A stretch of 64,000 nt of DNA from Cellulosimicrobium cellulans. GTDB taxonomy: Bacteria > Actinomycetota > Actinomycetes > Actinomycetales > Cellulomonadaceae. The DNA lies in contig NZ_VEGH01000001.1 in the NCBI RefSeq assembly GCF_007679345.1, forward strand, positions 310,001 through 374,000, in the 5' to 3' direction. The notes below the pieces were generated by a model that saw only the letters and a program-made list of their open reading frames with translations, was not told the origin of the DNA and did not search any database. Below are positions 1-64,000 of the stretch, piece after piece. Every line of letters starts with the position of its first letter. The first letter of the stretch is position 1. Position numbers and translations under genes: made by a program.

Positions 1-290
1 ACCCCCTTGACCAGCGACAGCACGACCAGGGTCCAGACGACCGGCGCGATGGGGGCCGCCGGGTCCTCCGCGACGCGGGCGACGCCCCACGCGGAGACGC
101 CGAGCAGGGCGATGCCGAGCAGCTGGCCGAGCACCCGGCAGACCAGCGACGCGGCGAGCGGCGGCAGCACGGGGCGGCCGAACCGGACGAGGCGCCGGGA
201 GATCGCCGCGCGGCTCAGCGGGACGTCGGCGGGCGGGGCGCCGGCAGCCGGGGCGTCGGCGGCGGGCGTGGCGTGCGTGGCGGCGCTCAC
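1..290 (-). CDS. ABC transporter membrane subunit, exporter type (partial; runs off the left edge)
   Basis: Only the first 96 or so residues are inside the window. The GTG start at 290 overlaps the TGA of the upstream ABC half-transporter (GTGA), so the two are translationally coupled and probably form a heterodimer. The visible part has an Ala/Pro-rich cytosolic N-terminus and then two hydrophobic segments (around residues 45-65 and 80-96), as at the start of a type IV (exporter-fold) ABC membrane domain. No nucleotide-binding domain is visible because the gene is cut. By family analogy this could be the partner of a CydDC- or IrtAB-like transporter; position downstream of heme-uptake genes favours an iron or heme role, but that is inference. 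Confidence 0.75.
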   Translation of the reverse strand, partial: MSAATHATPAADAPAAGAPPADVPLSRAAISRRLVRFGRPVLPPLAASLVCRVLGQLLGIALLGVSAWGVARVAEDPAAPIAPVVWTLVVLSLVKG

Positions 291-2239
291 GGGCGGGCCT
301 CCTGCTCGGTGAGCGGGCCCGCGGCGACGCCGGACAGGTCCAGCGCGCGGGCGTAGTACGAGTCGATGCCGCCGAGCCGGTCCGGCGGACCCTGCTCGAC
401 GATGCGGCCCTCGGCGAGCACCAGCACCTCGTCGGCGCCGCGGACCGTGCTCAGCCGGTGCGCGACCACGACGACGGTGCGACCCTCGCCGGCCCGGTCG
501 AGCGCCTCCACCAGCGCGGCCTCGGAGGCCGCGTCGACCTGGCTGGTCGGCTCGTCGAGCAGCAGCACGGGCGCGTCCTTCAGCAGCGCGCGGGCGACCG
601 CCAGCCGCTGCGCCTGCCCACCGGACAGCGACAGCCCGCGCTCGCCGACCCGGGTGGCCAGCCGGTCGGGGAAGCCGCGGACGTCGTCGGCGAGGTTCGC
701 CTCGGCGAGCGCGTGCCACAGCCGGTCGTCGTCGGCGTCGGGCGCGGCCAGGCGCAGGTTGTCCGCCAGCGTGCCGGTGAACAGGTAGGTCGTCTGGGCG
801 ACCACGGCGGTCTGCGCGCGCACCCAGTCGACGGGGACGGCGGTGGCGTCGTGGCCGCCGACCCGGACGGCGCCGCTCGCCGGGCGCAGGTGCGCCTGGA
901 TCAGCGCGGCGACGGTGCTCTTGCCCGAGCCGGACGGGCCGATGAGCGCGACCCGCCCGCCCCGGGGCACGGTGAACGACACGTCGTCGAGCACCGGGCG
1001 GCCGCCCGGGTACGCGAACGAGACGCGGTCGAGGGCGACGGCCTCGGGCCGGGCCTCCGCGTCGGCAGGCGCGTCGCCCTCGGCCGTGCCGCGTGGATTC
1101 ACGTGGAACGTGCTGGTCACAGGGGTGCGCACGCCCGGGGCGTCGCCCGCGGTCGCGGGCTGCGCGAGCACCGCGTCGATCTCGCGGACCGCCGCGCGCC
1201 CGCCCATGCCGACGTAGAAGAACTGCCCCACGCGGTCGAGCGGCTCGAGCAGCACGGTCGACACCAGGACCACGGCGACCGCCTGGCCCGGCGTGATGGC
1301 CCCGTCCCGGAGCCGCGCCATCGCGAGGCCGGCCGCCGCGGCGACCATCGCCAGGGAGAACGAGGCGTCGATGACGAGCAGCACGACCTGGTTGCCCGCG
1401 AGCAGCCGCATGACCATCCGGCGCAGCTGCTCGGCGCTCCGGGCGAGCTCCGCGCCCTTGGCGCCGGCGCGGTTGAACGCGGTCGAGGTGGGCAGGCCCT
1501 GGATCGCGTCCAGGAACTGCGCGGCGAACCGCCGGGCGGTCATCCGGTACTGCACGGACACGCTGCGGAACAGCTTCTGGAACCCGTTGACCAGCAGCGG
1601 GATCGCCGGCAGCGCGAGCGCGAGCCAGCCGGCCACCACCCAGTCGACGGTCGCGCCGAGCGCGACCAGCGCGATCACGGGGACGGTCATCGAGGCGATG
1701 ATCGGGAACTTGAAGGTGACCTCGTAGGAGGCGGCCCGCTCGACGCCGTCCGTGGCGGTCGACACGAACCGGCCGGAGCGCTCCTGGGTCCGGAACGCGA
1801 CGCCGAGCCGGAACATCTGGTCCAGCAGCACGTCGCGGCGCTCGACCTCGCGGCGGCCCACCGCGCCCAGGCTCAGCCGCGGGCCCGCGAAGGCGGCGGC
1901 GGCCAGGGCGACGACGCCGACGACGATCGCGACCAGCGCGCCCCCGGGGACGCCGGCGCCGGTGCGGGCGCCGTCGAGGACCGCGCCGAGCGCCAGGTAG
2001 ACGGCGGTGGTGCCGGCCGCGACCACCCAGGTGAGCACGGCGGGCAGCAGGCTGGTGCGGCGGGACAGCGGGGGCGTCGGGACCTGCGGCGGGCCTAGGG
2101 GCGCGCCGCCGGGGCGGCCGGGGTGGCCGGGGTGGCTCCCGCCGGGGTGGCCGGGGTGGCCGGCGCCGGGGTGGGCGGCCGGCCGGCCTCCGGGTCGTGC
2201 GGTGGCACCGGCCGGGCGGCCGGGGTGCTGGGCGGTCAT
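287..2239 (-). CDS. ABC exporter-type half-transporter, fused permease/ATPase, with His-Pro-Gly-rich N-terminus
   Basis: 650 residues. An exporter-type membrane domain (about residues 70-370) is followed by a nucleotide-binding domain with Walker A GPSGSGKST near 430, signature LSGGQ near 535, Walker B VLLLDEPTSQVD near 555 and an H-loop AHRLSTV. I chose the ATG at 2239 over an upstream possibility at 2323 because the extra 28 residues look non-coding. The first 50 or so residues carry six His-Pro-Gly motifs, unusual for this family. It lies 129 bases downstream of the HtaA gene on the same strand and is coupled to the next ABC gene by a GTGA overlap. In IrtAB- and CydDC-like systems such pairs move siderophores, heme or thiols; the substrate here is not shown by the sequence. 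Confidence 0.9.
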   Translation of the reverse strand: MTAQHPGRPAGATARPGGRPAAHPGAGHPGHPGGSHPGHPGRPGGAPLGPPQVPTPPLSRRTSLLPAVLTWVVAAGTTAVYLALGAVLDGARTGAGVPGGALVAIVVGVVALAAAAFAGPRLSLGAVGRREVERRDVLLDQMFRLGVAFRTQERSGRFVSTATDGVERAASYEVTFKFPIIASMTVPVIALVALGATVDWVVAGWLALALPAIPLLVNGFQKLFRSVSVQYRMTARRFAAQFLDAIQGLPTSTAFNRAGAKGAELARSAEQLRRMVMRLLAGNQVVLLVIDASFSLAMVAAAAGLAMARLRDGAITPGQAVAVVLVSTVLLEPLDRVGQFFYVGMGGRAAVREIDAVLAQPATAGDAPGVRTPVTSTFHVNPRGTAEGDAPADAEARPEAVALDRVSFAYPGGRPVLDDVSFTVPRGGRVALIGPSGSGKSTVAALIQAHLRPASGAVRVGGHDATAVPVDWVRAQTAVVAQTTYLFTGTLADNLRLAAPDADDDRLWHALAEANLADDVRGFPDRLATRVGERGLSLSGGQAQRLAVARALLKDAPVLLLDEPTSQVDAASEAALVEALDRAGEGRTVVVVAHRLSTVRGADEVLVLAEGRIVEQGPPDRLGGIDSYYARALDLSGVAAGPLTEQEARP

Positions 2240-2368
2240 GCGGGTCCTCGGATCACGGAGCAGAAGGGGCGCGCCGGACACGGTGCCACGCGGTCGCCCT
2301 CCGCGCGACACCGTGCCGGGCACGGGGGTCCGGACCGGCGCGACCCGCGGGTCGCGCCGGTCCGTCGA

Positions 2369-5062
2369 TCAGGCCGCGGCCGCGGCGGTCCGCTGCCGGC
2401 GACGGTACGCCGCCGCGGTGAGCAGCGCCCCGAACAGCAGCAGCGCGACGGCGTAGCCGACCGCGTCCCCGGGCTCGGCGCCCGTGGTGGCCAGGCTGCC
2501 GGATGCGGCGTCGCACTCGACCTCCGCGCCGAGCGGCAGCGTGAACGACACCGGGTCGAGCGCCGCGCCCGCGGTGTAGAACCCCTGGAACACGGTCGCA
2601 CCGGCCTGGGTCAGCGTCGCCGGCACGCCGGACCACGCCACCTGCGCGGCGCCCGAGGAGGCCGAGCCGGCGGACAGGTCCAGGGTGGCGATCGCCACGC
2701 GGGACGAGCCGGACGGGCTCGCGACGGTCATCGTCAGCGTCGCCGACGAGGCGCTCGTGACGCGGACCGTCGGGTTCGAGAACGTCAGGTCCAGCTGACC
2801 GGCGTGCCCGGTGAACTGCACGCCGCCCGACCAGGACGTGGCGCCGACGGCGCCCGCGGTGTTGTAGCGCCCGGTCCCGCCGGACCAGGTCCACGGGCCG
2901 GAGCCCGCGACGCCGGACGCGCTGATCGAGCCGTTCGCGACCGGGCCGGTCACGTAGCCGCGGAACGAGTCCCGCACGCCCCAGGTGAGCGACGCCCCGG
3001 ACACGGCCCGGGCCACGCAGGTCGGCGCCGCCGCCTGCACGGTGATCGGGAACTCGAGCGTCTGACCCGCGCCGACCAGCACGAGCGTGTGCCTGCCCGC
3101 CGGCGTGGACGCCGGGATGGTGACCGTCGCCGCGACCGTCCCCGACGCGTCGGCGGTGAGCGTGGCCAGCAGGACCGGGTCGGAGTGCAGCTCGAGGCGG
3201 ATGCCGCCCTCACCCGCCCCGAACCCGTTCGCCGTGAGGGTGAGCTCGCCACCGGCGACGACCGCGCCCGCGGCGTTCAGCCCCTGGAGCTCGCGCACCG
3301 GCGCCGGCTCGGCGTCGCCGCCGCCGGGCAGGGTCGGCGTCGTCGGGACCGTCGGCGTGGTCGGGACCGTGGGGGTGCCGCAGCCGGTCGCAGCGCCGAG
3401 CGGCAGGGTGAACGACACGGGGTCCAGCGCGGCACCGGCCGGGTAGAACCCGGCGAACGCCGTGCTGCCCGCCGCGGTCAGCGTCGCGGGGACGCCGGAC
3501 CAGGCGACCTGCGCGGCGGTGGACGCCGCGGTGCCGCCCGACAGGTCGAGCGTGGCGACCTCGACGCGCGTCGCGGGCGCCGTGCCCGAGGACACCGCCA
3601 TCAGCAGGGAGGCCGTGGTGGCGCCGGTGACCCGCACCTCGGGGCTGGCGAACGTCAGGTCGAGCGCGCCGTCGTGGCCGGTGAACCGGACGCCGCCGGA
3701 CCACGCGGCGGTCGCCAGGCCGGCCGCGTCGACCTGCCCGGCGCCCGAGGACCACGTCCAGGGGCCGGAGCCGGACACGCCGGTGGTGCTGATCGAGCCG
3801 TTCGCGATCGGGCTCGTGATGTAGGAGCGGAACGACTCGCGCACGCCCCAGGAGAGGGTCGCGCCGTCGATCGCGACGCACGTCGGGGCGGGGGTGGTGC
3901 CGCCGTCACCGGGCGCGGGGGTCTCGCCGCCGCCGGGGGTACCGCCGCCCGGGGTCCCGCCGCCCGGGGTCCCGCCGCCGCCCGCGGCGAAGGTGATCGG
4001 GACGGCGCGCTCGTTGCCGGCCTGGGTCGTGCCGCCGGCGCCCGTGGTGAACACCGCGAGCGTGCCGCCCGCGAGGGCCTTCTCGTCCAGCGTCTCCTTG
4101 TCGACGGTGACCGTCCAGGTGAAGCCCGCGGTGCCGTCGGCGGCGAGGGTCCACTTCAGGTAGGGCGCCGTCTCGCTGACGCCCTGCACCCAGGCGGAGT
4201 AGGCGTTCGTGCGCGCCGCCGAGGCCGCGCCCTCCGACGGGCGCCACGTGCTCGCCAGCCAACCGACCTGCGCGTAGAAGCCGGCCGGCTTGCCCGCGTT
4301 CGGGCCGTAGAGCCCGAGCGCGCTGGTGTCGTAGCCGGACCCGGTGATCGTCAGGGTCGCGCCCGCGGGGTCGAGGCCCGTGGTCGGCGACACCGTGAGC
4401 GTCGGCTCCGCGGGGGTGCCCGGCTGCTCGGTGCCGGGTTCACCCGTCCCGGGCTCCCCGGTGCCGGGCTCACCCGTGCCGGGCTCCCCGGTCCCCGGCT
4501 CGCCCGTCCCGGGCCCGGTCCCCGGCTCCTCCGTCACGGGCTCGGCGAACGCGATCGGCACGGCGAGCTCGTTGCCCGCCTGCACGACGCCCTTGGCGCC
4601 GACCGTGAACACCGCGAGCTGACCGCCGTCGATCGCGACCGCGTCCAGGGCGGCCTTCGTGATCGTCTGCGTCCAGGTGAAGTCCGCCAGGCCGTCCTCG
4701 CCGATCGTCCACTGCACGTACTCGCCGCCGGTCGGGGTGTCCTCGACCGCGACGCGGTAGGCGTTCGTCCGCGCGGACGCGGCCGCGCCCTCCGACGGGC
4801 GCCAGGTGCTCGCGAGCCAGCCGATCTGCGCGTACATCCCGGCCGTCATCGGCCCCTGGGTGAACGCGGGGTCGAAGTCCTGGCCGGTGATCGTGATGGT
4901 CGCGCCCTCCGGGTCCAGGCCCGTCGTCGGCGACACGGTCAGCGTCGGCGTCGGCGCGGCGACCGCGGGGGTCGCGACGAGCGCGGATCCCGCCCCTACG
5001 ACCAGCGCGACCAGCGCGCCGGTGACCGCGCGCCAGGCGCGGGTCCTCGTTCCTCGGTGCAT
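2369..5062 (-). CDS. htaA: HtaA-type heme-binding surface protein with LATTG cell-wall anchor
   Basis: 897 residues. A signal peptide (1-36, cleavage after AVAA) is followed by two similar beta-rich modules (about 38-175 and 225-370) separated by a Glu-Pro-Gly-Thr-Gly repeat linker. Two HtaA domains follow (about 394-560 and 682-850; each with SWGVR/TWGVR near its start and GPWTW inside), with an Ig-like stretch between them. The C-terminus has LATTG at 857-861, a membrane segment and an Arg-rich tail, the layout of a class E sortase substrate. HtaA domains bind heme in corynebacterial heme uptake. A GAGGGAG ribosome site precedes the ATG, and a short GC hairpin (5077-5092) lies just upstream in the 74-base gap. 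It probably hands heme to the HmuTUV importer. Confidence 0.9.
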   Translation of the reverse strand: MHRGTRTRAWRAVTGALVALVVGAGSALVATPAVAAPTPTLTVSPTTGLDPEGATITITGQDFDPAFTQGPMTAGMYAQIGWLASTWRPSEGAAASARTNAYRVAVEDTPTGGEYVQWTIGEDGLADFTWTQTITKAALDAVAIDGGQLAVFTVGAKGVVQAGNELAVPIAFAEPVTEEPGTGPGTGEPGTGEPGTGEPGTGEPGTGEPGTEQPGTPAEPTLTVSPTTGLDPAGATLTITGSGYDTSALGLYGPNAGKPAGFYAQVGWLASTWRPSEGAASAARTNAYSAWVQGVSETAPYLKWTLAADGTAGFTWTVTVDKETLDEKALAGGTLAVFTTGAGGTTQAGNERAVPITFAAGGGGTPGGGTPGGGTPGGGETPAPGDGGTTPAPTCVAIDGATLSWGVRESFRSYITSPIANGSISTTGVSGSGPWTWSSGAGQVDAAGLATAAWSGGVRFTGHDGALDLTFASPEVRVTGATTASLLMAVSSGTAPATRVEVATLDLSGGTAASTAAQVAWSGVPATLTAAGSTAFAGFYPAGAALDPVSFTLPLGAATGCGTPTVPTTPTVPTTPTLPGGGDAEPAPVRELQGLNAAGAVVAGGELTLTANGFGAGEGGIRLELHSDPVLLATLTADASGTVAATVTIPASTPAGRHTLVLVGAGQTLEFPITVQAAAPTCVARAVSGASLTWGVRDSFRGYVTGPVANGSISASGVAGSGPWTWSGGTGRYNTAGAVGATSWSGGVQFTGHAGQLDLTFSNPTVRVTSASSATLTMTVASPSGSSRVAIATLDLSAGSASSGAAQVAWSGVPATLTQAGATVFQGFYTAGAALDPVSFTLPLGAEVECDAASGSLATTGAEPGDAVGYAVALLLFGALLTAAAYRRRQRTAAAAA
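4430..4530 (-). repeat. In-gene tandem repeat encoding an EPGTG linker
   Basis: About six to seven 15-base units (variants of GTGCCGGGCTCACCC on the plus strand) encode a Pro/Gly/Thr/Glu linker between the two N-terminal modules of the HtaA surface protein. Units differ at the third codon position, so the peptide is more conserved than the DNA. Copy number is likely to vary between strains. Confidence 0.8.
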
Positions 5063-5136
5063 CGTCTCCCTCTCCGGCCCGGGAACCCGGGCGATCGTGC
5101 GGGCCGCGCCCCCCGACGGGCCGCGGTCCTCCTCGG

Positions 5137-6006
5137 TCACTGCTGCTGGTCGTCCGGCGCCCCGCCGGGGGTCGCACCGGGCGCGCCCGGCTCGACCGCC
5201 CCGGCCTCCCGCCGGCGGCGGGCGCCATGGGCCGCGGCCACCCCCGCCACGGTCGCGCCCACCGCCGCCGCGGCGGCCGACCCGGCGACGACCCACGGCG
5301 CGGCGCCGGAGCCCTCCGCACCCGCGCCGTCGTCGACCGGGGCCGCGACGGCGGTCACCTCGGCGGTCGGCTCGGCGGTGGGCTCGGCAGGCTCGGCGGA
5401 CGGCTCCGCGCTCGGCGCGGCGGCGGCCGCGGCGTCCGGCGCGCCGAACGTCACCGGCGTGAAGGACTCGTTGTTCGCGTTCGCGACCCCGTGCGCGCCG
5501 ATCGTGATGACGCCGCAGGTCACCACCCGGCAGTCGACCTCCACCGTCCCGCCGTCGGCGTCCAGGGCCGTGATCGTCGCCCCGGGGATCGTGAGGTCCG
5601 TGGACCACGAGCCGTCCTCGGCGACCTCGCCCCCGTTGGCCTCGACGGCGGTGGTCGAGCCGGGGAACGCGACGAACCGCTGGTAGCCCGCGTTCTCCTG
5701 CCCCTGCACGTCGACGGCGTACCGGTACTGGACGCCGGACACGCCGCCGGCGGACGGCCGCCAGCCGTCGGACGCGGGGTCGACCCAGCCGAACAGCACG
5801 TAGACGCCGCCGAACCCGCCCGCGACCGACTGGAAGCCGGTGCCGGACACCTGCACGCGCGTCGGCGCGTCCGCCGCGGCGACGGCCTGCCCGCCCTCGC
5901 CGGCGACGACCACCTGGGGCGCGGCGGCGGCGGGTCCGGCGGCGGCGAGCGCGGCGGCGGCGGTCAGCGCGGCGGCCGCGAGGGCGCGGAGCGGCGTCGG
6001 GGTCAT
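5137..6006 (-). CDS. Exported membrane-anchored protein with one neocarzinostatin-like module (heme-locus companion)
   Basis: 289 residues. Signal peptide about 1-29, a single beta-rich module (about 30-195), an Ala/Pro/Glu-rich stalk, one transmembrane helix near 235-260 and an Arg-rich cytosolic tail; there is no sortase motif. The module resembles the two N-terminal modules of the neighbouring HtaA protein (shared WRPS and YRYAV/AYRVAV segments). It keeps a cysteine pair, VDCRVVTC, followed by GVITIGAHG; this recalls the neocarzinostatin fold (VDC...C followed by a beta strand). The ATG overlaps the hmuV stop (ATGA), so it is in the hmu operon. A heme or protein-partner binding role at the cell surface is inferred from context only. 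Confidence 0.8.
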   Translation of the reverse strand: MTPTPLRALAAAALTAAAALAAAGPAAAAPQVVVAGEGGQAVAAADAPTRVQVSGTGFQSVAGGFGGVYVLFGWVDPASDGWRPSAGGVSGVQYRYAVDVQGQENAGYQRFVAFPGSTTAVEANGGEVAEDGSWSTDLTIPGATITALDADGGTVEVDCRVVTCGVITIGAHGVANANNESFTPVTFGAPDAAAAAAPSAEPSAEPAEPTAEPTAEVTAVAAPVDDGAGAEGSGAAPWVVAGSAAAAAVGATVAGVAAAHGARRRREAGAVEPGAPGATPGGAPDDQQQ

Positions 6007-6827
6007 CGGGGGTCCTCCGGGGTGGTGCGGGCGGCGCCGTCGCCGGTGCCGGCGGTGCGGTCGGGCAGCACGAGCAGGTCGCCCGTGCGGGGGTGGACGA
6101 GGACCTCGACCGGGTGCCGGTAGACGGCGCCGAGCAGCTCGGGGCGCAGCACCGCGGCGGGCGCGCCGAGACCCCGCACCCGGCCACCGCCGAGCAGCAG
6201 CACCCGGTCGGCGTACGCGCCGGCGAGGCTGAGGTCGTGCAGGACGGCGACGACCGCGTGCCCCGCGCGGGCGAGCTCGCGCGCCTGGCCGAGCAGCATC
6301 TCCTGGTGCCGCAGGTCGAGCGCCGCGGTCGGCTCGTCGAGCAGCAGCACCGGCGTCGCCTGGGCCCGGGCGCGGGCGTAGGCGGTGCGCGCCTTCTCGC
6401 CGCCGGAGAGCGTCGGGAACCGGCGCTCGGCGAGGTGCAGCACGTCCGCGGCGGCGGCGGCCCCGGCCACCAGGCGGTCGTCGTCGTCCTCGGCGGCGGT
6501 GCCCCGCCAGGGCGCCCGGCCCATGCGGACGACCTCGGCGACCGTGAACGGGAAGCTCAGCCCGTGCTCCTGGAGCAGCACGGCGCGCCGGCGGGCCAGG
6601 TCGGCGGGCCTCAGGCGCTCGACCGGGGCGCCGTCGGACGTCACGGTGCCGCGGGTCGGGTGCAGGTCGCCCGCGAGCAGGCCCAGCAGCGTCGACTTCC
6701 CTGCGCCGTTCGGGCCGACCACCGCGAGCAGCTCGCCGGCCTCGACGCGCAGGTCCACGCCGTCGAGCAGCGTCACCCCGTCGACGTCGTACCCGGCCCC
6801 GGCCAGCTCGACCTCCGCCGCGCTCAC
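6003..6827 (-). CDS. hmuV: Heme ABC transporter ATP-binding protein HmuV
   Basis: 274 residues, the normal size for FecE/HmuV ATPases. Walker A GPNGAGKST lies near residue 35-43, the signature LSGGEKARTAYARA near 140, Walker B PVLLLDEPTAALD near 160 and the switch histidine in AVLHDLSLAG near 195. The GTG start at 6827 overlaps the hmuU TGA (GTGA) and the stop overlaps the next gene's ATG, so the gene is embedded in a coupled hmuT-U-V run. It energises heme import through HmuU. Confidence 0.93.
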   Translation of the reverse strand: MSAAEVELAGAGYDVDGVTLLDGVDLRVEAGELLAVVGPNGAGKSTLLGLLAGDLHPTRGTVTSDGAPVERLRPADLARRRAVLLQEHGLSFPFTVAEVVRMGRAPWRGTAAEDDDDRLVAGAAAAADVLHLAERRFPTLSGGEKARTAYARARAQATPVLLLDEPTAALDLRHQEMLLGQARELARAGHAVVAVLHDLSLAGAYADRVLLLGGGRVRGLGAPAAVLRPELLGAVYRHPVEVLVHPRTGDLLVLPDRTAGTGDGAARTTPEDPR

Positions 6828-7942
6828 GCCCAGCCCCCGGCCCGGCGGCGGGTGCGGCGGATGAGCCAGAAGAAGAACGGCCCGCCGACCAGGGCGGTCA
6901 GCATGCCGATCGGCAGGTCCGCATAGGCCACCGCGGTGCGGGCGACGAGGTCGGCGGCGAGCAGCAGCACCGCCCCGCCCAGCGCGCTCAGCGGCACCAG
7001 CGCCCGGTGCCCCGGGCCCACGAGCATCCGGACCAGGTGCGGCACCACGAGCCCGACGAACGCGATGATCCCGCAGAACGCCACGGCCGCGGCGGTGAGC
7101 AGGGCGACCGCGACGATGCTGACGACGCGCAGCCGCTCGACGTCGACGCCGACGTGCCGCGCGGCCCGCTCCCCGAGCGCCAGCAGGTCGAGGCGCCGCG
7201 CGACCAGCAGGGCCACGAGCAGCCCGACGGCGACGAACGGCGCGACCACGGCCACGTACTGCCAGCGGGTCCCGTTCAGCGAGCCCAGCTGCCAGAACAC
7301 GATCTGCTCGCGCGCCTGGGTGTCGGCGAGGAAGGTGAGGAGCGCGATCCCGGCACCGGCGACGGCGTTCACCGCGACGCCGGTCAGCACCAGCGTGACC
7401 ACCTCGGTGCGGCCGCCGGACCGGGCGAGCAGGTAGACCACCAGCGTCGTGACGAGGCCGCCGACGAACGCCAGCGCCGCCGAGGTGAACGCGCCGAGGA
7501 AGTTCAGGCCGAACACGATGCCGGTGCACGCCGCGAGCGCCGCGCCCGAGGACACCCCGACCACGCCCGGGTCGGCGAGCGGGTTGCCGAACACGCCCTG
7601 CATGACGGCGCCGGCGGTCGCGAGGGCGGCGCCCGCGAGCACGGCCATCACGACGCGCGGGAACCGGATGGTCCACAGCGCGGCGTCGCCGTTCGCGTGG
7701 CTCGGCAGCGGGCCGACGTCCAGGCCGAGCCGGTGCAGCACCGAGCCCAGGACCTCCGCGGGCGGGACGCGGAGCTGCCCAATGCCGGCGGCGATGACCG
7801 CGAGGGCGAGCAGGGCGACGACGAGGCCGATCCCGAGCGGCACGACGCGGCGGTGCCGGGTGCGGGCCGGGCCGGGCGCGGGGGTGCTCGGTGCGCCGGC
7901 CGGCGCGACCCGGTCCGCGCCGGGCTCGCGCAGCGCCGTCAC
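6824..7942 (-). CDS. hmuU: Heme ABC transporter permease HmuU (FecCD family)
   Basis: 372 residues with many hydrophobic segments, as in FecCD/BtuC-type permeases. Recognisable FecCD features are FPRVVMAVLAGAALATAGA and VFGNPLADPGVVGVSSGAAL in the N-terminal half and AFVGLVVPHLVRMLVGPGHR near residue 295-315, the last being the ATPase-coupling region. The GTG start at 7942 overlaps the hmuT stop and its own stop overlaps hmuV. It forms the membrane channel of the HmuTUV heme importer. Confidence 0.93.
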   Translation of the reverse strand: MTALREPGADRVAPAGAPSTPAPGPARTRHRRVVPLGIGLVVALLALAVIAAGIGQLRVPPAEVLGSVLHRLGLDVGPLPSHANGDAALWTIRFPRVVMAVLAGAALATAGAVMQGVFGNPLADPGVVGVSSGAALAACTGIVFGLNFLGAFTSAALAFVGGLVTTLVVYLLARSGGRTEVVTLVLTGVAVNAVAGAGIALLTFLADTQAREQIVFWQLGSLNGTRWQYVAVVAPFVAVGLLVALLVARRLDLLALGERAARHVGVDVERLRVVSIVAVALLTAAAVAFCGIIAFVGLVVPHLVRMLVGPGHRALVPLSALGGAVLLLAADLVARTAVAYADLPIGMLTALVGGPFFFWLIRRTRRRAGGWA

Positions 7943-9066
7943 GACGCGTCCGGCGCGTAGAAGGCCCGCGCGAGCGCGTCGAGCGTCTGCGCCGAGGTGG
8001 GCCCGAACGACAGCACCTGGGTGTCGGCCATGTCGACGATCCGCCGGTGCTCGCCCGCGGGCGTCTGCGCCACGGCGGGCAGCTGCTCCAGCAGCCCGTC
8101 GACCCCGCCGACCGACTCCAGCCCCTTGGTCATCACCAGCACCAGGTCCGGCTGGGCGGCGACCAGCCCCTCGTCGGTCACCGGCCGCATGCCCTGCCAG
8201 CCGATCTCGCCGGCGACGTCGACCGCGCCGAGCGCCTCGATCAGCGAGTCCGCGCCCGAGCCCTCGCCGAACAGGTAGGACACGCCGGCCTGGCCGCGCA
8301 GGTAGAGGAACACCACCCGCAGCCGGTCGGCCGGGTCGTCGGGCGCGAGCCGGCCGACCTGCGCGCGCACGTCGTCGATCGCGGCCTGCGTGCGCGCGGC
8401 GAGCGCGGCGCCCTCGTCCGGGAGCCCGACCGCCGCCGCGACCGACGCGATCAGGTCGCCGACCGTGCCGAGCTCACGGTGGGCGTCGACCACGACCACG
8501 GGGATGCCCGCGTCCCGCATCTGCAGCACGGTGTCCCACGGGCCGAGCGTGGTGTCGGTGATGATCAGCGTCGGCGCGAGCTCGAGGATCGCCTCGCCGG
8601 ACAGGTCGTGCCCGCTCGTCGTCACCACGGGCAGGTCGGCGATCTCGGGGAAGTCGGACGACGAGTCCCGGCCGACGACGCTCCCGCCCAGCCCGAGCTC
8701 GAACAGGATGCGGGACGTCGACCCGTAGAGGTCGAGCGCCAGCACCCGGCTCGTGTCGGTGACGGTGACCTCGGTGCCCTGCGCGTCCGTGAGCGTGACC
8801 GGCAGCGCGGGCTGCGGGTCGTCGGCCACGGGGTCCACCGGCGTCGCGGCGGCGACGGCGGTCTGCTCGCCCTCCCAGGCGCGGGGCTCGTCCAGCGGCG
8901 TCAGGTCGGCCAGCGCGGGCCGGTCGCCCGCGACCGCCGCCGTCCCGCCGGACGCCCCGGCCACCCCGGTGCACCCGGCGAGCGCTGCCACCACGACGGC
9001 CGCGACCAGGGCCGGGACCGACCGGAGGGCGGTGCGGCGGGGCGGGACGGGCGGGCGTGCGGGCAT
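7939..9066 (-). CDS. hmuT: Heme-binding lipoprotein HmuT
   Basis: 375 residues. A lipoprotein signal ends in LAGC (Cys about 32), followed by a low-complexity linker and a TroA/FecB-like fold (RVLALDLYGSTSRILFELGL, then APTLIITDTTLGPW and GIPVVVVDAHRELGTVGDLI). I chose the ATG at 9066 because AGGAG lies 10 bases upstream of it; a GTG at 9102 is possible but has no comparable site. It is the first gene of the hmuTUV run and lies behind an iron box. It should capture heme from the surface proteins and deliver it to HmuU. Confidence 0.93.
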   Translation of the reverse strand: MPARPPVPPRRTALRSVPALVAAVVVAALAGCTGVAGASGGTAAVAGDRPALADLTPLDEPRAWEGEQTAVAAATPVDPVADDPQPALPVTLTDAQGTEVTVTDTSRVLALDLYGSTSRILFELGLGGSVVGRDSSSDFPEIADLPVVTTSGHDLSGEAILELAPTLIITDTTLGPWDTVLQMRDAGIPVVVVDAHRELGTVGDLIASVAAAVGLPDEGAALAARTQAAIDDVRAQVGRLAPDDPADRLRVVFLYLRGQAGVSYLFGEGSGADSLIEALGAVDVAGEIGWQGMRPVTDEGLVAAQPDLVLVMTKGLESVGGVDGLLEQLPAVAQTPAGEHRRIVDMADTQVLSFGPTSAQTLDALARAFYAPDAS

Positions 9067-9129
9067 GACGAAGCGACTCCTGAGCGGGTGAGGCTCGCGC
9101 ACGAGGGCGCTCCGAGCGGGCGCCGTGGC

Positions 9130-9171
9130 GAAGGTGAGCCAAACCTAAGTTAGGTACTCCTCAGAAGACAA
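9130..9171 (-). promoter_or_regulatory. hmuT promoter with DtxR/IdeR-type iron box
   Basis: On the minus strand TTGTCT (9166-9171) and TAGGTT (9142-9147) are separated by 18 bases and form a plausible -35/-10 pair for hmuT. Over the -10 lies TTAGGTTTGGCTCACCTTC (9130-9148), which matches the known IdeR/DtxR consensus TTAGGTTAGSCTAACCTAA at 15 of 19 positions by my alignment. Next to it is a perfect palindrome ACCTAA-G-TTAGGT (9143-9155). Iron-dependent repression of the heme operon follows by analogy. Confidence 0.75.
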
Positions 9172-9220
9172 GACGCGGTGTCAGGACGAGCGGATCGCAC
9201 ACGTTCGGGTGACCCGGCCC

Positions 9221-9226
9221 TAGCCT
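9221..9226 (+). promoter_or_regulatory. -10 element (TAGCCT) of a leaderless promoter
   Basis: TAGCCT lies six bases before the ATG at 9233, and no ribosome site is visible. The same TANNNT-to-start spacing recurs upstream of other genes here, which suggests leaderless transcription. Confidence 0.5.
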
Positions 9227-9232
9227 GGGCCG

Positions 9233-9751
9233 ATGGACCGCCGAGCCCGCGCCGACGCCCCCGCGCCCACCCCGGAGGAGCGCGCCGACCGCCTCAAGGA
9301 ACGGGTCTACGTCACGTTCGCGGCGCTGGCCGTCGTCCTCACCCTGCGGTCGCACGGGGACGTCACCGCCGGGGTCGCGGCGACGACCCTGCTCATCACC
9401 GTCGGGGGCACGGTGCTCGCGGTGCTGCTCGCCGACATGGTGTCGCACATCGCCGTGCACGCCGCGCTGCCCAGCCCCGCCGAGGCCCGGCACATGGTGG
9501 CCGTGTGCACCGGGGCGCTCGGCGTGCTGGCGCTGCCGATGGTCTTCGTGGGGGTCGCGGCCACGGGGTCCTGGACCGTCGACGGGGCGCTGCGGGCGTC
9601 GACGATCGCCCTGGTGGCGAGCCTGGGCGTCGTCGGCTGGCTCGCGGTGCGCCGGATCTCGCTGCCGGGGTGGCAGAAGCTGCTCGTGCTGGCCGCCGAG
9701 GTCGCCCTGGGCGTCGCGGTGGTCTCCCTGGAGCTCCTCGCCCACGGCTGA
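9233..9751 (+). CDS. Membrane protein of unknown function, divergent from the heme operon
   Basis: 172 residues. I do not recognise a named family. A charged N-terminus (1-24) precedes about five hydrophobic segments (near 25-40, 47-68, 88-110, 120-140, 148-168). A segment MVSHIAVHA places two histidines near the end of the second helix. It is divergent from hmuT with about 165 bases between the starts, so it may share iron control with that operon, though its own -10 lies well away from the iron box. Nothing else in the sequence fixes its function. Confidence 0.75.
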   Translation: MDRRARADAPAPTPEERADRLKERVYVTFAALAVVLTLRSHGDVTAGVAATTLLITVGGTVLAVLLADMVSHIAVHAALPSPAEARHMVAVCTGALGVLALPMVFVGVAATGSWTVDGALRASTIALVASLGVVGWLAVRRISLPGWQKLLVLAAEVALGVAVVSLELLAHG

Positions 9752-9772
9752 GGTGCGCGGGTCGGGCCGGCG

Positions 9773-10210
9773 TCAGCCGCGGGGGCGGTCGCCCTGGCCC
9801 TCGGCGGCGCGGGCGGCGTCGCGCTCGCGCAGGCGCTGCTCCTCGCGCTTCACCTCGGCCTGCGTGGCGCGCTCGCGGTGCAGCCACTCCGGCGACTCCT
9901 CGACGATCGCGTCGATCTGCTCGGTCGTCAGCGGGTCGGTGAGGCCGTTGCGCGCCAGGCCGGACGTCGAGATGCGCAGCCGCGCGGCGACGACGGAGCG
10001 CGGGTGCGGGCCGTTCTTCCGGAGCTCGGTCAGCCACTCCGGGGGGTTCCGCTGCAGGTCGTCGAGCTGGTCGCGCGACACCGGACCCGCCTGGAACTCC
10101 TCGGGCGTCGCGGGCAGGTAGACCCCGAGCTTGGCGGCGGCCGTGGCCGGCTTCATGGTCTGCGGCGTGCGCGCGCGGCGGGCGGGAGCGGGGGTGGGCT
10201 CGGAGGTCAC
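9773..10210 (-). CDS. DUF5997 family protein
   Basis: 145 residues, small and soluble. The core (about 20-110) contains KLGVYLPATPEEFQAG, NPPEWLTELRKNGPHPR, VVAARLRISTSGLARNG and LTTEQIDAIVEESPEWL, which I recognise as the actinobacterial DUF5997 family. A basic, Glu/Arg-rich C-terminal helix follows. I chose the GTG at 10210; an ATG at 10156 is the alternative and would remove 18 poorly structured residues. It is divergent from the LysR-effector-domain gene, 42 bases apart, a pairing I recall as common in actinobacteria. The function is unknown. Confidence 0.85.
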   Translation of the reverse strand: MTSEPTPAPARRARTPQTMKPATAAAKLGVYLPATPEEFQAGPVSRDQLDDLQRNPPEWLTELRKNGPHPRSVVAARLRISTSGLARNGLTDPLTTEQIDAIVEESPEWLHRERATQAEVKREEQRLRERDAARAAEGQGDRPRG

Positions 10211-10239
10211 CGCACCAGGATACGGACGCGGGGCGCGGC

Positions 10240-10245
10240 TACGCT
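10240..10245 (+). promoter_or_regulatory. -10 element (TACGCT) of a leaderless promoter
   Basis: TACGCT ends seven bases before the ATG at 10253 with no ribosome site between, matching the other leaderless -10 boxes in the window. Confidence 0.5.
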
Positions 10246-10252
10246 GACGCCG

Positions 10253-11128
10253 ATGTCCGAGCCCTCCTCCGCCGAGCCCGCCGAGCCCGCCGAGCCCGCC
10301 GCCCCGCCGCGGTTCCGGCTGCTGCTCGTCCCCGGCGTCGTCCCCGCCTCCTGGGTCCGCACCTGGCGCGAGCGGGTCGCCGACGTCCCGCTCGAGCTGG
10401 TGCACGCGCCCGCCGCCGACGCCGGGGCGGTGCTCGCGCGTGGCGAGGCCGACGCCGCCCTGCTGCGGCTGCCGGTCGACCGGGACGTGCTGTCGGCGAT
10501 CCCGCTGTACGTCGAGACCACCGTCGTCGTGCTGCCGAAGGACCACCTGCTGACCGCCCTCGACGAGGTGGGCGCGGACGACCTGGCCGAGGAGACCCTG
10601 ATCACCCCCGCCGACGACGTGCTGCGCTGGGCCGACGCGCCCGGCGAGCCGTCGCTCCTGCCGACGCCCGCGACGACGGAGGAGGCGGTGGCGCTCGTCG
10701 CGTCGGGGGTCGGGCTGCTGCTCGTGCCGCAGTCGCTCGCCCGGCTGCACCACCGCAAGGACCTCACGTACCGGCCGCTGACCGGCGCACCCGGGTCGCA
10801 GGCGGCGCTCGCCTGGCTCGGCGACCGGGACGGCGACCCGCTCGTCGAGGAGCTGATCGGCATCGTGCGCGGGCGGACCGTGAACAGCTCGCGGGGCCGC
10901 GGTGCCGCGGCGCCCGCGGACGCGGCCACGGGCTCGGCACGGAAGGACGCGAAGGCGGACCGCTCCGGCGGCGCGACCCCCACCGGCAGGGGCCCGAGCG
11001 GCAAGGGCACGGCCGGCAGGGGCGGCGGCGCCCCGGCCCGGGGCGGACGCCCCTCCTTCGGCTCGGGCGGCGGGCGCGGGCGGCCCGGCGGCCGACCCGG
11101 GTCGTCCCGCGGGCGCAAGGGGCGCTGA
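10253..11128 (+). CDS. LysR-type effector-binding domain protein without HTH, with Gly/Arg-rich basic tail
   Basis: 291 residues. Residues about 20-200 look like the C-terminal effector-binding domain of LysR regulators (FRLLLVPGVVPASW, AAVLARGEADAALLRLPVD-like and VASGVGLLLVPQSLARL segments), but there is no winged-helix DNA-binding domain before it. The last 85 residues are a low-complexity tail rich in Gly, Arg, Ser and Lys, as in nucleic-acid-binding RGG-like tails. It is divergent from DUF5997 and followed four bases later by the sirtuin. It may be an effector-sensing partner rather than a regulator; that is inference. Confidence 0.8.
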   Translation: MSEPSSAEPAEPAEPAAPPRFRLLLVPGVVPASWVRTWRERVADVPLELVHAPAADAGAVLARGEADAALLRLPVDRDVLSAIPLYVETTVVVLPKDHLLTALDEVGADDLAEETLITPADDVLRWADAPGEPSLLPTPATTEEAVALVASGVGLLLVPQSLARLHHRKDLTYRPLTGAPGSQAALAWLGDRDGDPLVEELIGIVRGRTVNSSRGRGAAAPADAATGSARKDAKADRSGGATPTGRGPSGKGTAGRGGGAPARGGRPSFGSGGGRGRPGGRPGSSRGRKGR

Positions 11129-11131
11129 GCC

Positions 11132-11872
11132 GTGCACATGCCCGTGCCCGGCCTGCGGGTCACCGTCCTCACCGGCGCCGGCATCTCGACCGGCGCCGGC
11201 ATCCCCGACTTCCGCGGGCCCGACGGCACCTGGACCCGGCACCCCGAGCAGGCGGAGCTGCTCGAGATCGGCCGCCTGGTCGCCGACCCCGACGTCCGAC
11301 GGCGCGGCTGGCAGATGTGGCGCACGCACCCCGCGTGGACGGCGCGTCCGGCCGCGGGGCACCGCGCGCTGGTCGACCTCGCGGGCGCCGGTCGCCTGCA
11401 GGCGCTGCTGACGCAGAACTTCGACGGCCTGCACCAGGCCGCGGGCTCCGACCCCGCCGACGTGGTCGAGCTGCACGGCACCCTGCGCACCACCTCCTGC
11501 CTGGCGTGCGGCGACCGGCAGCCGACCGTCGACGTGCTCGCCCGCCTGGACGCCGAGCCCGATCCGCCGTGCGCGGTGTGCGGCGGCATCCTCAAGCCCG
11601 ACGTCGTCTACTTCGGCGAGCGGCTGCCGGAGCGGGCGCTGGAGCGTGCCGTCGCCGCGGCCACCGACGGGGACGTGCTGCTGGCCGTCGGCACCACGCT
11701 CACGGTGCAGCCGGTCGCGAGCCTGGCGGCCCTCGCCGCCGACTCGGGTGCCGAGGTGGTCATCGTCAACGCCGAGCCGACGCCCTACGACCGGATCGCC
11801 GACCGTGTGGTGCGGGAGCCGATCGAGCAGGCGCTGCCGACGCTCGTCGCGGAGCTGCTCGCCCGGGACTGA
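11132..11872 (+). CDS. NAD-dependent protein deacylase, Sir2 family
   Basis: 246 residues, typical for a bacterial sirtuin. The NAD-binding signature GAGISTGAGIPDFRGP lies at about 15-31, TQNFDGLHQ near 100, the catalytic histidine in ELHGTL near 113, and a zinc site from CLACG near 125 and CAVCGG near 148. Later segments ILKPDVVYFGE and LLAVGTTLTVQPV complete the Rossmann fold. The GTG at 11132 follows the preceding stop by one base, and an ATG at 11138 is an equally good start. It probably forms an operon with the LysR-effector-domain gene. It should remove acyl groups from lysines. Confidence 0.92.
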   Translation: MHMPVPGLRVTVLTGAGISTGAGIPDFRGPDGTWTRHPEQAELLEIGRLVADPDVRRRGWQMWRTHPAWTARPAAGHRALVDLAGAGRLQALLTQNFDGLHQAAGSDPADVVELHGTLRTTSCLACGDRQPTVDVLARLDAEPDPPCAVCGGILKPDVVYFGERLPERALERAVAAATDGDVLLAVGTTLTVQPVASLAALAADSGAEVVIVNAEPTPYDRIADRVVREPIEQALPTLVAELLARD

Positions 11873-11909
11873 CGGCTGCCGTGCGCGGCGGCGTCACCCG
11901 CGCGCCCAC

Positions 11910-11938
11910 TTCCCTGCATAGGACAGATGTCCTATAGT
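11910..11938 (+). promoter_or_regulatory. padR promoter with perfect 18-bp operator
   Basis: TTCCCT (11910-11915) and TATAGT (11933-11938) are 17 bases apart. Between and over them lies the perfect palindrome ATAGGACAGATGTCCTAT (11918-11935). Its position over the -10 region of the PadR gene argues for autorepression. Confidence 0.75.
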
Positions 11939-11968
11939 CCACGTGGAGTATTCAAGAAGGAGCATCAC

Positions 11969-12526
11969 GTGGCAGGAACGCTCACCCCCCTCGCGGTCGC
12001 GGTCCTCGGACTGCTGGTCGAGGGTCCCCTGCACCCCTACGAGATGCACCAGGTGCTCCTGCACCGCGCCACGGACCGCATCGTCAAGGTCCGCCCCGGC
12101 TCGCTCTACCACTCGGTGGACCGGCTGCACCGGGACGGGCTCGTGCGGGCCGTCGGCACCGAGCGCGCCGGCAACCGCCCCGAGCGCACCACCTACGAGA
12201 TCACCCCCGCCGGCCGCGACGCGCTCACCGAGCAGCTCGCCGCGATGATCGCCGCACCGGTCAACGAGTACCCCCGCCTGCCGCTCGCGCTGGCGGAGTC
12301 GCACAACCTGCCGCGGGACACCGTCCTGACCCTCCTGCGCGACCGGCGGACCCGGCTGGCGGCGGAGCTGGAGGACCTGCGCGCGGGAGTCGAGCGGGTC
12401 CGCGCCAAGGACCTCCCGGCCCGCTACTGGATCGACCTGACCTACCAGATCGCGGTGTACGAGACCGAGTCGGCCTGGATCGCCTCCTTCATCGAGGGCA
12501 TCGAGTCCGGCGACATCGCCTGGTGA
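11969..12526 (+). CDS. PadR-family transcriptional regulator
   Basis: 185 residues. An N-terminal PadR winged helix (TPLAVAVLGLLVEGPLHPYE, then VRPGSLYHSVDRLHRDGLV and TTYEITPAGRDALTEQL) occupies about 5-90, and a helical Vir-like C-terminal domain (to about 180) mediates dimerisation. I chose the GTG at 11969 because AAGGAG lies six bases upstream; an ATG at 11927 would start inside the operator palindrome. The downstream MFS efflux gene, 71 bases away on the same strand, is its likely target, a common PadR-transporter pairing in which a drug relieves repression. Confidence 0.92.
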   Translation: MAGTLTPLAVAVLGLLVEGPLHPYEMHQVLLHRATDRIVKVRPGSLYHSVDRLHRDGLVRAVGTERAGNRPERTTYEITPAGRDALTEQLAAMIAAPVNEYPRLPLALAESHNLPRDTVLTLLRDRRTRLAAELEDLRAGVERVRAKDLPARYWIDLTYQIAVYETESAWIASFIEGIESGDIAW

Positions 12527-12597
12527 CCCGGCGCGGCCACCGCCGCGCACCCCATCCACCCGCTCCGCGCGAGCACGCTTCCCTGCGAGGAACTCCC

Positions 12598-14127
12598 ATG
12601 TCCGAGACCACCCGTCCCTGGCCCGCCCTCTGGGCGCTGGTCGTGGGCTTCTTCATGATCCTGGTCGACACCACGATCGTGTCCGTCGCCAACCCGGCCA
12701 TCATGGCCGGGCTCGGCACCGACATCGACGCGGTGATCTGGGTGACCAGCGCCTACCTGCTCACCTACGCCGCCCCGCTGCTCGTCACCGGGCGGCTCGG
12801 CGACCGCTTCGGCCCCAAGCCGGTCTACCTGACCGGCCTGGTGGTGTTCACGCTCGCGTCGCTCGCCTGCGGCCTCGCCGGGTCGATCGGCGTGCTGATC
12901 GCGGCCCGCGCCGTGCAGGGCCTCGGCGCGGCGCTGATGACGCCGCAGACCATGGCCGTCATCACCCGGATGTTCCCGCCGGACTCCCGCGGCAAGGCGA
13001 TGAGCCTGTGGGGCGCCGTCGCCGGCGTCGCGACCCTCGTCGGGCCGATCCTCGGCGGCGTGCTCGTCGACGGGCTCGGCTGGGAGTGGATCTTCTTCGT
13101 CAACGTGCCGGTCGGCGTCGTCGCGTTCGTGCTGGCCTGGCGCCTGGTGCCGCGGCTCGAGACGCACGCGCACCGGTTCGACGTCCTCGGCGTCGTGCTC
13201 AGCGCGCTCGGCATGTTCCTGCTGGTGTTCGGCATCCAGGAGGGCCAGTCCTACGACTGGGGCCTGATCGGCGGCTGGCTGCCGGTGTGGGGCGTCGTCG
13301 GCGCCGGCGTCGTCGTGCTCGCGCTCTTCGTCCTGCACCAGGCGCGCACGACGGACGAGCCGCTGCTGCCGCTCGGCCTGTTCCGCGACCGGAACTTCGC
13401 GCTGGCCAACGGCGCGATCAGCGCCCTGGGCTTCACGGTGACCTCGATGTCGCTCCCGCTGGTCTTCTACTACCAGCTGGTCCTCGGCTTCTCCCCGACC
13501 CGGTCCGCGCTGATGCTCGCGCCGATGGCCGTGATGACCCTGGTGCTGTCGCCGGTGATCGGGCGCCGCGTCGACACCGCGAACCCGCGGAACATCGCCC
13601 TGGTCGGCATGCTGCTCCAGGCGGGCGCGCTGGTGTGGTTCTTCCTCTGGCTGAGCCCGGACCCCGACCAGTGGGCCCGGCTGCTGCTGCCGAGCGCGGT
13701 GCTCGGCGTCGCGAACGCCTGCCTGTGGTCGCCGATCTCCTCGACCGCGACCCGCAACCTGCCGCGCGCGCAGGCCGGGGCCGGGTCGGGCGTGTTCAAC
13801 ACGACCCGGCAGATCGGCTCGGTGCTCGGCTCGGCTGCGATCGCGGCGCTCATCCAGGCGCGCCTGGTGGCCGAGCTCGGCGCGGGCGCCGGGGACTCGA
13901 CGGGCGCGGCCGAGGCGGCGGGCTCGCTGCCGGAGGCGCTGACCGGCGGGTTCTCCGACGCGATGGCGCAGTCGCTGCTGCTCCCGGCGGCGATCGCGCT
14001 GGTCGGCGCGGTGCTGGTCGCGTTCTTCGCCGCCCCGTCCCGTGCCGGCCACGGCGCCCCGCCGGCGACCCCGGCCTCCGCGGCGGCCCCGGACGGCGCC
14101 GCCACCCCGGACCGCGCCACCGCCTGA
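12598..14127 (+). CDS. MFS drug efflux transporter, DHA2 (EmrB/QacA-like) family
   Basis: 509 residues with about 14 hydrophobic segments, as in DHA2 transporters. Family motifs are visible: ILVDTTIVSVANPAIM in helix 1, GRLGDRFGPKPVYLTGL between helices 2 and 3, and a helix-5 motif around GPILGGVLVDGLGWEWIFF. It follows the PadR gene and is preceded by a GAGGAA ribosome site. It probably exports drugs or toxic metabolites by proton antiport. A long palindrome lies just after its stop. Confidence 0.92.
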   Translation: MSETTRPWPALWALVVGFFMILVDTTIVSVANPAIMAGLGTDIDAVIWVTSAYLLTYAAPLLVTGRLGDRFGPKPVYLTGLVVFTLASLACGLAGSIGVLIAARAVQGLGAALMTPQTMAVITRMFPPDSRGKAMSLWGAVAGVATLVGPILGGVLVDGLGWEWIFFVNVPVGVVAFVLAWRLVPRLETHAHRFDVLGVVLSALGMFLLVFGIQEGQSYDWGLIGGWLPVWGVVGAGVVVLALFVLHQARTTDEPLLPLGLFRDRNFALANGAISALGFTVTSMSLPLVFYYQLVLGFSPTRSALMLAPMAVMTLVLSPVIGRRVDTANPRNIALVGMLLQAGALVWFFLWLSPDPDQWARLLLPSAVLGVANACLWSPISSTATRNLPRAQAGAGSGVFNTTRQIGSVLGSAAIAALIQARLVAELGAGAGDSTGAAEAAGSLPEALTGGFSDAMAQSLLLPAAIALVGAVLVAFFAAPSRAGHGAPPATPASAAAPDGAATPDRATA

Positions 14128-14167
14128 CCCCACCCGCGCCCGCCCGCGCAGCGCCGAGGGGGTAGCC

Positions 14168-14210
14168 GACACGTCGAGCGAGCATCCGGCGGATGCTCGC
14201 TCGACGTGTC
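14168..14210. terminator. Perfect 43-bp palindrome between convergent genes (element A, copy 1)
   Basis: The two 21-base arms are exactly complementary around a single central G at 14189; the arms contain ACACGTCGAGCGAGCATCCG and its complement. It lies between the stop of the MFS gene (14127) and the stop of the oppositely oriented CDF gene (14267), so it can act as a bidirectional terminator. A diverged copy occurs at 51062-51108. Confidence 0.7.
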
Positions 14211-14266
14211 CCGTACCCACTCGGCGCGGCGGGCGCCGGCGCGCCCGGGCGGCCCGGGCGCCGGCG

Positions 14267-15301
14267 TCAGCGCGCGTCCGCCCCCGCGCGGCGGTCGTCC
14301 TCGCCTGGGGGCGCCGCGACGCCCGGCAGCATCTCCTCGGGCAGCTCCTCGACCGGCACCACCACGAGGTCCTGCACCTTCCAGTCCAGCGCCGTCGCGG
14401 CCGCCCGCGCCTCGGCGAGCTCCCGCAGCCCGGGTGCCCGGCCCGCGCGCGGGACCACGAACGACTCGACGTGGAACACGTGCCCCTGGTCCCGCACCCG
14501 CGAGCGCGCGTCCTGGACCCAGGGCAGCGCCCGGAGCCGCTCGTCGATCGCCCGGTCGAGCGGGTGCGGCTCGTCGCCGTCGACGGTCGTGGCCCGGGCG
14601 TCCATGAGCGCGCCGGCCGCGACCCGCAGGTTGCCGACGCCGTCGCGCAGGATGCTGACCGAGATGAACAGCGCCGCCGCGGAGTCGGCCCACCACAGGC
14701 CGGCGCCGATGCCGAGGATCCCGACGACCGAGCCGAGCGCCGTCATCCAGTCGGCCTTGTTCATGTCGGCGTCCGCGTAGAGCACCCGGTCGTGCAGCGT
14801 GCGGGCGAGCGGCATCTTGGCCCGCCCGAGCAGCACCGGCGGGATCCCGGTCAGGACCATCGCGCCGATCATCGGCCAGCCGGCCCAGAACACGTGGTCG
14901 CCCAGGTGCATCACGCCGACCGGCGGGTGCTCCGCGGCGAGCAGCCCGCTGCCGGAGTCGACGACCAGGAACGCGCCCATGGTGAGCAGCGCCGCCGCCG
15001 CCACGAGGTGCCCGACCCCGACCGACCGGTGGTACCCGTAGGGGTGCGCGGTGGTCGGCCGGCGCCGCGCGAACCGCACGGCCACCAGGAAGGAGATCGG
15101 CGGGATGAAGGACAGCAGGTCCTCCGTCCACGCCGCCTTCATCGCCTGGGAGCTGCCCATCACCAGGTATACCAGGGTGACGCCGACGACCAGGAACGCG
15201 ATCGTGCCCCAGGCCAGCCGGACGGCCCGGCGCAGGGCCGCCGCCTGCTCCTCCGGCAGCTCCGTGTGACCGAACGTGGCGGTCGTCCCGGGCGCGCTCA
15301 C
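14267..15301 (-). CDS. Cation diffusion facilitator family transporter
   Basis: 344 residues. About six hydrophobic segments (starting near 25) are followed by a cytosolic C-terminal domain of about 100 residues (LDRAIDERLRALPWVQDARSRVR, VFHVESFVVPRAG), as in CDF exporters. The metal-site motif in the fifth helix appears as YADADMNKADW, while the second-helix site reads TEDLLSFIPP, so metal preference cannot be assigned. The GTG start at 15301 overlaps the stop of the upstream lipoprotein gene (GTGA), which makes the two coupled. It probably exports a divalent metal. Confidence 0.88.
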   Translation of the reverse strand: MSAPGTTATFGHTELPEEQAAALRRAVRLAWGTIAFLVVGVTLVYLVMGSSQAMKAAWTEDLLSFIPPISFLVAVRFARRRPTTAHPYGYHRSVGVGHLVAAAALLTMGAFLVVDSGSGLLAAEHPPVGVMHLGDHVFWAGWPMIGAMVLTGIPPVLLGRAKMPLARTLHDRVLYADADMNKADWMTALGSVVGILGIGAGLWWADSAAALFISVSILRDGVGNLRVAAGALMDARATTVDGDEPHPLDRAIDERLRALPWVQDARSRVRDQGHVFHVESFVVPRAGRAPGLRELAEARAAATALDWKVQDLVVVPVEELPEEMLPGVAAPPGEDDRRAGADAR

Positions 15302-15774
15302 GGCAGCACGTCCCGGTGGTTCTCGAGCAGGAACGTCTCCAGCCGGACCAGGAACGCGTTCTCGCCGAGCGGCGCGGCCATCACGTGCGGCTCGGGCGCG
15401 CCGTGCTCGTCGGGCACGGTCGTGTACGGCGTGGTCAGCGCCGCCCGGGCGGACCACGGGGACCGCCCGGTGAAGCCGCCGACGACGAGGTCGAGCTCGC
15501 CCGCCTCCAGGTCGCCGATCAGCCGCTCCTCGCTGCCGACGGTCCAGTCGACGTCGGCGTCGAGCGTCTCCGCGAACTCGGCGACCACCTCGGCCTCCAG
15601 GCCGGACGGCGGTGCGCCCTCCTCGACCACGGTCCACGGCGGGTTCGCCGTGATCCCGACGCGCAGCGCGTCGCCGGTCACCCGCTCGAGCGTGCCGTCG
15701 GGGTCGGCGGGGAACCCGCCGGAGCACCCCGCGAGCAGCGCCGCGGTCAGCAGCAGTCCTGCGGTGCGTCTCAT
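15298..15774 (-). CDS. Miniature solute-binding lipoprotein (SBP_bac_3-like, one lobe short)
   Basis: 158 residues. A lipoprotein signal with lipobox LLAGC is followed by GTLERVTGDALRVGITANPP, GLEAEVVAEFAETL and LIGDLEAGELDLVVGG, which match the first lobe of amino-acid-type binding proteins, and then directly by a terminal helix segment (ENAFLVRLETFLLENH). The central second lobe of the usual 220-residue domain is missing, so it may not bind in the usual clamshell way. The start could also be the GTG at 15801; neither has a clear ribosome site. It is coupled to the CDF exporter, and no ABC permease is nearby. Confidence 0.75.
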   Translation of the reverse strand: MRRTAGLLLTAALLAGCSGGFPADPDGTLERVTGDALRVGITANPPWTVVEEGAPPSGLEAEVVAEFAETLDADVDWTVGSEERLIGDLEAGELDLVVGGFTGRSPWSARAALTTPYTTVPDEHGAPEPHVMAAPLGENAFLVRLETFLLENHRDVLP

Positions 15775-15818
15775 GCGGCCCGAGTGAAGCGCCTTCCGCA
15801 CGTCTCCGCACGTCGGGG

Positions 15819-15868
15819 CCGCGCTCCTCCGGCGGGCCGGAGGAGCGCGGTGACCCCCCGGGGGGTCA
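15819..15868. terminator. Two adjacent perfect palindromes at the end of the large surface-protein gene
   Basis: Arms of 15 bases (15819-15833 and 15836-15850) pair perfectly around a GG, and immediately next to them TGACCCCCCGGGGGGTCA (15851-15868) is a perfect 18-base palindrome. The TGA stop of the surface protein (15866-15868 on the minus strand) lies inside the second palindrome. There is no clear T-tract. It probably ends the 5.2-kb transcript or protects its 3' end. Confidence 0.7.
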
Positions 15869-18800
15869 GCCGTGCCGGCGACCGAGCCGCGCGCTCAGCG
15901 CCAGGCCGCCCAGCCCGATCAGGACGACCGCGGCCGCCAGCAGCCCGAGGCCCGTCCCCGTGACGGCCAGGGCGCCGCCGCCCGGCGTGGCCACGACGTC
16001 CGCCCCCGCGGGGGCGCCGCCGCCGACCGGGTCGCCGCCCGCGGGCGGGTCACCGGGGTCACCGGGGTCCCCCGGGTCCCCGGGCTCACCGGGGAGCGAC
16101 GGACCGAGCACCCGCACCAGCCCGGCGTCCACCGTCGGGTCCACGTAGTCCGCCCGCGCCCCGTCCCCGGGGCCGACCGGGCGCACCCGCGGTGCGCCCG
16201 CGCCGAGCGTGACCTCCTGGGTCCAGCCGGTGGCGTCGGCGTCGGAGTCCTCGGCCGCGTCCCCCCGGCGCGGCCCGGTGAACCCGTACCGTCCCGCCAG
16301 GTCGCCGTCGAGCACGAACTGCACCCGGTACGTGCCGGCCGGCAGCAGGTCGAACAGGTACCGGCCGTCGGCGTCCGTGGTGGTGGTCGCCACGGGCTCG
16401 TCCGATCCGGCGGCGTACAGCCGGACCGTCACCCCGGCGACGCCCGGCTCGCCCGCGCCCTGGAGGCCGTCACGGTCCTCGTCCAGCCACACCCGGTCGC
16501 CCAGGGCGTAGGTCCGGTGCACCGCGACGCCCGCCCGGTTGGGCTCGAGCGTCTCGTGCTCGAGCCCGGCGGGGGTCACGCTGGCGGTGGTCACCACCAT
16601 CGTGTTCCACGCCGGCGCGTCGACGTCCGCCGCGGCGACGTCGTAGGCCGTCGCGGACCGCGTGCGGAACGTCGCCGTGACGGTGTCGCCCGGCCGGAGG
16701 TTCTCCGTCGACAGGTCCAGGTCGACGCGCAGGCCGCGCACCCGGGACAGGTCGTCCACCTGGTCCGCCGGCGTCCAGACGTCCGCGGCGCAGCCGGTGC
16801 CGAACGGGTCCGCCGACCGCGGGTCGCCCGTGTAGGTGCACGTCGCGCCGTCCAGCAGGTACGACACCGTGGCCTGCGCCCCGTCCGGCAGCCCGGTGAG
16901 CTGCAGGTCGCCGAGGTACTCGGTCGCCCACACGCTGCCGCGCGCGCTGGTGCTCTGGGACCGCGACGTGCCGGTGTCGCCCGCGAACGGGAGCACGTCC
17001 ACCAGCGTGGCGCTCGCCGTGGGCAGGTTGCCCGTGTTGGTCACGCGCAGCCGCCAGGTCTCGGTCCCGCCGGGCTGCGTGCGGACGAGGCAGGGCGTCC
17101 GGTAGAACCCGTCGGCCGACACGCACTCCTGGCCGCTCGCCGAGGTGTTCACGACCCCGGTCGGGGTGGCGCCGGGCGCCAGGTCCTCGGCGACGTCCTT
17201 GACCCGCAGGTAGTTCGGCAGCGCCACGACGTCGATCCGCGCGGTCGCCTCCCGGGTGAGCCCGTCGGCGGACGACAGGACGAACCGGTTGGTGAGCTCC
17301 GTGCCCGCCGGGGTCCCGGCGCGCACCGCGAGCGGAACGGTGACCACCACCTGCTCGCCCGGCATGAGCCGGGTGCCGGGCGGGAACGTCACGCGCACCT
17401 CGCCCCCGTCGACGACCACGGACGGCGCCGCGCCCGCGATGGCCGCGTCCTCGGGCGTGATGGCCACCGCGGCGGCGCCGTACGCGTCGGGGTCGTAGAC
17501 GAGCTGCGGCCCGGCGGCGTCCGCGGGCAGCACGTCGGCCAGCACCGGGTCCACGATCGGCGCCGTGCCCGTGTTGGTCGCGGTGAGCCGGAACGGGAGC
17601 CGGGAGCCGGGGCCCGTGGTGGTGGTCCCGGGCGTCTTGGTCACGGTGGCGTCCAGGACGCCGTCCGTCACCTCGTAGGTCGCCAGGGCCGGGTCCAGGA
17701 CGACCGGGCTCGGCTGGTGCTCCGCCTGCACGGTCCCGGTGACCTCGTTGGTCAGCGTGCCGGCCGGCACCTCCGCCCCGGTGCTGCGCAGCGTCGACCG
17801 GGGGCTGAGCGCGAAGACCGCCGTCGGGCCCTCGAACCCGCCGACCTGCCGGTTGGCGAACCACGAGCCCGCGGGCGCCCGGAAGGTCACCCGCACGCCG
17901 GTGACGTCCCGCCCGGAGGTGCCGTCCGGCAGCGCGGCGGCGCCGTCCGGCAGGGGCGGCATCGTCGTGCTCACGCCGGCGGGCAGCGCGCTGCTGACCG
18001 GCGCCGTCCACGCGCCGTCGACGCGGTACTGCACGTCGGCGGCGTAGCCGGCCCCGTCGGCGGCGGTGACGCCCGCGAGCGCCTCCAGCCCGACCAGGTC
18101 GAACGCGTCCCAGAACGCCTCCGAGGTGTCCTCGAGCACGTAGGTCGCGGGCCGGCTCACCGCCGCGTCGCTGACCCGGCGTGCGCTGAGCGACAGCCGC
18201 ACGGTGCGGTCCTGCGCGGCGTACCGCGTCCCGGTGCCCGGCGAGACGGACTTGGCGAGCGCGCCGTCGAGCGGCTGCAGCGCCTCCGGGTACAGCACCG
18301 TGGCCGCCTGCGCGACGTCGTCCGGCGTTCCCGGGCCGAGGTCGCCGACCAGGGTGTTCGTGAGGGTGGTCGACGCCGGGGCCTCGGCGGTGCCCGTGAT
18401 CGGGACGCCGGACCGGGTCTGCGCCCGGAGCACGGTGTCCGCGACCACGACCAGCGCGGCGCCGTCCGGCAGGGTGCCGTCGACGCGGGCCTCCGCCGAC
18501 ACCACGTCGGCGAGGTCGGCCGGGGACAGCGCCGCGACCGCGGCCGCGGACCCGAGGTCGTGCCGCACGCCGCCGTCGGCGCCGCGCAGGACGACCCGCA
18601 CGTCGTCGGTCCCCGCCGGGGCGGTCACGGAGAGTCGGGTCAGGTCGACGTGCTCGAAGGTGCTGCCGTCGTCGGTCGCCGGGTCGGGGTCGACCAGCCG
18701 CAGCGAGCCGACCGGCACGCCGGACACGTTCTGCACCCGCATGGTCAGCCGGTTGGCCGGCCGGTCGGCGCCCGGTCCGGCGTTGTCGACGCCGATGAGC

Positions 18801-21100
18801 GCCGAGGCGTCGCGCCAGGACTTGCTCGCGTCCACCCGCCGGATGTCGAGCGGGGCGTCGCCGGGCCCGAAGGTCGCCGTGTCACCGGCGTCGGACGGAC
18901 CCGTCAGGCCGGCGCCGACGCCGCTGCCCGCGGCCTCGACCGCCACGGTGTTGCGCAGGGCGGTGCCCGGGGCGACCGCCTCGTCGAGCACCAGCACCAG
19001 CGCCACCCGGGGGGTGAAGGTGCCGTCGATCGGCAGCGAGGCGCCGGTCGGCGTGTAGACCACGCGGACGCCGTCCGCGCCGGCCGGGACGGCGAGGTCC
19101 AGCAGCGACGTCGCGTCCGTGGTCGGGCCCGCCAGCGTCACCCAGTCGCCGCCGGTGCGGGCCAGGACCTCGGCGCGCGCCCCCGCGGGCACCTGCACGG
19201 AGCCGACCCGGTCGAGCGCCGCCGCGTCCCACAGCGACGACCCGGCGTCCCCGCCGGCGGCGTCCTCGATCACCAGGGACCCGACCGGGACGGTGGTGTC
19301 GGCGGACACGCGACCGGTGAGCGTGGCCACCAGCTCCTGGCCCGGCGCCCCGGGCAGCGGCGCGCCCTGGGCCTGCTGGGTGAGCGACTTGCTCGCGGTG
19401 GTGACGACCTGGCGCGGGACCACGGTCAGCCGCGCGGACGCCGTCCGCGCCGCCGCCGGGGTGCCGTCGGCCGCCTCGCCGTCGACCGCCACCTCGTTCG
19501 TGAACGTGCGCACCGGCGACCAGCCGGCGTCGGTGGCGACGCGGAACGGCACCGTCGCCGCGACGCCCGGGGCGAGCTCGCCCCGGTACTCGACGACGAA
19601 GCCGGTCACGACCGCGCCGGCCGGGGGCGCCGGCCAGGTGGAGGTCCCGCCGGAGGGCGGCTGCACCGCGACGGGGCCACCCACCCCGGTGCCCAGGAAG
19701 GTCACCGTGGCGCCGTCCGCGCCGGCGGGCCAGGCCGCCGCGTCCACGGCGCCCGAGCCGTCGGTGCCGAAGCCGTCGAAGCCGAGCAGGCCGGCGGCCG
19801 GGTCGCCGAGCGGGCCGGCACCGGGCGCGGAGGGCTCGGCCACGCGCAGCAGCGACAGGGCGGAGTTCGAGGCGTTGCGCGCGGTGAGCCGGACCACCGA
19901 CGTCTGCCCCGCCACCACCTCGGCGCGCGCCGCGCCGTCGAAGGTCTTCCCGGCGGCGACCTCGACGGTCACCGGGTTGATCTGGAACGCGGCGGACGCC
20001 GTGCCCGTCGCGTCGCCGCGCGGGGTCGTCAGCGCGGCCGACGCGGTGTTCGGCACCCGGGTGGTCGCGTCGCGGGGGGCGGTGCCCGCCTGCCCGAGCA
20101 CCAGGGCGACGGAGCCGGCGGCCCCGCCGGGGACGAGGGTGCCGTCCGCGGTGCCGTCGCCGGCGAACCGCAGCCCGACCGCCGAGACGGTCGCGAGATC
20201 CACGCCGCCGGCGTCCAGGGTCGCGCCGGGCGCAAACGGCCCGACGGTCACGGTGCCGCCCGGCGTGGTGAGGTCGATCGACAGCCCGGTCGCGCCCTCC
20301 GGCGCGGTCCAGGCGCCGAGGCCGCGCAGGACCAGCGGCGTGCCGGGGCCGAAGGCGGCGGGCGTCCCGGCGGCCGGGTCGGTCACGGTCAGCGCCGTGG
20401 CGGCCACGGGCGAGGTGTTCTGCGCGCCCAGGGTGACCGTGACGTCGCCGGGGTCGCCCGCGACCTGGTCGGCCGGCGCGACGCGCTTGGTGACGGCGAC
20501 GCTCGGGGTCACCGGCACCGTGATGCCCACGGTGGCCGGTGCGCTCACCGGGTCGGCGTTGCTCGCGGTGACGTCCGCGGTGTTCGTCACCGACTTCCCG
20601 TCCCAGGACAGCGGGGTCCCGGCGGGCAGCGTGGTGCGCAGCAGCACCGACACGCTCTGGCCCGCCGCCAGCCCGACGACGCCGGGGTGGCTCGGGTCCG
20701 TCTCGCGGAACGCGACGCGGGCGGTCGCCCCGGACACCGCGACGACCGACTGGCCCGTCTGCTCGGCCTGGACGGTCACGCCGTCCGCGTCCAGCACGAA
20801 CGGCTCCGGCACCGCGTCCTCGAGCGCGACGTCGGCGCACATCGCGACGATCGACTCGCAGGTCACCTCGACGGTCCACGTGACGCCGTCGCCCGGCCGC
20901 GCCGTCGTCGCCGAGGCCGTCTTGCGGACGGCCAGCGTCCCGCGGTCCCCGTCCGCCGCCTGCGCGGCCTGCGGCGTCGCCACCGCCAGCACCACGCTGA
21001 CCAGCAGCAGCGCGACCACCGTCGCGACCGCCGTCAGCCGCTCCAGCATCCCCCGTGACGCGCCGCGCGCGCCTGATCCCCAGCTCATCCCCGTGCCCAT
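15866..21100 (-). CDS. Very large LAVTG-anchored surface protein with DUF11-like repeats and an SdrD B-like domain
   Basis: 1744 residues. A signal peptide (about 1-48, ending AAQAA) is followed by a long series of beta-sandwich repeats of the DUF11/isopeptide type (for example LAVRKTASATTARPGDGVTW and VTKTPGTTTTGPGSRLPFRL). A Cna/SdrD B-like domain lies near 1545-1670 (GDRVWLDEDRDGLQGAGEPG, then TDADGRYLFDLLPAGTYRV), then a Gly/Asp/Pro repeat linker. LAVTG at 1711-1715, a membrane helix and an Arg-rich tail form a class E sortase signal. It is probably an adhesin or stalk displayed on the wall. An ATG at 21088 is an alternative start. No sortase gene is in the window. Confidence 0.9.
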   Translation of the reverse strand: MGTGMSWGSGARGASRGMLERLTAVATVVALLLVSVVLAVATPQAAQAADGDRGTLAVRKTASATTARPGDGVTWTVEVTCESIVAMCADVALEDAVPEPFVLDADGVTVQAEQTGQSVVAVSGATARVAFRETDPSHPGVVGLAAGQSVSVLLRTTLPAGTPLSWDGKSVTNTADVTASNADPVSAPATVGITVPVTPSVAVTKRVAPADQVAGDPGDVTVTLGAQNTSPVAATALTVTDPAAGTPAAFGPGTPLVLRGLGAWTAPEGATGLSIDLTTPGGTVTVGPFAPGATLDAGGVDLATVSAVGLRFAGDGTADGTLVPGGAAGSVALVLGQAGTAPRDATTRVPNTASAALTTPRGDATGTASAAFQINPVTVEVAAGKTFDGAARAEVVAGQTSVVRLTARNASNSALSLLRVAEPSAPGAGPLGDPAAGLLGFDGFGTDGSGAVDAAAWPAGADGATVTFLGTGVGGPVAVQPPSGGTSTWPAPPAGAVVTGFVVEYRGELAPGVAATVPFRVATDAGWSPVRTFTNEVAVDGEAADGTPAAARTASARLTVVPRQVVTTASKSLTQQAQGAPLPGAPGQELVATLTGRVSADTTVPVGSLVIEDAAGGDAGSSLWDAAALDRVGSVQVPAGARAEVLARTGGDWVTLAGPTTDATSLLDLAVPAGADGVRVVYTPTGASLPIDGTFTPRVALVLVLDEAVAPGTALRNTVAVEAAGSGVGAGLTGPSDAGDTATFGPGDAPLDIRRVDASKSWRDASALIGVDNAGPGADRPANRLTMRVQNVSGVPVGSLRLVDPDPATDDGSTFEHVDLTRLSVTAPAGTDDVRVVLRGADGGVRHDLGSAAAVAALSPADLADVVSAEARVDGTLPDGAALVVVADTVLRAQTRSGVPITGTAEAPASTTLTNTLVGDLGPGTPDDVAQAATVLYPEALQPLDGALAKSVSPGTGTRYAAQDRTVRLSLSARRVSDAAVSRPATYVLEDTSEAFWDAFDLVGLEALAGVTAADGAGYAADVQYRVDGAWTAPVSSALPAGVSTTMPPLPDGAAALPDGTSGRDVTGVRVTFRAPAGSWFANRQVGGFEGPTAVFALSPRSTLRSTGAEVPAGTLTNEVTGTVQAEHQPSPVVLDPALATYEVTDGVLDATVTKTPGTTTTGPGSRLPFRLTATNTGTAPIVDPVLADVLPADAAGPQLVYDPDAYGAAAVAITPEDAAIAGAAPSVVVDGGEVRVTFPPGTRLMPGEQVVVTVPLAVRAGTPAGTELTNRFVLSSADGLTREATARIDVVALPNYLRVKDVAEDLAPGATPTGVVNTSASGQECVSADGFYRTPCLVRTQPGGTETWRLRVTNTGNLPTASATLVDVLPFAGDTGTSRSQSTSARGSVWATEYLGDLQLTGLPDGAQATVSYLLDGATCTYTGDPRSADPFGTGCAADVWTPADQVDDLSRVRGLRVDLDLSTENLRPGDTVTATFRTRSATAYDVAAADVDAPAWNTMVVTTASVTPAGLEHETLEPNRAGVAVHRTYALGDRVWLDEDRDGLQGAGEPGVAGVTVRLYAAGSDEPVATTTTDADGRYLFDLLPAGTYRVQFVLDGDLAGRYGFTGPRRGDAAEDSDADATGWTQEVTLGAGAPRVRPVGPGDGARADYVDPTVDAGLVRVLGPSLPGEPGDPGDPGDPGDPPAGGDPVGGGAPAGADVVATPGGGALAVTGTGLGLLAAAVVLIGLGGLALSARLGRRHG

Positions 21101-21241
21101 CCGTCTCGACTGCGCCGGCGGTGCGGGCGCGGGTCGCGCGCCCTGGTCCGGCCGATCGGGGATCGGGACGGCCGGCGTGGCCGGGGAGGTGAGGACCGGG
21201 GTGAAAGGGGTGACAGACCCGGACGGCGTGGCGGACGGCGG

Positions 21242-23920
21242 TCAGAGCAGGCCGAGCTCCCGCACGCGCGCGACGGCGTCCGCCCGGCTGCGGACGCCGA
21301 GCTTGCGGTAGGCGGTCCGGGCCTGGGACTTCACGGTGTTGTGCGAGACGTGCAGCCGGGCGGCGACCTCGGCGAGCCCGGCGTCGTCCGCGAGGTGCCG
21401 CAGGACCACCAGCTCCCGCTCGGTCAGCCCGACGCCCGGGGCACCGTCGGGGACCGGCGCCGGCAGGTCGGCGAGCCGGTCGAGAGCGGCGGCCGTCGCC
21501 GGGTCCGCCGCCGCCAGCCGGGCGAGCGCCGCACGCTCGGCGGGGCTCACCAGCAGCCAGCCGGTCCGCGACCCGCCGGCGGCGAGCACCGCGCACGCCT
21601 CGCGCAGGGCGCGGGTGGCCACGGCCCGGCGCGCCTCGTCCCCGTCGCGGACCGCGTCCCCTGCGGGCGGCGCGTCCCCGGCGCGCGGTTCGGCCCGGCG
21701 GTCGCCCCCGGCGTCCGGGTCCGGCACCGTGGCGGCGGCGAGCAGGAACCGGCGCGCGGCGCGCAGCCGCGGGCCCTCGTCGGGCAGGTCGGGCGCGGCG
21801 AGCAGCGCGCGCGCCTCGTCGCGCCGGCCGGTGGACAGCAGCAGGCGCCCCCGCGCCACCCGGACCGCGGCGTGCGGCCGGCGGACGGGGTCCAGGAGCT
21901 CCAGCCCGCGCTCGGGCTGGCCGGCGGCCAGCGCCAGCACCGCCCGGGACGCCGCCAGCCGGGCGCGCCAGTAGCCGGTCGTGGGCGCCCGCCTCCCCCG
22001 GCGCAGCGCCACCGCGAGCGCCTCCTCCCCCGCGGCGGCGTGCCCCCGCAGCAGATCGGCGGTGGCGTGCGCCTCCGCGAAGGCGGGCCAGAACTCGTTG
22101 GTGCGGAGCTCGCCGGCCAGCTCGTCCAGCAGCTCGAGCGCGGCGGCCGCGTCGCCGTCCTCCAGAGCGAGGTGCACGCGCGCGAGGTCGAGGGGTGAGC
22201 GGCGGTAGGCCGTCTCGGGCCGGCGCGGGGGCTCGGTGGCGGCCGCCGCCGCGGTGGCCGCCCGCGCGCCGGCGACGTCGCCCTGCACCGCGAGGAAGCC
22301 GGCGGTGAGCGCCTGGGCGGAGAAGGCGCCGAGGGAGCCCGTGCGCTCGTGCGCGACGCCCCCGGCCGCCACCTCCAGGCCGTGCTCGACGTCACCGGCC
22401 GTGAGGAGCGAGGTGCCGAGCTGCCGGTGCAGCAGCGCCCGGAGCCCGTCGACCGTGCCGTCCGCGCCGGGCGGCGTCGCGGCGAGGTGGTCCACCGCCG
22501 CGAGCGCCGCCGCCCGGGCACGGCCGCCCCGGCCCAGCAGCCGCATCGCCACGCTCTCGGCCGCCCGGAGGACCGCGCGCTCCGCGGTCGTCGCGCGCGG
22601 GAGGTGCAGCACCGCCGCGCCCGCCGCGACGGCGAACCACTCCAGCGCCCGCGCCCGGTGCTCCGCCCGGGTGTTGTGCAGCAGGGCCACCAGCAGCGCG
22701 AGCGCCGGGCGCGCCGCCACCGCGGTCCGGGGCAGCCGCTCGAGGACCCGGATCGTGTCCTCGGCGCTCGTGCGCTGCCCCGAGCCCCACACCCGCATGA
22801 CGACGGACGTCACCAGGTCCGGGTCGCCGGTCTCCGCCGCCGCGTGCAGCGCCGGGTAGTACCGGCCCGCGTGGAGCCCCCAGGCGACCACCGTGCGGAG
22901 CAGGCCCGCGACCGCGCCGGGCTCGGTGCGGGCGAGGTCCGCCCGGAGGGCCGCGCGCACGACCGGCGTGAGCCGGAGCTCCGGGCCTGCCGCCGCCGGG
23001 GCGCCGCCGGGCACGCCGGGGGGCTCCTCCCACGCGCCGAGGCCGTCCCGCTCGAGGCGCGCGAGCAGCGCCGGGGCGCCGTCCCCGGCCAGGGCCTCCG
23101 CGAGCGCCGGGGGCACGACGGCGGTGACGGAGACCCGGCGGGCCGCCGCGAGGTACGCCGCGTCGCCCGGGTCGCGGTCCAGGGCGGCGAGCACGCCGCG
23201 CGCGGCCACCTCGACCAGGGCGTCGTGCGGCGCGGTGCGCAGGTCCACCTGGCCGGCCGCCCCGGCGAGCGCCACGGTCCGCACCAGCAGGCCGAGGCCG
23301 TCGGTGGCCGCCCGCACCCGCCCGGCGGCGTCGGGCGCCTGGCCGGCGCGCGCGAGCACCTCGGCCACCTCGTCCTCGGACAGCCGCAGGTCGTCCGGGC
23401 CGAGCACCGCGACGTCGACCCGCACCGCGGCCGCCGCGAGCAGCCGGTCCTGCGACCCGCGGGTGGTGAGGGCGACGTGCAGGAGGTCGGAGCCCGCGAG
23501 CACCTCGACCAGGTCGTGGTCGACGCCGGGCGTGGACACCGCCTCGTAGCCGTCGAGCACCAGCAGCACCGGCGACGCCAGCGACCGCAGGGCGCCGGCC
23601 ACCTCGCCCGCCACCGCGCGGCCGCCGCGGCGGGCCGCCGACTGCGCCGCGCCGGCGGCGCGGGCGTCCAGCAGGCCGGCCTCGACGAGCTGCTCGAGCG
23701 CCGCGGCCCACGGCTCGGGTCCGGCGGCCTCGGCGTCCAGCCACAGCACCGCGCGGTCCGTGGTCGCCCGCGCCCAGGACGCCAGCAGGAGGGTCTTGCC
23801 GGCGCCCGCCGGGCCGCGCAGGACCAGCAGCGCGGTGCCCGGGTCGAGCCGCTCGCGCAGCCCGCGGCGGGGCACGGCCCACGACGGCACCCGGGGGACG
23901 CCCCGGCGCACGGCGGTCAC
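21242..23920 (-). CDS. Large ATP-dependent LuxR-family regulator (MalT/LAL type)
   Basis: 892 residues. The N-terminus has a Walker A GPAGAGKT at 36-43 and a Walker B-like PVLLVLDGYEAV near 115, the STAND-type ATPase of MalT/LAL regulators. A long helical, TPR-like middle region (about 330-800) probably senses a ligand. The C-terminal LuxR helix-turn-helix (about 830-892) contains LTERELVVLRHLADDAGLAE and HVSHNTVKSQARTAYRKLGV. The GTG at 23920 overlaps the MFS stop (GTGA), so it is co-expressed with that transporter. It lies 141 bases upstream of the large surface-protein gene on the same strand, which makes that gene a candidate target. Confidence 0.9.
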   Translation of the reverse strand: MTAVRRGVPRVPSWAVPRRGLRERLDPGTALLVLRGPAGAGKTLLLASWARATTDRAVLWLDAEAAGPEPWAAALEQLVEAGLLDARAAGAAQSAARRGGRAVAGEVAGALRSLASPVLLVLDGYEAVSTPGVDHDLVEVLAGSDLLHVALTTRGSQDRLLAAAAVRVDVAVLGPDDLRLSEDEVAEVLARAGQAPDAAGRVRAATDGLGLLVRTVALAGAAGQVDLRTAPHDALVEVAARGVLAALDRDPGDAAYLAAARRVSVTAVVPPALAEALAGDGAPALLARLERDGLGAWEEPPGVPGGAPAAAGPELRLTPVVRAALRADLARTEPGAVAGLLRTVVAWGLHAGRYYPALHAAAETGDPDLVTSVVMRVWGSGQRTSAEDTIRVLERLPRTAVAARPALALLVALLHNTRAEHRARALEWFAVAAGAAVLHLPRATTAERAVLRAAESVAMRLLGRGGRARAAALAAVDHLAATPPGADGTVDGLRALLHRQLGTSLLTAGDVEHGLEVAAGGVAHERTGSLGAFSAQALTAGFLAVQGDVAGARAATAAAAATEPPRRPETAYRRSPLDLARVHLALEDGDAAAALELLDELAGELRTNEFWPAFAEAHATADLLRGHAAAGEEALAVALRRGRRAPTTGYWRARLAASRAVLALAAGQPERGLELLDPVRRPHAAVRVARGRLLLSTGRRDEARALLAAPDLPDEGPRLRAARRFLLAAATVPDPDAGGDRRAEPRAGDAPPAGDAVRDGDEARRAVATRALREACAVLAAGGSRTGWLLVSPAERAALARLAAADPATAAALDRLADLPAPVPDGAPGVGLTERELVVLRHLADDAGLAEVAARLHVSHNTVKSQARTAYRKLGVRSRADAVARVRELGLL

Positions 23921-25173
23921 CGCCCGCTCCGCGCAGCGGCCGCGAGCGCCACCGCGGCGGCGGCCACCGCGAGGACCGCGGGCAGCTCGGGGCGGAGCCC
24001 GTACGCCGCCGTCGCGAGCAGGGGGCCGAGCACGAACGTCAGCGCGTTGCCGGCGTTGACGACGCCCGCGACGTCGCCCTGGCCGGCCGCCCCGACCGCG
24101 ACCGACGCGGCGGACGTGCACCCGGCGGCCGCCGCCCCCACGGCCGCGCCGAACACCGCCGCCACCCCGACGAGCACCGGCGCGGGGACGGGCGCCAGGT
24201 ACGCCACCAGCACCGCGAGCGCCACGGCCGCGCCCGCCCGCACGAGCCGCCACGGCGCCCACCGCAGCCGGGGCACGAGGACGCCCTGCGCGAGCACCGA
24301 CCCGAGGCCCGCCGCGAGCAGCAGCGTCCCGGTCAGCGCGGTGGCGGGCTCCGGGCCGAGGCCGTAGCGGTCCTGGACCAGGAAGCCCACGCTGCCCTGG
24401 ACCAGGGCGAGCGCGAGGAACACCGCGACGGAGGCGGTCACCGCGACCCGCACGCCGGGGACGGCGAGGGCGCCGAGCCGGTGCCCGCGCGGCGCCCGCG
24501 CGTCCGCGGCCGGCGCCGGGGTCGGGGTCGTGCGCCGGGTCCCGCGCGGCGACGCGAGCACCGCCGCGCCCGCGCCCGCCAAAACCAGGACGGTCGCCAG
24601 CACCGGCACCGCCGTCCCGAGCCCCGCGAGGGCGGCGGCGAGGCCGGCGCCGAGCGCGGTCGCGAGCCCTCGCACCGCCCCCGCGCGGGCGATCCAGCCG
24701 ACCCGCTCGGCCTGGGTGCGGGAGCGGGCGACGAGCACCACCTGGGTCGCCGGGCCGGCCGCGGCGACCGCGGCGCCGATCCCGAGGCCGCGGGCGAGCA
24801 GCAGCAGCGCCCACGCCAGGCCGGCGGGCAGGTCCGCGGCGGCGAGCACCGCGGCGACCGCTCCGGCGCCCAGCCCGCCCGCGAGCACCGCCGCCAGCAG
24901 CACGGGACGGGCCCCGCGGCGGTCCGCCCGCCGCCCCCACCAGGGGCTCGTCGCCACGACGACCGCACCGGACAGCGACGTCACCGCGCCGGCCTGCCAG
25001 TCGGCGAGCCCGAGCTGCCGGGTGAGCGCGGGCAGGACGGCGGCGGTGGCGACCTGGGCCACGCCGACGGCGCCCAGCGCGACCAGCGCCACGGCCGCTA
25101 CGCCCCGCCCGGCGCCGGCACCCGGCCCGGCGGTCGTCGGGGCGACGACGGACGACGGGGGACGCGACGGCAC
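23917..25173 (-). CDS. MFS transporter (12-TM type)
   Basis: 418 residues made almost entirely of hydrophobic segments, about twelve, with a long Pro/Arg loop in the middle (near 210-235). The MFS motif between helices 2 and 3 reads WWGRRADRRGARPVLL. The start is a GTG at 25173. It is coupled to the LuxR/LAL regulator and divergent from a LacI-type regulator 68 bases away. The substrate is unknown. Confidence 0.85.
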   Translation of the reverse strand: MPSRPPSSVVAPTTAGPGAGAGRGVAAVALVALGAVGVAQVATAAVLPALTRQLGLADWQAGAVTSLSGAVVVATSPWWGRRADRRGARPVLLAAVLAGGLGAGAVAAVLAAADLPAGLAWALLLLARGLGIGAAVAAAGPATQVVLVARSRTQAERVGWIARAGAVRGLATALGAGLAAALAGLGTAVPVLATVLVLAGAGAAVLASPRGTRRTTPTPAPAADARAPRGHRLGALAVPGVRVAVTASVAVFLALALVQGSVGFLVQDRYGLGPEPATALTGTLLLAAGLGSVLAQGVLVPRLRWAPWRLVRAGAAVALAVLVAYLAPVPAPVLVGVAAVFGAAVGAAAAGCTSAASVAVGAAGQGDVAGVVNAGNALTFVLGPLLATAAYGLRPELPAVLAVAAAAVALAAAARSGR

Positions 25174-25218
25174 AGCCGCACCTTACCGAGGCCGCACGGA
25201 GGGCCCCCGGGTGCGTCC

Positions 25219-25238
25219 GGGCACCGGCTAGGGTGCCC
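25219..25238 (+). promoter_or_regulatory. Inverted repeat over the -10 of the lacI-type gene
   Basis: GGGCACC-GGCTAG-GGTGCCC (25219-25238) is a perfect inverted repeat with 7-base arms. It covers TAGGGT (25229-25234), a leaderless-type -10 seven bases before the ATG at 25242. Autorepression by the LacI protein, or control by another repressor, would fit. Confidence 0.5.
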
Positions 25239-25241
25239 CGC

Positions 25242-26270
25242 ATGGCGCGCAGGTCGGCGGTGACGCTGCAGGAGGTGGCCCGGGCGGCGGGCGTGTCCCC
25301 CCGCACCGTGTCCAACGTCGTCACCGGCTACCCGCACGTCGCGCCCCGCACCCGGGCCCACGTCCAGTCCGTGATCGACCGGCTGGGCTACCGGGCCAAC
25401 GCCGCGGCCCGCTCGCTGCGCACGGGCCGCACCGGCCTGCTGGGCCTGGTCGTGCCGGCGCTCGACCAGCCGTACTTCGCCGAGCTCGCCCGCGCGGTGG
25501 TGCGGGAGGCCACCGGGGCCGGGTTCACGGTCGTCGTGGACCAGACGGACGGCGACCCGGACCGGGAGCGCGAGCTGCTGCTGCGCGGCCCGCGCGGCGC
25601 GCTGTTCGACGGGCTGGTGCTCAGCCCGCTGTCCCTCACCCCCGACGACCTGGCGGCCGCGGACCCGGACCGCCCCGTGGTGCTGCTGGGCGAGCGGACG
25701 GTGCCGACCTCGTTCGACCACGTGCACATCGACAACGTGGCCGCCGCGCGGGACGCCACCACCCACCTGGTCGCGGCGGGCCGGCACCGGATCGCCGCGA
25801 TCGGGCTGGAGCCGGGCGCGGCGGCGCGCACCGGCCCGCAGCGCGAGGCGGGGTACCGGGCGGCGCTCGCCGACGCCGGGCTGCCCGCCGACCCGCGGCT
25901 CATGCGGTACGTCGACGCCTACGAGCGGTCCGCCGGGTTCGCCGCCATGTCGGCCCTGCTCGACGCCGCCCCCCGGCCGGACGCGGTGTTCTGCTTCACC
26001 GACGTCCTCGCGGCCGGGGCGCTGCGCGCGTGCCTGACCCGCGGCGTGCGGGTGCCGGACGACGTCGCGCTGATGGGGTTCGACGACGTCGAGGAGGCGC
26101 GGTTCGCCACGCCGTCGCTCTCCTCCGTGCGGCCGGACCGGGACGCGATCGCCCGCGCCGCGGTGCGCCGGCTGGTGACGCGGGTGCAGCTCGGCGACGA
26201 GGCGGGGCCCGCCCAGGACGTCACCGTGCCGCACGCGGTGGTGGCCCGGGAGTCGACCGCGGCGTCCTGA
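25242..26270 (+). CDS. LacI-family transcriptional regulator (next to GH2)
   Basis: 342 residues. The LacI helix-turn-helix TLQEVARAAGVSPRTVSNVV lies at about 7-26 with a hinge through GYRANAAARSLRTGRTG, and a periplasmic-binding-protein-like effector domain follows (GLLGLVVPALDQPYFAEL, then VALMGFDDVEEARF). I chose the ATG at 25242, which sits seven bases after a TAGGGT -10; a GTG at 25233 overlaps that box. The downstream GH2 gene carries a palindromic operator, so this protein probably represses glycoside use until its sugar appears. Confidence 0.92.
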   Translation: MARRSAVTLQEVARAAGVSPRTVSNVVTGYPHVAPRTRAHVQSVIDRLGYRANAAARSLRTGRTGLLGLVVPALDQPYFAELARAVVREATGAGFTVVVDQTDGDPDRERELLLRGPRGALFDGLVLSPLSLTPDDLAAADPDRPVVLLGERTVPTSFDHVHIDNVAAARDATTHLVAAGRHRIAAIGLEPGAAARTGPQREAGYRAALADAGLPADPRLMRYVDAYERSAGFAAMSALLDAAPRPDAVFCFTDVLAAGALRACLTRGVRVPDDVALMGFDDVEEARFATPSLSSVRPDRDAIARAAVRRLVTRVQLGDEAGPAQDVTVPHAVVARESTAAS

Positions 26271-26341
26271 CCGTCCCGCGGCCGCCCACGGGCCGCCCCG
26301 GCCCGGGGCGACGCGCCCGGGCACGGACGTGACGCGCGCCT

Positions 26342-26355
26342 TTGCCACGTGGCAA
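26342..26355 (+). promoter_or_regulatory. Candidate LacI operator upstream of the GH2 gene
   Basis: TTGCCACGTGGCAA is a perfect 14-base palindrome with a central CG, the hallmark of LacI-family operators. It lies 51 bases upstream of the GH2 start and 72 bases after the lacI-type stop. Confidence 0.6.
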
Positions 26356-26406
26356 CATGGCCGTGCGCGACCTGGCCAGCACTCCCGCGACACCGAAGGA
26401 CCGCCC

Positions 26407-28227
26407 ATGACGACGACGTCAGCAGCCGACCGCGGCCTGCACCCCCGCCCGCAGCTCGTCCGCCCGGACCGCTGGTGGTCGCTCGACGGGCCGTGGGCCT
26501 TCGCGTTCGACGACGCGGACGCCGGGCTGCGCGAGCGCTGGCACGCCCCCGCGGCGGCCGGGCGGTTCGACCGCGAGATCGTCGTGCCGTTCCCGCCGGA
26601 GTCCGCGGCGTCCGGGATCGGCGACCACGGCGACCACGCCGCCCTGTGGTACCGGCGGGCGTTCGCGGTCCCGGCCGACCTCGGCGCGGGCCCCGGCGGC
26701 GACCGGCTGCTGCTGCACCTCGGCGCCGTCGACCACGAGGCCGACGTGTGGGTGGACGGGCAGCACGCGGTGCGGCACGAGGGCGGCCAGACGCCGTTCT
26801 CGGTCGACGTGACCGACCTGCTGGACCCGGACGCCGCCGCGGAGCAGCACGTCGTGGTCGTGCGCGCGACCGACGACCGCACCGACGTCGAGCAGCCGCG
26901 CGGCAAGCAGGACTGGCAGCCCGAGCAGCACGCGATCTGGTACCACCGCACCTCCGGCATCTGGCGCACCGTGTGGCTGGAGCGCGTCCCGGCCGTGGCC
27001 GTGGCGGACGTCGCGTGGCGGCCGGACGTGCCGGGCGGCCGGGTGGCGGCGCAGGTCCGGCTCCGCGCCGCCGCGCCGGCCGGGACGCGGGTCCGGGTCC
27101 GGCTGACCCGCGCGGGCGAGGACCTGGGTGCCGCCGAGGTGCCGGTCGAGGGCTCGGTCGCGGACGTCACTGTGCCGATCGCGCGGCAGGCGAACGGGCA
27201 GCAGTACGAGCGCCTGCTGTGGTCGCCGGACAGCCCGGTGCTGATCGACGCGGAGGTCACCCTGCTCGGCCCGGACGGCGCGCAGCTCGACCGCCTGGAG
27301 TCGTACTGCGGCCTGCGCTCGGTCGCGGTGCTCGGCGGCACGCTGCTGCTCAATGACCGGCCCTTCTTCCTCCGCTCCGTGCTCGAGCAGGGCTACTGGC
27401 CCGAGTCGCACCTGACCCCGCCGAGCCCCGACGCGCTGCGCGCCGAGGTGCAGCTGACCAAGGACCTCGGCTTCAACGCGGTCCGGGTGCACCAGAAGGT
27501 CGAGGACCCGCGCTACCTGTACTGGTGCGACGTGCTCGGGCTCGCCGTGTGGTCGGAGACGGCCGGCGCGTACCGGTTCAGCGACGAGGCGGTGGCCCAG
27601 CTGACCCGCGAGTGGCTGGACCTCGTGCGCCGTGACGTGTCGCACCCGTCGATCATCGCGTGGGTGCCGTTCAACGAGTCGTGGGGCGTGCAGCACATCC
27701 CGCACGACCCGGCGCAGCAGGCGTACAGCCGGGCGCTCACCGACCTGACCCGGGCGCTCGACCCGACGCGCCCGGTCATCTCCAACGACGGCTGGGAGCA
27801 CACCGCCTCCGACCTGCTGACGGTGCACGACTACGCCGACAGCGGCGCGGTGCTCGGCCCCCGGTACGCGGACGCGGCGGCGGTCGCGGCGACCCTCGGC
27901 GGCGTCGGGCCGGCCGGGCGGCGGATGTGGGTCGGCGGCCCGGCACCCGAGCCGGGGTCGCTGCCCGTGCTGCTGACCGAGTTCGGCGGCGTCTCCTACG
28001 CGCCCGGTGCGCCCGAGGGGTCCTGGGGCTACTCCGAGGCCCGGTCGGCCGAGGACCTCGAGGCGCGGCTGTCCGACATCGTCGGGGCGGTCCGCGCGTC
28101 GACGGTGCTGCAGGGCTACTGCTACACCCAGCTCACCGACACGGGCCTGGAGACCAACGGCCTGTGCGACTCCCACCGGAACCCGAAGCTCCCGCCGGAG
28201 ACCTACCGCCGGATCTTCGCCGGCTGA
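26407..28227 (+). CDS. Glycoside hydrolase family 2 protein (beta-galactosidase/glucuronidase-like)
   Basis: 606 residues without a signal peptide, so probably cytosolic. A jelly-roll sugar-binding domain (about 10-190), an Ig-like sandwich (about 195-300) and a TIM barrel (about 305-606) follow in GH2 order. The acid/base glutamate is E424 in WVPFNESWG and the nucleophile is E525 in VLLTEFGG. The protein is short for lacZ and lacks the C-terminal small-chain domain, which is common among actinobacterial GH2 enzymes of mixed specificity. Control by the upstream LacI regulator is likely. Its last 25 bases overlap the convergent membrane-protein gene. Confidence 0.9.
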   Translation: MTTTSAADRGLHPRPQLVRPDRWWSLDGPWAFAFDDADAGLRERWHAPAAAGRFDREIVVPFPPESAASGIGDHGDHAALWYRRAFAVPADLGAGPGGDRLLLHLGAVDHEADVWVDGQHAVRHEGGQTPFSVDVTDLLDPDAAAEQHVVVVRATDDRTDVEQPRGKQDWQPEQHAIWYHRTSGIWRTVWLERVPAVAVADVAWRPDVPGGRVAAQVRLRAAAPAGTRVRVRLTRAGEDLGAAEVPVEGSVADVTVPIARQANGQQYERLLWSPDSPVLIDAEVTLLGPDGAQLDRLESYCGLRSVAVLGGTLLLNDRPFFLRSVLEQGYWPESHLTPPSPDALRAEVQLTKDLGFNAVRVHQKVEDPRYLYWCDVLGLAVWSETAGAYRFSDEAVAQLTREWLDLVRRDVSHPSIIAWVPFNESWGVQHIPHDPAQQAYSRALTDLTRALDPTRPVISNDGWEHTASDLLTVHDYADSGAVLGPRYADAAAVAATLGGVGPAGRRMWVGGPAPEPGSLPVLLTEFGGVSYAPGAPEGSWGYSEARSAEDLEARLSDIVGAVRASTVLQGYCYTQLTDTGLETNGLCDSHRNPKLPPETYRRIFAG

Positions 28228-28823
28228 GCGCCGTCGCCCGCGCGGGGCTCCTCCTCGCGCCGCGCGGGCGTCAGCGTCTCCCACACCGGGCCGAACACCA
28301 GCCACCCCACCAGCACGAGCGTCGCCCGCGCACCCCAGCCGAGCAGCACCTCGCGCTGCTGCGCCGCCGCCTCGCCGGCGCCCGACGCGACGAGCAGCAG
28401 CACACCGAGCACGGCCCACGCGACGGCCCAGGCCAGCAGCACCCGCAGCCACAGCGCCCACTCGTACCGGACCCGCACCGGGCCGTGCTTGGGCGGTCGC
28501 ACCGGCTCGGGACCGCCGAAGAACCGGTGCGCCACCCACGCGTCGACCGCGTGCACGGTCCGCTTCCCGAACGCGACCGTGAACCCGAGGTACAGCGCCG
28601 CGAGGCCGTGGGTCCACGTCGCCTCGCTCCCCCGGAGCAGGTCGCCGACCGTCGCGACGACCAGCACCACCTCGAGCAGCGGCTCGCAGAGCAGCAGCAC
28701 CGTCGACAGGCGCCGGCGCCGCAGCACGTAGCGGGCCACGACCGCGGCGGCGAGGAACACCCAGAAGGCGACCTCGCAGGCGACGACGAGCAGGGCGACG
28801 GGGTTCTCGCGCAGGGCGTCCAT
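28203..28823 (-). CDS. Integral membrane protein of unknown function
   Basis: 206 residues with about five hydrophobic segments and a positively charged loop near residue 110 (RPPKHGPVRVRYEW). It contains an FGKRTVHAVDAWVAH segment after the third helix. The ATG at 28823 is supported by the immediate hydrophobic N-terminus. The 3' end overlaps the GH2 stop by 25 bases tail-to-tail, and it is divergent from the histidine kinase. I do not recognise a named function. Confidence 0.8.
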   Translation of the reverse strand: MDALRENPVALLVVACEVAFWVFLAAAVVARYVLRRRRLSTVLLLCEPLLEVVLVVATVGDLLRGSEATWTHGLAALYLGFTVAFGKRTVHAVDAWVAHRFFGGPEPVRPPKHGPVRVRYEWALWLRVLLAWAVAWAVLGVLLLVASGAGEAAAQQREVLLGWGARATLVLVGWLVFGPVWETLTPARREEEPRAGDGAQPAKIRR

Positions 28824-28940
28824 GCCGGGCAGCCTCGCCGCGGAGCCGGGGCGCGGTCGTCGGCCGTCCGCACGATCCCGCGGCCCGGCGTCGTCCGTTC
28901 GGAGGACCCGCCCGGGGGAGGTCCGTGCTGGGATGGCCGC

Positions 28941-30212
28941 ATGCCTCCGCCACGACCCGCCCGGTGGCCGCGGCTCGACGACCGCGGCGTCGCCCTGGTG
29001 TACCTCGGCGTCGGCCTGCTGCTGCTCGGTCTCGGCGTCACCAGCACCGCGCCCGCCGCCGACGGACGGGGCGCCGACGCGCTGCACGCCGGCCTGCTGG
29101 TCGCGGGCTGCGCCGCGCTCGCCGCCAAGCGCCGGCACCCGCTCGCGGTCCTGCTCGTGACCTCGGCCGCGTTCGCCGGCAGCCTCGCCGTCGGCGGCTC
29201 GGTCGGCCTGCTGCTGGTGCTCGTCGACGCGCTCTACACCGCGGGGGTGCAGCTGCCCGCACGGGGGCGGCGGTGGCTGGTCGCGGCCGCCGCCGTCCTC
29301 ACGGTGGCGGCGGGGATCGCCGGCGGGGTGCTCGCCGGCGGGGTCCGCGGCGCTGTCCAGGCCCTGCTGCTCGCCGCCGCGCTGCTGGTCACGCCGCTGT
29401 GGTGGGCCTCGGACGTACGCAGCCGGACGGAGCTCGCCGCCTCGGAGGCCCGCCGCGCCACGCTGGAGCGGCGGCAGGCCGACCTGGCCCGCGCGCACGC
29501 CGCCGACGTGGCGCGGATCGCCGACCTGGACCGGGACGCCGCCGTCCGGGAGGAGCGCGCCGCGATGGCCCGGGACCTGCACGACGTGGTCGCCTCCCGG
29601 CTGTCCGCGATCGCGATCCACGCGGAGGCCGCGCTCGCGGGGGCGCCGGACGCCGGCCGCGACCGGGCGGCGCTCGGCGCCGTCCGCGGCGAGGCGGTCG
29701 CGTCGCTCGCCGAGATGCGGTCGATGGTGCTCGTGCTGCGCGGGGCCGGGGACGACCTGCCGGCCGACGCGGCCGCGGGCCTGGACCGGCTCCCCGACCT
29801 GGTCGCCGACGCCCGGGAGCGGGGGCTGGACGTCCGCGTCGCGGCTCCCCCGCGCACGGCGCTGCCGGCCGTGGTCGACCAGGCGGCGTACCGGATCGCG
29901 GGCGAGGCGCTGCGCAACGCGGTCGCGCACGGGGCTGCCGGCGGGCGGGTGGACGTGCGGGTGGACCTGACGGGCGCGGCGCTGGAGGTCGAGGTGCTGA
30001 GCGCGCTGCGGCCCCCGGGTGCCGCGTCCGGCGCGGCCGACGTCGCGGCGGGGGCCGGCCTCGGGTCCGCGACCGGGCTGCTCTCGATGCGCGAGCGGGC
30101 GCGGTCGATCGGCGGGGACGTCGCGGCGGGGCCGGAGGGCGGCCGCTGGCGGGTGCGCGCCGTGCTGCCGCTGGGCGCCGACGCCGCGTCCCGGACGGCG
30201 GCCGCCGGATGA
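28941..30212 (+). CDS. Two-component sensor histidine kinase (HisKA_3 / NarL-type)
   Basis: 423 residues. About four to five N-terminal membrane helices (to about residue 155) are followed by a short coiled coil, a HisKA_3 dimerisation domain with the phospho-accepting H214 in ARDLHDVVASRLSAIAIHAE, and a HATPase domain (EALRNAVAHG for the N-box, GLLSMRERARSIGG for the G-box). The input domain is only the membrane part, as in DesK-like kinases that sense membrane or envelope state. The stop overlaps the response regulator start (ATGA), so they form one system. Confidence 0.92.
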   Translation: MPPPRPARWPRLDDRGVALVYLGVGLLLLGLGVTSTAPAADGRGADALHAGLLVAGCAALAAKRRHPLAVLLVTSAAFAGSLAVGGSVGLLLVLVDALYTAGVQLPARGRRWLVAAAAVLTVAAGIAGGVLAGGVRGAVQALLLAAALLVTPLWWASDVRSRTELAASEARRATLERRQADLARAHAADVARIADLDRDAAVREERAAMARDLHDVVASRLSAIAIHAEAALAGAPDAGRDRAALGAVRGEAVASLAEMRSMVLVLRGAGDDLPADAAAGLDRLPDLVADARERGLDVRVAAPPRTALPAVVDQAAYRIAGEALRNAVAHGAAGGRVDVRVDLTGAALEVEVLSALRPPGAASGAADVAAGAGLGSATGLLSMRERARSIGGDVAAGPEGGRWRVRAVLPLGADAASRTAAAG

Positions 30213-30871
30213 CGGTCCGCGTCCTGCTCGCCGACGACCACGGCGCGATCCGCGCCGGCCTGCGCCTCATGCTCGAGCAGGCGCCGGACGTCACGGTCGT
30301 GGGCGAGGCGGCCGACGGCGCCGCCGCGGTCGCGAACGCCCGCGCGCTGCGCCCGGACGTGGTGCTGATGGACGTCCGGATGCCGGGCACCGACGGCATC
30401 GAGGCGACCCGGCGGATCGTCGCCGAGGGCCTGGGCGCGGTGCTCGCGCTGACGACGTTCGACCTCGACGAGTACCTGTTCGGCGTGCTGCGGGCGGGCG
30501 CCGTGGGCTTCCTGCTGAAGTCGGTCGGGGCGGCGGAGCTGGTGGACGCGGTGCGGCGGGTGGCGGCCGGCGACGGGGTGCTCGCGCCGGAGGTGACGCG
30601 CAGGGTGCTGGCCGCGTCGGTCTCCGCGCCCGGGGGACCCGCGCCCGCCGACGCGCCCGTGGCGCCGCCACCGGGACTCGACCTGCTCACCGCCCGGGAG
30701 CGCGAGGTGCTGGTGCTGCTGGCGCGGGGCCGGTCGAACCAGCAGGTCGCCGACGCGCTCACGGTGTCCGAGACCACCGCGAAGACCCACGTCAGCCGGG
30801 TGCTGGCCAAGCTCGGCTGCCGGACCCGGCTGGAGGCCGCGGCCCTCGCGCACCGCGCCGGCGTGATCTGA
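30209..30871 (+). CDS. Two-component response regulator, NarL/LuxR family
   Basis: 220 residues. The receiver domain (1-120) carries the acidic pair at D9-D10, phospho-acceptor D55 in VVLMDVRMPG and a conserved lysine near 105 in FLLKSVGA. After a Pro/Ala linker the LuxR helix-turn-helix (about 155-215) reads LTAREREVLVLLARGRSNQQ then TVSETTAKTHVSRVLAKLG. Translation is coupled to the upstream kinase. Targets are unknown; the TetR-MMPL pair directly downstream has its own promoter. Confidence 0.93.
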   Translation: MTVRVLLADDHGAIRAGLRLMLEQAPDVTVVGEAADGAAAVANARALRPDVVLMDVRMPGTDGIEATRRIVAEGLGAVLALTTFDLDEYLFGVLRAGAVGFLLKSVGAAELVDAVRRVAAGDGVLAPEVTRRVLAASVSAPGGPAPADAPVAPPPGLDLLTAREREVLVLLARGRSNQQVADALTVSETTAKTHVSRVLAKLGCRTRLEAAALAHRAGVI

Positions 30872-30888
30872 CGCACACTGCCCCGGTT

Positions 30889-30934
30889 TGCACCCCGTGC
30901 ACGGTTGCACAGAGTGCACCCACGTGCCTACGGT
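30889..30934 (+). promoter_or_regulatory. tetR promoter with two tandem TGCAC-N3-GTGCA operators
   Basis: Two 13-base inverted repeats, TGCACCCCGTGCA (30889-30901) and TGCACAGAGTGCA (30906-30918), have centres 17 bases apart and lie just upstream of TACGGT (30929-30934), a leaderless-type -10 seven bases before the GTG at 30942. The spacing would let two repressor dimers block the -35 region. Confidence 0.75.
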
Positions 30935-30941
30935 CGTCCGC

Positions 30942-31589
30942 GTGACCACCGAGGCGGCGACGACGGACCGGCGGGCCGCGCTCAAGGCGCGCTCCCGCCG
31001 CGCGATCCTGGACGCCGCCGACGCCCTCATCGCGGAGCGGGGCGGACCGCAGTTCGGCGTCGAGGACCTCGCCGAGCGCGCCGACGTGTCCCGGCGCACC
31101 GTCTTCAACCACTTCGGGTCGCTCGACGACGTCGTCCTCACCGTCTGCACCGAGCGGCTCGGCCGGGTCATCGACCAGGTGCAGGCGGCGGCGACCGCCA
31201 CCCCCGTCGGCGACGGCAGCCGGTCGTCCATGTTCGACGAGCTCGCCCAGACCCTGCGCGGCGCCGACCTGCCGCCCGCCATCACCTACCTCGCGGGGGC
31301 GCTCGGCCCGCTCGCCGAGGGCAACGACCCTCGCGCCCAGGCGCTCGGCGGTGAGGCGTTCTCGCGGGTGGCGGACCACCTCGCGACCGAGCTGGTGCGG
31401 CGCTACCCCGGCGCCGACCTCCTCGACGTCCAGCTCCTCGTCTCCTCCCTGGTGCACGGCGTCGCCGTGATCGCCCTGCACTGGGTCACCACCACCGACC
31501 CCGCCGCGCCGGACGCCCGCGCGCAGTGGGACGCCCTCGTCGACCGGCTCATCCACAGCGTCCGAGCCGGGTACATGCCGGAGCACTGA
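30942..31589 (+). CDS. TetR-family transcriptional regulator (next to MMPL)
   Basis: 215 residues. The TetR helix-turn-helix (about 15-60) reads RRAILDAADALIAERGGPQF then LAERADVSRRTVFNHFGSLD, and a helical ligand and dimer domain follows to 215. I chose the GTG at 30942 because it matches a TACGGT -10 at leaderless distance; an in-frame upstream ATG at 30888 would put the start inside the operators. It is 38 bases ahead of the MMPL gene and probably represses both. Confidence 0.9.
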   Translation: MTTEAATTDRRAALKARSRRAILDAADALIAERGGPQFGVEDLAERADVSRRTVFNHFGSLDDVVLTVCTERLGRVIDQVQAAATATPVGDGSRSSMFDELAQTLRGADLPPAITYLAGALGPLAEGNDPRAQALGGEAFSRVADHLATELVRRYPGADLLDVQLLVSSLVHGVAVIALHWVTTTDPAAPDARAQWDALVDRLIHSVRAGYMPEH

Positions 31590-31627
31590 CGCCCCGCACT
31601 CCCACCACCACCGAGAGAACAGGGACC

Positions 31628-34183
31628 ATGGCAGGACTCCTCTACCGCATCGGGCGCTTCTCGGCCCGCCGCGCCTGGGCCGTCGTGACGGCCTGGGTCG
31701 TCGTGCTCGCCCTCGCCGTCGGCGCGTACTTCGCGTTCGGCGGCCAGCTCACCTCCGCCGTCACCATCCCGGGCACCGCCACCGAGCGCGTGACCGAGCA
31801 GCTGGCCGACGAGTTCCCCGCCGCGAGCGGCGGCAGCGGCACCGTGGTGTTCCACACCGCGGACGACGCCCCGTTCACCGACGCCCAGAAGGGCGCGATC
31901 AGCGACGCGCTGGCCGGCCTGGCGGACGTCGACGGCGTCACCGGCGCCACCGACCCGTTCCAGACGACCGCCCAGCTCGAGGAGAAGCAGGCGCAGGTCA
32001 CCGCCGGCCGCGACCAGATCGAGCAGGGCCAGGCCCAGCTCGAGGCGGGGCAGGCCCAGCTCGACGCCGGCCGGCAGCAGATCGACGCCGCGCAGGCGCA
32101 GCTCGACACCCAGCGCGCGCAGGCGGAGGCCGCGGGCGCCCTCGCCGCGGTGCAGCCCCAGCTCGACGCCGGCCAGGCGGAGATCGACGCGCAGCAGGCG
32201 CAGCTCGACGCGCAGGCGCAGCAGCTGACCGACGGCCTCGCCGAGCTCGAGACGCAGAGCGCCCAGCTCGAGGCCGGCGCCGACCTGCTGGAGCTGTCCT
32301 CCGGCATCCGCCTCGTGTCCGAGGACGGCACCGCCGCGGTCGGCACCATCGCGTTCGAGGACTCCCAGTTCGAGATCGCCCCGGAGACCAAGGAGGCCGT
32401 CGTCGACGCCCTCGAGTCCGCGGACCTGCAGGGCGTGGACGTCGAGCTGTCGTCCGACCTGACCCAGGAGATCCCGAGCGTGCTCGGTCCGGGCGAGGTC
32501 ATCGGCGTGGTCGTCGCCGGCATCGTCCTGCTGGTCATGCTGGGCTCGCTGGTCGCGGCCGGCCTGCCGATCCTGTCGGCCCTGGTCGGGGTCGGCATCG
32601 GCGCGGTCGCCTCGCTCGCCCTCTCCGGCGCGGTCGAGATGCTGTCCGTGACCCCGGTGCTCGGCATCATGCTCGGCCTCGCGGTCGGCATCGACTACTC
32701 GCTGTTCATCCTCAACCGGCACCGCCGACAGCTGCGCGACGGGGTCGAGCTCGAGGAGTCGATCGGCCTGGCCAACGGCACCGCGGGCAACGCGGTCGTG
32801 TTCGCCGGCACCACCGTCCTGGTCGCGCTGCTGGCGCTCAACGTCACCGGCATCCCGTTCCTGGGCCTCATGGGCACCGTCGGCGCCATCTGCATCCTGG
32901 TCGCGATCCTCATCGCGATCACGCTGACCCCGGCGCTGCTGTCCCGGATCGGCCTGAAGGTGCTGCCGAAGAAGCGGCGTGCGACGGTCGGGCACGAGGC
33001 GCCCGAGGCGGTCCCGACCACCCCGATGAAGACGTCCCGCGCGGTGCTCACGCTCGTCGCCGGCGTGGCGGCGCTGCTGGTCGTCGCGATCCCGGCCCTG
33101 TCCATGCGGCTCGGCCTGCCGGACGGCTCGTCCGAGTCGCCCGAGTCGACGCAGTACCGGGCGTACCAGATCACCGCCGACAAGTTCGGGGACGGCGTCA
33201 ACGGCCCGCTGCTGGTGGTCGCGAACCTGCCCGACGCCGTGGCCGAGGACGAGCTGACGGCCGAGCAGGTCCGTGTCGGCCGGGAGCTCGCGGCGCACGA
33301 CGACGTCGTGGCCGTCGCGCCGATCGGCGCCAACGAGGCCCGCACGGTGCTGGCGTTCCAGGTCGTCCCGACCGGGGGCCCGAACAGCGAGTCGACCGAG
33401 GCCCTGGTGCACGCGCTGCGCGACTCGTCGCCGATCGAGGGCGACGTGGAGCTCGGCGTGGCCGGCACCGCGAGCGCCAACATCGACGTGTCCGAGAAGC
33501 TGTCCGACGTGCTGCCGGGCTACCTGGCGATCGTCGTCGGCCTGTCGCTGATCATCCTCATCATCGTGTTCCGGTCGATCTTCGTGCCGGTCACCGCGAC
33601 GCTCGGGTTCGTCATGTCGCTCTTCGCCGGCTTCGGCGGCGTCGTGGCGATCTACCAGTGGGGCTGGCTCGGCGGGATCTTCGGGGTGCACGACCCCAGC
33701 CCCGTGCTGAGCTTCCTGCCGATCATCGTCACCGGCGTGCTCTTCGGGCTGGCCATGGACTACCAGCTGTTCCTGGTGTCCGGGATGCGCGAGGCGTACG
33801 CCCACGGGGTCGACCCGCGGGTGGCGGTCCGGCGCGGCCTGCACGCGGGCCGGGTCGTGGTCACCGCGGCGGCGATCATCATGGCCTCGGTGTTCGCCGG
33901 GTTCATCTTCGCGGAGTCGGCGATCATCCGGCCGCTCGGCTTCGGCCTGGCGTTCGGCGTGCTGCTCGACGCCTTCGTGGTCCGCATGCTGCTGATCCCG
34001 GCCGTCATGCACCTGGCCGGGAAGTGGGCCTGGTGGATCCCGAGGTGGCTCGACCGGATCCTGCCCGACGTCGACGTGGAGGGCGCCTCGCTCGAGCGCA
34101 GCCACCCGCACCCGATGCACCGGACGTCCGCCGAGCCCGACCAGGGCACCGCGACGGAGGGCGAGCCGGCGCACCGCGCCTGA
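31628..34183 (+). CDS. MMPL/RND-family transporter with coiled-coil insert
   Basis: 851 residues in two MMPL halves. Helix 1 is near 18-38, and the extracellular loop (about 40-285) contains a long Gln/Ala-rich alpha-helical hairpin (about 112-219) built of QAQLDAG-like heptads. Proton-relay Asp-Tyr pairs are visible in GLAVGIDYSLFILNRH and GLAMDYQLFLVSGMREA. A cytosolic loop with KKRR divides the halves. Such proteins export lipids, glycolipids or drugs across the actinobacterial envelope. It is controlled, by context, by the adjacent TetR. Confidence 0.92.
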   Translation: MAGLLYRIGRFSARRAWAVVTAWVVVLALAVGAYFAFGGQLTSAVTIPGTATERVTEQLADEFPAASGGSGTVVFHTADDAPFTDAQKGAISDALAGLADVDGVTGATDPFQTTAQLEEKQAQVTAGRDQIEQGQAQLEAGQAQLDAGRQQIDAAQAQLDTQRAQAEAAGALAAVQPQLDAGQAEIDAQQAQLDAQAQQLTDGLAELETQSAQLEAGADLLELSSGIRLVSEDGTAAVGTIAFEDSQFEIAPETKEAVVDALESADLQGVDVELSSDLTQEIPSVLGPGEVIGVVVAGIVLLVMLGSLVAAGLPILSALVGVGIGAVASLALSGAVEMLSVTPVLGIMLGLAVGIDYSLFILNRHRRQLRDGVELEESIGLANGTAGNAVVFAGTTVLVALLALNVTGIPFLGLMGTVGAICILVAILIAITLTPALLSRIGLKVLPKKRRATVGHEAPEAVPTTPMKTSRAVLTLVAGVAALLVVAIPALSMRLGLPDGSSESPESTQYRAYQITADKFGDGVNGPLLVVANLPDAVAEDELTAEQVRVGRELAAHDDVVAVAPIGANEARTVLAFQVVPTGGPNSESTEALVHALRDSSPIEGDVELGVAGTASANIDVSEKLSDVLPGYLAIVVGLSLIILIIVFRSIFVPVTATLGFVMSLFAGFGGVVAIYQWGWLGGIFGVHDPSPVLSFLPIIVTGVLFGLAMDYQLFLVSGMREAYAHGVDPRVAVRRGLHAGRVVVTAAAIIMASVFAGFIFAESAIIRPLGFGLAFGVLLDAFVVRMLLIPAVMHLAGKWAWWIPRWLDRILPDVDVEGASLERSHPHPMHRTSAEPDQGTATEGEPAHRA

Positions 34184-34188
34184 CCCCT

Positions 34189-34248
34189 CGGAGTGGATCC
34201 TTTCGTACGGGCACGCCGCGGCGTGTCGGTGCGGAGGGATCCACTCCG
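34189..34248. terminator. Long imperfect hairpin between convergent genes (element B)
   Basis: Twelve-base outer arms CGGAGTGGATCC and GGATCCACTCCG pair perfectly, and the inner sequence continues pairing with a few G-T wobbles and one mismatch to a two-base loop at 34218-34219, about 29 pairs in total. It lies between the MMPL stop and the ClC stop, so a bidirectional terminator is the simplest reading. Confidence 0.7.
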
Positions 34249-34308
34249 CACGACCGGCACCCCGCTCGGCCCCCGCCGGGTGGGGTCCCGGCATCTCCGG
34301 CCGCGGGC

Positions 34309-35580
34309 TCAGGCCGGGCGGGGCGGCGGGTCCAGGAGGCGGACCGTCAGCAGGGCCGCGGCCGCCGCCACCACCGCCGCCGGGGCCGTGTCCAGCCCCG
34401 CGCGCCCGACGAGCAGCGCCGCGAACATCACCGCCGACAGCAGCAGCCGGCTGGTCGCCGCCATCCCCGCGGCCGCCCCGACGGCCACCGCGAGCGTCGG
34501 CGACACGTCCAGCGTCGCCACGGCGACCGAGGCCAGCCCGACCCCGAGGAAGATCGCCGGGAAGATCGGCCCGCCGCGGAACCCGCCGCCCATGCTGATC
34601 GCGTAGGCGAGCCCCTTCGCCACCACGAGCACCAGCACGACGCCGACCGACTCCTCGGCCACGAGCGCCGGGATCGACGACTGGCCGGAGAACAGCACGT
34701 CCCGCGGGTCCGCACCGAGCGCCCCGGCGGCCAGCGCGAGCGCCCCGACGCCCAGTCCGGACACGAGCAGCAGCGGGAGGCGTCCCACCCGCGGGCCGGC
34801 CGCCCGGAGCGCCCGCGCGAGCCGTCGGACGCCGCTGATCACCACCGCCGCGACCACCCCGACCACCAGCGCCAGCAGCAGCGACCCGGGGCGGACGCGG
34901 TCGTACTCCGGCAGGTCGGGCACGGCCAGCCCGGCCACGGGCACGCCCGCCCAGTCGCCGAACCCCGTGACCAGCACGTACGCCACGGCGGCGGCGGCCA
35001 GCGGCGGCAGCAGCGCCGCCGCCGCGAGGGCCCCGGCCCCCGCCTCGAGCAGCATGATCCCCGCGACGAGCGGACCTCCGAACAGCGTGGAGATCGCGCC
35101 GGACGCCCCGGAGACCCCGAGCAGCCCGCGCGCACGGCCGGTGACGCCCGTCCACGACGTCATCCACACGCCGACGATCCCGCCGAGCGCCATCAGCGGC
35201 GCCTCCGGCCCCAGCACCACGCCGAACCCGAGCCCGGCCAGCGCGGCCAGCGCCACACCGGCCGCGGAGACCGGCGGCAGCGCCGCCAGGCTCAGCCCCT
35301 CGACGGGGTCGTGGCCGCCGTCGCCCGGCAGCCGGCGCGCGGCGGCGACCAGCAGCGCCGCGACCACGGGCAGCCCGAGCACCAGGTACCAGGGCGGCTC
35401 GTCGGTGCCGAGCGCCGCCGGCAGCTCGGTCCACAGCAGGTCCTGGAGCACGTGCACCGCGCCGACGAACGCGAACGCCACCACCCCCGCCGGCAGCCCG
35501 ACCAGGGCACCCAGCAGCGTCAGCCGGGCCAGGTCCCGCGTCGGGACGGCCGCGACGTCGGACGAGCCGGTGGCGGACAC
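34309..35580 (-). CDS. Voltage-gated chloride channel (ClC) family protein
   Basis: 423 residues, with about ten or more hydrophobic segments. ClC selectivity-filter segments are recognisable: GDGGHDPVEG, GFGVVLGPEAPLMALGG and GGGFRGGPIFPAIFLG. I chose the GTG at 35580; a GTG at 35625 would add 15 residues without a clear ribosome site. The GPEAP segment has the glutamate that gates or couples protons in ClC antiporters. It lies between two convergent or unrelated loci and probably moves chloride or fluoride-like anions. Confidence 0.85.
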   Translation of the reverse strand: MSATGSSDVAAVPTRDLARLTLLGALVGLPAGVVAFAFVGAVHVLQDLLWTELPAALGTDEPPWYLVLGLPVVAALLVAAARRLPGDGGHDPVEGLSLAALPPVSAAGVALAALAGLGFGVVLGPEAPLMALGGIVGVWMTSWTGVTGRARGLLGVSGASGAISTLFGGPLVAGIMLLEAGAGALAAAALLPPLAAAAVAYVLVTGFGDWAGVPVAGLAVPDLPEYDRVRPGSLLLALVVGVVAAVVISGVRRLARALRAAGPRVGRLPLLLVSGLGVGALALAAGALGADPRDVLFSGQSSIPALVAEESVGVVLVLVVAKGLAYAISMGGGFRGGPIFPAIFLGVGLASVAVATLDVSPTLAVAVGAAAGMAATSRLLLSAVMFAALLVGRAGLDTAPAAVVAAAAALLTVRLLDPPPRPA

Positions 35581-35667
35581 GCGGCCGACGGTACCGACGC
35601 CCCTCGTGGCGGGCCCCACCCGCACGGGATGAGCCCCCGCGCGACGCCGCGGCGAGGCCCCGCCACG

Positions 35668-37548
35668 TCAGCCGACCGGCATCCAGACGCGCATCGTCGA
35701 CGGGCCGCGGTTCCCCCACGCGTGGTACGGCACCAGCGGCACCGCGCGCGGCTCGCCCGCCCCCGCCTCCGCGGGGCGGTCGGCGTACGGCCAGTCGCCC
35801 TCGGGGACGTCGACCGTGCGCGCGTGCACGGTCACCCCGCCGTCGCGCACCTCGGGCGCGCGCCCGGTGTCGACCCGGGCCAGCCCGACGTCCGTCCCGA
35901 GGTCGACGGACTCCAGCGCGTAGACCAGCGGCCCGGCCTCGACGGCGACCTGGCCGCGGACGGCGTCGACCCGCGGGTCGGCGACGGTGAACCGCGGCGC
36001 GACCGGGAGGTCCAGCTCGACGCGGTCGCCGGCGGCGGGCCCGTCGACGGCCACGTACCCCGGCTCGGCCGGGCGGCCGTCCACGGTGGCGCCGGCCGCC
36101 CACGCCGGGACGCGCAGCGTCAGCGTCCACGCGGCCGGCGCCTCCTCGACGACCACGACCACGCGCCCGTCGTGCGGGTAGCCGGTCTCGACCCGGAGCC
36201 GCACGGGCTCGCCGCCGACCGTCGCCGCCACGGTGCCGGGGGCGTACTGGTGCAGCTGCACCCCCGCGTCGTCGGTGCTGGCCACGTATGCGGCGAGCGA
36301 CGCGACGGTGCGCGTGACGTTCGTGGGGCAGCACGACACGTGGAACCACGGGGCGCGCAGGCTGGACGCCGCGCGCGGGCTCGCCACGTCCGGGTCGGGG
36401 ACCTCGCCCGGCACCCGCTGCTGCAGCGGGTTCGTGTAGAAGAACGCGGTGCCCTCGGCCGACGGCGACGCCGCCAGCACGTTGTACAGCGTCCGCTCCA
36501 CGGCGTCGGCGTGCCGGGCATCGCCGGACTGCAGCACCAGCCGGTGGTTCGCGAGCACCGACGCGATGCCCGCGCAGGTCTCGGCGTACGCGCGGTCCGG
36601 CGGCAGCTCGAAGTCGAGGCCGAACGACTCGCCCTCGTGGTGCGCGCCCATGCCGCCGGTCAGGTACGTCCGGCGGGCCAGCGCCGACCGGACCTGGCCG
36701 GTGACGGCGTCGAGCAGCGCGGCGTCGCCGTCCTCGACCGCGACGTCCGCGGCCCCGGCGGCGAGGTAGAGCGCCCGGACCGCGTGGCCGCGGAGCGTCG
36801 TCGCCGACCGGACCGGCTCGTCGTCCTGGAAGTAGGACCGGCCGAGCTCGATGTCGGCCAGCACCCCGTGCCCGCGCCGCTCGACGAACAGCCGCGCCTG
36901 GTCCAGGTACCGCTGCTCGCCGGTCAGCCGGTACAGCTCGACGAGCGCCGACTCGATCTCGGGGTGCCCGTCGACGCCCTGCCGCCCGTCCGGGCCGAAC
37001 TCGGCGCAGACGTGGTCGGCGGCGCGCACCGCGACCTGCACCAGCTCGTCGTCGCCGTGCGTGCGGGCCCGGGCGACACCCGCCTGGATCAGGTGCCCGA
37101 TGCAGTACAGCTCGTGGCCCCACTCGGGGTCGGACCAGCGCGCGCCCTGCCCGGGCCGGCCGAACATCGTGGAGATGTACCCGTCCGGCTCCTGCGCGGC
37201 GGCGACCCGGGACGCGAGCGCCCGGAGCCGGCGGTCCAGGTCGGCGTCGCCGGTGCGGCCGACCTCCCACGACATCGCCTCGAGCAGCTTGTAGATCTCG
37301 GAGTCGGAGAACTCCCGGCCCCGGCGGCCCTCGGGCAGCGTGCCCGCGGCGGCGAGGTCGAAGTTCCCGGCCCAGCCCATCTGCTCCACCCACCGCTCGG
37401 CGTGCGCGATCATCGCGGTCGCGTTCCGGTGCTGGAGCTCGCCCCAGAAGCCGCCGTCGAGGCGGACCTCGTCGATGCCGAGCGGCTGCCAGCGGGCGGA
37501 CGAGGGGGCGTGCGGGCGGCCGTGCTGGGCGGCGCGGGAGTCGGTCAT
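35668..37548 (-). CDS. Glycoside hydrolase family 127 protein (beta-L-arabinofuranosidase-like)
   Basis: 626 residues without a signal peptide. The N-terminal (alpha/alpha)6-barrel (about 20-430) precedes beta-sandwich domains. Zinc and catalytic residues known from the family are visible as E323 and C325 in YAETCAG and C406-C407 in VSCCPTN, with one of the cysteines expected to be the nucleophile. It lies 26 bases downstream of two sugar ABC permeases on the same strand, so the importer probably brings in arabinofuranose-capped oligosaccharides (for example from hydroxyproline-rich plant proteins) that this enzyme trims in the cytosol. Confidence 0.92.
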   Translation of the reverse strand: MTDSRAAQHGRPHAPSSARWQPLGIDEVRLDGGFWGELQHRNATAMIAHAERWVEQMGWAGNFDLAAAGTLPEGRRGREFSDSEIYKLLEAMSWEVGRTGDADLDRRLRALASRVAAAQEPDGYISTMFGRPGQGARWSDPEWGHELYCIGHLIQAGVARARTHGDDELVQVAVRAADHVCAEFGPDGRQGVDGHPEIESALVELYRLTGEQRYLDQARLFVERRGHGVLADIELGRSYFQDDEPVRSATTLRGHAVRALYLAAGAADVAVEDGDAALLDAVTGQVRSALARRTYLTGGMGAHHEGESFGLDFELPPDRAYAETCAGIASVLANHRLVLQSGDARHADAVERTLYNVLAASPSAEGTAFFYTNPLQQRVPGEVPDPDVASPRAASSLRAPWFHVSCCPTNVTRTVASLAAYVASTDDAGVQLHQYAPGTVAATVGGEPVRLRVETGYPHDGRVVVVVEEAPAAWTLTLRVPAWAAGATVDGRPAEPGYVAVDGPAAGDRVELDLPVAPRFTVADPRVDAVRGQVAVEAGPLVYALESVDLGTDVGLARVDTGRAPEVRDGGVTVHARTVDVPEGDWPYADRPAEAGAGEPRAVPLVPYHAWGNRGPSTMRVWMPVG

Positions 37549-37574
37549 CGGGGCCTCCGAGGCGGTCCGGGCGG

Positions 37575-38390
37575 TCACTTCACCGCTCCGACGGTCAGGC
37601 CGTCGCGCAGCAGCCGGTAGGTGCTGCTGAACACGACGAGGATCGGGATCGAGGTGAGCACGGCCAGGGCCATGAGCCCCGGCCAGTTGATGCCGAAGGC
37701 GCTCACCTGCTGCGCGAGCAGCGCGGACAGCGGGTACTGCCCGGGCGTCAGGTAGAAGTTCACGGCGTAGAGGAACTCGCCCCACGCCAGCAGGAACGTC
37801 AGCGTGCCGACGGTGGCGACGCCGTTGCGGGCGACCGGCAGCACGACCGACCAGAAGGTGCGGAGCATCCCCGCGCCGTCGATCGACGACGCCTCCTCGA
37901 TCTGCGGCGGCACCGCCCGGAAGAACGGGCGCAGCAGCAGGGTGGCGAACGGGGTCAGCAGCGCGGCGTCCGCGAGCACCACCGCCGCCGTGGTGTCGAG
38001 CAGCCGCCAGCCGGAGAAGGTCTGGAACAGCGGGATCACGGTGGCCGTCTGCGGCATCATCTGCAGCACGATCAGCAGGCCGAGCGCCAGGGTCGGCAGC
38101 CACCCGCGGGTGCGGGCCAGGCCGTACGCGGCGGGGATCGCGATCACCAGGACCAGCGCGGTGGTGCTCGTCGCGATGATCACGGACTGCAGCAGGGCCC
38201 GGGCCAGGTCGCCGCTCAGCGCCTCGACGTACGCGGTGGTCACCGGCCGGAACAGGAAGGTGCGGCCCGGGTCGAAGACGTCGTCCGACGACTTCACCGA
38301 GGTGAGCAGGATCCACAGGATCGGCACCCCGTACATCAGGGTCAGCAGGGTCTTGGCGGCGACCGCCAGCGGACCGGCCTTGACGCTCAT
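37575..38390 (-). CDS. Carbohydrate ABC transporter permease (MalG-like)
   Basis: 271 residues with six hydrophobic segments and the ATPase-coupling EAA loop EEASSIDGAGMLRTFWSVVLP near 190. The ATG overlaps the stop of the MalF-like gene (ATGA). No ATPase gene is in the locus; as is usual for actinobacterial sugar importers, a shared MsiK-type ATPase elsewhere probably drives it. Confidence 0.93.
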   Translation of the reverse strand: MSVKAGPLAVAAKTLLTLMYGVPILWILLTSVKSSDDVFDPGRTFLFRPVTTAYVEALSGDLARALLQSVIIATSTTALVLVIAIPAAYGLARTRGWLPTLALGLLIVLQMMPQTATVIPLFQTFSGWRLLDTTAAVVLADAALLTPFATLLLRPFFRAVPPQIEEASSIDGAGMLRTFWSVVLPVARNGVATVGTLTFLLAWGEFLYAVNFYLTPGQYPLSALLAQQVSAFGINWPGLMALAVLTSIPILVVFSSTYRLLRDGLTVGAVK

Positions 38391-39328
38391 CCGTCCGCCT
38401 CCTCGCGCTTGATGCTCCGGGCGTAGACCACGGCCAGGACGAGCACGCCGACCACGGCGAGCGCGGAGGTGGCCGCGCCGAGCCCGTAGTCGTAGCGGAC
38501 GAAGGCCTGCAGGTAGCCCAGGAACGGCAGGGTGTTGGTCGCGGTGCCCGGGCCGCCGTACGTCATCACGTAGATGAAGTCGAACGACCGGAACCCGTAG
38601 ACCAGGGTGAGGATCAGCAGCACCAGCGTGGTCGGGCGGACCGACGGCACCATGATGTGCCGGATCTGCTGCCACTTGCTGGCGCCGTCGAGCTGCGCCG
38701 CCTCGAACACCTCGGGGTCGATCGTCATGAGCGCCGCCCGGAACACGAGCGTGTTGAACGGGATGACCGCGAACGCGTTGACGAACGCCACCGAGAACAG
38801 CGCCCAGTGCTGGTCGTAGAGGAACGGCACGGGGGTGTCGCGCAGGCCGGTGCTCGTGAGCACCGTGTTGATCAGGCCGGCGTCGTTGAGCAGGAACTTC
38901 CAGACCGACCCGTTCACCACCGGCGGCAGCGCCCAGACGAACACCATGAGCGCGAGCAGCCAGGCCGACCACCGGCCGGTGGTGCGCAGGGCGACCGCCG
39001 CGCCGAACCCGACGAGCATGCCGAGCACGGTCACCACGACGACGAACACCAGCGTGCGGCTGATCGCGGGGCCGGTCTGCCCGGTCTCGAAGCCGCGGCG
39101 CACGTTGTCGAGGCCGGTGAACACCCAGTCGGCGTTGAGCGTGGCGGCGGTGACCTGGCTGACCGCCATCCGGGCGAGCTGGACGAGCGGGTACAGGCTG
39201 AACAGGCCGAGGAACAGCGCGGCGGGCAGCAGGAACACGATCCGGCTGCCGCCCCGACGACGGCGGGTCGTCGGGGCGGCGCCGGCCCTGTCCTGCCGCG
39301 CGGGCGCGGCGGTGACGGGTGCGGACAT
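38387..39328 (-). CDS. Carbohydrate ABC transporter permease (MalF-like)
   Basis: 313 residues. A charged N-terminus with RRRRGG is followed by six hydrophobic segments; the EAA loop reads FEAAQLDGASKWQQIRHIMVP near 225. It lies 10 bases after the binding-protein gene and overlaps the MalG-like gene, so it is the inner-membrane partner in the arabinoside importer. Confidence 0.93.
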   Translation of the reverse strand: MSAPVTAAPARQDRAGAAPTTRRRRGGSRIVFLLPAALFLGLFSLYPLVQLARMAVSQVTAATLNADWVFTGLDNVRRGFETGQTGPAISRTLVFVVVVTVLGMLVGFGAAVALRTTGRWSAWLLALMVFVWALPPVVNGSVWKFLLNDAGLINTVLTSTGLRDTPVPFLYDQHWALFSVAFVNAFAVIPFNTLVFRAALMTIDPEVFEAAQLDGASKWQQIRHIMVPSVRPTTLVLLILTLVYGFRSFDFIYVMTYGGPGTATNTLPFLGYLQAFVRYDYGLGAATSALAVVGVLVLAVVYARSIKREEADG

Positions 39329-39338
39329 GGCGGTCTCG

Positions 39339-40604
39339 TCAGCCGATCTGGCTCGTCAGCGCCGCGACGGCCTGGTCGGCCGCCGCCTGGGGCGCCTGCT
39401 GGCCGCCGATCACGGCGGACCAGGCCTGGCCGACCGTGAGCTGCACGTCCGCGACGGCGGCGGGCGGGATCGAGGCGGCCGGGTAGCTCGCGCCGAAGTC
39501 GGCGATCGTGCGGGCGAACGGGTCGAGCAGGTCGTTGCTCGTGACCACGTCGGCCTGGGCGGTGTCCGCGCGGGACGGGATGGAGCCGACCAGGTCGGGG
39601 GCGAGCTCCTGGCCCTTCGCGTCGAGGTACGTGCTCTGCAGGTACTCCCAGGCCAGCTCCGGGTCGTCGGCGTGCGCGCCGATCCCCTCGCCCTCGCCGC
39701 CCAGGTACACCTGGCCCGTGTCGCCGAGCGGCAGCGGGACGACGCCGTAGGCGAAGTCGGCGTCGGACTCGGCGGTGCCGATCTGCCAGTTGCCGTTCTG
39801 CGCGAACGCGGTCTTCCCGGCCGCGAACTGCTGGAACGGCACCGTCTGGTCCCAGGTCACGGCCTCCTGGGTCAGCCAACCGTTGTCGACCCAGCCGCGC
39901 ACGCGCTCGAACCCGGAGGCCAGGGCGTCGGCGTCGAGGTTCTCGTAGTCGAACCCGGCGTCGCTGATCCACGGGTACGCCTGCCACTCGCCCTGCGACT
40001 GCGGCAGGCCGGACAGGGTGATCCCGCCGTAGCCGGCGTCCTTCGCGGCCGCCATCGCGGCCTCGAGCTCGTCCATCGTGGTGGGCGGCTCGACCCCGAT
40101 CTCGTCGAGGATGTCCTGGTTGTACCAGAGGCCGAGCAGGTTCACGTAGCCCTGGACCGCGTACAGCTGGTCGTCGACGCTGTGCAGCACCGAGTCGGGG
40201 AACTGGTCCGCGTCGGCGAAGTCGGCCCACTGCTCGTCGAGCGGCGCGAGCACGCCGCCCAGGGCGAGGGTCGCGGCCTCGGCGCCGTTGAACACGACGA
40301 CGTCGGGGCCGGTGCCGGCTCCCGCGGCGGACACGAGCTTCGAGTTCATCTGGTCGTAGGGGACGTAGACGTTCTCCACGGTGGCGTCGTTCTCGGACTC
40401 GAACTTCTCCTTGTACGCGTCCATGAGCGCGACCTGGTTGGGGTCGGAGAAGTAGTGCCAGACGGTGACGACGCCGTCGCCGTCGCCGCCGCTCCCGGAC
40501 GTGGAGCCGGCGTCGCCACCGGCGCTGGTGCCGCCGGAGCAGGCGGCCAGCCCGAGCGCGCCGACGGCGGCCAGGGCGATCAGGGAGGTGCGTCGTGCGT
40601 TCAT
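39339..40604 (-). CDS. Sugar-binding lipoprotein of the ABC importer
   Basis: 421 residues. The lipobox LAAC is near Cys21, then an Ser/Gly/Asp linker and an extracellular solute-binding fold of the MalE type (VVTVWHYFSDPNQVALMDAY, GKTAFAQNGNWQIG, GEGEGIGAHADDPELAWEYL). I chose the ATG at 40604, which has GAGGAG about 11 bases upstream. It is first in the operon with the two permeases and GH127, and divergent from a LacI gene with an operator between them. Confidence 0.92.
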   Translation of the reverse strand: MNARRTSLIALAAVGALGLAACSGGTSAGGDAGSTSGSGGDGDGVVTVWHYFSDPNQVALMDAYKEKFESENDATVENVYVPYDQMNSKLVSAAGAGTGPDVVVFNGAEAATLALGGVLAPLDEQWADFADADQFPDSVLHSVDDQLYAVQGYVNLLGLWYNQDILDEIGVEPPTTMDELEAAMAAAKDAGYGGITLSGLPQSQGEWQAYPWISDAGFDYENLDADALASGFERVRGWVDNGWLTQEAVTWDQTVPFQQFAAGKTAFAQNGNWQIGTAESDADFAYGVVPLPLGDTGQVYLGGEGEGIGAHADDPELAWEYLQSTYLDAKGQELAPDLVGSIPSRADTAQADVVTSNDLLDPFARTIADFGASYPAASIPPAAVADVQLTVGQAWSAVIGGQQAPQAAADQAVAALTSQIG

Positions 40605-40689
40605 ACGGACCGGTCTCCTCGTCGAGTGCGGTCGGTGGCCGGGCCTCTGCGCCGCGTCCACCCGGGGTGTGCCGCTCCGACGAAACCTG

Positions 40690-40705
40690 CCGAAACGGTT
40701 TTCGG
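40690..40705. promoter_or_regulatory. Candidate LacI-family operator between the binding-protein and lacI-type genes
   Basis: CCGAAACGGTTTTCGG has CCGAAA/TTTCGG arms around CGGT. A second CGAAAC lies nine bases upstream (40681-40686). The site is in the divergent intergenic region, about 86 bases from the binding-protein start, in a stretch visibly less GC-rich than its surroundings. Confidence 0.6.
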
Positions 40706-40766
40706 GGACGCTAGCACCGGGATTCGACGCGCGTCAACGGGGTGCCCGTGACTCACCTTTTCGTCG

Positions 40767-40772
40767 TACGCT
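40767..40772 (+). promoter_or_regulatory. -10 element (TACGCT) of the lacI-type gene
   Basis: TACGCT lies about 28 bases before the ATG at 40801, and AGGGGGA precedes that ATG, so this transcript has a short leader with a ribosome site. I see no convincing -35. Confidence 0.4.
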
Positions 40773-40800
40773 GCCCCGGAGCACCAGGACAGGGGGACCC

Positions 40801-41811
40801 ATGACCACCGACGCACCCGGCCGCCGCCAGCCCACGCTGCGCGACGTCGCGCAGCTCGCCGGCGTCTCGGTCGCCACGGCGTCCAAGGCGATCAACGGCA
40901 AGGCCGAGGTCAGCCCGGACACCCGCCGCCGCGTGCTCGACGTCGCCGAGCGGCTGTCGTTCACCCCGAACGCGCTGGCGCGGGCGATGCTCGACGGCCA
41001 CACCGGCACCGTCGGCCTACTCACCCACGACCTCGAGGGGCGGTTCTCGCTGCCGATCCTCATGGGCGCCGAGGACGCGTTCGGGGCCGGCCGGTCCAGC
41101 GTCCTGCTCTGCGACTCCCGCGGCGACGCCATCCGCGAGCAGCACCACCTGTCGACCCTGCTCGGCCGCCGGGTCGACGGGCTCATCGTCGTGGGGTCGC
41201 AGACCGACGCCCGCCCGCCGCTCGGCCGGGACCTGCCCGTCCCGGTGGTCTACACCTACGCCCCCTCCACCGACCCGGCGGACGCCTCGGTGGTGCCGGA
41301 CAACGTGACCGCGGGCCGGATCGCGGTCGAGCACCTGCTCGCGACGGGCCGCCGGCGCATCGCGCACGTCTCCGGCGACGTCACCTACGCCGCCGCGACC
41401 GATCGCGCCGCGGGCGCCGACGCCGCGCTCGCCGACCACGGCCTGGAGCGCGTCGGGCCCGTCCGGTACGGCTCGTGGTCGGAGGCCTGGGGTCGCTCCT
41501 CGGTCGCGGCCCTCCTGGAGCAGGACGTGGACGCGATGGTCTGCGGCAGCGACCAGATCGCGCGCGGCGTCCTGGACGCGCTGCACGACCGGGGCGTCCG
41601 GGTGCCCGACGACGTCGCCGTGATCGGGTTCGACAACTGGGAGCCGATGATCGCCGGGTGCCGGCCTGCGCTGACGAGCATCGACATGAACTTCCAGCTC
41701 ATGGGCCGCCGCGCGGCGGAGCGGCTGTTCGCGTCGCTCGAGGGCCGGGACCCCGGCGGCGTCGAGATGATCGCCCCGCGCGTGATCGTCCGGGAGTCCA
41801 CGGGCGGCTGA
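40801..41811 (+). CDS. LacI-family regulator of the arabinoside locus
   Basis: 336 residues. The helix-turn-helix TLRDVAQLAGVSVATASKAI is at about 11-30, the hinge helix around FTPNALARAMLDG, and the effector domain extends to 336 (VPDDVAVIGFDNWEPMIAG). It is divergent from the binding protein-permease-GH127 operon with a palindromic operator between, so it probably represses that operon until an arabinose-containing sugar binds. Confidence 0.92.
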   Translation: MTTDAPGRRQPTLRDVAQLAGVSVATASKAINGKAEVSPDTRRRVLDVAERLSFTPNALARAMLDGHTGTVGLLTHDLEGRFSLPILMGAEDAFGAGRSSVLLCDSRGDAIREQHHLSTLLGRRVDGLIVVGSQTDARPPLGRDLPVPVVYTYAPSTDPADASVVPDNVTAGRIAVEHLLATGRRRIAHVSGDVTYAAATDRAAGADAALADHGLERVGPVRYGSWSEAWGRSSVAALLEQDVDAMVCGSDQIARGVLDALHDRGVRVPDDVAVIGFDNWEPMIAGCRPALTSIDMNFQLMGRRAAERLFASLEGRDPGGVEMIAPRVIVRESTGG

Positions 41812-41851
41812 CGGCCGGCCGGCGGGTGTCGCCCCGGTCGCCGCCACCCCC

Positions 41852-41895
41852 TTGTCGCGGCCGCACCGCCGCCGGTATGGTCCGGTCTATACCGG
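41852..41895 (+). promoter_or_regulatory. PTS promoter with GntR/UTRA-type operator
   Basis: TTGTCG (41852-41857) and TATGGT (41876-41881) are 18 bases apart. Directly after the -10 lies CCGGTCTATACCGG (41882-41895), whose core GGTCTATACC resembles the GGTCTAGACC core known for the HutC/DasR-type GntR regulators. It also belongs to a larger inverted repeat CCGGTAT-N10-ATACCGG (41872-41895). The GntR/UTRA protein at 44961 is the natural candidate repressor. Confidence 0.7.
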
Positions 41896-41919
41896 TCCAC
41901 CCCGCGAAGGGACGATGCA

Positions 41920-43353
41920 ATGGTGCAGGACATCCTCCAAGGCCTCGCCGACAACCTGCTCAGCCAGGTGCCCATCCTCATCGGGCTGATCGCGCTGGTC
42001 GGCCTGCTGCTCCAGCGCAAGCCCGCCGAGGACGTCATCGGCGGCACGCTCCGCGCGGCCATCGGCGTCGTCATCATGACCATCGGCATCGACGTGTTCG
42101 TCGGCGGCCTGGCGAGCTTCCAGGCGGTCGTCTCCAGCGCCGTCGGCGTCGAGCCGCCCGCCGCGACCACCACCCTCGACGACTTCCTGGCCGGCCCGGG
42201 TGCCGCCGCCCCGCTGATCATCGCGGGCGGCTTCGTCCTGCACCTGCTGCTGGTCCGCGTCTTCCGGTCCGCGCGGTACGTCTACCTGACCGGGCACCTC
42301 ATGCTCTGGATGAGCATCGTGATCGCCGCCTGCTTCGTCGAGGCGTTCGGCGACCTGGACCGCTGGACGCTCGTCGGTGCCGGGTCCGTGGTCCTCGCCT
42401 GCTACTTCACGCTGCAGCCGCTGTGGATCGCCCCGCTCATGCGCCGGGTGATGGGCCACGACCAGTTCGGCCTCGCCCACACCACCTCCACGCTGGCGCT
42501 CGCCACCGGCTACGGCGCGAAGGCGCTCCGCCTGGGCGACCCCGTCAAGCACGACACCGAGAAGCTGCGGATGCCCCGCGGCGTCGCGTTCCTCAAGGAC
42601 ATGAACGTCGCCACCGCGCTCGTCGTCGGCGTCATCATGCTGATCGCCCTCGCGTTCGCCGACCCCGAGACGGTCGCCGCGGTGGCCGGCGACGACCTCG
42701 CGCCGTTCGCCTGGGGCGTCATGCAGGCGCTGCGGTTCGCCGGCGGCATCGCGATCCTGCTGTTCGGCGTCCGGATGTTCCTGGCCGAGATCGTCCCCTC
42801 GTTCAAGGGCATCTCCGACCGGCTGCTGCCCGGCTCGCGGCCCGCGCTGGACATCCCGGTGATCTTCCCGAAGGCCACCACGGCCGTGATGATCGGCTTC
42901 CTCGCCTCGACCGCCACGTTCCTGGTCCTGCTCGGCGTGTTCGCCGCCGCCGGGTGGTTCGTGCTGGTGCCGCCGATGATCATGCTGTTCTTCGGCGGCG
43001 GCGCCGGCGGCGTGTTCGGCAACGCGGTCGCCGGCTGGCGCGGGGCGGTGTTCGGCGGCGTGCTGAACGGCGTCGTCCTCGCCGTCGGGCAGTGGGTGTT
43101 CTGGGGCGTGTTCTCCGGCACCGCGCCCGAGCTCGCGACCCTCGCCGACCCCGACTGGTACGTCGTGTCCGCCGTGCTCGTCGCGGCCGGCGGCGTGCTG
43201 GAGCCGCTGGGCGCCGCGGCGGTCTGGGTGATCGCCGGCGTCGTGCTCGCCGCCTCCGTCGTGGTGCTGGCCGTCCTCGGCCGGCGCGCCGCCCGGGCCG
43301 AGCGGCTGGCCGCCGCGAGCCCCGCCGCCGACGACGACCTGGTCCGTCCCTGA
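41920..43353 (+). CDS. PTS ascorbate-type (UlaA/SgaT) IIC permease
   Basis: 477 residues with about ten to eleven hydrophobic segments. The sequence resembles UlaA/SgaT (IIC of the ascorbate group: GGTLRAAIGVVIMTIGIDVF, LGLAHTTSTLALATGY-like region, FFGGGAGGVFGNAVAGWRGA). The ATG at 41920 has AAGGGA seven bases upstream. It is followed by IIB and IIA genes, so this is a complete split PTS. Transport should be coupled to phosphorylation of the incoming sugar or sugar acid; ascorbate itself is not proven. Confidence 0.88.
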   Translation: MVQDILQGLADNLLSQVPILIGLIALVGLLLQRKPAEDVIGGTLRAAIGVVIMTIGIDVFVGGLASFQAVVSSAVGVEPPAATTTLDDFLAGPGAAAPLIIAGGFVLHLLLVRVFRSARYVYLTGHLMLWMSIVIAACFVEAFGDLDRWTLVGAGSVVLACYFTLQPLWIAPLMRRVMGHDQFGLAHTTSTLALATGYGAKALRLGDPVKHDTEKLRMPRGVAFLKDMNVATALVVGVIMLIALAFADPETVAAVAGDDLAPFAWGVMQALRFAGGIAILLFGVRMFLAEIVPSFKGISDRLLPGSRPALDIPVIFPKATTAVMIGFLASTATFLVLLGVFAAAGWFVLVPPMIMLFFGGGAGGVFGNAVAGWRGAVFGGVLNGVVLAVGQWVFWGVFSGTAPELATLADPDWYVVSAVLVAAGGVLEPLGAAAVWVIAGVVLAASVVVLAVLGRRAARAERLAAASPAADDDLVRP

Positions 43354-43397
43354 CCGGGCGACCCGACCCCGCCACCCCCGATCCGAGGAGCACCCCG

Positions 43398-43700
43398 ATG
43401 CCCGACCGACCCGTCCCCCTCACCGTGCTGGCCGTCTGCGGCCTCGGCATGGGCACCAGCCTCATCCTCCGGATGACCTGCGAGACCGTGCTGCAGCGCC
43501 TCGGCGTCGAGGCACGCGTCGACAACACCGACCTGTCCACCGCCAAGAGCCAGTCCCCCGACGTCCTGGTCGGCCAGGGCATGCACATGGACGACCTGGC
43601 CGGCGTCGCCACCGTGAACGTCGTGGTGGACGACTTCGTCGACGACCGGGCCCTGGAGGAGCGGCTCCGCCCGGCGCTGGAGGAGGCGGGATGGCTGTGA
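43398..43700 (+). CDS. PTS IIB component (ascorbate-type)
   Basis: 100 residues. The phosphocysteine loop CGLGMGTS begins at C14, as in Lac/UlaB-type IIB domains. A GAGGAG ribosome site is seven bases upstream. It accepts phosphate from IIA and passes it to the substrate on IIC. It overlaps the IIA gene by ten bases. Confidence 0.9.
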   Translation: MPDRPVPLTVLAVCGLGMGTSLILRMTCETVLQRLGVEARVDNTDLSTAKSQSPDVLVGQGMHMDDLAGVATVNVVVDDFVDDRALEERLRPALEEAGWL

Positions 43701-44134
43701 CCGCCGCCCCGACCCGCGCCCGGCACGTGCCCGCGGCGGCCGACTGGGCCGCGGCCGTCCGGCTCGCCGGCGACCTGCTGGTGGACCTCGGCGTCGCCGG
43801 CCCCGAGTACGGCGAGGCGTGCGTCGCCTCCGTGCGGGAGCGCGGCCCGTACATCGTGCTGGCGCCCGGCCTGGCGCTCGCGCACGCCCGACCCGAGGAG
43901 GGCGCCACCGGCACCGGCGTGGTCCTCGTCCGGCTGGGCGAGCCCGTGGTGTTCGGGCACCCGGCCAACGACCCGGTCGACCTGGTGCTCGCGTTCGCGA
44001 CCCCCGACGCCGAGGCGCACCTCGACGTGCTGCGCGCGCTCGCCACGGCGCTCGGCGCCGGGCTCGCGACGGACCTGCGCGCCGCGCGGGCGGACGACCT
44101 CGCGGACCTGCTCGCCGGGGCGGTGACCCGATGA
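43691..44134 (+). CDS. PTS IIA component (mannitol/fructose/ascorbate type)
   Basis: 147 residues of the PTS_EIIA_2 type. The phospho-accepting histidine is H65 in GLALAHARPEEGA, and the FGHPANDPVDLVLAFATPDA strand region is typical. It overlaps IIB at its start and the SIS gene at its stop (ATGA), so all four are one operon. Confidence 0.9.
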   Translation: MAVTAAPTRARHVPAAADWAAAVRLAGDLLVDLGVAGPEYGEACVASVRERGPYIVLAPGLALAHARPEEGATGTGVVLVRLGEPVVFGHPANDPVDLVLAFATPDAEAHLDVLRALATALGAGLATDLRAARADDLADLLAGAVTR

Positions 44135-44847
44135 CCGACGCCGTCGCCGACTACGCGGCCCGGGTCGACGCGCACCTGCGCCGGGTCGCCACCGCCAACG
44201 CGGACGCGGTCCGCGCGGCCGCGGCCGTCGTGGTCGAGGTCGCCCGCGCGGGCCGGGTCCTGCACACCGCCGGCGCCGGGCACTCGCTCGCCGGCGTCCT
44301 GGAGACGTTCTTCCGTGCCGGCGGCCTGCCGTTCGTGAACCCGCTGTGGCACCCCGAGGTGCTGCCGCTCAACGGCGCGGCGGCCTCGACCGACGCCGAG
44401 CGCCGGCCGGGCCTGGGCTCCGCGGTCGCCGCCGCGGCGGAGATCCGCGCGGGCGACGGCCTGGTGGTGTTCTCCAGCTCCGGCATCAACCCCTACCCCG
44501 TCGAGATCGCCGAGGCCGCCCGCGCCGCCGGGGCGCGGGTCGTCGCGGTGACCTCCCGGGCCGCGTCCGACGCGGCCCCGCTCCGCGCCGGCCGCCGGCT
44601 CGCCGACCTGGCGGACGTGGTCCTCGACACCGGCGCCCCGCCCGGGGACGTCGCCTGGCCGCCCGACGACCCGCGCACCGCCCCGCTGTCCTCGCTCGCC
44701 AACGCGCTGTGCTGGAACCTCGTGCTCGTCGCCGCGCTCGACGCCGACCCGGACCTGCCCACCTGGCGGAGCGCGAACACCGGGGCGCCGGCGGACCACA
44801 ACGCCCGGCTGCAGGAGCGGTACCGCGCCCTCGTGCCGGCGATCTGA
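44131..44847 (+). CDS. SIS-domain protein (UPF0309-like putative phosphosugar isomerase)
   Basis: 238 residues. The SIS fold is recognisable from LHTAGAGHSLAGVLETFFRA, then GLPFVNPLWHP and VFSSSGINPYPVEIAEAARA; these match the UPF0309 group. The gene is coupled to PTS IIA, so it probably acts on the phosphorylated product of this PTS. The usual ascorbate-pathway lactonase and decarboxylase genes are absent, so the substrate may be different. Confidence 0.85.
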   Translation: MTDAVADYAARVDAHLRRVATANADAVRAAAAVVVEVARAGRVLHTAGAGHSLAGVLETFFRAGGLPFVNPLWHPEVLPLNGAAASTDAERRPGLGSAVAAAAEIRAGDGLVVFSSSGINPYPVEIAEAARAAGARVVAVTSRAASDAAPLRAGRRLADLADVVLDTGAPPGDVAWPPDDPRTAPLSSLANALCWNLVLVAALDADPDLPTWRSANTGAPADHNARLQERYRALVPAI

Positions 44848-44960
44848 CCCGGCACGGCCGCGCGCCGGGCGCCGGTGCGCCGGACCGGCCCCCGCGCACG
44901 CGCGCGACCTGCACAATGGGCTCGGCGGGAGCAGCCGCCGGCCGCACCGGAAGGACAGCC

Positions 44961-45695
44961 GTGACCCCTCTGACCCGCGAGGCCGTGGGCGCCCCGCCGC
45001 CGTCGGTGGCGAAGTACGCGTGGCTCAAGCGGGTGCTGGTCGACCACATCGACCGCGACCTCGCGCCCGGGGACCCGGTGCCGTCGGAGCGCGAGCTCGC
45101 CGACGGGCTCGACGTGTCCCGGATGACCGCGCGCCGGGCCCTGTCCGAGCTGGTCGCCGAGGGGCGCATCCGCCGGGTCCCGGGCCGCGGGTCGTTCGTC
45201 GACGAGCCGACCATCCGGCTGCCCATCCAGCTCACCTCGTTCACCCACGACATGCAGCAGCGCGGCTACACCTCCGGGGCGCGCACGCTCGACAGCGGGC
45301 TCCTCGCCGCGGACGACTGGCTCAGCAGCGTGCTCGACGTCCCGCGCGGCCACCCGGTGCTGCGGATCGTCCGGCTGCGGACCGCCGACGGGCAGCCCGT
45401 CGCGCTCGAGCGGGTGCACCTCAACGCCGACGCCGTGCCCGGGCTGGCCGACGTCGACCTCACCGACCGCTCGCTCTACGGGGTGCTCGCCGACCGGTAC
45501 AGCATCGTGTTCGACGGCGGGCGGCAGATCATCACCGCGCGGCTCGTCGACCCCGGCGACGCGGTGCACCTCGACCTGCCGCCGGGCTCGCCCGTCCTGC
45601 ACCTGGTGCGGACGTCGACGTGGCGGGGCCGGCTCCTGGAGTACACCGTGTCCGCGTACCGCGGGGACCGGTACGAGCTCAGCAGCGCGCTGTAG
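44961..45695 (+). CDS. GntR-family regulator with UTRA domain (HutC subfamily)
   Basis: 244 residues. The GntR winged helix (about 18-80) reads DLAPGDPVPSERELADGLDV then SRMTARRALSELVAEGRI and RVPGRGSFV. A UTRA effector domain follows (about 95-235; VLRIVRLRTADGQPVALERV). The GTG at 44961 has GGAAGGA five bases upstream. It lies 113 bases after the PTS-SIS operon on the same strand and probably senses a phosphosugar from that pathway, binding GGTCTATACC upstream of the IIC gene. Confidence 0.9.
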   Translation: MTPLTREAVGAPPPSVAKYAWLKRVLVDHIDRDLAPGDPVPSERELADGLDVSRMTARRALSELVAEGRIRRVPGRGSFVDEPTIRLPIQLTSFTHDMQQRGYTSGARTLDSGLLAADDWLSSVLDVPRGHPVLRIVRLRTADGQPVALERVHLNADAVPGLADVDLTDRSLYGVLADRYSIVFDGGRQIITARLVDPGDAVHLDLPPGSPVLHLVRTSTWRGRLLEYTVSAYRGDRYELSSAL

Positions 45696-45795
45696 CGCCG
45701 GCCTCCGGCGGCCCGGACCGGTCCCACCGGCGGGATTCCCTGCCGGACCGGCGAGTGTGAGACAGTGCGTCTCCCCAGCAGCCGGAGGAGCCCCG

Positions 45796-46257
45796 ATGAC
45801 CGCGTCGACCGATGTGGACCCGACGTCCTCGTACCTCGACGCGTTCGCCGCGGCGGCGGCCGCGCGGGTGGGCGTGCCGACCGAGTGCAGCATCATCCTG
45901 CGCAACCACCACCTGCTCGACCAGGTCGCGAGCAGCAGCGAGCGCGCCGCCCGCTGCGACCGCGCGGAGGTGAGCTCCGGGGAGGGCCCGTGCGTGGTGG
46001 CGATCCAGCAGCTCCGCGGCGAGCTGGTCCCCGACGTGCTCGCCGAGGAGCGCTGGCCCGAGTGGCGCGCGGCCGCGACCGAGGCCGGCTTCCGGTCGAC
46101 CGCGGCGCTGCCCGGCCAGGTGGACGCCGAGACGACGGTGGCCCTGAACCTGTACGCCGAGACCGTCGACCCGTGGGACCGCGACACGCTCGTCCGGATG
46201 GACCGGTTCGTGCAGGAGGTCGCGGAGGCGATCCGGACCCGGGGCCTGACCGCCTGA
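45796..46257 (+). CDS. GAF-domain protein
   Basis: 153 residues, a single GAF-like domain (about 12-145; CSIILRNHHLLDQVASSSER, SGEGPCVVAIQQLRGELVPD, ALNLYAETVDPWD). GGAGGAG lies five bases before the ATG. It resembles the stand-alone actinobacterial GAF proteins, some of which precede ANTAR domains; no ANTAR region is present here. A small-ligand or redox-sensing role is likely. Confidence 0.8.
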   Translation: MTASTDVDPTSSYLDAFAAAAAARVGVPTECSIILRNHHLLDQVASSSERAARCDRAEVSSGEGPCVVAIQQLRGELVPDVLAEERWPEWRAAATEAGFRSTAALPGQVDAETTVALNLYAETVDPWDRDTLVRMDRFVQEVAEAIRTRGLTA

Positions 46258-46270
46258 CCGCTGCGGGGCG

Positions 46271-46501
46271 TCAGCCCTGCAGCCTCCGGGCGAGCATCGC
46301 CTTCGACTGCTCGGCGCCCTTGTGGCTCTCGTGCTGCGCGCGCCGGAAGAAGTCCGCGAGCTCCGCGTCCCCGGCGCGGTCGGCGTCCTGGGCGTACTGC
46401 TCCAGCCGCAGGACGTTGCTCAGGCACGCCTCGGCGAACCAGATGAGGTTGTAGTCCTTGTCCGGGGTGCCCGTGACGCCCCCGGTCTCGCTGCCCGACA
46501 T
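46271..46501 (-). CDS. Small conserved-looking helical protein
   Basis: 76 residues. The body (about 18-75) is helical and charged, with LIWFAEACLSNVLRLEQYAQ then ADFFRRAQHESHKGAEQSKA. I chose the ATG at 46501 because GAGGGGG lies about five bases upstream; a start at 46540 would add 13 unlikely residues. It is convergent with the GAF gene (13-base gap). I do not recognise a named family. Confidence 0.7.
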   Translation of the reverse strand: MSGSETGGVTGTPDKDYNLIWFAEACLSNVLRLEQYAQDADRAGDAELADFFRRAQHESHKGAEQSKAMLARRLQG

Positions 46502-46625
46502 GATGACCCCCTCGTCACGCGACGACCGCGCGCCACCCACGCTAGGCCCGGCCCTCGCGGCCGGCGACCGCGGGCCGGTGACGGGCGCGCGACTCCCCCG
46601 GGTCGCCGGGCGGGCCGCCCGTGCC

Positions 46626-46631
46626 TAGCGT
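46626..46631 (+). promoter_or_regulatory. -10 element (TAGCGT) of a leaderless promoter
   Basis: TAGCGT ends six bases before the ATG at 46638, inside CCTAGCGTGG. The same ten bases occur on the minus strand at 46537-46546, pointing at the divergent small gene. Confidence 0.5.
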
Positions 46632-46637
46632 GGCCGC

Positions 46638-46868
46638 ATGACGAGCAGCCCCGACCCGGACCCGGAGAACACGCCCGGCCTCGAGCCCGGTGGCGGCGTC
46701 GCCCCCGGCGACACCCCGCCCGGCGAGTCCAGCACCTCCGGCGCGGCGTTCCAGGAGCCCGACCTGCCGAGCCGGCGGACGAACTGGCTCGTGTACGCGC
46801 TGGTCGGCCTGGTGGTGGTGTGCGCGCTTCTGCTGTTCGTCGGCTACGTGGTGGGGCTGCTGGGCTGA
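46638..46868 (+). CDS. DUF6480-like single-pass membrane protein
   Basis: 76 residues. The acidic N-terminus reads PDPDPENTPGLEPGGGVAPG then DTPPGESST, a pattern I associate with the DUF6480 family, and one transmembrane helix (about 50-74) ends the protein. It appears leaderless. The function is unknown. Confidence 0.75.
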   Translation: MTSSPDPDPENTPGLEPGGGVAPGDTPPGESSTSGAAFQEPDLPSRRTNWLVYALVGLVVVCALLLFVGYVVGLLG

Positions 46869-46926
46869 ACCGGTAGCGTCCGGGCGGAGCCCCCCTGCGC
46901 GGGTGGCCGCGACCCGAGGAGAGCCG

Positions 46927-47676
46927 GTGACCCCCGACACGACCGCGCCCGGCGTCGGCGACGCGCTCCGGTTCGGCCGGGACGCCGTCCTCGCGCGCCT
47001 CGGGACGACCGTCGCGCTGTTCGCCGTGCCGGTCGGGCTGCTGGTCGCCGGGACCGTCGCCCTCTCCACGTCGGTGATCGCGCCTGCCGTCGACCTGCTC
47101 CGCGTGCAGGCCGAGGCGCGGGCCGCGGCGGCGCGGGCCGGCGGCGCGTTCGCCGGGACGAGCTGGGGGATCACGCCCGGCGCCCTCGGAGCGCTGCTCG
47201 GCGCCGTCGTCGCGCTCCAGGTCGTGGCGGTGCTGCTGCAGGTGCTGGGGGCGCGGTTCGGCCTCGCGCTGGTGGACGGCGCGCGGACCGGGGCGCGGGA
47301 CCTCCGGGCGCCGCGCGGCCTGGGACGGCCGCTGGCGACCGCGGTGCTGCTCGCGGTCCTGACCGCGGTCGGGACGCTGCTGCTGTCCCTGCCCGGTGTG
47401 GTGGTCGCGCTGCTCGGCCAGTACGCGGTGCTCCTGTCGTTCGACCGGGGGTTCGGGCCGGTCACGGCCCTCCGGGAGAGCACCCGGCTCGCGAGCCGGC
47501 ACCCGGGGACGACCGTGCTGCTCGCGCTCGCCGTGGCGCTCGTCGGGGTCGCCGGGTGGCTGGCGTGCGGGGTCGGGCTCGTGGTGGCGTACCCGGTCGG
47601 GTGCGCGACGACCGCGTGGCTGTACCGGCGGCTCGACGGCCTGCCGGCCCGCCCCGGAGAGCGCCCGGTGGGCTGA
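46927..47676 (+). CDS. Multi-pass membrane protein of unknown function
   Basis: 249 residues with about five to six hydrophobic segments. The C-terminal half (VVVALLGQYAVLLSFDRGFG then PVTALRESTRLASRHP) resembles the membrane domain found in some actinobacterial DUF975- or GlpQ-associated proteins, but I cannot assign a family. GAGGAGAG precedes the GTG at 46927. Confidence 0.7.
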   Translation: MTPDTTAPGVGDALRFGRDAVLARLGTTVALFAVPVGLLVAGTVALSTSVIAPAVDLLRVQAEARAAAARAGGAFAGTSWGITPGALGALLGAVVALQVVAVLLQVLGARFGLALVDGARTGARDLRAPRGLGRPLATAVLLAVLTAVGTLLLSLPGVVVALLGQYAVLLSFDRGFGPVTALRESTRLASRHPGTTVLLALAVALVGVAGWLACGVGLVVAYPVGCATTAWLYRRLDGLPARPGERPVG

Positions 47677-47758
47677 CCGCGTGCCCGGGCCGCCCACGGC
47701 ACGGGGCACCCTCAGCACCCGCCCGTCCCGACCTAGGTGGCGCACCGTGACGTCCAGG

Positions 47759-48844
47759 ATGGCGCGCGTGAGCGACAGCACCAGGGCCGACCTCGAACCG
47801 TCCGGATACGCCGACCTCCTGTCCGACCTCAAGTCCCGGGTCCGCCGGACCCAGTTCCGAGCCGCCCGCGCGGCGAACAGCGAGGTGATGCGGCTGTACT
47901 GGTCGATCGGCCGCGACATCCTGGGCCGGCAGGAGGTGCACGGGTGGGGCTCGCGCGTGGTCGAGCGGCTGGCGGCCGACCTCCGGCGAGAGTTCCCCGA
48001 GCAGCGCGGCTGGTCGCGCTCGAACCTCCTGTACATGCGCAGAGCGGCCGAGGCGTGGCCGACCGAGTCCGCGTTCGTCCAACAGGCTGTTGGACGACTG
48101 CCGTGGGGCCACGTCACCGTGCTGCTCGACCGCCTCGAGACCCGCGACGACCGCGACTGGTACGCCGCCCGGGCCGTCGACGAGGGTTGGTCCCGCAGCG
48201 TCCTGCTGCACCACATCAAGGTCGGCGCCCGTGCCGCTGCCGGAGCCGCACCGGCGAACTTCGCCGACGCCCTCGATCCCGCCGACTCCGATCTGGCACG
48301 CGAGCTGGTCAAGGACCCGTACGTCTTCGAGCACCTCGCCCTGGCCCCCACCCGCAGGGAGCGCGACGTCGAGCAGGCCCTCATGGACCGGCTGCAGGAC
48401 ACCCTGATGGAGCTCGGCCGCGGGATGGCGCTCGTCGGCCGGCAGTACCACCTCCCGATCGGCAGCGGTGGCGAATTCGTCATCGACCTGCTGCTCTTCC
48501 ACGTGGATCAGCTGCGCTTCGTGGTCGTCGAGCTGAAGGTCGGGGACTTCGCCCCGGCGCACCTCGGGCAGCTCGGCGCGTACGTCGCGGCGGTCGACGA
48601 GCTCGTGCGCCGCCCGGAGATCCACAGGGCCACCGTCGGGATCCTGCTGTGCACCGGCCGGAACGAGTCGGCCGTCAAGTACGCCCTCGCCTCGACCAGC
48701 GCGCCCGTCGCCGTCGCCGACTACCAGGGCCTGCCGGCGGACGCCCGGGCCGCTCTGCCCCCGGCCGGGGAGCTCCAGGCGGTCGTCGACGCCGAGGTCC
48801 ACCGCACCAGTCCCCGCCCGCAGCCGCCGGCGCCCGGGCGCTAG
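47759..48844 (+). CDS. YhcG/DUF1016-family PD-(D/E)XK nuclease
   Basis: 361 residues. The N-terminal DUF1016 domain (about 20-170) has VMRLYWSIGRDILGRQ, SRSNLLYMRRAAEAWP and LPWGHVTVLLDRL. The C-terminal PD-(D/E)XK nuclease domain (about 185-345) has FVIDLLLFH with the Asp and VVVELKVGDF with the Glu and Lys, then LGQLGAYVAAVDEL. Candidate starts are a GTG at 47747, the ATG at 47759 and a GTG at 47768. It contains non-GC third positions more often than its neighbours and stands alone, so it may have been acquired. Its TAG shares a CTAG with the TAG of the convergent gene. Confidence 0.88.
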   Translation: MARVSDSTRADLEPSGYADLLSDLKSRVRRTQFRAARAANSEVMRLYWSIGRDILGRQEVHGWGSRVVERLAADLRREFPEQRGWSRSNLLYMRRAAEAWPTESAFVQQAVGRLPWGHVTVLLDRLETRDDRDWYAARAVDEGWSRSVLLHHIKVGARAAAGAAPANFADALDPADSDLARELVKDPYVFEHLALAPTRRERDVEQALMDRLQDTLMELGRGMALVGRQYHLPIGSGGEFVIDLLLFHVDQLRFVVVELKVGDFAPAHLGQLGAYVAAVDELVRRPEIHRATVGILLCTGRNESAVKYALASTSAPVAVADYQGLPADARAALPPAGELQAVVDAEVHRTSPRPQPPAPGR

Positions 48845-50007
48845 GCGGACGCGACGTCGGGCAGCCGCTCCGCCCCGGGCCCCGTCTCCGCGGTCGCCGC
48901 CTCGGGCTCCGGCGCGGCGCCCTCCGTCCCCAGACCGGGGAACCGGTCGTGCCCGTGCAGGTAGCGGACCATCGTGTTGAGCGTCGCCGCCACCGGCACC
49001 GCGAACAGCGCGCCGACGATGCCCGCGGCGATGGAGCCCGCGGTCACCACGAGGAGCACCGCGACCGGGTGCAGCGCCACCGCGTGGCCCATGAGGAACG
49101 GCTGCAGCACGTTGCCCTCGACCTGCTGCACGACCAGCACCACCGCCAGCATGAGCAGCGCCGTGACCGGGCCCTGCGCGACGAGCGCGACCAGCACCGC
49201 GACGGCGCCGGTGCTCACGGCGCCCACGAACGGGACGAACGAGGCGACGAACACCAGCACCGCGATCGGCACCGCGAGCGGCACCCCCAGGATCGCGGCG
49301 CCCAGGCCGATGCCGACCGCGTCCACCGCGCCGACCAGGATCTGGGTGCGGGTGTACGCGGCGAGGGTGACGAGGCCGCGGCGGCCCGCCTCGTGCACCC
49401 GCGGGCGCACGCCCCGCGGCAGCAGCCCGACGGTCCAGGCCCACATCGACCGGGCGTCGCGCACGAAGAAGAACGCGCAGAACAGGGCCATCACGGCGCC
49501 CGCGAGGACCTGCCCGATCGTCAGGGTGGCCGACCACGCCCCCGTCAGCAGCGTGCCCGCGTTGTCGCGGAGCGCGTCCTGGCCCTGGGCCACGAGGGCG
49601 TCGATGCGGTCCACCTCGAGCCCCGGCGGGCCGTCCGACAGCCACACGAGCGCCTGGTCCACCCCGGCCAGCGCCTGGTCGGCGAGGTCGCCCAGCCCGG
49701 TCGCGATCGACCGCCCGGACAGCACCCCGAGCGCGGCGACCAGCGCGACCAGCCCGAGCACCCCGGTCAGGCTCGCCAGCCAGGGCGGGAACCGGGCGCG
49801 ACGCTCCAGCAGCCGGGCGAGCGGGGTGAGCAGCACCGCGAGCAGCAGACCGACCGCGACGGCCACGGCGACCACGCGGAAGACGTCGACCAGCCACAGC
49901 CCGACGGCGGCGGCCCCGGCGATCGCCAGCAGCCGCCACGACCACGCGGCCGCGGCGCGGACCGACGGCGGGACGGGCTGCCCCTCGGGCGGCGGACCGG
50001 CCGTCAC
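48841..50007 (-). CDS. AI-2E family (PerM-like) membrane transporter
   Basis: 388 residues. About eight hydrophobic segments are arranged as in the AI-2E/PerM family, with the diagnostic SFVPFVGAVSTGAVAVLVAL and QQVEGNVLQPFLMGHAVALH segments in the C-terminal half. The GTG at 50007 overlaps the stop of the DsbA-like gene (GTGA). The exported or imported substrate is unknown; the name of the family does not prove autoinducer transport. Confidence 0.9.
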   Translation of the reverse strand: MTAGPPPEGQPVPPSVRAAAAWSWRLLAIAGAAAVGLWLVDVFRVVAVAVAVGLLLAVLLTPLARLLERRARFPPWLASLTGVLGLVALVAALGVLSGRSIATGLGDLADQALAGVDQALVWLSDGPPGLEVDRIDALVAQGQDALRDNAGTLLTGAWSATLTIGQVLAGAVMALFCAFFFVRDARSMWAWTVGLLPRGVRPRVHEAGRRGLVTLAAYTRTQILVGAVDAVGIGLGAAILGVPLAVPIAVLVFVASFVPFVGAVSTGAVAVLVALVAQGPVTALLMLAVVLVVQQVEGNVLQPFLMGHAVALHPVAVLLVVTAGSIAAGIVGALFAVPVAATLNTMVRYLHGHDRFPGLGTEGAAPEPEAATAETGPGAERLPDVASA

Positions 50008-50885
50008 CCGCGCGCCGCGACGGCGGCCGCGACGAGGTCCGTCAGGCTGCCGGGCTCGGTCCAGTCGTCGACGGGCGCCCCGTCGACGAGGATCGTCGGC
50101 ACCCGGACCTCCGCCAGGTCGAGCGCGGCCTGGTGCGTCGCCGCGGCGACCCACGGCGCGAACACCCGGGACGTCGCGCTGCGCTCCTCGGTGCCGCCGC
50201 CCGCGGCCGTCACGCGGTACGGCGTGGTGGTCACGGCGGTGAACCGCTCCGCGACGTCCGCGGGGACGCCCGCGTCGACGGCCAGCCGCGCGATCTCCTC
50301 GTCGGGCAGGCCGTCGGGCTCGTCGGTCGGCGGCTGGGCGGCCATCAGGGCGTGCAGGACGGCGACGTAGTGCTCGGGCGACTCGTCGGCGACGACGGCC
50401 AGCGCGTTGACGACGCGGGTCGAGTACGTCCCGCCGAACCGGGCGTCCAGGAACGCGAGCGGCCGGTGCACCACGGTGACTCCGCCCTGGTCGACCAGGT
50501 CCATGAGGGCGTCGGAGTACTGCGCGTCGAACCGCTGGCACCACGGGCACCAGGGGTCGGCGTACACGTCCACGACCACGTCGCCCGCGCCCGCCACCCC
50601 CACCCCGGCCGCGCTGATCGGGATGCCGCCGCGGTCGTCGGCCGCCGCGGGGGCGGTCACGTCCGCGAGCGCCGGCGCGACCACGTCGGGGTCGCCGCCG
50701 CCGTACGTGACCTGGTCGCCGGTGGCCGCGGTGGTCGGCTCCGCGTCCTCGCGGGAGGTGTCGACGGACACGCACGCCGCTAGCGGCACGGCCACCAGGC
50801 AGGCGACGAGCGCCGCGCGCAGCGCCCGGGCCACGCGGGACGGGCGGCCCGCGCGGGCGCGCGCGGGCGTCGGTGAGGTCGTCAT
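50004..50885 (-). CDS. DsbA-like thioredoxin-fold lipoprotein
   Basis: 293 residues. The lipobox LAAC (Cys38) anchors it, and a thioredoxin-like domain (about 95-290) carries the redox motif CPWC in VDVYADPWCPWCQRFDAQYS and a cis-proline strand VPTILVDG. AAGGAG is nine bases upstream of the ATG at 50885. It probably forms or reshuffles disulfides in exported proteins. Confidence 0.9.
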   Translation of the reverse strand: MTTSPTPARARAGRPSRVARALRAALVACLVAVPLAACVSVDTSREDAEPTTAATGDQVTYGGGDPDVVAPALADVTAPAAADDRGGIPISAAGVGVAGAGDVVVDVYADPWCPWCQRFDAQYSDALMDLVDQGGVTVVHRPLAFLDARFGGTYSTRVVNALAVVADESPEHYVAVLHALMAAQPPTDEPDGLPDEEIARLAVDAGVPADVAERFTAVTTTPYRVTAAGGGTEERSATSRVFAPWVAAATHQAALDLAEVRVPTILVDGAPVDDWTEPGSLTDLVAAAVAARG

Positions 50886-51061
50886 GTCCGATGACTCCTT
50901 CGGGTGTGCCCCCCTCGAAGTGTCGGACCCAGGGTCGCACGGCCCCCCGCCCCGTCGGCGCCCCCTAGGTCCCTGCCGGTGCTCTCCCGCCAGACCTCCC
51001 CGGGACCTCCACGGCGCCCACCCGGGACCTCCGACGGACCCCTCCGGCGCCGAGCGAGCAA

Positions 51062-51108
51062 CCGACACGTCGAGGGGGTACCCGGCGGATACTCGCTCGA
51101 CGTGTCGG
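51062..51108. repeat. Imperfect 47-bp palindrome (element A, copy 2), between divergent genes
   Basis: Arms of 23 bases around a central G at 51085 pair except at three positions; the outer CCGACACGTCGAG and CTCGACGTGTCGG are perfect. The sequence matches the palindrome at 14168-14210. Here it lies between two genes that start away from it, so a simple terminator role does not fit. Confidence 0.75.
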
Positions 51109-51235
51109 GTGCCCCCTCGCGGGCGGTCTCCCGCGGTACGGCACCCGGGTTCACCCGAGCCGACCCCTCCCGCGCGGACCGTCCCTGCCGATGGGACCCG
51201 GCGTCCGACCTCCCCCGCACCCGAACGGCGGTCCC

Positions 51236-52855
51236 GTGAACAGCAGCTGGAACCGGCAGTCCATCGGCGCGCGCATGGCGGCGGTCTTCGGGCTGCTGAC
51301 CTCGCTCATCGTCGTCGCGATCGCCCTCGGGGTGGTCACGGCCCAGGTGCAGCGCACCTACGCGGAGCGGATCGCGCAGGCCGACCGGGTGCTGCGCCTG
51401 GCCGAGGAGGCGCGGTTCCAGATCGCCGACGCCACCGGGTGGCAGGGGCTGGTCGTGGCGGACACCGCGGCGCTGGGCCCCGAGGCGGCGCTCGCCGACT
51501 CGGCGTACAACCGCTCGAGCCTGCTGGCCACCGAGGCGGACGTGCGCGCCTGGCTCGCCGACCTCGACACCACCGGGGCGACGGCCGAGGAGCAGGAGGC
51601 GTTCGACGGGTTGGCGGGCGCGTGGGACGCGTTCTTCGCCGGCGACGACGCCGTGGTGGCGCTGCTCGCGACGGGGGAGCCCGACGACTACGCCGCGGCG
51701 CTCGAGTCCATCAACGAGGGTGCGGCCGGCGCCTCGTACGACGAGGTGCTGACGCTGGTGGACCGGATCCAGGGCTCGGCGGAGTCCCGGGTGCGGGACC
51801 TGCAGGCGCGGCAGCAGGCCGAGCAGGAGCAGGGCCGGGCGGTGCTGATCGGGATCGGGGTGCTCTCGGCGGCCTTCGCCGCGTACGCCGGGCGCAAGGT
51901 CACCCGGGACATCGCCGGCCCGGCGGGCCGCATCTCGGAGGTGGCGGCCGCGCTGGCGGAGGGCGACCTGACCCGCCGCACCGGCCTGGACGCGGGGGGC
52001 GAGATCTCCCGCGCGGGCAAGGCGCTGGACGACGCGGTCGACGCGGTGTCCGCGCTCGTCGGCCAGGTCGCCCGGACCGCGCAGGGCTCCGAGGCGACGG
52101 TGGGCGCGCTGCGCGGCGCCGCCGCCGAGGGCGCCGCGGCCGCGCGGGAGACGAGCACCCAGGTCGGGGCCGTCTCGGCGTCCGCCGAGCAGGTGTCCCG
52201 CAACGTGCAGGCGGTCGCGGCGGGCGCGGAGCAGATGGGCGCGTCGATCCGGGAGATCGCGCAGAACGCGTCGCAGGCGGCGAAGGTGGCCGCGCAGGCG
52301 ATGACCGAGGTGGCGGCGACGAACGAGACGGTCGCCCGGCTCGGCGCCAGCAGCCAGGAGATCGGCGCGGTCGTCAAGGTGATCACCACGATCGCGGAGC
52401 AGACCAACCTGCTGGCGCTGAACGCGACCATCGAGGCCGCCCGCGCCGGCGAGGCGGGCAAGGGCTTCGCCGTCGTCGCCGGGGAGGTCAAGGAGCTCGC
52501 CCGGGAGACCGCCGAGGCCACCGAGGACATCGCCCGGCGCGTCGAGGCCATCCAGGGCGACACCGCCGGCGCCGTGGGGGCGATCGACGGGATCTCGCAG
52601 GTGATCGCCCGGATCAACGACTACCAGCTGACCATCGCCTCGGCGGTCGAGGAGCAGACGGCGACCACGTCGGAGATGTCCCGCGGCGTGGCCGAGGCCG
52701 CAGCCGGGGCGGGCGAGATCGCCGCCGGCCTGGGGTCGGTCGCCGCCGCCGCGGACCGCAGCGCGGGCACCCTGGCGCGCGTCGACGGGGACATGGCGCA
52801 GGTGGCGGGCGCGTCCCGGGAGATGGCGACGCAGATCGCGGCGTTCCGGGTCTGA
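51236..52855 (+). CDS. Methyl-accepting chemotaxis protein
   Basis: 539 residues. Two membrane helices (about 14-36 and 200-215) enclose a four-helix-bundle ligand domain; a HAMP region (about 217-270) and a signalling hairpin follow. The hairpin tip reads [20 protein letters not shown] then [17 protein letters not shown], the CheA/CheW contact. I chose the GTG at 51236; an ATG at 51191 would add 15 Pro/Gly-rich residues. There are no che genes nearby, so it depends on a distant chemotaxis cluster and implies a motile or formerly motile cell. Confidence 0.92.
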
Positions 52856-52867
52856 GCCCCGGCGGGG

Positions 52868-52987
52868 TCAGCGCCGGCGCGCGCCACGGACCAGGCTCAG
52901 CGTGAGCCAGACCGCGGCGGCCACCACGAGCAGCACCAGCACGATCGCGACGACCACGGTGATGTGCCAGGGCTTGATCGCGTCCAC
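52868..52987 (-). CDS. 39-residue single-pass membrane peptide (TatA-like N-terminus)
   Basis: The open frame from the GTG at 52987 to the TGA at 52868 encodes Val-Asp-Ala-Ile-Lys-Pro-Trp-His-Ile, a Val/Ala/Leu membrane helix and an Arg-rich tail ending RGARRR. KPWHI is how many actinobacterial TatA proteins begin, but the FG hinge and amphipathic helix are missing. Third positions are nearly all G or C, as in real genes here. No strong ribosome site is visible. It is convergent with the chemoreceptor gene. Confidence 0.5.
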   Translation of the reverse strand: MDAIKPWHITVVVAIVLVLLVVAAAVWLTLSLVRGARRR

Positions 52988-53445
52988 GCACCCGACGCTA
53001 CCGACCCGCCCCCCGCCGCGCGGCCGGTTCGGGGACCGGATCCTCCCGGCGGGCGCGGGGGCTGGGGGTCAGGCCGCGCGGCGTACCCTGCGGTCGCACC
53101 ACCGCGTCCCCGCCGCGGAACCGTCGAGGACCGCCCGGGCGAAGCCGGTGTTCCCCGGCACCCGGTCCAGCTCGCGTCGTGCCCGCGCCCGCAGCGCACC
53201 CGGAACCCCGTCCCGCACCTCGTCCTCCGCGTCCTGCCGCACGACGTCGACGCCGGCAGACCGTCCCGGCGCGCCGCCACGGCCACTGCGCGACGAGTGG
53301 CCTCGACCCGGCAGGCCGGACCCGGCCACCAGGCGAGCGCACCCTTGCGCGCCGCCGGGCGCGGGAGAACACTCGCGGGCAGGTCCGAGGCCGGCCGGGA
53401 GCGGTGCGGCGCGATCCGGGCCGACCGGCCGAGGGGGGCGGGCGC
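52988..53445. other. 458-base stretch without a confident gene
   Basis: The stretch between the small membrane peptide and the WbsX-like gene holds only low-complexity reading frames rich in Pro, Arg and Ala on the plus strand. The only coding-like segment is on the minus strand at 53069-53242. I see no clear promoter or hairpin. Confidence 0.5.
53069..53242 (-). pseudogene. Possible gene remnant or very small gene
   Basis: A 57-residue frame with strongly coding-like codon use (nearly all third positions G or C; many Asp, Glu, Val and Arg codons) runs from a GTG at 53242 to a TGA at 53069. It contains EDEVRDGVPGALRARARREL and ends in WCDRRVRRAA. Upstream of 53242 the coding look is lost in this frame, so it may be the 3' end of a decayed gene. 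No family is recognised. Confidence 0.3.
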
Positions 53446-54558
53446 ATGGACCTCGGAGCACGCGCGATCGCGTTCTACCTGCCGCAGTACCACCCGGTCC
53501 CGGAGAACGACGCCTGGTGGGGTCCCGGGTTCACCGAGTGGACCAACACCGTGCGGGGGCGCCCGCTGTTCCCGGGGCACCGGCAGCCGCACCTGCCCGG
53601 CGCCCTGGGCTTCTACGACCTCCGGGTGCCCGAGGCGCGCGCCGCGCAGGCCGAGCTCGCCCGGGAGCACGGCGTCGCGGCCTTCGTCTACTGGCACTAC
53701 TGGTTCGGCGGCGGGCGGCGCCTGCTCGAGCGGCCGTTCGCCGAGGTGCTGGCCTCCGGCGAGCCGACGCTGCCATTCTGCCTCGCCTGGGCGAACGAGA
53801 CCTGGACCGGGACCTGGCACGGCGCCCCGGACCGCGTGCTCGCCGAGCAGACCTACCCCGAGGGCGACGACGAGGCCCACCTGACGGCGCTGCTGCCGGC
53901 GTTCCGCGACGAGCGCTACCTGCGGGTCGCAGACCGGCCGGTGCTGGTCGTGCACAAGCCCGGCCAGCTGCCGGACGCCCGGGCCTTCGTGGACCGCTGG
54001 CAGGCGCTCGCCCGTGCCGCGGGCCTGCCGGGGCTCTACCTCGTCGCCGAGGTCTCGGACTGGTTCGACTGGGGCGAGGGCTTCCCGGACGCGGAGGCGG
54101 TGGGCTTCGACGCGGGCATCCAGATGCGGCTGCCCGTGCGGTTCGGGCGCCGGGAGTTCTGGCGGCGGCGGGTCGGGCGGCGCCTGGGCCGCGGGCCGGA
54201 GCACTACCCCGTCGACCCGGCCTTCCTGGCGCGCCGGCCGCTGCCCCCGACCCGGCAGCCGTGCGTCATGCCGAACTGGGACAACACGCCGCGCTCCGGC
54301 CGCCGGGGCATCGTCATGACCGGCTCGTCGCCCGAGGTGTTCCGCCGGCACGTGGCCGACGCGACGGTGCTGCTCGCCGACCGCCCGGAGCAGGAGCGGC
54401 TGCTCTGGGTGAAGTCCTGGAACGAGTGGGCCGAGGGCAACTACCTCGAGCCCGACGTGGAGCACGGCACCGGGTGGCTCGAGGCGCTGCGCGACGGGCT
54501 GCGGGCGACGACCGGCCGGGTCCCCGCGGGGCGCGAGGCGGACCCGGCGCGCGCCTGA
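53446..54558 (+). CDS. WbsX / GH99-like domain protein
   Basis: 370 residues. The sequence is the WbsX type: AIAFYLPQYHPVPENDAWWG, GFTEWTN, AFVYWHYWF, FCLAWANETWTGTW, and LLWVKSWNEWAEGNYLEPD at the end. Such proteins occur in O-antigen and cell-surface glycan loci and fold like GH99 endo-mannosidases. No signal peptide is visible. The first base of the ATG is 53446, after a purine-rich GAGGGGGG. Its 3' end nearly abuts the SGNH gene (3-base gap). Neighbouring glycan genes are absent. Confidence 0.88.
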   Translation: MDLGARAIAFYLPQYHPVPENDAWWGPGFTEWTNTVRGRPLFPGHRQPHLPGALGFYDLRVPEARAAQAELAREHGVAAFVYWHYWFGGGRRLLERPFAEVLASGEPTLPFCLAWANETWTGTWHGAPDRVLAEQTYPEGDDEAHLTALLPAFRDERYLRVADRPVLVVHKPGQLPDARAFVDRWQALARAAGLPGLYLVAEVSDWFDWGEGFPDAEAVGFDAGIQMRLPVRFGRREFWRRRVGRRLGRGPEHYPVDPAFLARRPLPPTRQPCVMPNWDNTPRSGRRGIVMTGSSPEVFRRHVADATVLLADRPEQERLLWVKSWNEWAEGNYLEPDVEHGTGWLEALRDGLRATTGRVPAGREADPARA

Positions 54559-54561
54559 GGG

Positions 54562-55737
54562 TCAGGCGGCCGGCGTCGTGCGCGGACCGTCGAACGGCCC
54601 GCCGGCCCCGAACGCCGACGCCGCGAACCGCTCGCCGATCAGCCGGTGCGTCGCTCCGTCGGGGTGCAGCGCGTCGGGCAGCGGGTGGACCTCGGCGTCG
54701 GCGGCGCCGTAGAGCGACAGCCCGTCGACCAGGTGCAGGTGCGGGTCGTCGGACCGGCGCCCGGCCACCGCCGCGAGCGCGTCCCGGACGACCCGCAGCG
54801 TGAGCCGCCCGTTCGCCAGGTCGGACCCGTCGGTGGCGACGAACTGCACCCTCCCGGCGGCGAGGGCCGCCACGTCGAACGCCCCCGGCCCGGGCGTGTC
54901 CTCGTGGATGCCGCAGTAGATCGGCGTCAGGAGCACGAGCGGGGCGTCGGGGTGCCCCTCGCGGACGGTGTCGAGGAACCCGTGCACCGCCGCCTCGAAG
55001 GTCCGGCGCCGCATCCCGTCGAGGTTCACGACGTTGATGCCGAGCGCCACGCTGATCAGGTCGGCGGGCGCATCCCGCACGACGCGGGCGGTGGCAGGGT
55101 CGACGAGCGCGCTGCCGCCGAGGCCGAGGTTCCGCAGGTCGACGCCGCCCAGCCGCGCGGCCACGGCGGGCCAGGTGCCCGCCGGGGTCGCGGCGTTGGA
55201 GCCCTGGCTGATCGAGGAGCCGTGGTGCAGCCAGACGGGCCGGTCGTCGGGGGCGGGTCGCACGGGGGCGTCGGCCCGCAGGGCGACCACCTCGACGGAC
55301 TCGTTGTGCGGCAGCCAGAGCTCGACGGTCTTCTCCCCCGCGGGCAGCCCGGCGAACGCGACGGTCTGCGGGCCGCCGGGCAGCAGGGCGGAGGCGCCGG
55401 TCGCCAGGTCCGTCTCCACGGCGTCGCCGGCGGTCAGCGGCTCGCTCGCGAGCACGGCGCCGTCCACGACCAGGTCGACCGCGCCGCGCGGGCGCTCGAC
55501 CTGGCGGTACGCGAGCCGGGTGGGGTGCAGGACGAGCTCGACCGCGGTGGCGGTGGTCACGAGCGACACCCGCACGCCCGCGGGCTGCGCCTCCATCGCG
55601 AGCAGCTGCGGGTCGCCGAGCTGCCGGCCCACCCACGCGGGCAGCCGGTGCGGCCGGAGCCCGCGGGCGGTGCGCTCGAGCTGGGCGGCGCCGCGGATCG
55701 TCGCGGCGAGGTCGGGGGTCAGGGGGACGTCGATCAT
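54562..55737 (-). CDS. SGNH/GDSL hydrolase with N-terminal beta domain
   Basis: 391 residues. An N-terminal beta-rich domain (about 1-165) precedes an SGNH hydrolase (about 170-370) with the catalytic serine block LHHGSSISQGS, the glycine block NLGLGGSALVD, an asparagine-block region ALGINVVN and the Asp-His pair in LPDALHPDGATH. It resembles carbohydrate esterases of the SGNH group. No signal peptide, so it acts in the cytosol. Its ATG overlaps the TetR stop (ATGA), which makes the TetR its likely regulator. Confidence 0.88.
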   Translation of the reverse strand: MIDVPLTPDLAATIRGAAQLERTARGLRPHRLPAWVGRQLGDPQLLAMEAQPAGVRVSLVTTATAVELVLHPTRLAYRQVERPRGAVDLVVDGAVLASEPLTAGDAVETDLATGASALLPGGPQTVAFAGLPAGEKTVELWLPHNESVEVVALRADAPVRPAPDDRPVWLHHGSSISQGSNAATPAGTWPAVAARLGGVDLRNLGLGGSALVDPATARVVRDAPADLISVALGINVVNLDGMRRRTFEAAVHGFLDTVREGHPDAPLVLLTPIYCGIHEDTPGPGAFDVAALAAGRVQFVATDGSDLANGRLTLRVVRDALAAVAGRRSDDPHLHLVDGLSLYGAADAEVHPLPDALHPDGATHRLIGERFAASAFGAGGPFDGPRTTPAA

Positions 55738-56324
55738 GCGGAGGGGTCCTCGGGGTCGGGGGCGGGCCACGCCCGCAGCAGGGTGTCGAGCGCGTCGACC
55801 ACCCGGTCCCACGAGTCCGCGGGGGCCGGGGCACTGTGGTCGAAGCTGCCGATGCGCTCGAGCTGGACGAAGCCGTTGATGGTGCTGCCGAGCAGCCGGA
55901 TGACGTGCACGCGCTGGTCGGCGGGGACGGCGTACCCGCGGAGCAGGGCGTCGGTCAGGGCCACGACGTCGACCGCGGACGGCGCGGCCACGGCGGCGGG
56001 ACCGGCGCGGCGCTGCATCGCGGCCCACCGTCCGGGGTGCTCGCGGGCGTAGTCGCGGAACGCGTCGGCGTACCCCCGCAGGGCGTCGCGCCCGGAGCGT
56101 CCCGCCAGCCCGGTGGCGATCCGCGACGCGACCTCGCCCATCGCGAGCGCGGTCACGCCGTCGAGCAGCGCGGCGCGGTCCCGCACGTGGGCGTAGAGGC
56201 TCGCGGTCTGCACGCCGAGCCGCCGGGCGACGGCGGACAGCGTGAGCGCGTCGAAGCCGGCCTCGTCGGCGAGCGCCGCGGCGTCGGCCACGACGAGGGC
56301 GGGAGTCAGTCCGGCGCGGGTCAT
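55734..56324 (-). CDS. TetR-family transcriptional regulator (next to SGNH)
   Basis: 196 residues. The helix-turn-helix (about 10-55) reads LSAVARRLGVQTASLYAHVR then DRAALLDGVTALAM. The C-terminal domain is of the TetR_C_33-like helical type (SGRDALRGYADAFRDYAREH). It appears leaderless: TAGGTT lies six bases before the ATG. It is coupled to the SGNH gene and divergent from the HAD gene. Confidence 0.9.
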   Translation of the reverse strand: MTRAGLTPALVVADAAALADEAGFDALTLSAVARRLGVQTASLYAHVRDRAALLDGVTALAMGEVASRIATGLAGRSGRDALRGYADAFRDYAREHPGRWAAMQRRAGPAAVAAPSAVDVVALTDALLRGYAVPADQRVHVIRLLGSTINGFVQLERIGSFDHSAPAPADSWDRVVDALDTLLRAWPAPDPEDPSA

Positions 56325-56329
56325 GCCAC

Positions 56330-56369
56330 CAACCTACAACCTTTAGGCGATCGGCTGACGGGTATAGGT
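56330..56369. promoter_or_regulatory. Divergent promoter region with candidate TetR operator
   Basis: On the minus strand TAGGTT (56331-56336) is the TetR -10. On the plus strand TATAGG (56363-56368) is a possible -10 for the HAD gene. Between them CCTACAACCTTTAGG (56333-56347) is an imperfect palindrome with CCTA/TAGG arms overlapping the TetR -10, a reasonable autoregulatory site. Confidence 0.45.
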
Positions 56370-56395
56370 CCGGCGAGTGCGAGAGGATGGCTGCC

Positions 56396-57244
56396 GTGAC
56401 TGCTGCGCCCGCGACCCCCCGGACCGTGTTCCTCGACGTCGACGGCACGTACGCGCACCACGGCCAGGTCCCGCCCGCCCACGAGCGGGTGGTCCGCGAG
56501 GCGCGCGCCCGCGGCCACCGGGTCCTGCTGTGCACGGGCCGTCCCAAGGCGATGCTCCCCGAGCAGCTCCTCGCCGCCGGGTTCGACGGGATCGTCGCCT
56601 CAGCCGGCGGGTACGTCGAGGTCGACGGGGTGGTGCTGAGCGACCAGCGGTTCCCCGCTGACCTGGCCGCGCGCGCCATCGAGGTGCTGGACCGCCACGA
56701 CGCCGCTTACCTGCTGGAGGCCCCCGACGCGCTGTACGGTCGGCCGGGCGTGGACCGCCGGCTCGACGAGCTGCTCGGCGGGCACTTCGGCCGCGACGAC
56801 GGCGGCACGGACGGCGCGGCGAGCCCGCTCGAGATCCTCAAGGCCCTGCGCACCCCGGACGACCTCAGCACCTGCTCGTTCGCCAAGATCACGTACTTCG
56901 GCGCGGCGATCCCGTGGCCCGAGCTCGGCGCGGAGCTCGGCGACAGGCTCGGCATCCTCCCCAGCTCGATCGCCGCGATGGGCGACGCCGCCGGGGAGAT
57001 CTACCTGCTCGGGGTGCACAAGGCGCTCGGCATCGAGGCGGTCGTCGCGCACCTCGGGGTCGCGCGCGAGGACGTGATCGCGTTCGGCGACGGGCTCAAC
57101 GACCTCGAGATGCTGGAGCACGCCGGCACGGCCGTCGCCATCGAGGGCGCGGACCCGCGGGTGCTGGCGGTCGCGGACCTCGTCGTGCCCGGCCCCCAGG
57201 TCGACGGCCTCGTCGAGGGCTTCGCCCGGGTGGGCCTGGTCTGA
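56396..57244 (+). CDS. HAD-superfamily Cof-type phosphatase
   Basis: 282 residues. The catalytic aspartates are D14 and D16 in FLDVDGTY, followed by VLLCTGRPKAML (motif II), a C2 cap (about 75-195) and VIAFGDGLNDLEMLEHAGTA (motifs III/IV). GAGAGGA lies eight bases before the GTG at 56396, which I prefer to the ATG at 56387. It probably dephosphorylates a sugar phosphate or similar metabolite. Confidence 0.9.
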   Translation: MTAAPATPRTVFLDVDGTYAHHGQVPPAHERVVREARARGHRVLLCTGRPKAMLPEQLLAAGFDGIVASAGGYVEVDGVVLSDQRFPADLAARAIEVLDRHDAAYLLEAPDALYGRPGVDRRLDELLGGHFGRDDGGTDGAASPLEILKALRTPDDLSTCSFAKITYFGAAIPWPELGAELGDRLGILPSSIAAMGDAAGEIYLLGVHKALGIEAVVAHLGVAREDVIAFGDGLNDLEMLEHAGTAVAIEGADPRVLAVADLVVPGPQVDGLVEGFARVGLV

Positions 57245-57289
57245 CGGCGCCCGCCGCGGGCCGGCGGGCGCCGACCGCCCGCGGTGGCC

Positions 57290-57295
57290 TAGCGT
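57290..57295 (+). promoter_or_regulatory. -10 element (TAGCGT) of a leaderless promoter
   Basis: TAGCGT ends eight bases before the GTG at 57304 and has the same sequence as the box before 46638. Confidence 0.45.
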
Positions 57296-57303
57296 GGCCG
57301 ATC

Positions 57304-57750
57304 GTGAGCCTGCCCAGCGCCCCGCCGCCCCCGCCCGCCGAGCCGCGGCTCGTGCCACCCTCGACCCCCGGGCACCTCGCCGTGCGGATGGTGCTGCTGG
57401 TCGCGGTGCTCGGCTCCGTCGCGTACGCGCTGCTCCGGCCCGCCGGGGCCGGCGGCGCGGACGCGCGGTCGTACGGCGCGCCGGACGCGCTGCTCGCGCT
57501 CGGCGTGCTCGTCGCGCTGACGGCCTCGATCATCAGCGGCCCGGAGCCGCGGCTCGCGACCCGGTGGGCGTGGTTCTGGTTGGTCGCCTACATCTGGCCC
57601 GCCGCGGTCGTCTACCTGCTGCTGGAGCCGACGGCCGCCTGGCGGCGGGAGCCGGTGGCGGCACCGCGCCGCCGGCTCACCGGCGGCTGGGCGTTCCTGA
57701 TCGGCGCCCTGGTCGGCACGCCCCTCACGGCCCTGCTCGCCACGCGCTGA
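57304..57750 (+). CDS. Small four-helix membrane protein
   Basis: 148 residues. A Pro-rich N-terminus is followed by four hydrophobic segments (about 24-46, 57-80, 88-108, 127-147). A WAWFWLVAYIWPAAVVYLLL stretch is the most distinctive. The GTG start fits the TAGCGT box. No family is recognised. Confidence 0.65.
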   Translation: MSLPSAPPPPPAEPRLVPPSTPGHLAVRMVLLVAVLGSVAYALLRPAGAGGADARSYGAPDALLALGVLVALTASIISGPEPRLATRWAWFWLVAYIWPAAVVYLLLEPTAAWRREPVAAPRRRLTGGWAFLIGALVGTPLTALLATR

Positions 57751-57807
57751 CCGCCCGCCCCGCCCGCCGCGGGCCGAGACGCCCGCGCCCGGCGGGGCGC
57801 CGCGTGG

Positions 57808-58077
57808 TCACCAGCCGGCGACCTGGCGCAGACCCTCGGCCGGGGTGAGCTGCACGAGCGAGAAGCCCCCGGCGTCCTCGACCTCGAGGCTCACCGCGAC
57901 GGCGCGGCCGCGCTGGTGCCGGGCGACCCACTCGAGCACCTCGAGCACGTCGCCGCCGTCGACCAGCCGCCAGCGCTCTCCGGGTGCGCCCGCCGAGGCC
58001 AGGAAGTCCACGACGTACACCGGGTGCTCCACCTGGACCCACGAGTACCGCGTGCCCACGTCCCGTACCGCCTGCAT
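57808..58077 (-). CDS. Small soluble protein of unknown function
   Basis: 89 residues, beginning MQAVRDVGTRYSWVQVEHPV and containing VVDFLASAGAPGERWRLVDG and SLEVEDAGGFSLVQLTP. It reads like an alpha/beta domain with many acidic residues. GGAGAGGG lies about eight bases before the ATG at 58077. It could be an immunity-like or metabolic accessory protein, but nothing here decides that. Confidence 0.65.
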   Translation of the reverse strand: MQAVRDVGTRYSWVQVEHPVYVVDFLASAGAPGERWRLVDGGDVLEVLEWVARHQRGRAVAVSLEVEDAGGFSLVQLTPAEGLRQVAGW

Positions 58078-58180
58078 CCGCCAGCCCTCTCCCGCGCGCG
58101 ACCGATGCCACCGAGTGTGGCGGCCGCAGATGAACGCCGGGCGTCCGGGAGATGGGGACTTCCTGTGCGGAGCCCGGCGG

Positions 58181-58254
58181 CGCCGAGATCGGCGCTTCCG
58201 CCCGAGATCGGTGCCTGCACACGCCGATCTCGGCGCGAACCGCCGATCTCGCGG
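58181..58254. repeat. Cluster of four CCGAGATCGG-type motifs, two in each orientation (element C)
   Basis: CGCCGAGATCGGCG (58181-58194) is exactly complementary to CGCCGATCTCGGCG (58222-58235), and CCGAGATCGG near 58202 pairs imperfectly with CCGATCTCG near 58243. The stretch can fold into one or two strong hairpins. It lies after the acyltransferase stop and before the start of the small gene, both on the minus strand. Confidence 0.7.
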
Positions 58255-58265
58255 GGCCCGGCGGG

Positions 58266-59495
58266 TCAGGCCCCCGGCGCCTCCGCCGGGTCAGGGCGCC
58301 GCGACGGGGCGCCGCTCCGGCCCAGGCGCGCGCCGACGGCGCGGGAGAGGCGGTGCGAGGGCCGCTCGACGGCCCGGAAGAACGCCTCCGCCAGCAGCAG
58401 CGACGCCGGGACGGTCAGCAGCAGGACCGCGGGCGAGGTCCAGCCGGTGAGGTAGCCGACCGCCACGACGACGGGCTCGTGCACCAGGTAGAGGCTGAAC
58501 GACCGGGTACCGAGCCAGCGCACGGGGCGGTGGCTCAGCGGCCGGGCGAGCGGCCCCAGCGCGGCGACCACGAGCAGCCCGGCGCCGGCGGCCTGCAGCA
58601 CCCGGGTCAGCGCGACGACCGGCACGGGCACGTCCGCCCGGGCGCCGCCGAGGTCGAGCAGCCAGTAGCTCGTCGTCAGCAGCACGGCGGCCACGAGCAC
58701 CGCCGCCCAGGCCCCGCGCCCCCACCGCGCGGTGGCGGCGGCGAGCCGGTCGCGGCCCGCGGCGAGCACGCAGCCGAGCGCGAACAGCGGCAGCTGGTAC
58801 GCCGCGCCGAGCGCGTAGGGCGCGTCGACGGGGCCGGTCGCCGCGCCGAGCCACGCGATCGCCGCGAGCGCGCCCAGCACCAGCGGCGCCCAGTGCCGCA
58901 GCCGGGTCGCGGCGACGACGAACAGCGGCAGCAGCAGGGAGAACAGCACCTCCCAGCGCAGCGACCACAGGGCGGTCATCGTCGAGCCCGCCCGACCGAC
59001 GACCAGCAGCAGGTCGCCGAGGACGCCCGCCCGGCCGACGTCCTTGTGGAACGTGAGCCACGGGCTGAGGCCGGCGGTGTCGCCGACGGGCACCGCGAAC
59101 CGCAGGACCAGCGCCAGCACCACGGCGGCCCACACCGGCAGGTACAGGCGCAGCAGCCGCTGCGGGTAGTACGGCCCCCAGCGGTGCGACGGGCGGGTCG
59201 CGGCGACGGTGAGCACGAACCCGCTGAGCACGAAGAACACCTGCACGGCGACCTCGCCCTCCCACAGCAGGTGCAGCGGCGTGGCCGACACGACCTGGAC
59301 GAGCGCGCTCCGCGGGGCGGCGGGGTCGTCGTGCACCGCCATCAGCGCCGGGGTCAGCAGCAGCGAGTGGTGGACGAGGACGACGAGGGCCGCGACGCCG
59401 CGCAGGCCGTCGAGGCCCGGCAGCCGGACGCCGCCGCCCGCGCCGGCGGCCGGGGCGCCGGGGACCGGGCCGCGGACGGTCGTGGGGACGGGCAT
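58266..59495 (-). CDS. Acyltransferase family 3 (OafA/WecH-like) membrane protein
   Basis: 409 residues. About ten membrane helices begin after LPGLDGLRGVAALVVLVHHS, the family's opening signature with the catalytic histidine region. FFVLSGFVLT and PQRLLRLYLPVW further support it. I chose the ATG at 59495, which has GGAGGT five bases upstream, over a start at 59585. It probably O-acetylates or O-acylates a cell-surface glycan or lipid. Confidence 0.9.
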   Translation of the reverse strand: MPVPTTVRGPVPGAPAAGAGGGVRLPGLDGLRGVAALVVLVHHSLLLTPALMAVHDDPAAPRSALVQVVSATPLHLLWEGEVAVQVFFVLSGFVLTVAATRPSHRWGPYYPQRLLRLYLPVWAAVVLALVLRFAVPVGDTAGLSPWLTFHKDVGRAGVLGDLLLVVGRAGSTMTALWSLRWEVLFSLLLPLFVVAATRLRHWAPLVLGALAAIAWLGAATGPVDAPYALGAAYQLPLFALGCVLAAGRDRLAAATARWGRGAWAAVLVAAVLLTTSYWLLDLGGARADVPVPVVALTRVLQAAGAGLLVVAALGPLARPLSHRPVRWLGTRSFSLYLVHEPVVVAVGYLTGWTSPAVLLLTVPASLLLAEAFFRAVERPSHRLSRAVGARLGRSGAPSRRPDPAEAPGA

Positions 59496-59628
59496 CGGCA
59501 CCTCCGGGTCGGGGGCCGGCCCGGGCGGCCGACGGCGCCCGGCGTCGCGGCCCGAGGCGTCGTTGATATCCCAGAACCCGGGCACGCCTGTCCGCTTTGC
59601 ACGGATTTCGCCCGATCGGATGCACAGA

Positions 59629-61257
59629 TCAGCGCGTCGGGTCGGCCGCCTCCCCGGGCCGGTACCGCGGGAGGCGGCTCGCCGGCAGCGCGGCGACCGC
59701 GCTCAGGCCGGCGAGCACCAGCAGCCCCACCCGCAGCGTGTCCAACCGGACCTGCTCGTTGACGGCCACGGCCGCGTCGACCTGCGCCGGGTCGGCGTCG
59801 GTTCGGGACCGCAGCGCCTCGCGGAGGTCGTCGTTGCTGACGAAGTCGACCGAGTCGAGGTCGACCTGCGCGACCAGCGACGGCGGCAGCTCCGGGTGCG
59901 CGAGCACGGCGCGCCCCACCCCGATGCCGAGGATCGTGACGAGCAGCGCGCCGACCAGGGCGGTGCCGACGGCCGACGCGAGGTTCTGGGTGGTGCCGCG
60001 GATGGCCCCGACGTCCCCCGCCTGCTGCCGGGGCGCGGCCGTGACGAGCACGTTGAACACGATCGTGACCAGGGCGCCCTGGCCCACGCCGAACACCACC
60101 AGCCCGAGGACGGTCGGCAGCGTCTCCCAGTTGTTCGTCACGACCAGCGACAGCCAGGTGAGCGCGGCGGTGGTGAGCCCGAAGCCCACGAGCGCGATCG
60201 TGCGCGGCGGGAACCGGCCGTACAGCCGGACGACGAGCGTCGCGACGACGAACACCGTGAGGTTGAACGGCATCATGGCCAGGGCGGTGTCCAGCGGCGT
60301 GCGCCCCTGCACGATCTGGATGTAGAGCGGGACGGTGAAGTTCAGCGCCGCCTCCAGCGCGACGACCGTGAACATCGCGTAGACGGCCGCGCGCTCCTGC
60401 GGCGACCCGAGCACCGACAGGTCGACGAGCGGGGTCCGCCCGGACGCGACCCGGCGCCGGGTCCACCGCACGAACGCCTGCCCGAGCACCACGCCGACGA
60501 CCACGAGGACCGGGGCCGGCGACACCCCCGCCACGTCGAACGGCGCGTCCGGCGCGGCGAGCAGCAGGCCCCAGGCGTCGAGGTTCTGGAAGCCGACGGA
60601 CACCAGGGCCACCCCGGCCCCGACGAGCACCGCGCCCACCGCGTCGATCCGGACGGTCGGGTCGCCGGGCACCGGGCGCAGCCGCGTGCTCAGCGCGAGC
60701 ACGGCGACCGCGAGCGCCAGCGCGACGCCGAACACCGGCCGCCACCCGACGAGCGTGCCCAGCACCCCGCCGAGCAGGAACGCGGCGACCCCGGCGATCG
60801 CGCGGGCGGACCCGAGGGAGCCGATCGCGGTGGCCTGCTGGTCGCCGGCGTAGCTCTGGGCGATCAGCGCGACCAGCGAGGGCACGATCACGGCCGCGGA
60901 GGCCCCCGCGAGCGCCTGCGCCGCGATCACCCAGCCGACCGAGGGGGCGAGCAGCATCAGCAGGCTGGACACCGCGAACGTGGCGACCACGACCCGGAAC
61001 GCGCGGACCCAGCCGAGCCGCTGGCCGACCTTCGCCCCGGTCATCACCAGCGCGGCGACGAACAGCCCGTAGGTCACGATCGCACCGCTGACGGCCGTCG
61101 GGGGCACCCCGAAGTCGGCGACCATGCCGCCGATGGACACCGGCAGGGACGCCAGGTTGAAGGCCATCAGCACCTGCGCGAGGAACAGGCAGACGAGGGG
61201 CAGCCACGACGCGCGCCCCTCCGCGCGCGGCGTGGCCGCCCGGACCTCCTCGCTCAT
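59629..61257 (-). CDS. MFS transporter, DHA2-like (14-TM)
   Basis: 542 residues with about fourteen hydrophobic segments. It has SIGGMVADFGVPPTAVSGAI, a helix 2-3 loop region GAKVGQRLGWVRAF and GVAAFLLGGVLGTLVGWRPV (helix 5). A soluble insert near 465-505 (EVQVDLDSVDFVSNDDLREA-like acidic stretch) is longer than in most drug exporters. It lies 96 bases downstream of the LAVTG/zinc-ribbon gene on the same strand. The substrate is unknown. Confidence 0.88.
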   Translation of the reverse strand: MSEEVRAATPRAEGRASWLPLVCLFLAQVLMAFNLASLPVSIGGMVADFGVPPTAVSGAIVTYGLFVAALVMTGAKVGQRLGWVRAFRVVVATFAVSSLLMLLAPSVGWVIAAQALAGASAAVIVPSLVALIAQSYAGDQQATAIGSLGSARAIAGVAAFLLGGVLGTLVGWRPVFGVALALAVAVLALSTRLRPVPGDPTVRIDAVGAVLVGAGVALVSVGFQNLDAWGLLLAAPDAPFDVAGVSPAPVLVVVGVVLGQAFVRWTRRRVASGRTPLVDLSVLGSPQERAAVYAMFTVVALEAALNFTVPLYIQIVQGRTPLDTALAMMPFNLTVFVVATLVVRLYGRFPPRTIALVGFGLTTAALTWLSLVVTNNWETLPTVLGLVVFGVGQGALVTIVFNVLVTAAPRQQAGDVGAIRGTTQNLASAVGTALVGALLVTILGIGVGRAVLAHPELPPSLVAQVDLDSVDFVSNDDLREALRSRTDADPAQVDAAVAVNEQVRLDTLRVGLLVLAGLSAVAALPASRLPRYRPGEAADPTR

Positions 61258-61353
61258 GCACCGGCTCCCCTCCCGGCCGCGCGGGCCGCGCCCCCGCGGG
61301 GCTGGTGGGCCCAGGGTGCTCCCACCAGGGCGGGAGCGTCCAGGCGGCGCGCC

Positions 61354-62475
61354 TCAGTGGGCCGCGGGACCCACCGGCTCCTGCTCCCGGTCCTGGACGC
61401 CGAGCCGCGGGCGGGCCCAGCAGTCCCCGCACTCGACGGTCCGGCTGCCGTCCTCGGCGTGGTGCACCGTCCACCGGTCGCCCCGGTCGACGCGCCCGCC
61501 GCACACGTCGCACGCGGCGCGCCGCCGGTTCAGGGCCAGCAGCAGCCAGCCGGCCAGCAGCAGGCCGAGCAGCAGCAGGACCGCGCCGAGCAGGTGGGAC
61601 CCGGTGACGGCGAGGCCGCCGTCGGGGCCGGGCTCCTCGGGGTCGACCGGCTCCGGCGGGACGGGAGCCGGGTCCACGCCGGTCTCGCCCTGGAGGTGCG
61701 CCAGGACGCGGAAGTGCAGCGTCGTCGAGTCGTCGCCACCGCGGTGGCCGGTCTCGGACGCCGGCATGGTGAATCCGACCGTGACGGGCACGGTGCCGCC
61801 CTCGGGGACCCGCACCTCGGCGATCGTCGGCTGCTTCTCGGAGTGCAGCACCGCGAACTGCTCGGAGCCCTCGACGCCGGCGACGTCCCAGTGCAGGTCG
61901 ATCGCCTCGCCCAGCCCGGGGTTCGGCGAGCCGGCGGGGACCGTCTCGTCGAGCAGCAGGTCGACCGAGAGGACCGCGTCCTCCGGGCCCGCGTTGCGCA
62001 GCGTCAGGGTGCGCTCGACGCGGTCGCCGGGCGAGGCGACCCGGTCGCCGACGAAGTCCGCCTCGACCGTGGTGTACCGCTGGCCGGACCAGTCGAGGTG
62101 CACGGTCGGGCCGTCCCACTCGCCGACGACGGCGCCCTCGACGACCGTGCCGTCCAGGTCCGTCGCGCCGCCGGCCGTGCCGTCTCCGGCGGCAGCGGCC
62201 GACCCGGTGCCGGCGGCGCCGCCCGCTCCTCCGGACGAACCGGAGGAGCCGGGACCGCCGACGGGGCCGGAGCCGGTGGTCGTGGGCAGGCGCTCGCCGG
62301 TGATCGGCGTGAGGCCCGCCGCCGTCAGCGCGCCCGCGCCCGTCAGCAGCAGCACGAGCGCCAGGATCCAGGCGAGCGTGCGCCCGCGCTGGGACAGGCC
62401 GCCCCCGTCGACGCGGAGCACCTGGGGCTGCGCCCCGGGGCCGGCCGGGAGGAGCACGGTACGGGAGGACATCAC
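61354..62475 (-). CDS. Membrane protein with LAVTG-like motif and a cytosolic zinc-ribbon-like tail
   Basis: 373 residues. An N-terminal membrane segment (about 33-55), a Gly/Ser/Ala linker and an extracytoplasmic beta domain (about 115-265; VERTLTLRNAGPEDAVLSVD) are followed by LAVTG at 288-292, a membrane helix (about 295-317) and a 50-residue cytosolic tail. The tail holds two CxxC pairs, CDVC and CGDC, spaced like a zinc ribbon. True sortase substrates end soon after the helix with a few Arg or Lys, so processing by sortase is uncertain. Its ATG overlaps the sipW stop (ATGA). Confidence 0.8.
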   Translation of the reverse strand: MMSSRTVLLPAGPGAQPQVLRVDGGGLSQRGRTLAWILALVLLLTGAGALTAAGLTPITGERLPTTTGSGPVGGPGSSGSSGGAGGAAGTGSAAAAGDGTAGGATDLDGTVVEGAVVGEWDGPTVHLDWSGQRYTTVEADFVGDRVASPGDRVERTLTLRNAGPEDAVLSVDLLLDETVPAGSPNPGLGEAIDLHWDVAGVEGSEQFAVLHSEKQPTIAEVRVPEGGTVPVTVGFTMPASETGHRGGDDSTTLHFRVLAHLQGETGVDPAPVPPEPVDPEEPGPDGGLAVTGSHLLGAVLLLLGLLLAGWLLLALNRRRAACDVCGGRVDRGDRWTVHHAEDGSRTVECGDCWARPRLGVQDREQEPVGPAAH

Positions 62476-63455
62476 GTCTCGATTCGGTCGAGCGGCTGTG
62501 CGGGAAGGGGCGCCAGCACGGCGACCGGTGCCGTAGGCGGCTGCGGGTCGTGCTCGGGCTCGGCGGCGAGGTCCAGGTCGCGACCGAGGTCGCGCAGGGC
62601 GGGGTCGAGGTCGCGGTGCAGGTCGCGCTCGAACCAGGCGGGGCCGGCGTGCAGCCGGGCCAGCTCCAGCTCGCGCTCGCGGAGCTCCAGCTCGCGCTCA
62701 CGCAGGTCGAGGTCGCGCTCCCGCAGCGCGCGCTCGTGGGCCAGGTCCTCGGCGTCGAGGGCCGGCGCGACGGAGGCGGGCGCGGCGAGGGCGGGCGCGG
62801 AGGGCGCCGGCGCAGCGTCGACGGGAACCCCGCCGAGGCCCGCCGGCCCGTCGGCGCCGCCGGGCGCCGCGTAGACCCGGGTGCGGGGCTTGCGCATGCT
62901 GGACGCGATGCCGAGGGCGACCAGGGCCAGCGCGGCGACGACGATCACCGTCTGCACGTTGTCGCCGACCCACTGCCGGGCCCAGCCGAGCTTCGGCACG
63001 CCGTACTGGAAGACGCCGCGGACCTGCTCCGGGGACACCGGGTCGTCGACCGCGGAGTTCGCGTCGCCCTGGGTGACGAGCCGGCAGGAGGTGCCGTCGT
63101 CGAAGGTGCCGATGGTCTTGCCGATCACCCGGTGGCTGATCAGCGCCGGGTCGTTCGGCTCGGGGAAGAACGTGACGATCTCGCCGACGCCGACCTCGGC
63201 GCAGACCTCGGCGGCGTCGATGCCCTTGACGACGATGACGTCGCCGGGCGCGAAGGTGGGCTCCATGGAGCCGGTGAGCACGGTGAGCGAGGCGCCGCCG
63301 GACAGCCGGGGCACCACGGCCAGCGCGAGGACCAGGCCGATCAGCACCAGCGCCAGGGCCGTGCCGACCGCGTGGCCGGCGATCCGCCACGGCGAGTCGT
63401 ACCAGGCTCCGGAGACCCGCACCGGGCGGCTCTTCCTGCTGACGCGCGTGCCCAT
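62472..63455 (-). CDS. sipW: SipW-type (Ser-His) signal peptidase I with long coiled-coil C-terminal extension
   Basis: 327 residues. The N-terminal helix (about 33-50) is followed by the catalytic serine S63 in LTGSMEPTFAPGDVIVV and H108 in LISHRVIG, with histidine in place of the bacterial lysine as in SipW and the ER enzyme. GDANSAVDDPV (near 130-140) and a second helix (about 168-186) complete the core. Typical SipW proteins stop here; this one has another 140 residues, Ala/Pro-rich and then a highly charged heptad segment (about 239-272, RERELEL repeats). GAGGAG precedes the ATG. It probably cleaves the TasA/camelysin-like protein upstream. Confidence 0.9.
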   Translation of the reverse strand: MGTRVSRKSRPVRVSGAWYDSPWRIAGHAVGTALALVLIGLVLALAVVPRLSGGASLTVLTGSMEPTFAPGDVIVVKGIDAAEVCAEVGVGEIVTFFPEPNDPALISHRVIGKTIGTFDDGTSCRLVTQGDANSAVDDPVSPEQVRGVFQYGVPKLGWARQWVGDNVQTVIVVAALALVALGIASSMRKPRTRVYAAPGGADGPAGLGGVPVDAAPAPSAPALAAPASVAPALDAEDLAHERALRERDLDLRERELELRERELELARLHAGPAWFERDLHRDLDPALRDLGRDLDLAAEPEHDPQPPTAPVAVLAPLPAQPLDRIET

Positions 63456-63592
63456 CCGGCGGCTCCTCCTGGCTCGTGCTGCGGTCGGTCGGTCGGGGTC
63501 GTGCGGCGGGCGCGTGGCCCGGGTGGCGCGCGAGCGCCGGGACCGGCCGCGCCGCGACCCCGGGAGGAGCCGCGGCGCGGTCGGCGGTGGCG

Positions 63593-64000
63593 TCAGTCCT
63601 GCGGGAGGAACTGCGCGCCGGTGTCGCGGACCTGGTTGAGCGACAGGGTCAGGTTGGACAGCGAGTCGGTCACGGTGACCTCCTCGCGGTCCGGGGTCTC
63701 GGCGTCGAACGCGCCGTAGACGACGACCGAGATCTCCTGCGTGGTGTCCTCCATCTGGAGGACCAGGTTGCCGTCGGCGTCGGGCAGACCCGCGTCCTGG
63801 CCGTCGCGCGGGGCGGCGAGGTACATGAGCGCGGTCTCGCCGTCCGTCGGGAGCTCGGCCTCCGCGGCGAGCAGCTCGCCGCCGAGGTAGACCTCGTACG
63901 TCCAGTCCATGCGCTCGTTGACCAGCGAGTTCTCGCCGAAGCCGTCCAGGACCAGCTGGCCGACCAGGTTGTCGCCCTCGAGGGTGGCCTCGGCGGAGAA
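63593..64000 (-). CDS. TasA/camelysin-like exported protein (partial; runs off the right edge)
   Basis: The last 135 residues are visible in an uninterrupted frame to the edge. They begin FSAEATLEGDNLVGQLVLDG and include DWTYEVYLGGELL and GNLVLQMEDTTQEISVVVYG, and they end with LSLNQVRDTGAQFLPQD. This beta-rich pattern with a conserved NLxLSLNQVRD-type end fits the SipW-processed TasA/camelysin class (alternate-signal exported proteins). The N-terminus with the SipW-type signal peptide is outside the window. It lies 137 bases upstream of the sipW gene on the same strand. Confidence 0.7.
   Translation of the reverse strand, partial: FSAEATLEGDNLVGQLVLDGFGENSLVNERMDWTYEVYLGGELLAAEAELPTDGETALMYLAAPRDGQDAGLPDADGNLVLQMEDTTQEISVVVYGAFDAETPDREEVTVTDSLSNLTLSLNQVRDTGAQFLPQD

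Follow-up and report, generated by a model that had tools for sequence, protein, structure and literature searches.

A CDF-family transporter coupled to a one-lobed, solute-binding-protein-derived lipoprotein as a putative two-component transporter

The window, that is, the whole 64,000-nucleotide stretch of Cellulosimicrobium cellulans DNA analysed here, contains a coupled pair of genes, one for a one-lobed lipoprotein related to solute-binding proteins (SBPs), hereafter LP, and the other for a transporter of the CDF family (Table 1). We lean towards the view that the two products would constitute a two-component transporter, in which LP acts as a dedicated extracytoplasmic subunit of the CDF protein. 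The basis for this view is the architecture of both proteins, the overlap of their genes, their co-occurrence, the selection acting on them, the existence of two-lobed relatives and the predicted fold. The CDF protein, a member of a distinct CDF clade, would provide the membrane part, and LP, lipid-anchored at Cys17, would sit on its outer face, perhaps on a lengthened TM3-TM4 hairpin. We infer that both proteins are in physical contact, that LP assembles, stabilises or gates the CDF protein, and that the latter exports a cation. The ancestor of LP would have been a two-lobed family 3 SBP, whose ligand-closing second lobe is proposed to have been lost because lobe 1 and its anchor are all that the CDF protein requires.

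Table 1. Positions of the LP-CDF gene pair and of neighbouring features in the window
Feature	Position	Strand	Details
LP gene, one-lobed SBP-like lipoprotein	15774-15298	minus	158 aa; ATG start; lipobox LLAGC with Cys17
CDF-family transporter gene	15301-14267	minus	344 aa; GTG start; six TM helices (predicted) and a cytoplasmic domain
GTGA stop/start overlap, LP stop with CDF start	15301-15298	minus	
LP linker in the place of lobe 2	15388-15423	minus	approximately LP residues 118-129
CDF TM3-TM4 loop, H125-M144	14870-14929	minus	candidate LP docking site
Perfect 43-bp palindrome	14168-14210		just downstream of the CDF gene
Peripla_BP_2 binding lipoprotein	7939-9102	minus	domain scan
FecCD-like permease	6824-7942	minus	named by eye
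ABC locus: Peripla_BP_2 lipoprotein, FecCD-like permease, ATPase, large repeat-bearing surface proteins	2369-9102	minus	permease and ATPase named by eye
Surface-protein gene	15866-21100	minus	1744 aa; SdrD_B and DUF11 domains; directly upstream of LP

Residues 37 to 119 of LP matched the Pfam family SBP_bac_3 with 37.2 bits (gathering cut-off, 26.4), and the CDF protein matched Cation_efflux with 67.4 bits (gathering cut-off, 26.6); its score with the TIGR01297 CDF model was also 67.4, below the cut-off of that model (82.35). The initial annotation had described LP as a first lobe plus a final helix, with the second lobe absent, and its gene as joined to that of the CDF protein by a GTGA overlap. 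The overlap was located, and the architecture held: the coordinates were right and, since 24 aligned homologues have the same layout, it is not due to chance. In LP the hinge strand TTPYTTV leads through a short linker to HVMAAPLGEN and the final helix. The closest named relatives, from Cellulomonas hominis CS1 and Cellulomonas sp. ACRRI, showed 98-99% LP identity.

The accompanying statement that no ABC permease is near stood as far as amino-acid-type permeases are concerned, none of which is adjacent, but a FecCD-like permease with a Peripla_BP_2 protein was found some 5-8 kb away. The locus to which these two belong appears to be a self-contained ABC uptake system of another SBP family, probably for heme/iron. 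As for the palindrome that follows the CDF gene, eight copies with up to 3 mismatches were found in the genome and none of a reversed control pattern, so we take it to be a dispersed palindromic element or a shared terminator. A surface-protein gene similar to the one upstream of LP also adjoins the pair in Cellulomonas sp. IC4_254 (L036).

The AlphaFold2 model of LP (mean pLDDT, 84.6; pTM, 0.77) consists of a binding-protein lobe 1, a pair of short hinge strands with a short linker between them, and the final helix. Its best Foldseek matches were structures of TmArgBP domain 1 (7a99, 6y16, and 6gpc; TMt, 0.77-0.79), with LAO domain A (6xks) ranking lower. In a Z-score structure comparison, TmArgBP domain 1 gave values of 17.2-17.4 over 123-127 residues (rmsd, 2.8-2.9), in a tie with intact ArgBP chains, for which Z reached 17.8. 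Like LP, both TmArgBP domain 1 and LAO domain A have lobe 1 and the returning final helix, with a short linker for lobe 2. However, they were engineered in the laboratory from two-lobed ABC binding proteins, the TmArgBP one being able to bind ligand, whereas LP is a natural, lipid-anchored protein without the ligand Arg, paired with a CDF protein. Similarly, LP is homologous in lobe 1 to SBP family 3 (AncQR, ArgBP, CDT), with both the sequence and the fold of this lobe, but differs from that family in having one lobe instead of two closing ones, Trp107 in the place of the ligand Arg, and no cognate ABC permease in the operon or adjacent to it. Isolated lobes of an SBP do fold, according to the available text of PMC10601554; in that case, however, the lobes are experimental halves of ribose-binding protein, another PBP, which do not bind alone and reassemble into a heterodimer. 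According to the same text, a shortened SBP for which a function was proposed had been reported before (citing Bae 2018).

The LP alignment of 24 one-lobed sequences, from which the near-copies L034, L035, L037, and L039-L041 and the broken L023 and L024 were left out, contains 25 invariant columns, including P22, D24, P25, G27, T28, L29, W77, D95, P106, W107, and G137-E138-N139. The motif P22-x-D24-P25-x-G27-T28-L29 lies directly after the lipid anchor, and G137-E138-N139 directly before the final helix. The GEN motif was present in 51 of 52 LPs, the other one showing GES. A lipobox-like Cys ahead of the DP motif was detected by script in 50 of the 52; L050 was a mis-hit in which the Cys is visible, and L059 truly lacks it. 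In SBP family 3, the ligand carboxylate is held by an Arg; by alignment to 5jos, the position of this Arg is taken by Trp107 in LP, and the Trp was found in all 24 sequences. For its part, the PPW cleft motif is gone from the LPs of L042-L044 and from the one-lobed alphaproteobacterial LPs, although two-lobed Sulfitobacter LPs retain NPPW or NSPW. Both observations argue that the function shared by LPs cannot be solute capture in a closing cleft, and that their common part would be an anchored lobe 1 beside the CDF protein.

The same observations weigh against an alternative that we consider unlikely, namely, that lobe 1 of LP alone binds a small organic ligand and hands it over to the CDF protein or regulates the latter, the two-lobed LPs being ordinary binding proteins, in analogy with TAXI-GltS. 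CDF proteins are exporters rather than importers, and lobe 2 has proved dispensable, neither of which suits such a role. Nevertheless, isolated TmArgBP D1(F57W) binds arginine with a Kd of 3.4 uM, as stated in the available text of PMC7589609, and TAXI-GltS itself provides an example of a lipoprotein SBP whose translation is coupled to that of a secondary transporter (described in the available part of PMC12344293). The alternative is also favoured by the mere existence of two-lobed LPs and by the unusual site of the CDF protein described below.

The initial annotation had gone further and suggested that LP captures or senses metal outside the cell and is linked to export. That LP informs or feeds the CDF exporter in this way is, in the light of the following data, quite improbable. 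The partner does belong to a family of metal exporters, and H130 and M132 are kept in most one-lobed LPs, but H130 is replaced by Arg, Leu, or another residue in some rows, and besides the lipobox Cys there is no Cys or His among the invariant residues of the 24-sequence alignment, hence no conserved Cys/His cluster; in addition, the ligand Arg is replaced by Trp. No riboswitch was detected at the gathering threshold over 19 loci, where the matches were limited to three tRNAs and one RNase P, nor in the window stretch, where one sub-threshold ribosomal-leader match fell inside a neighbouring coding region. An RNA leader was thus rejected as a clue to the substrate. The neighbouring genes were rejected as well, because they vary among loci: in the seven neighbourhoods listed, inspection by eye revealed neither a third gene nor a metal regulator recurring near the pair. 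The RND pump beside the Sulfitobacter pontiacus pair scored best as the multidrug type, not the heavy-metal type. Two weak hints of a metal link are a gene annotated as a metal-sensing repressor some 2.3 kb from the Sulfitobacter indolifex pair and, in Sphingobium, the presence of another CDF gene next to two copies of the one described here.

The coupling of LP to the CDF protein, also advanced in the initial annotation, proved to be strong and widespread, and a functional link between the two is therefore likely. When 150 genomes of the family were scanned, 19 contained a strong LP match (E of 2.5e-42 or lower, with the following match at 3.5e-9) and 19 contained the CDF (E at most 1e-25), with 18 in common; as in the other scans, these genomes are related by descent and do not represent independent events. 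Among 394 genomes of the class, LP and CDF were found in the same 15, adjacent in all of them. A scan of the contigs of the genome collection with LP gave 11 loci, each with the CDF gene next door. When 396 genomes of the phylum were searched with the CDF alone, 11 CDFs were obtained, two of which were already known, and LP was directly upstream in all nine new ones. Within further genomes of the class of G720, the CDF was found in 1 of 39. Finally, 8 of 15 plasmid records found were examined; of the other seven, six are nearly identical to the S. pontiacus record and one is a distant Cytobacillus match. Six of the eight carry the uninterrupted pair (one from Arthrobacter and five alphaproteobacterial), and the other two carry a CDF without its N-terminus and without LP. 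The pair thus occurs in other actinobacteria, where the initial annotation had proposed to look for it, and also in Alphaproteobacteria.

The 4-nt NTGA overlap was found in 49 of 52 loci from Actinomycetota and Alphaproteobacteria (L020, L023, L024, L085, L113, and L114 left out), a sample that is not unbiased, since some of these loci were found through LP. The pair is kept without the 4-nt overlap in L079, L082, and L083, and no fused LP-CDF gene was present among the loci. The CDF frame was open from TM2 to the stop in 50 of the 52, the exceptions being L014, which runs off the locus, and L058. The latter corresponds to G500, one of the 15 class genomes, where the LP frame is open and the CDF frame has an in-frame TGA some 84 codons past the TM2 motif, either a pseudogene or a sequencing error. 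In G016 (L020; single-contig assembly) LP is intact and the first ~22 codons of the CDF gene run straight into its last codons, as if an internal deletion had removed the entire membrane core. Both genes are broken in G128, which together with G016 accounts for the mismatch between the LP and CDF sets of the family, and G131, which falls under the limit for a strong LP, retains a remnant of LP but lacks the CDF. Along with the two plasmid CDFs that have lost both their N-terminus and LP, we read these cases as joint decay of the pair, in favour of the two-component view.

The overlap could also mean that LP acts only in cis, its translation priming that of the CDF gene while the protein itself has no direct role with the CDF protein. 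We regard this as very unlikely, given that coupling alone would not preserve the residues, the anchor, and the fold of LP, and that the pair persists in three loci where the 4-nt overlap is missing.

The transporter has the Cation_efflux domain, six TM helices, and the C-terminal cytoplasmic domain of a CDF-family protein, the TM and domain pattern being taken from a weak structural model (mean pLDDT, 68.8) whose best matches were ZnT3, YiiP, and ZnT8. The window sequence alone matched FieF (E value of 1.4e-4), and a profile of 21 aligned CDFs gave no match to solved structures at an E value of 0.001; this alignment left out the near-copies L034, L035, L037, and L039-L041, as well as L036, L024, which is broken, and L014, in which the frame continues up to the locus end. 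The protein resembles FieF/YiiP and the ZnT proteins in its domain, over the cut-off, and in the matches of its model, but it differs from described CDFs in belonging to a discrete clade, in its A-site, and in having LP as a neighbour. With regard to the first point, no best hit fell between E values of 1e-25 and 3e-118 in the 396 genomes; a broken copy in the family scores 1e-60.

Alignment to FieF placed the A-site of the window protein at E60/S64/M180/D184. Among 45 CDFs of the clade, E60, D61, D177, and M180 were invariant, residue 64 was Ser in 36, Ala in 4, Gly in 4, and Thr in 1, and residue 184 was Asp in 43 and Asn in 2. The quartets of the CDF clades described in the available text of PMC5703985 are HD-HD, DD-HD, ND-DD, DD-DD, EN-HD, and HH-DH, and the E-(S/A/G/T)-M-(D/N) site fits none of these. 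The substrate may thus not be zinc. The TM3-TM4 loop comprises 20-21 residues in all 45 CDFs, with a 6-residue insertion compared to FieF. It is placed on the extracytoplasmic side by the CDF topology and modelled as a beta-hairpin, and its candidacy as a docking site for LP is speculative because of the weakness of the model.

Two further CDF genes were observed. The same genome contains a second, divergent CDF-like gene (L110; Cation_efflux, 47.9 bits) whose TM5, by eye, seems to be without the usual HxxxD. In addition, a plasmid record of Variovorax sp. PBS-H4 (L085:5001-5870) carries a truncated CDF gene of the Actinomycetes type, 62% identical to that of the window; it adjoins GAF/ANTAR genes and may be actinobacterial DNA or contamination.

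Homologues of LP with a complete second lobe would, according to the initial annotation, make the window protein a deletion derivative, and two-lobed homologues were found beside the same CDF, although with a somewhat shortened lobe 2. They occur in 10 Actinomycetota loci (L075-L083, outside the class, and L059, inside it) and on two Sulfitobacter plasmids (Sulfitobacter sp. W027 and S. indolifex), the one-lobed alphaproteobacterial LPs being those of S. pontiacus and Sphingobium. The distance from the DP to the GEN motif was 178-181 residues in all 12 two-lobed LPs, compared with 102-125 residues, mostly 112-118, in 39 of the 40 one-lobed LPs; in the remaining one, L050, the pattern was mis-hit. 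Relative to the usual one-lobed length there are about 65-70 additional residues, and these align with AncQR and ArgBP over the first half of lobe 2, which identifies this middle part as a second lobe. We therefore take the one-lobed LP to be a derived form that has lost lobe 2.

To follow the lobe state, a tree of 45 chosen CDFs was used (L012-L014, L016, L034-L036, L046, and L058 not included). The partners of one-lobed LPs from Actinomycetes formed one clade (support, 100/99), those of two-lobed LPs from Actinomycetota another (95/89), and those of Alphaproteobacteria, with both lobe states, a third (99/93). Other CDFs of the same genome, tried as an outgroup, sat on branches as long as 2 to 10 changes per site and split the one-lobed clade, so the tree was left unrooted. 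Two changes of lobe state were needed on it. A single one-lobed clade was borderline rejected (AU p of 0.049), for a group that was named after the tree had been seen. Since the binding-protein superfamily is two-lobed, the simplest reading is two losses, and most likely lobe 2 was lost independently in Actinomycetes and in Alphaproteobacteria.

The dN/dS values against five relatives were low for both genes, 0.07-0.35 for LP and 0.11-0.27 for the CDF gene, and point to purifying selection on LP. Considering the LP values together with the clade-wide state, one-lobed LP does not look like a decaying accident or a broken gene but like a stable, selected form of the clade. The idea that it is a decaying or neutral SBP remnant, present in the CDF operon by chance, can hardly be upheld. 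Lobe 2 has indeed been lost relative to the two-lobed homologues, and a few genomes contain broken copies, but the dN/dS values, the 25 invariant columns, the extent and probable repetition of the one-lobed state, and the frequency of the overlap largely refute it.

Returning to the two-component reading, a more detailed version of it can be put forward only tentatively. The CDF clade with a His-free, Met-containing site would obligately use an outside subunit derived from an SBP; this subunit would have shed its ligand-closing lobe at least twice, and its former cleft or its anchor face would dock on the CDF protein and gate it.

The individual parts of the pair belong to known families, and the nearest published idea is that of TAXI-GltS (BP0403/BP0402). 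As described in the available part of PMC12344293, that system also comprises a lipoprotein SBP coupled to a secondary transporter that is neither TRAP nor ABC, the coupling being seen in the case of LP and CDF as a gene overlap. That overlap occurs in unrelated organisms, as expected of a coupling of the TAXI-GltS type. The differences, going by the same source, are that the TAXI SBP, with extra domains, binds glutamate, that its partner is a Na+/glutamate symporter working in uptake, that the gene order is reversed, and that gene fusions are known. The families differ as well, the pair described here being assigned by Pfam to SBP_bac_3 (lobe 1) and Cation_efflux, not to TAXI and GltS (ESS). 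In the literature surveyed, consisting of titles and abstract openings of mainly open-licence papers, a CDF paired with a binding protein is not named. The pair would extend SBP-dependent secondary transport to CDFs and to a one-lobed partner.

Some members of the pair are probably mislabelled, or carry an empty label, in existing records. A divergent one-lobed LP of Sulfitobacter pontiacus (L086:4558-4995) is annotated as enoyl-CoA hydratase, which is probably wrong, and another from Sphingobium (L087:4573-4995) is annotated as a hypothetical protein, a label that is probably empty.

To our knowledge, CDF transporters are usually regarded as dimers that work alone. If the proposed reading is true, a CDF clade with an extracytoplasmic subunit would alter the study of CDF regulation and direction. 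The one- and two-lobed partners of the same transporter would amount to a natural experiment on the roles of SBPs besides solute binding, and one-lobed LPs would offer real proteins for comparison with the single-lobe constructs employed in research on how the SBP fold arose.
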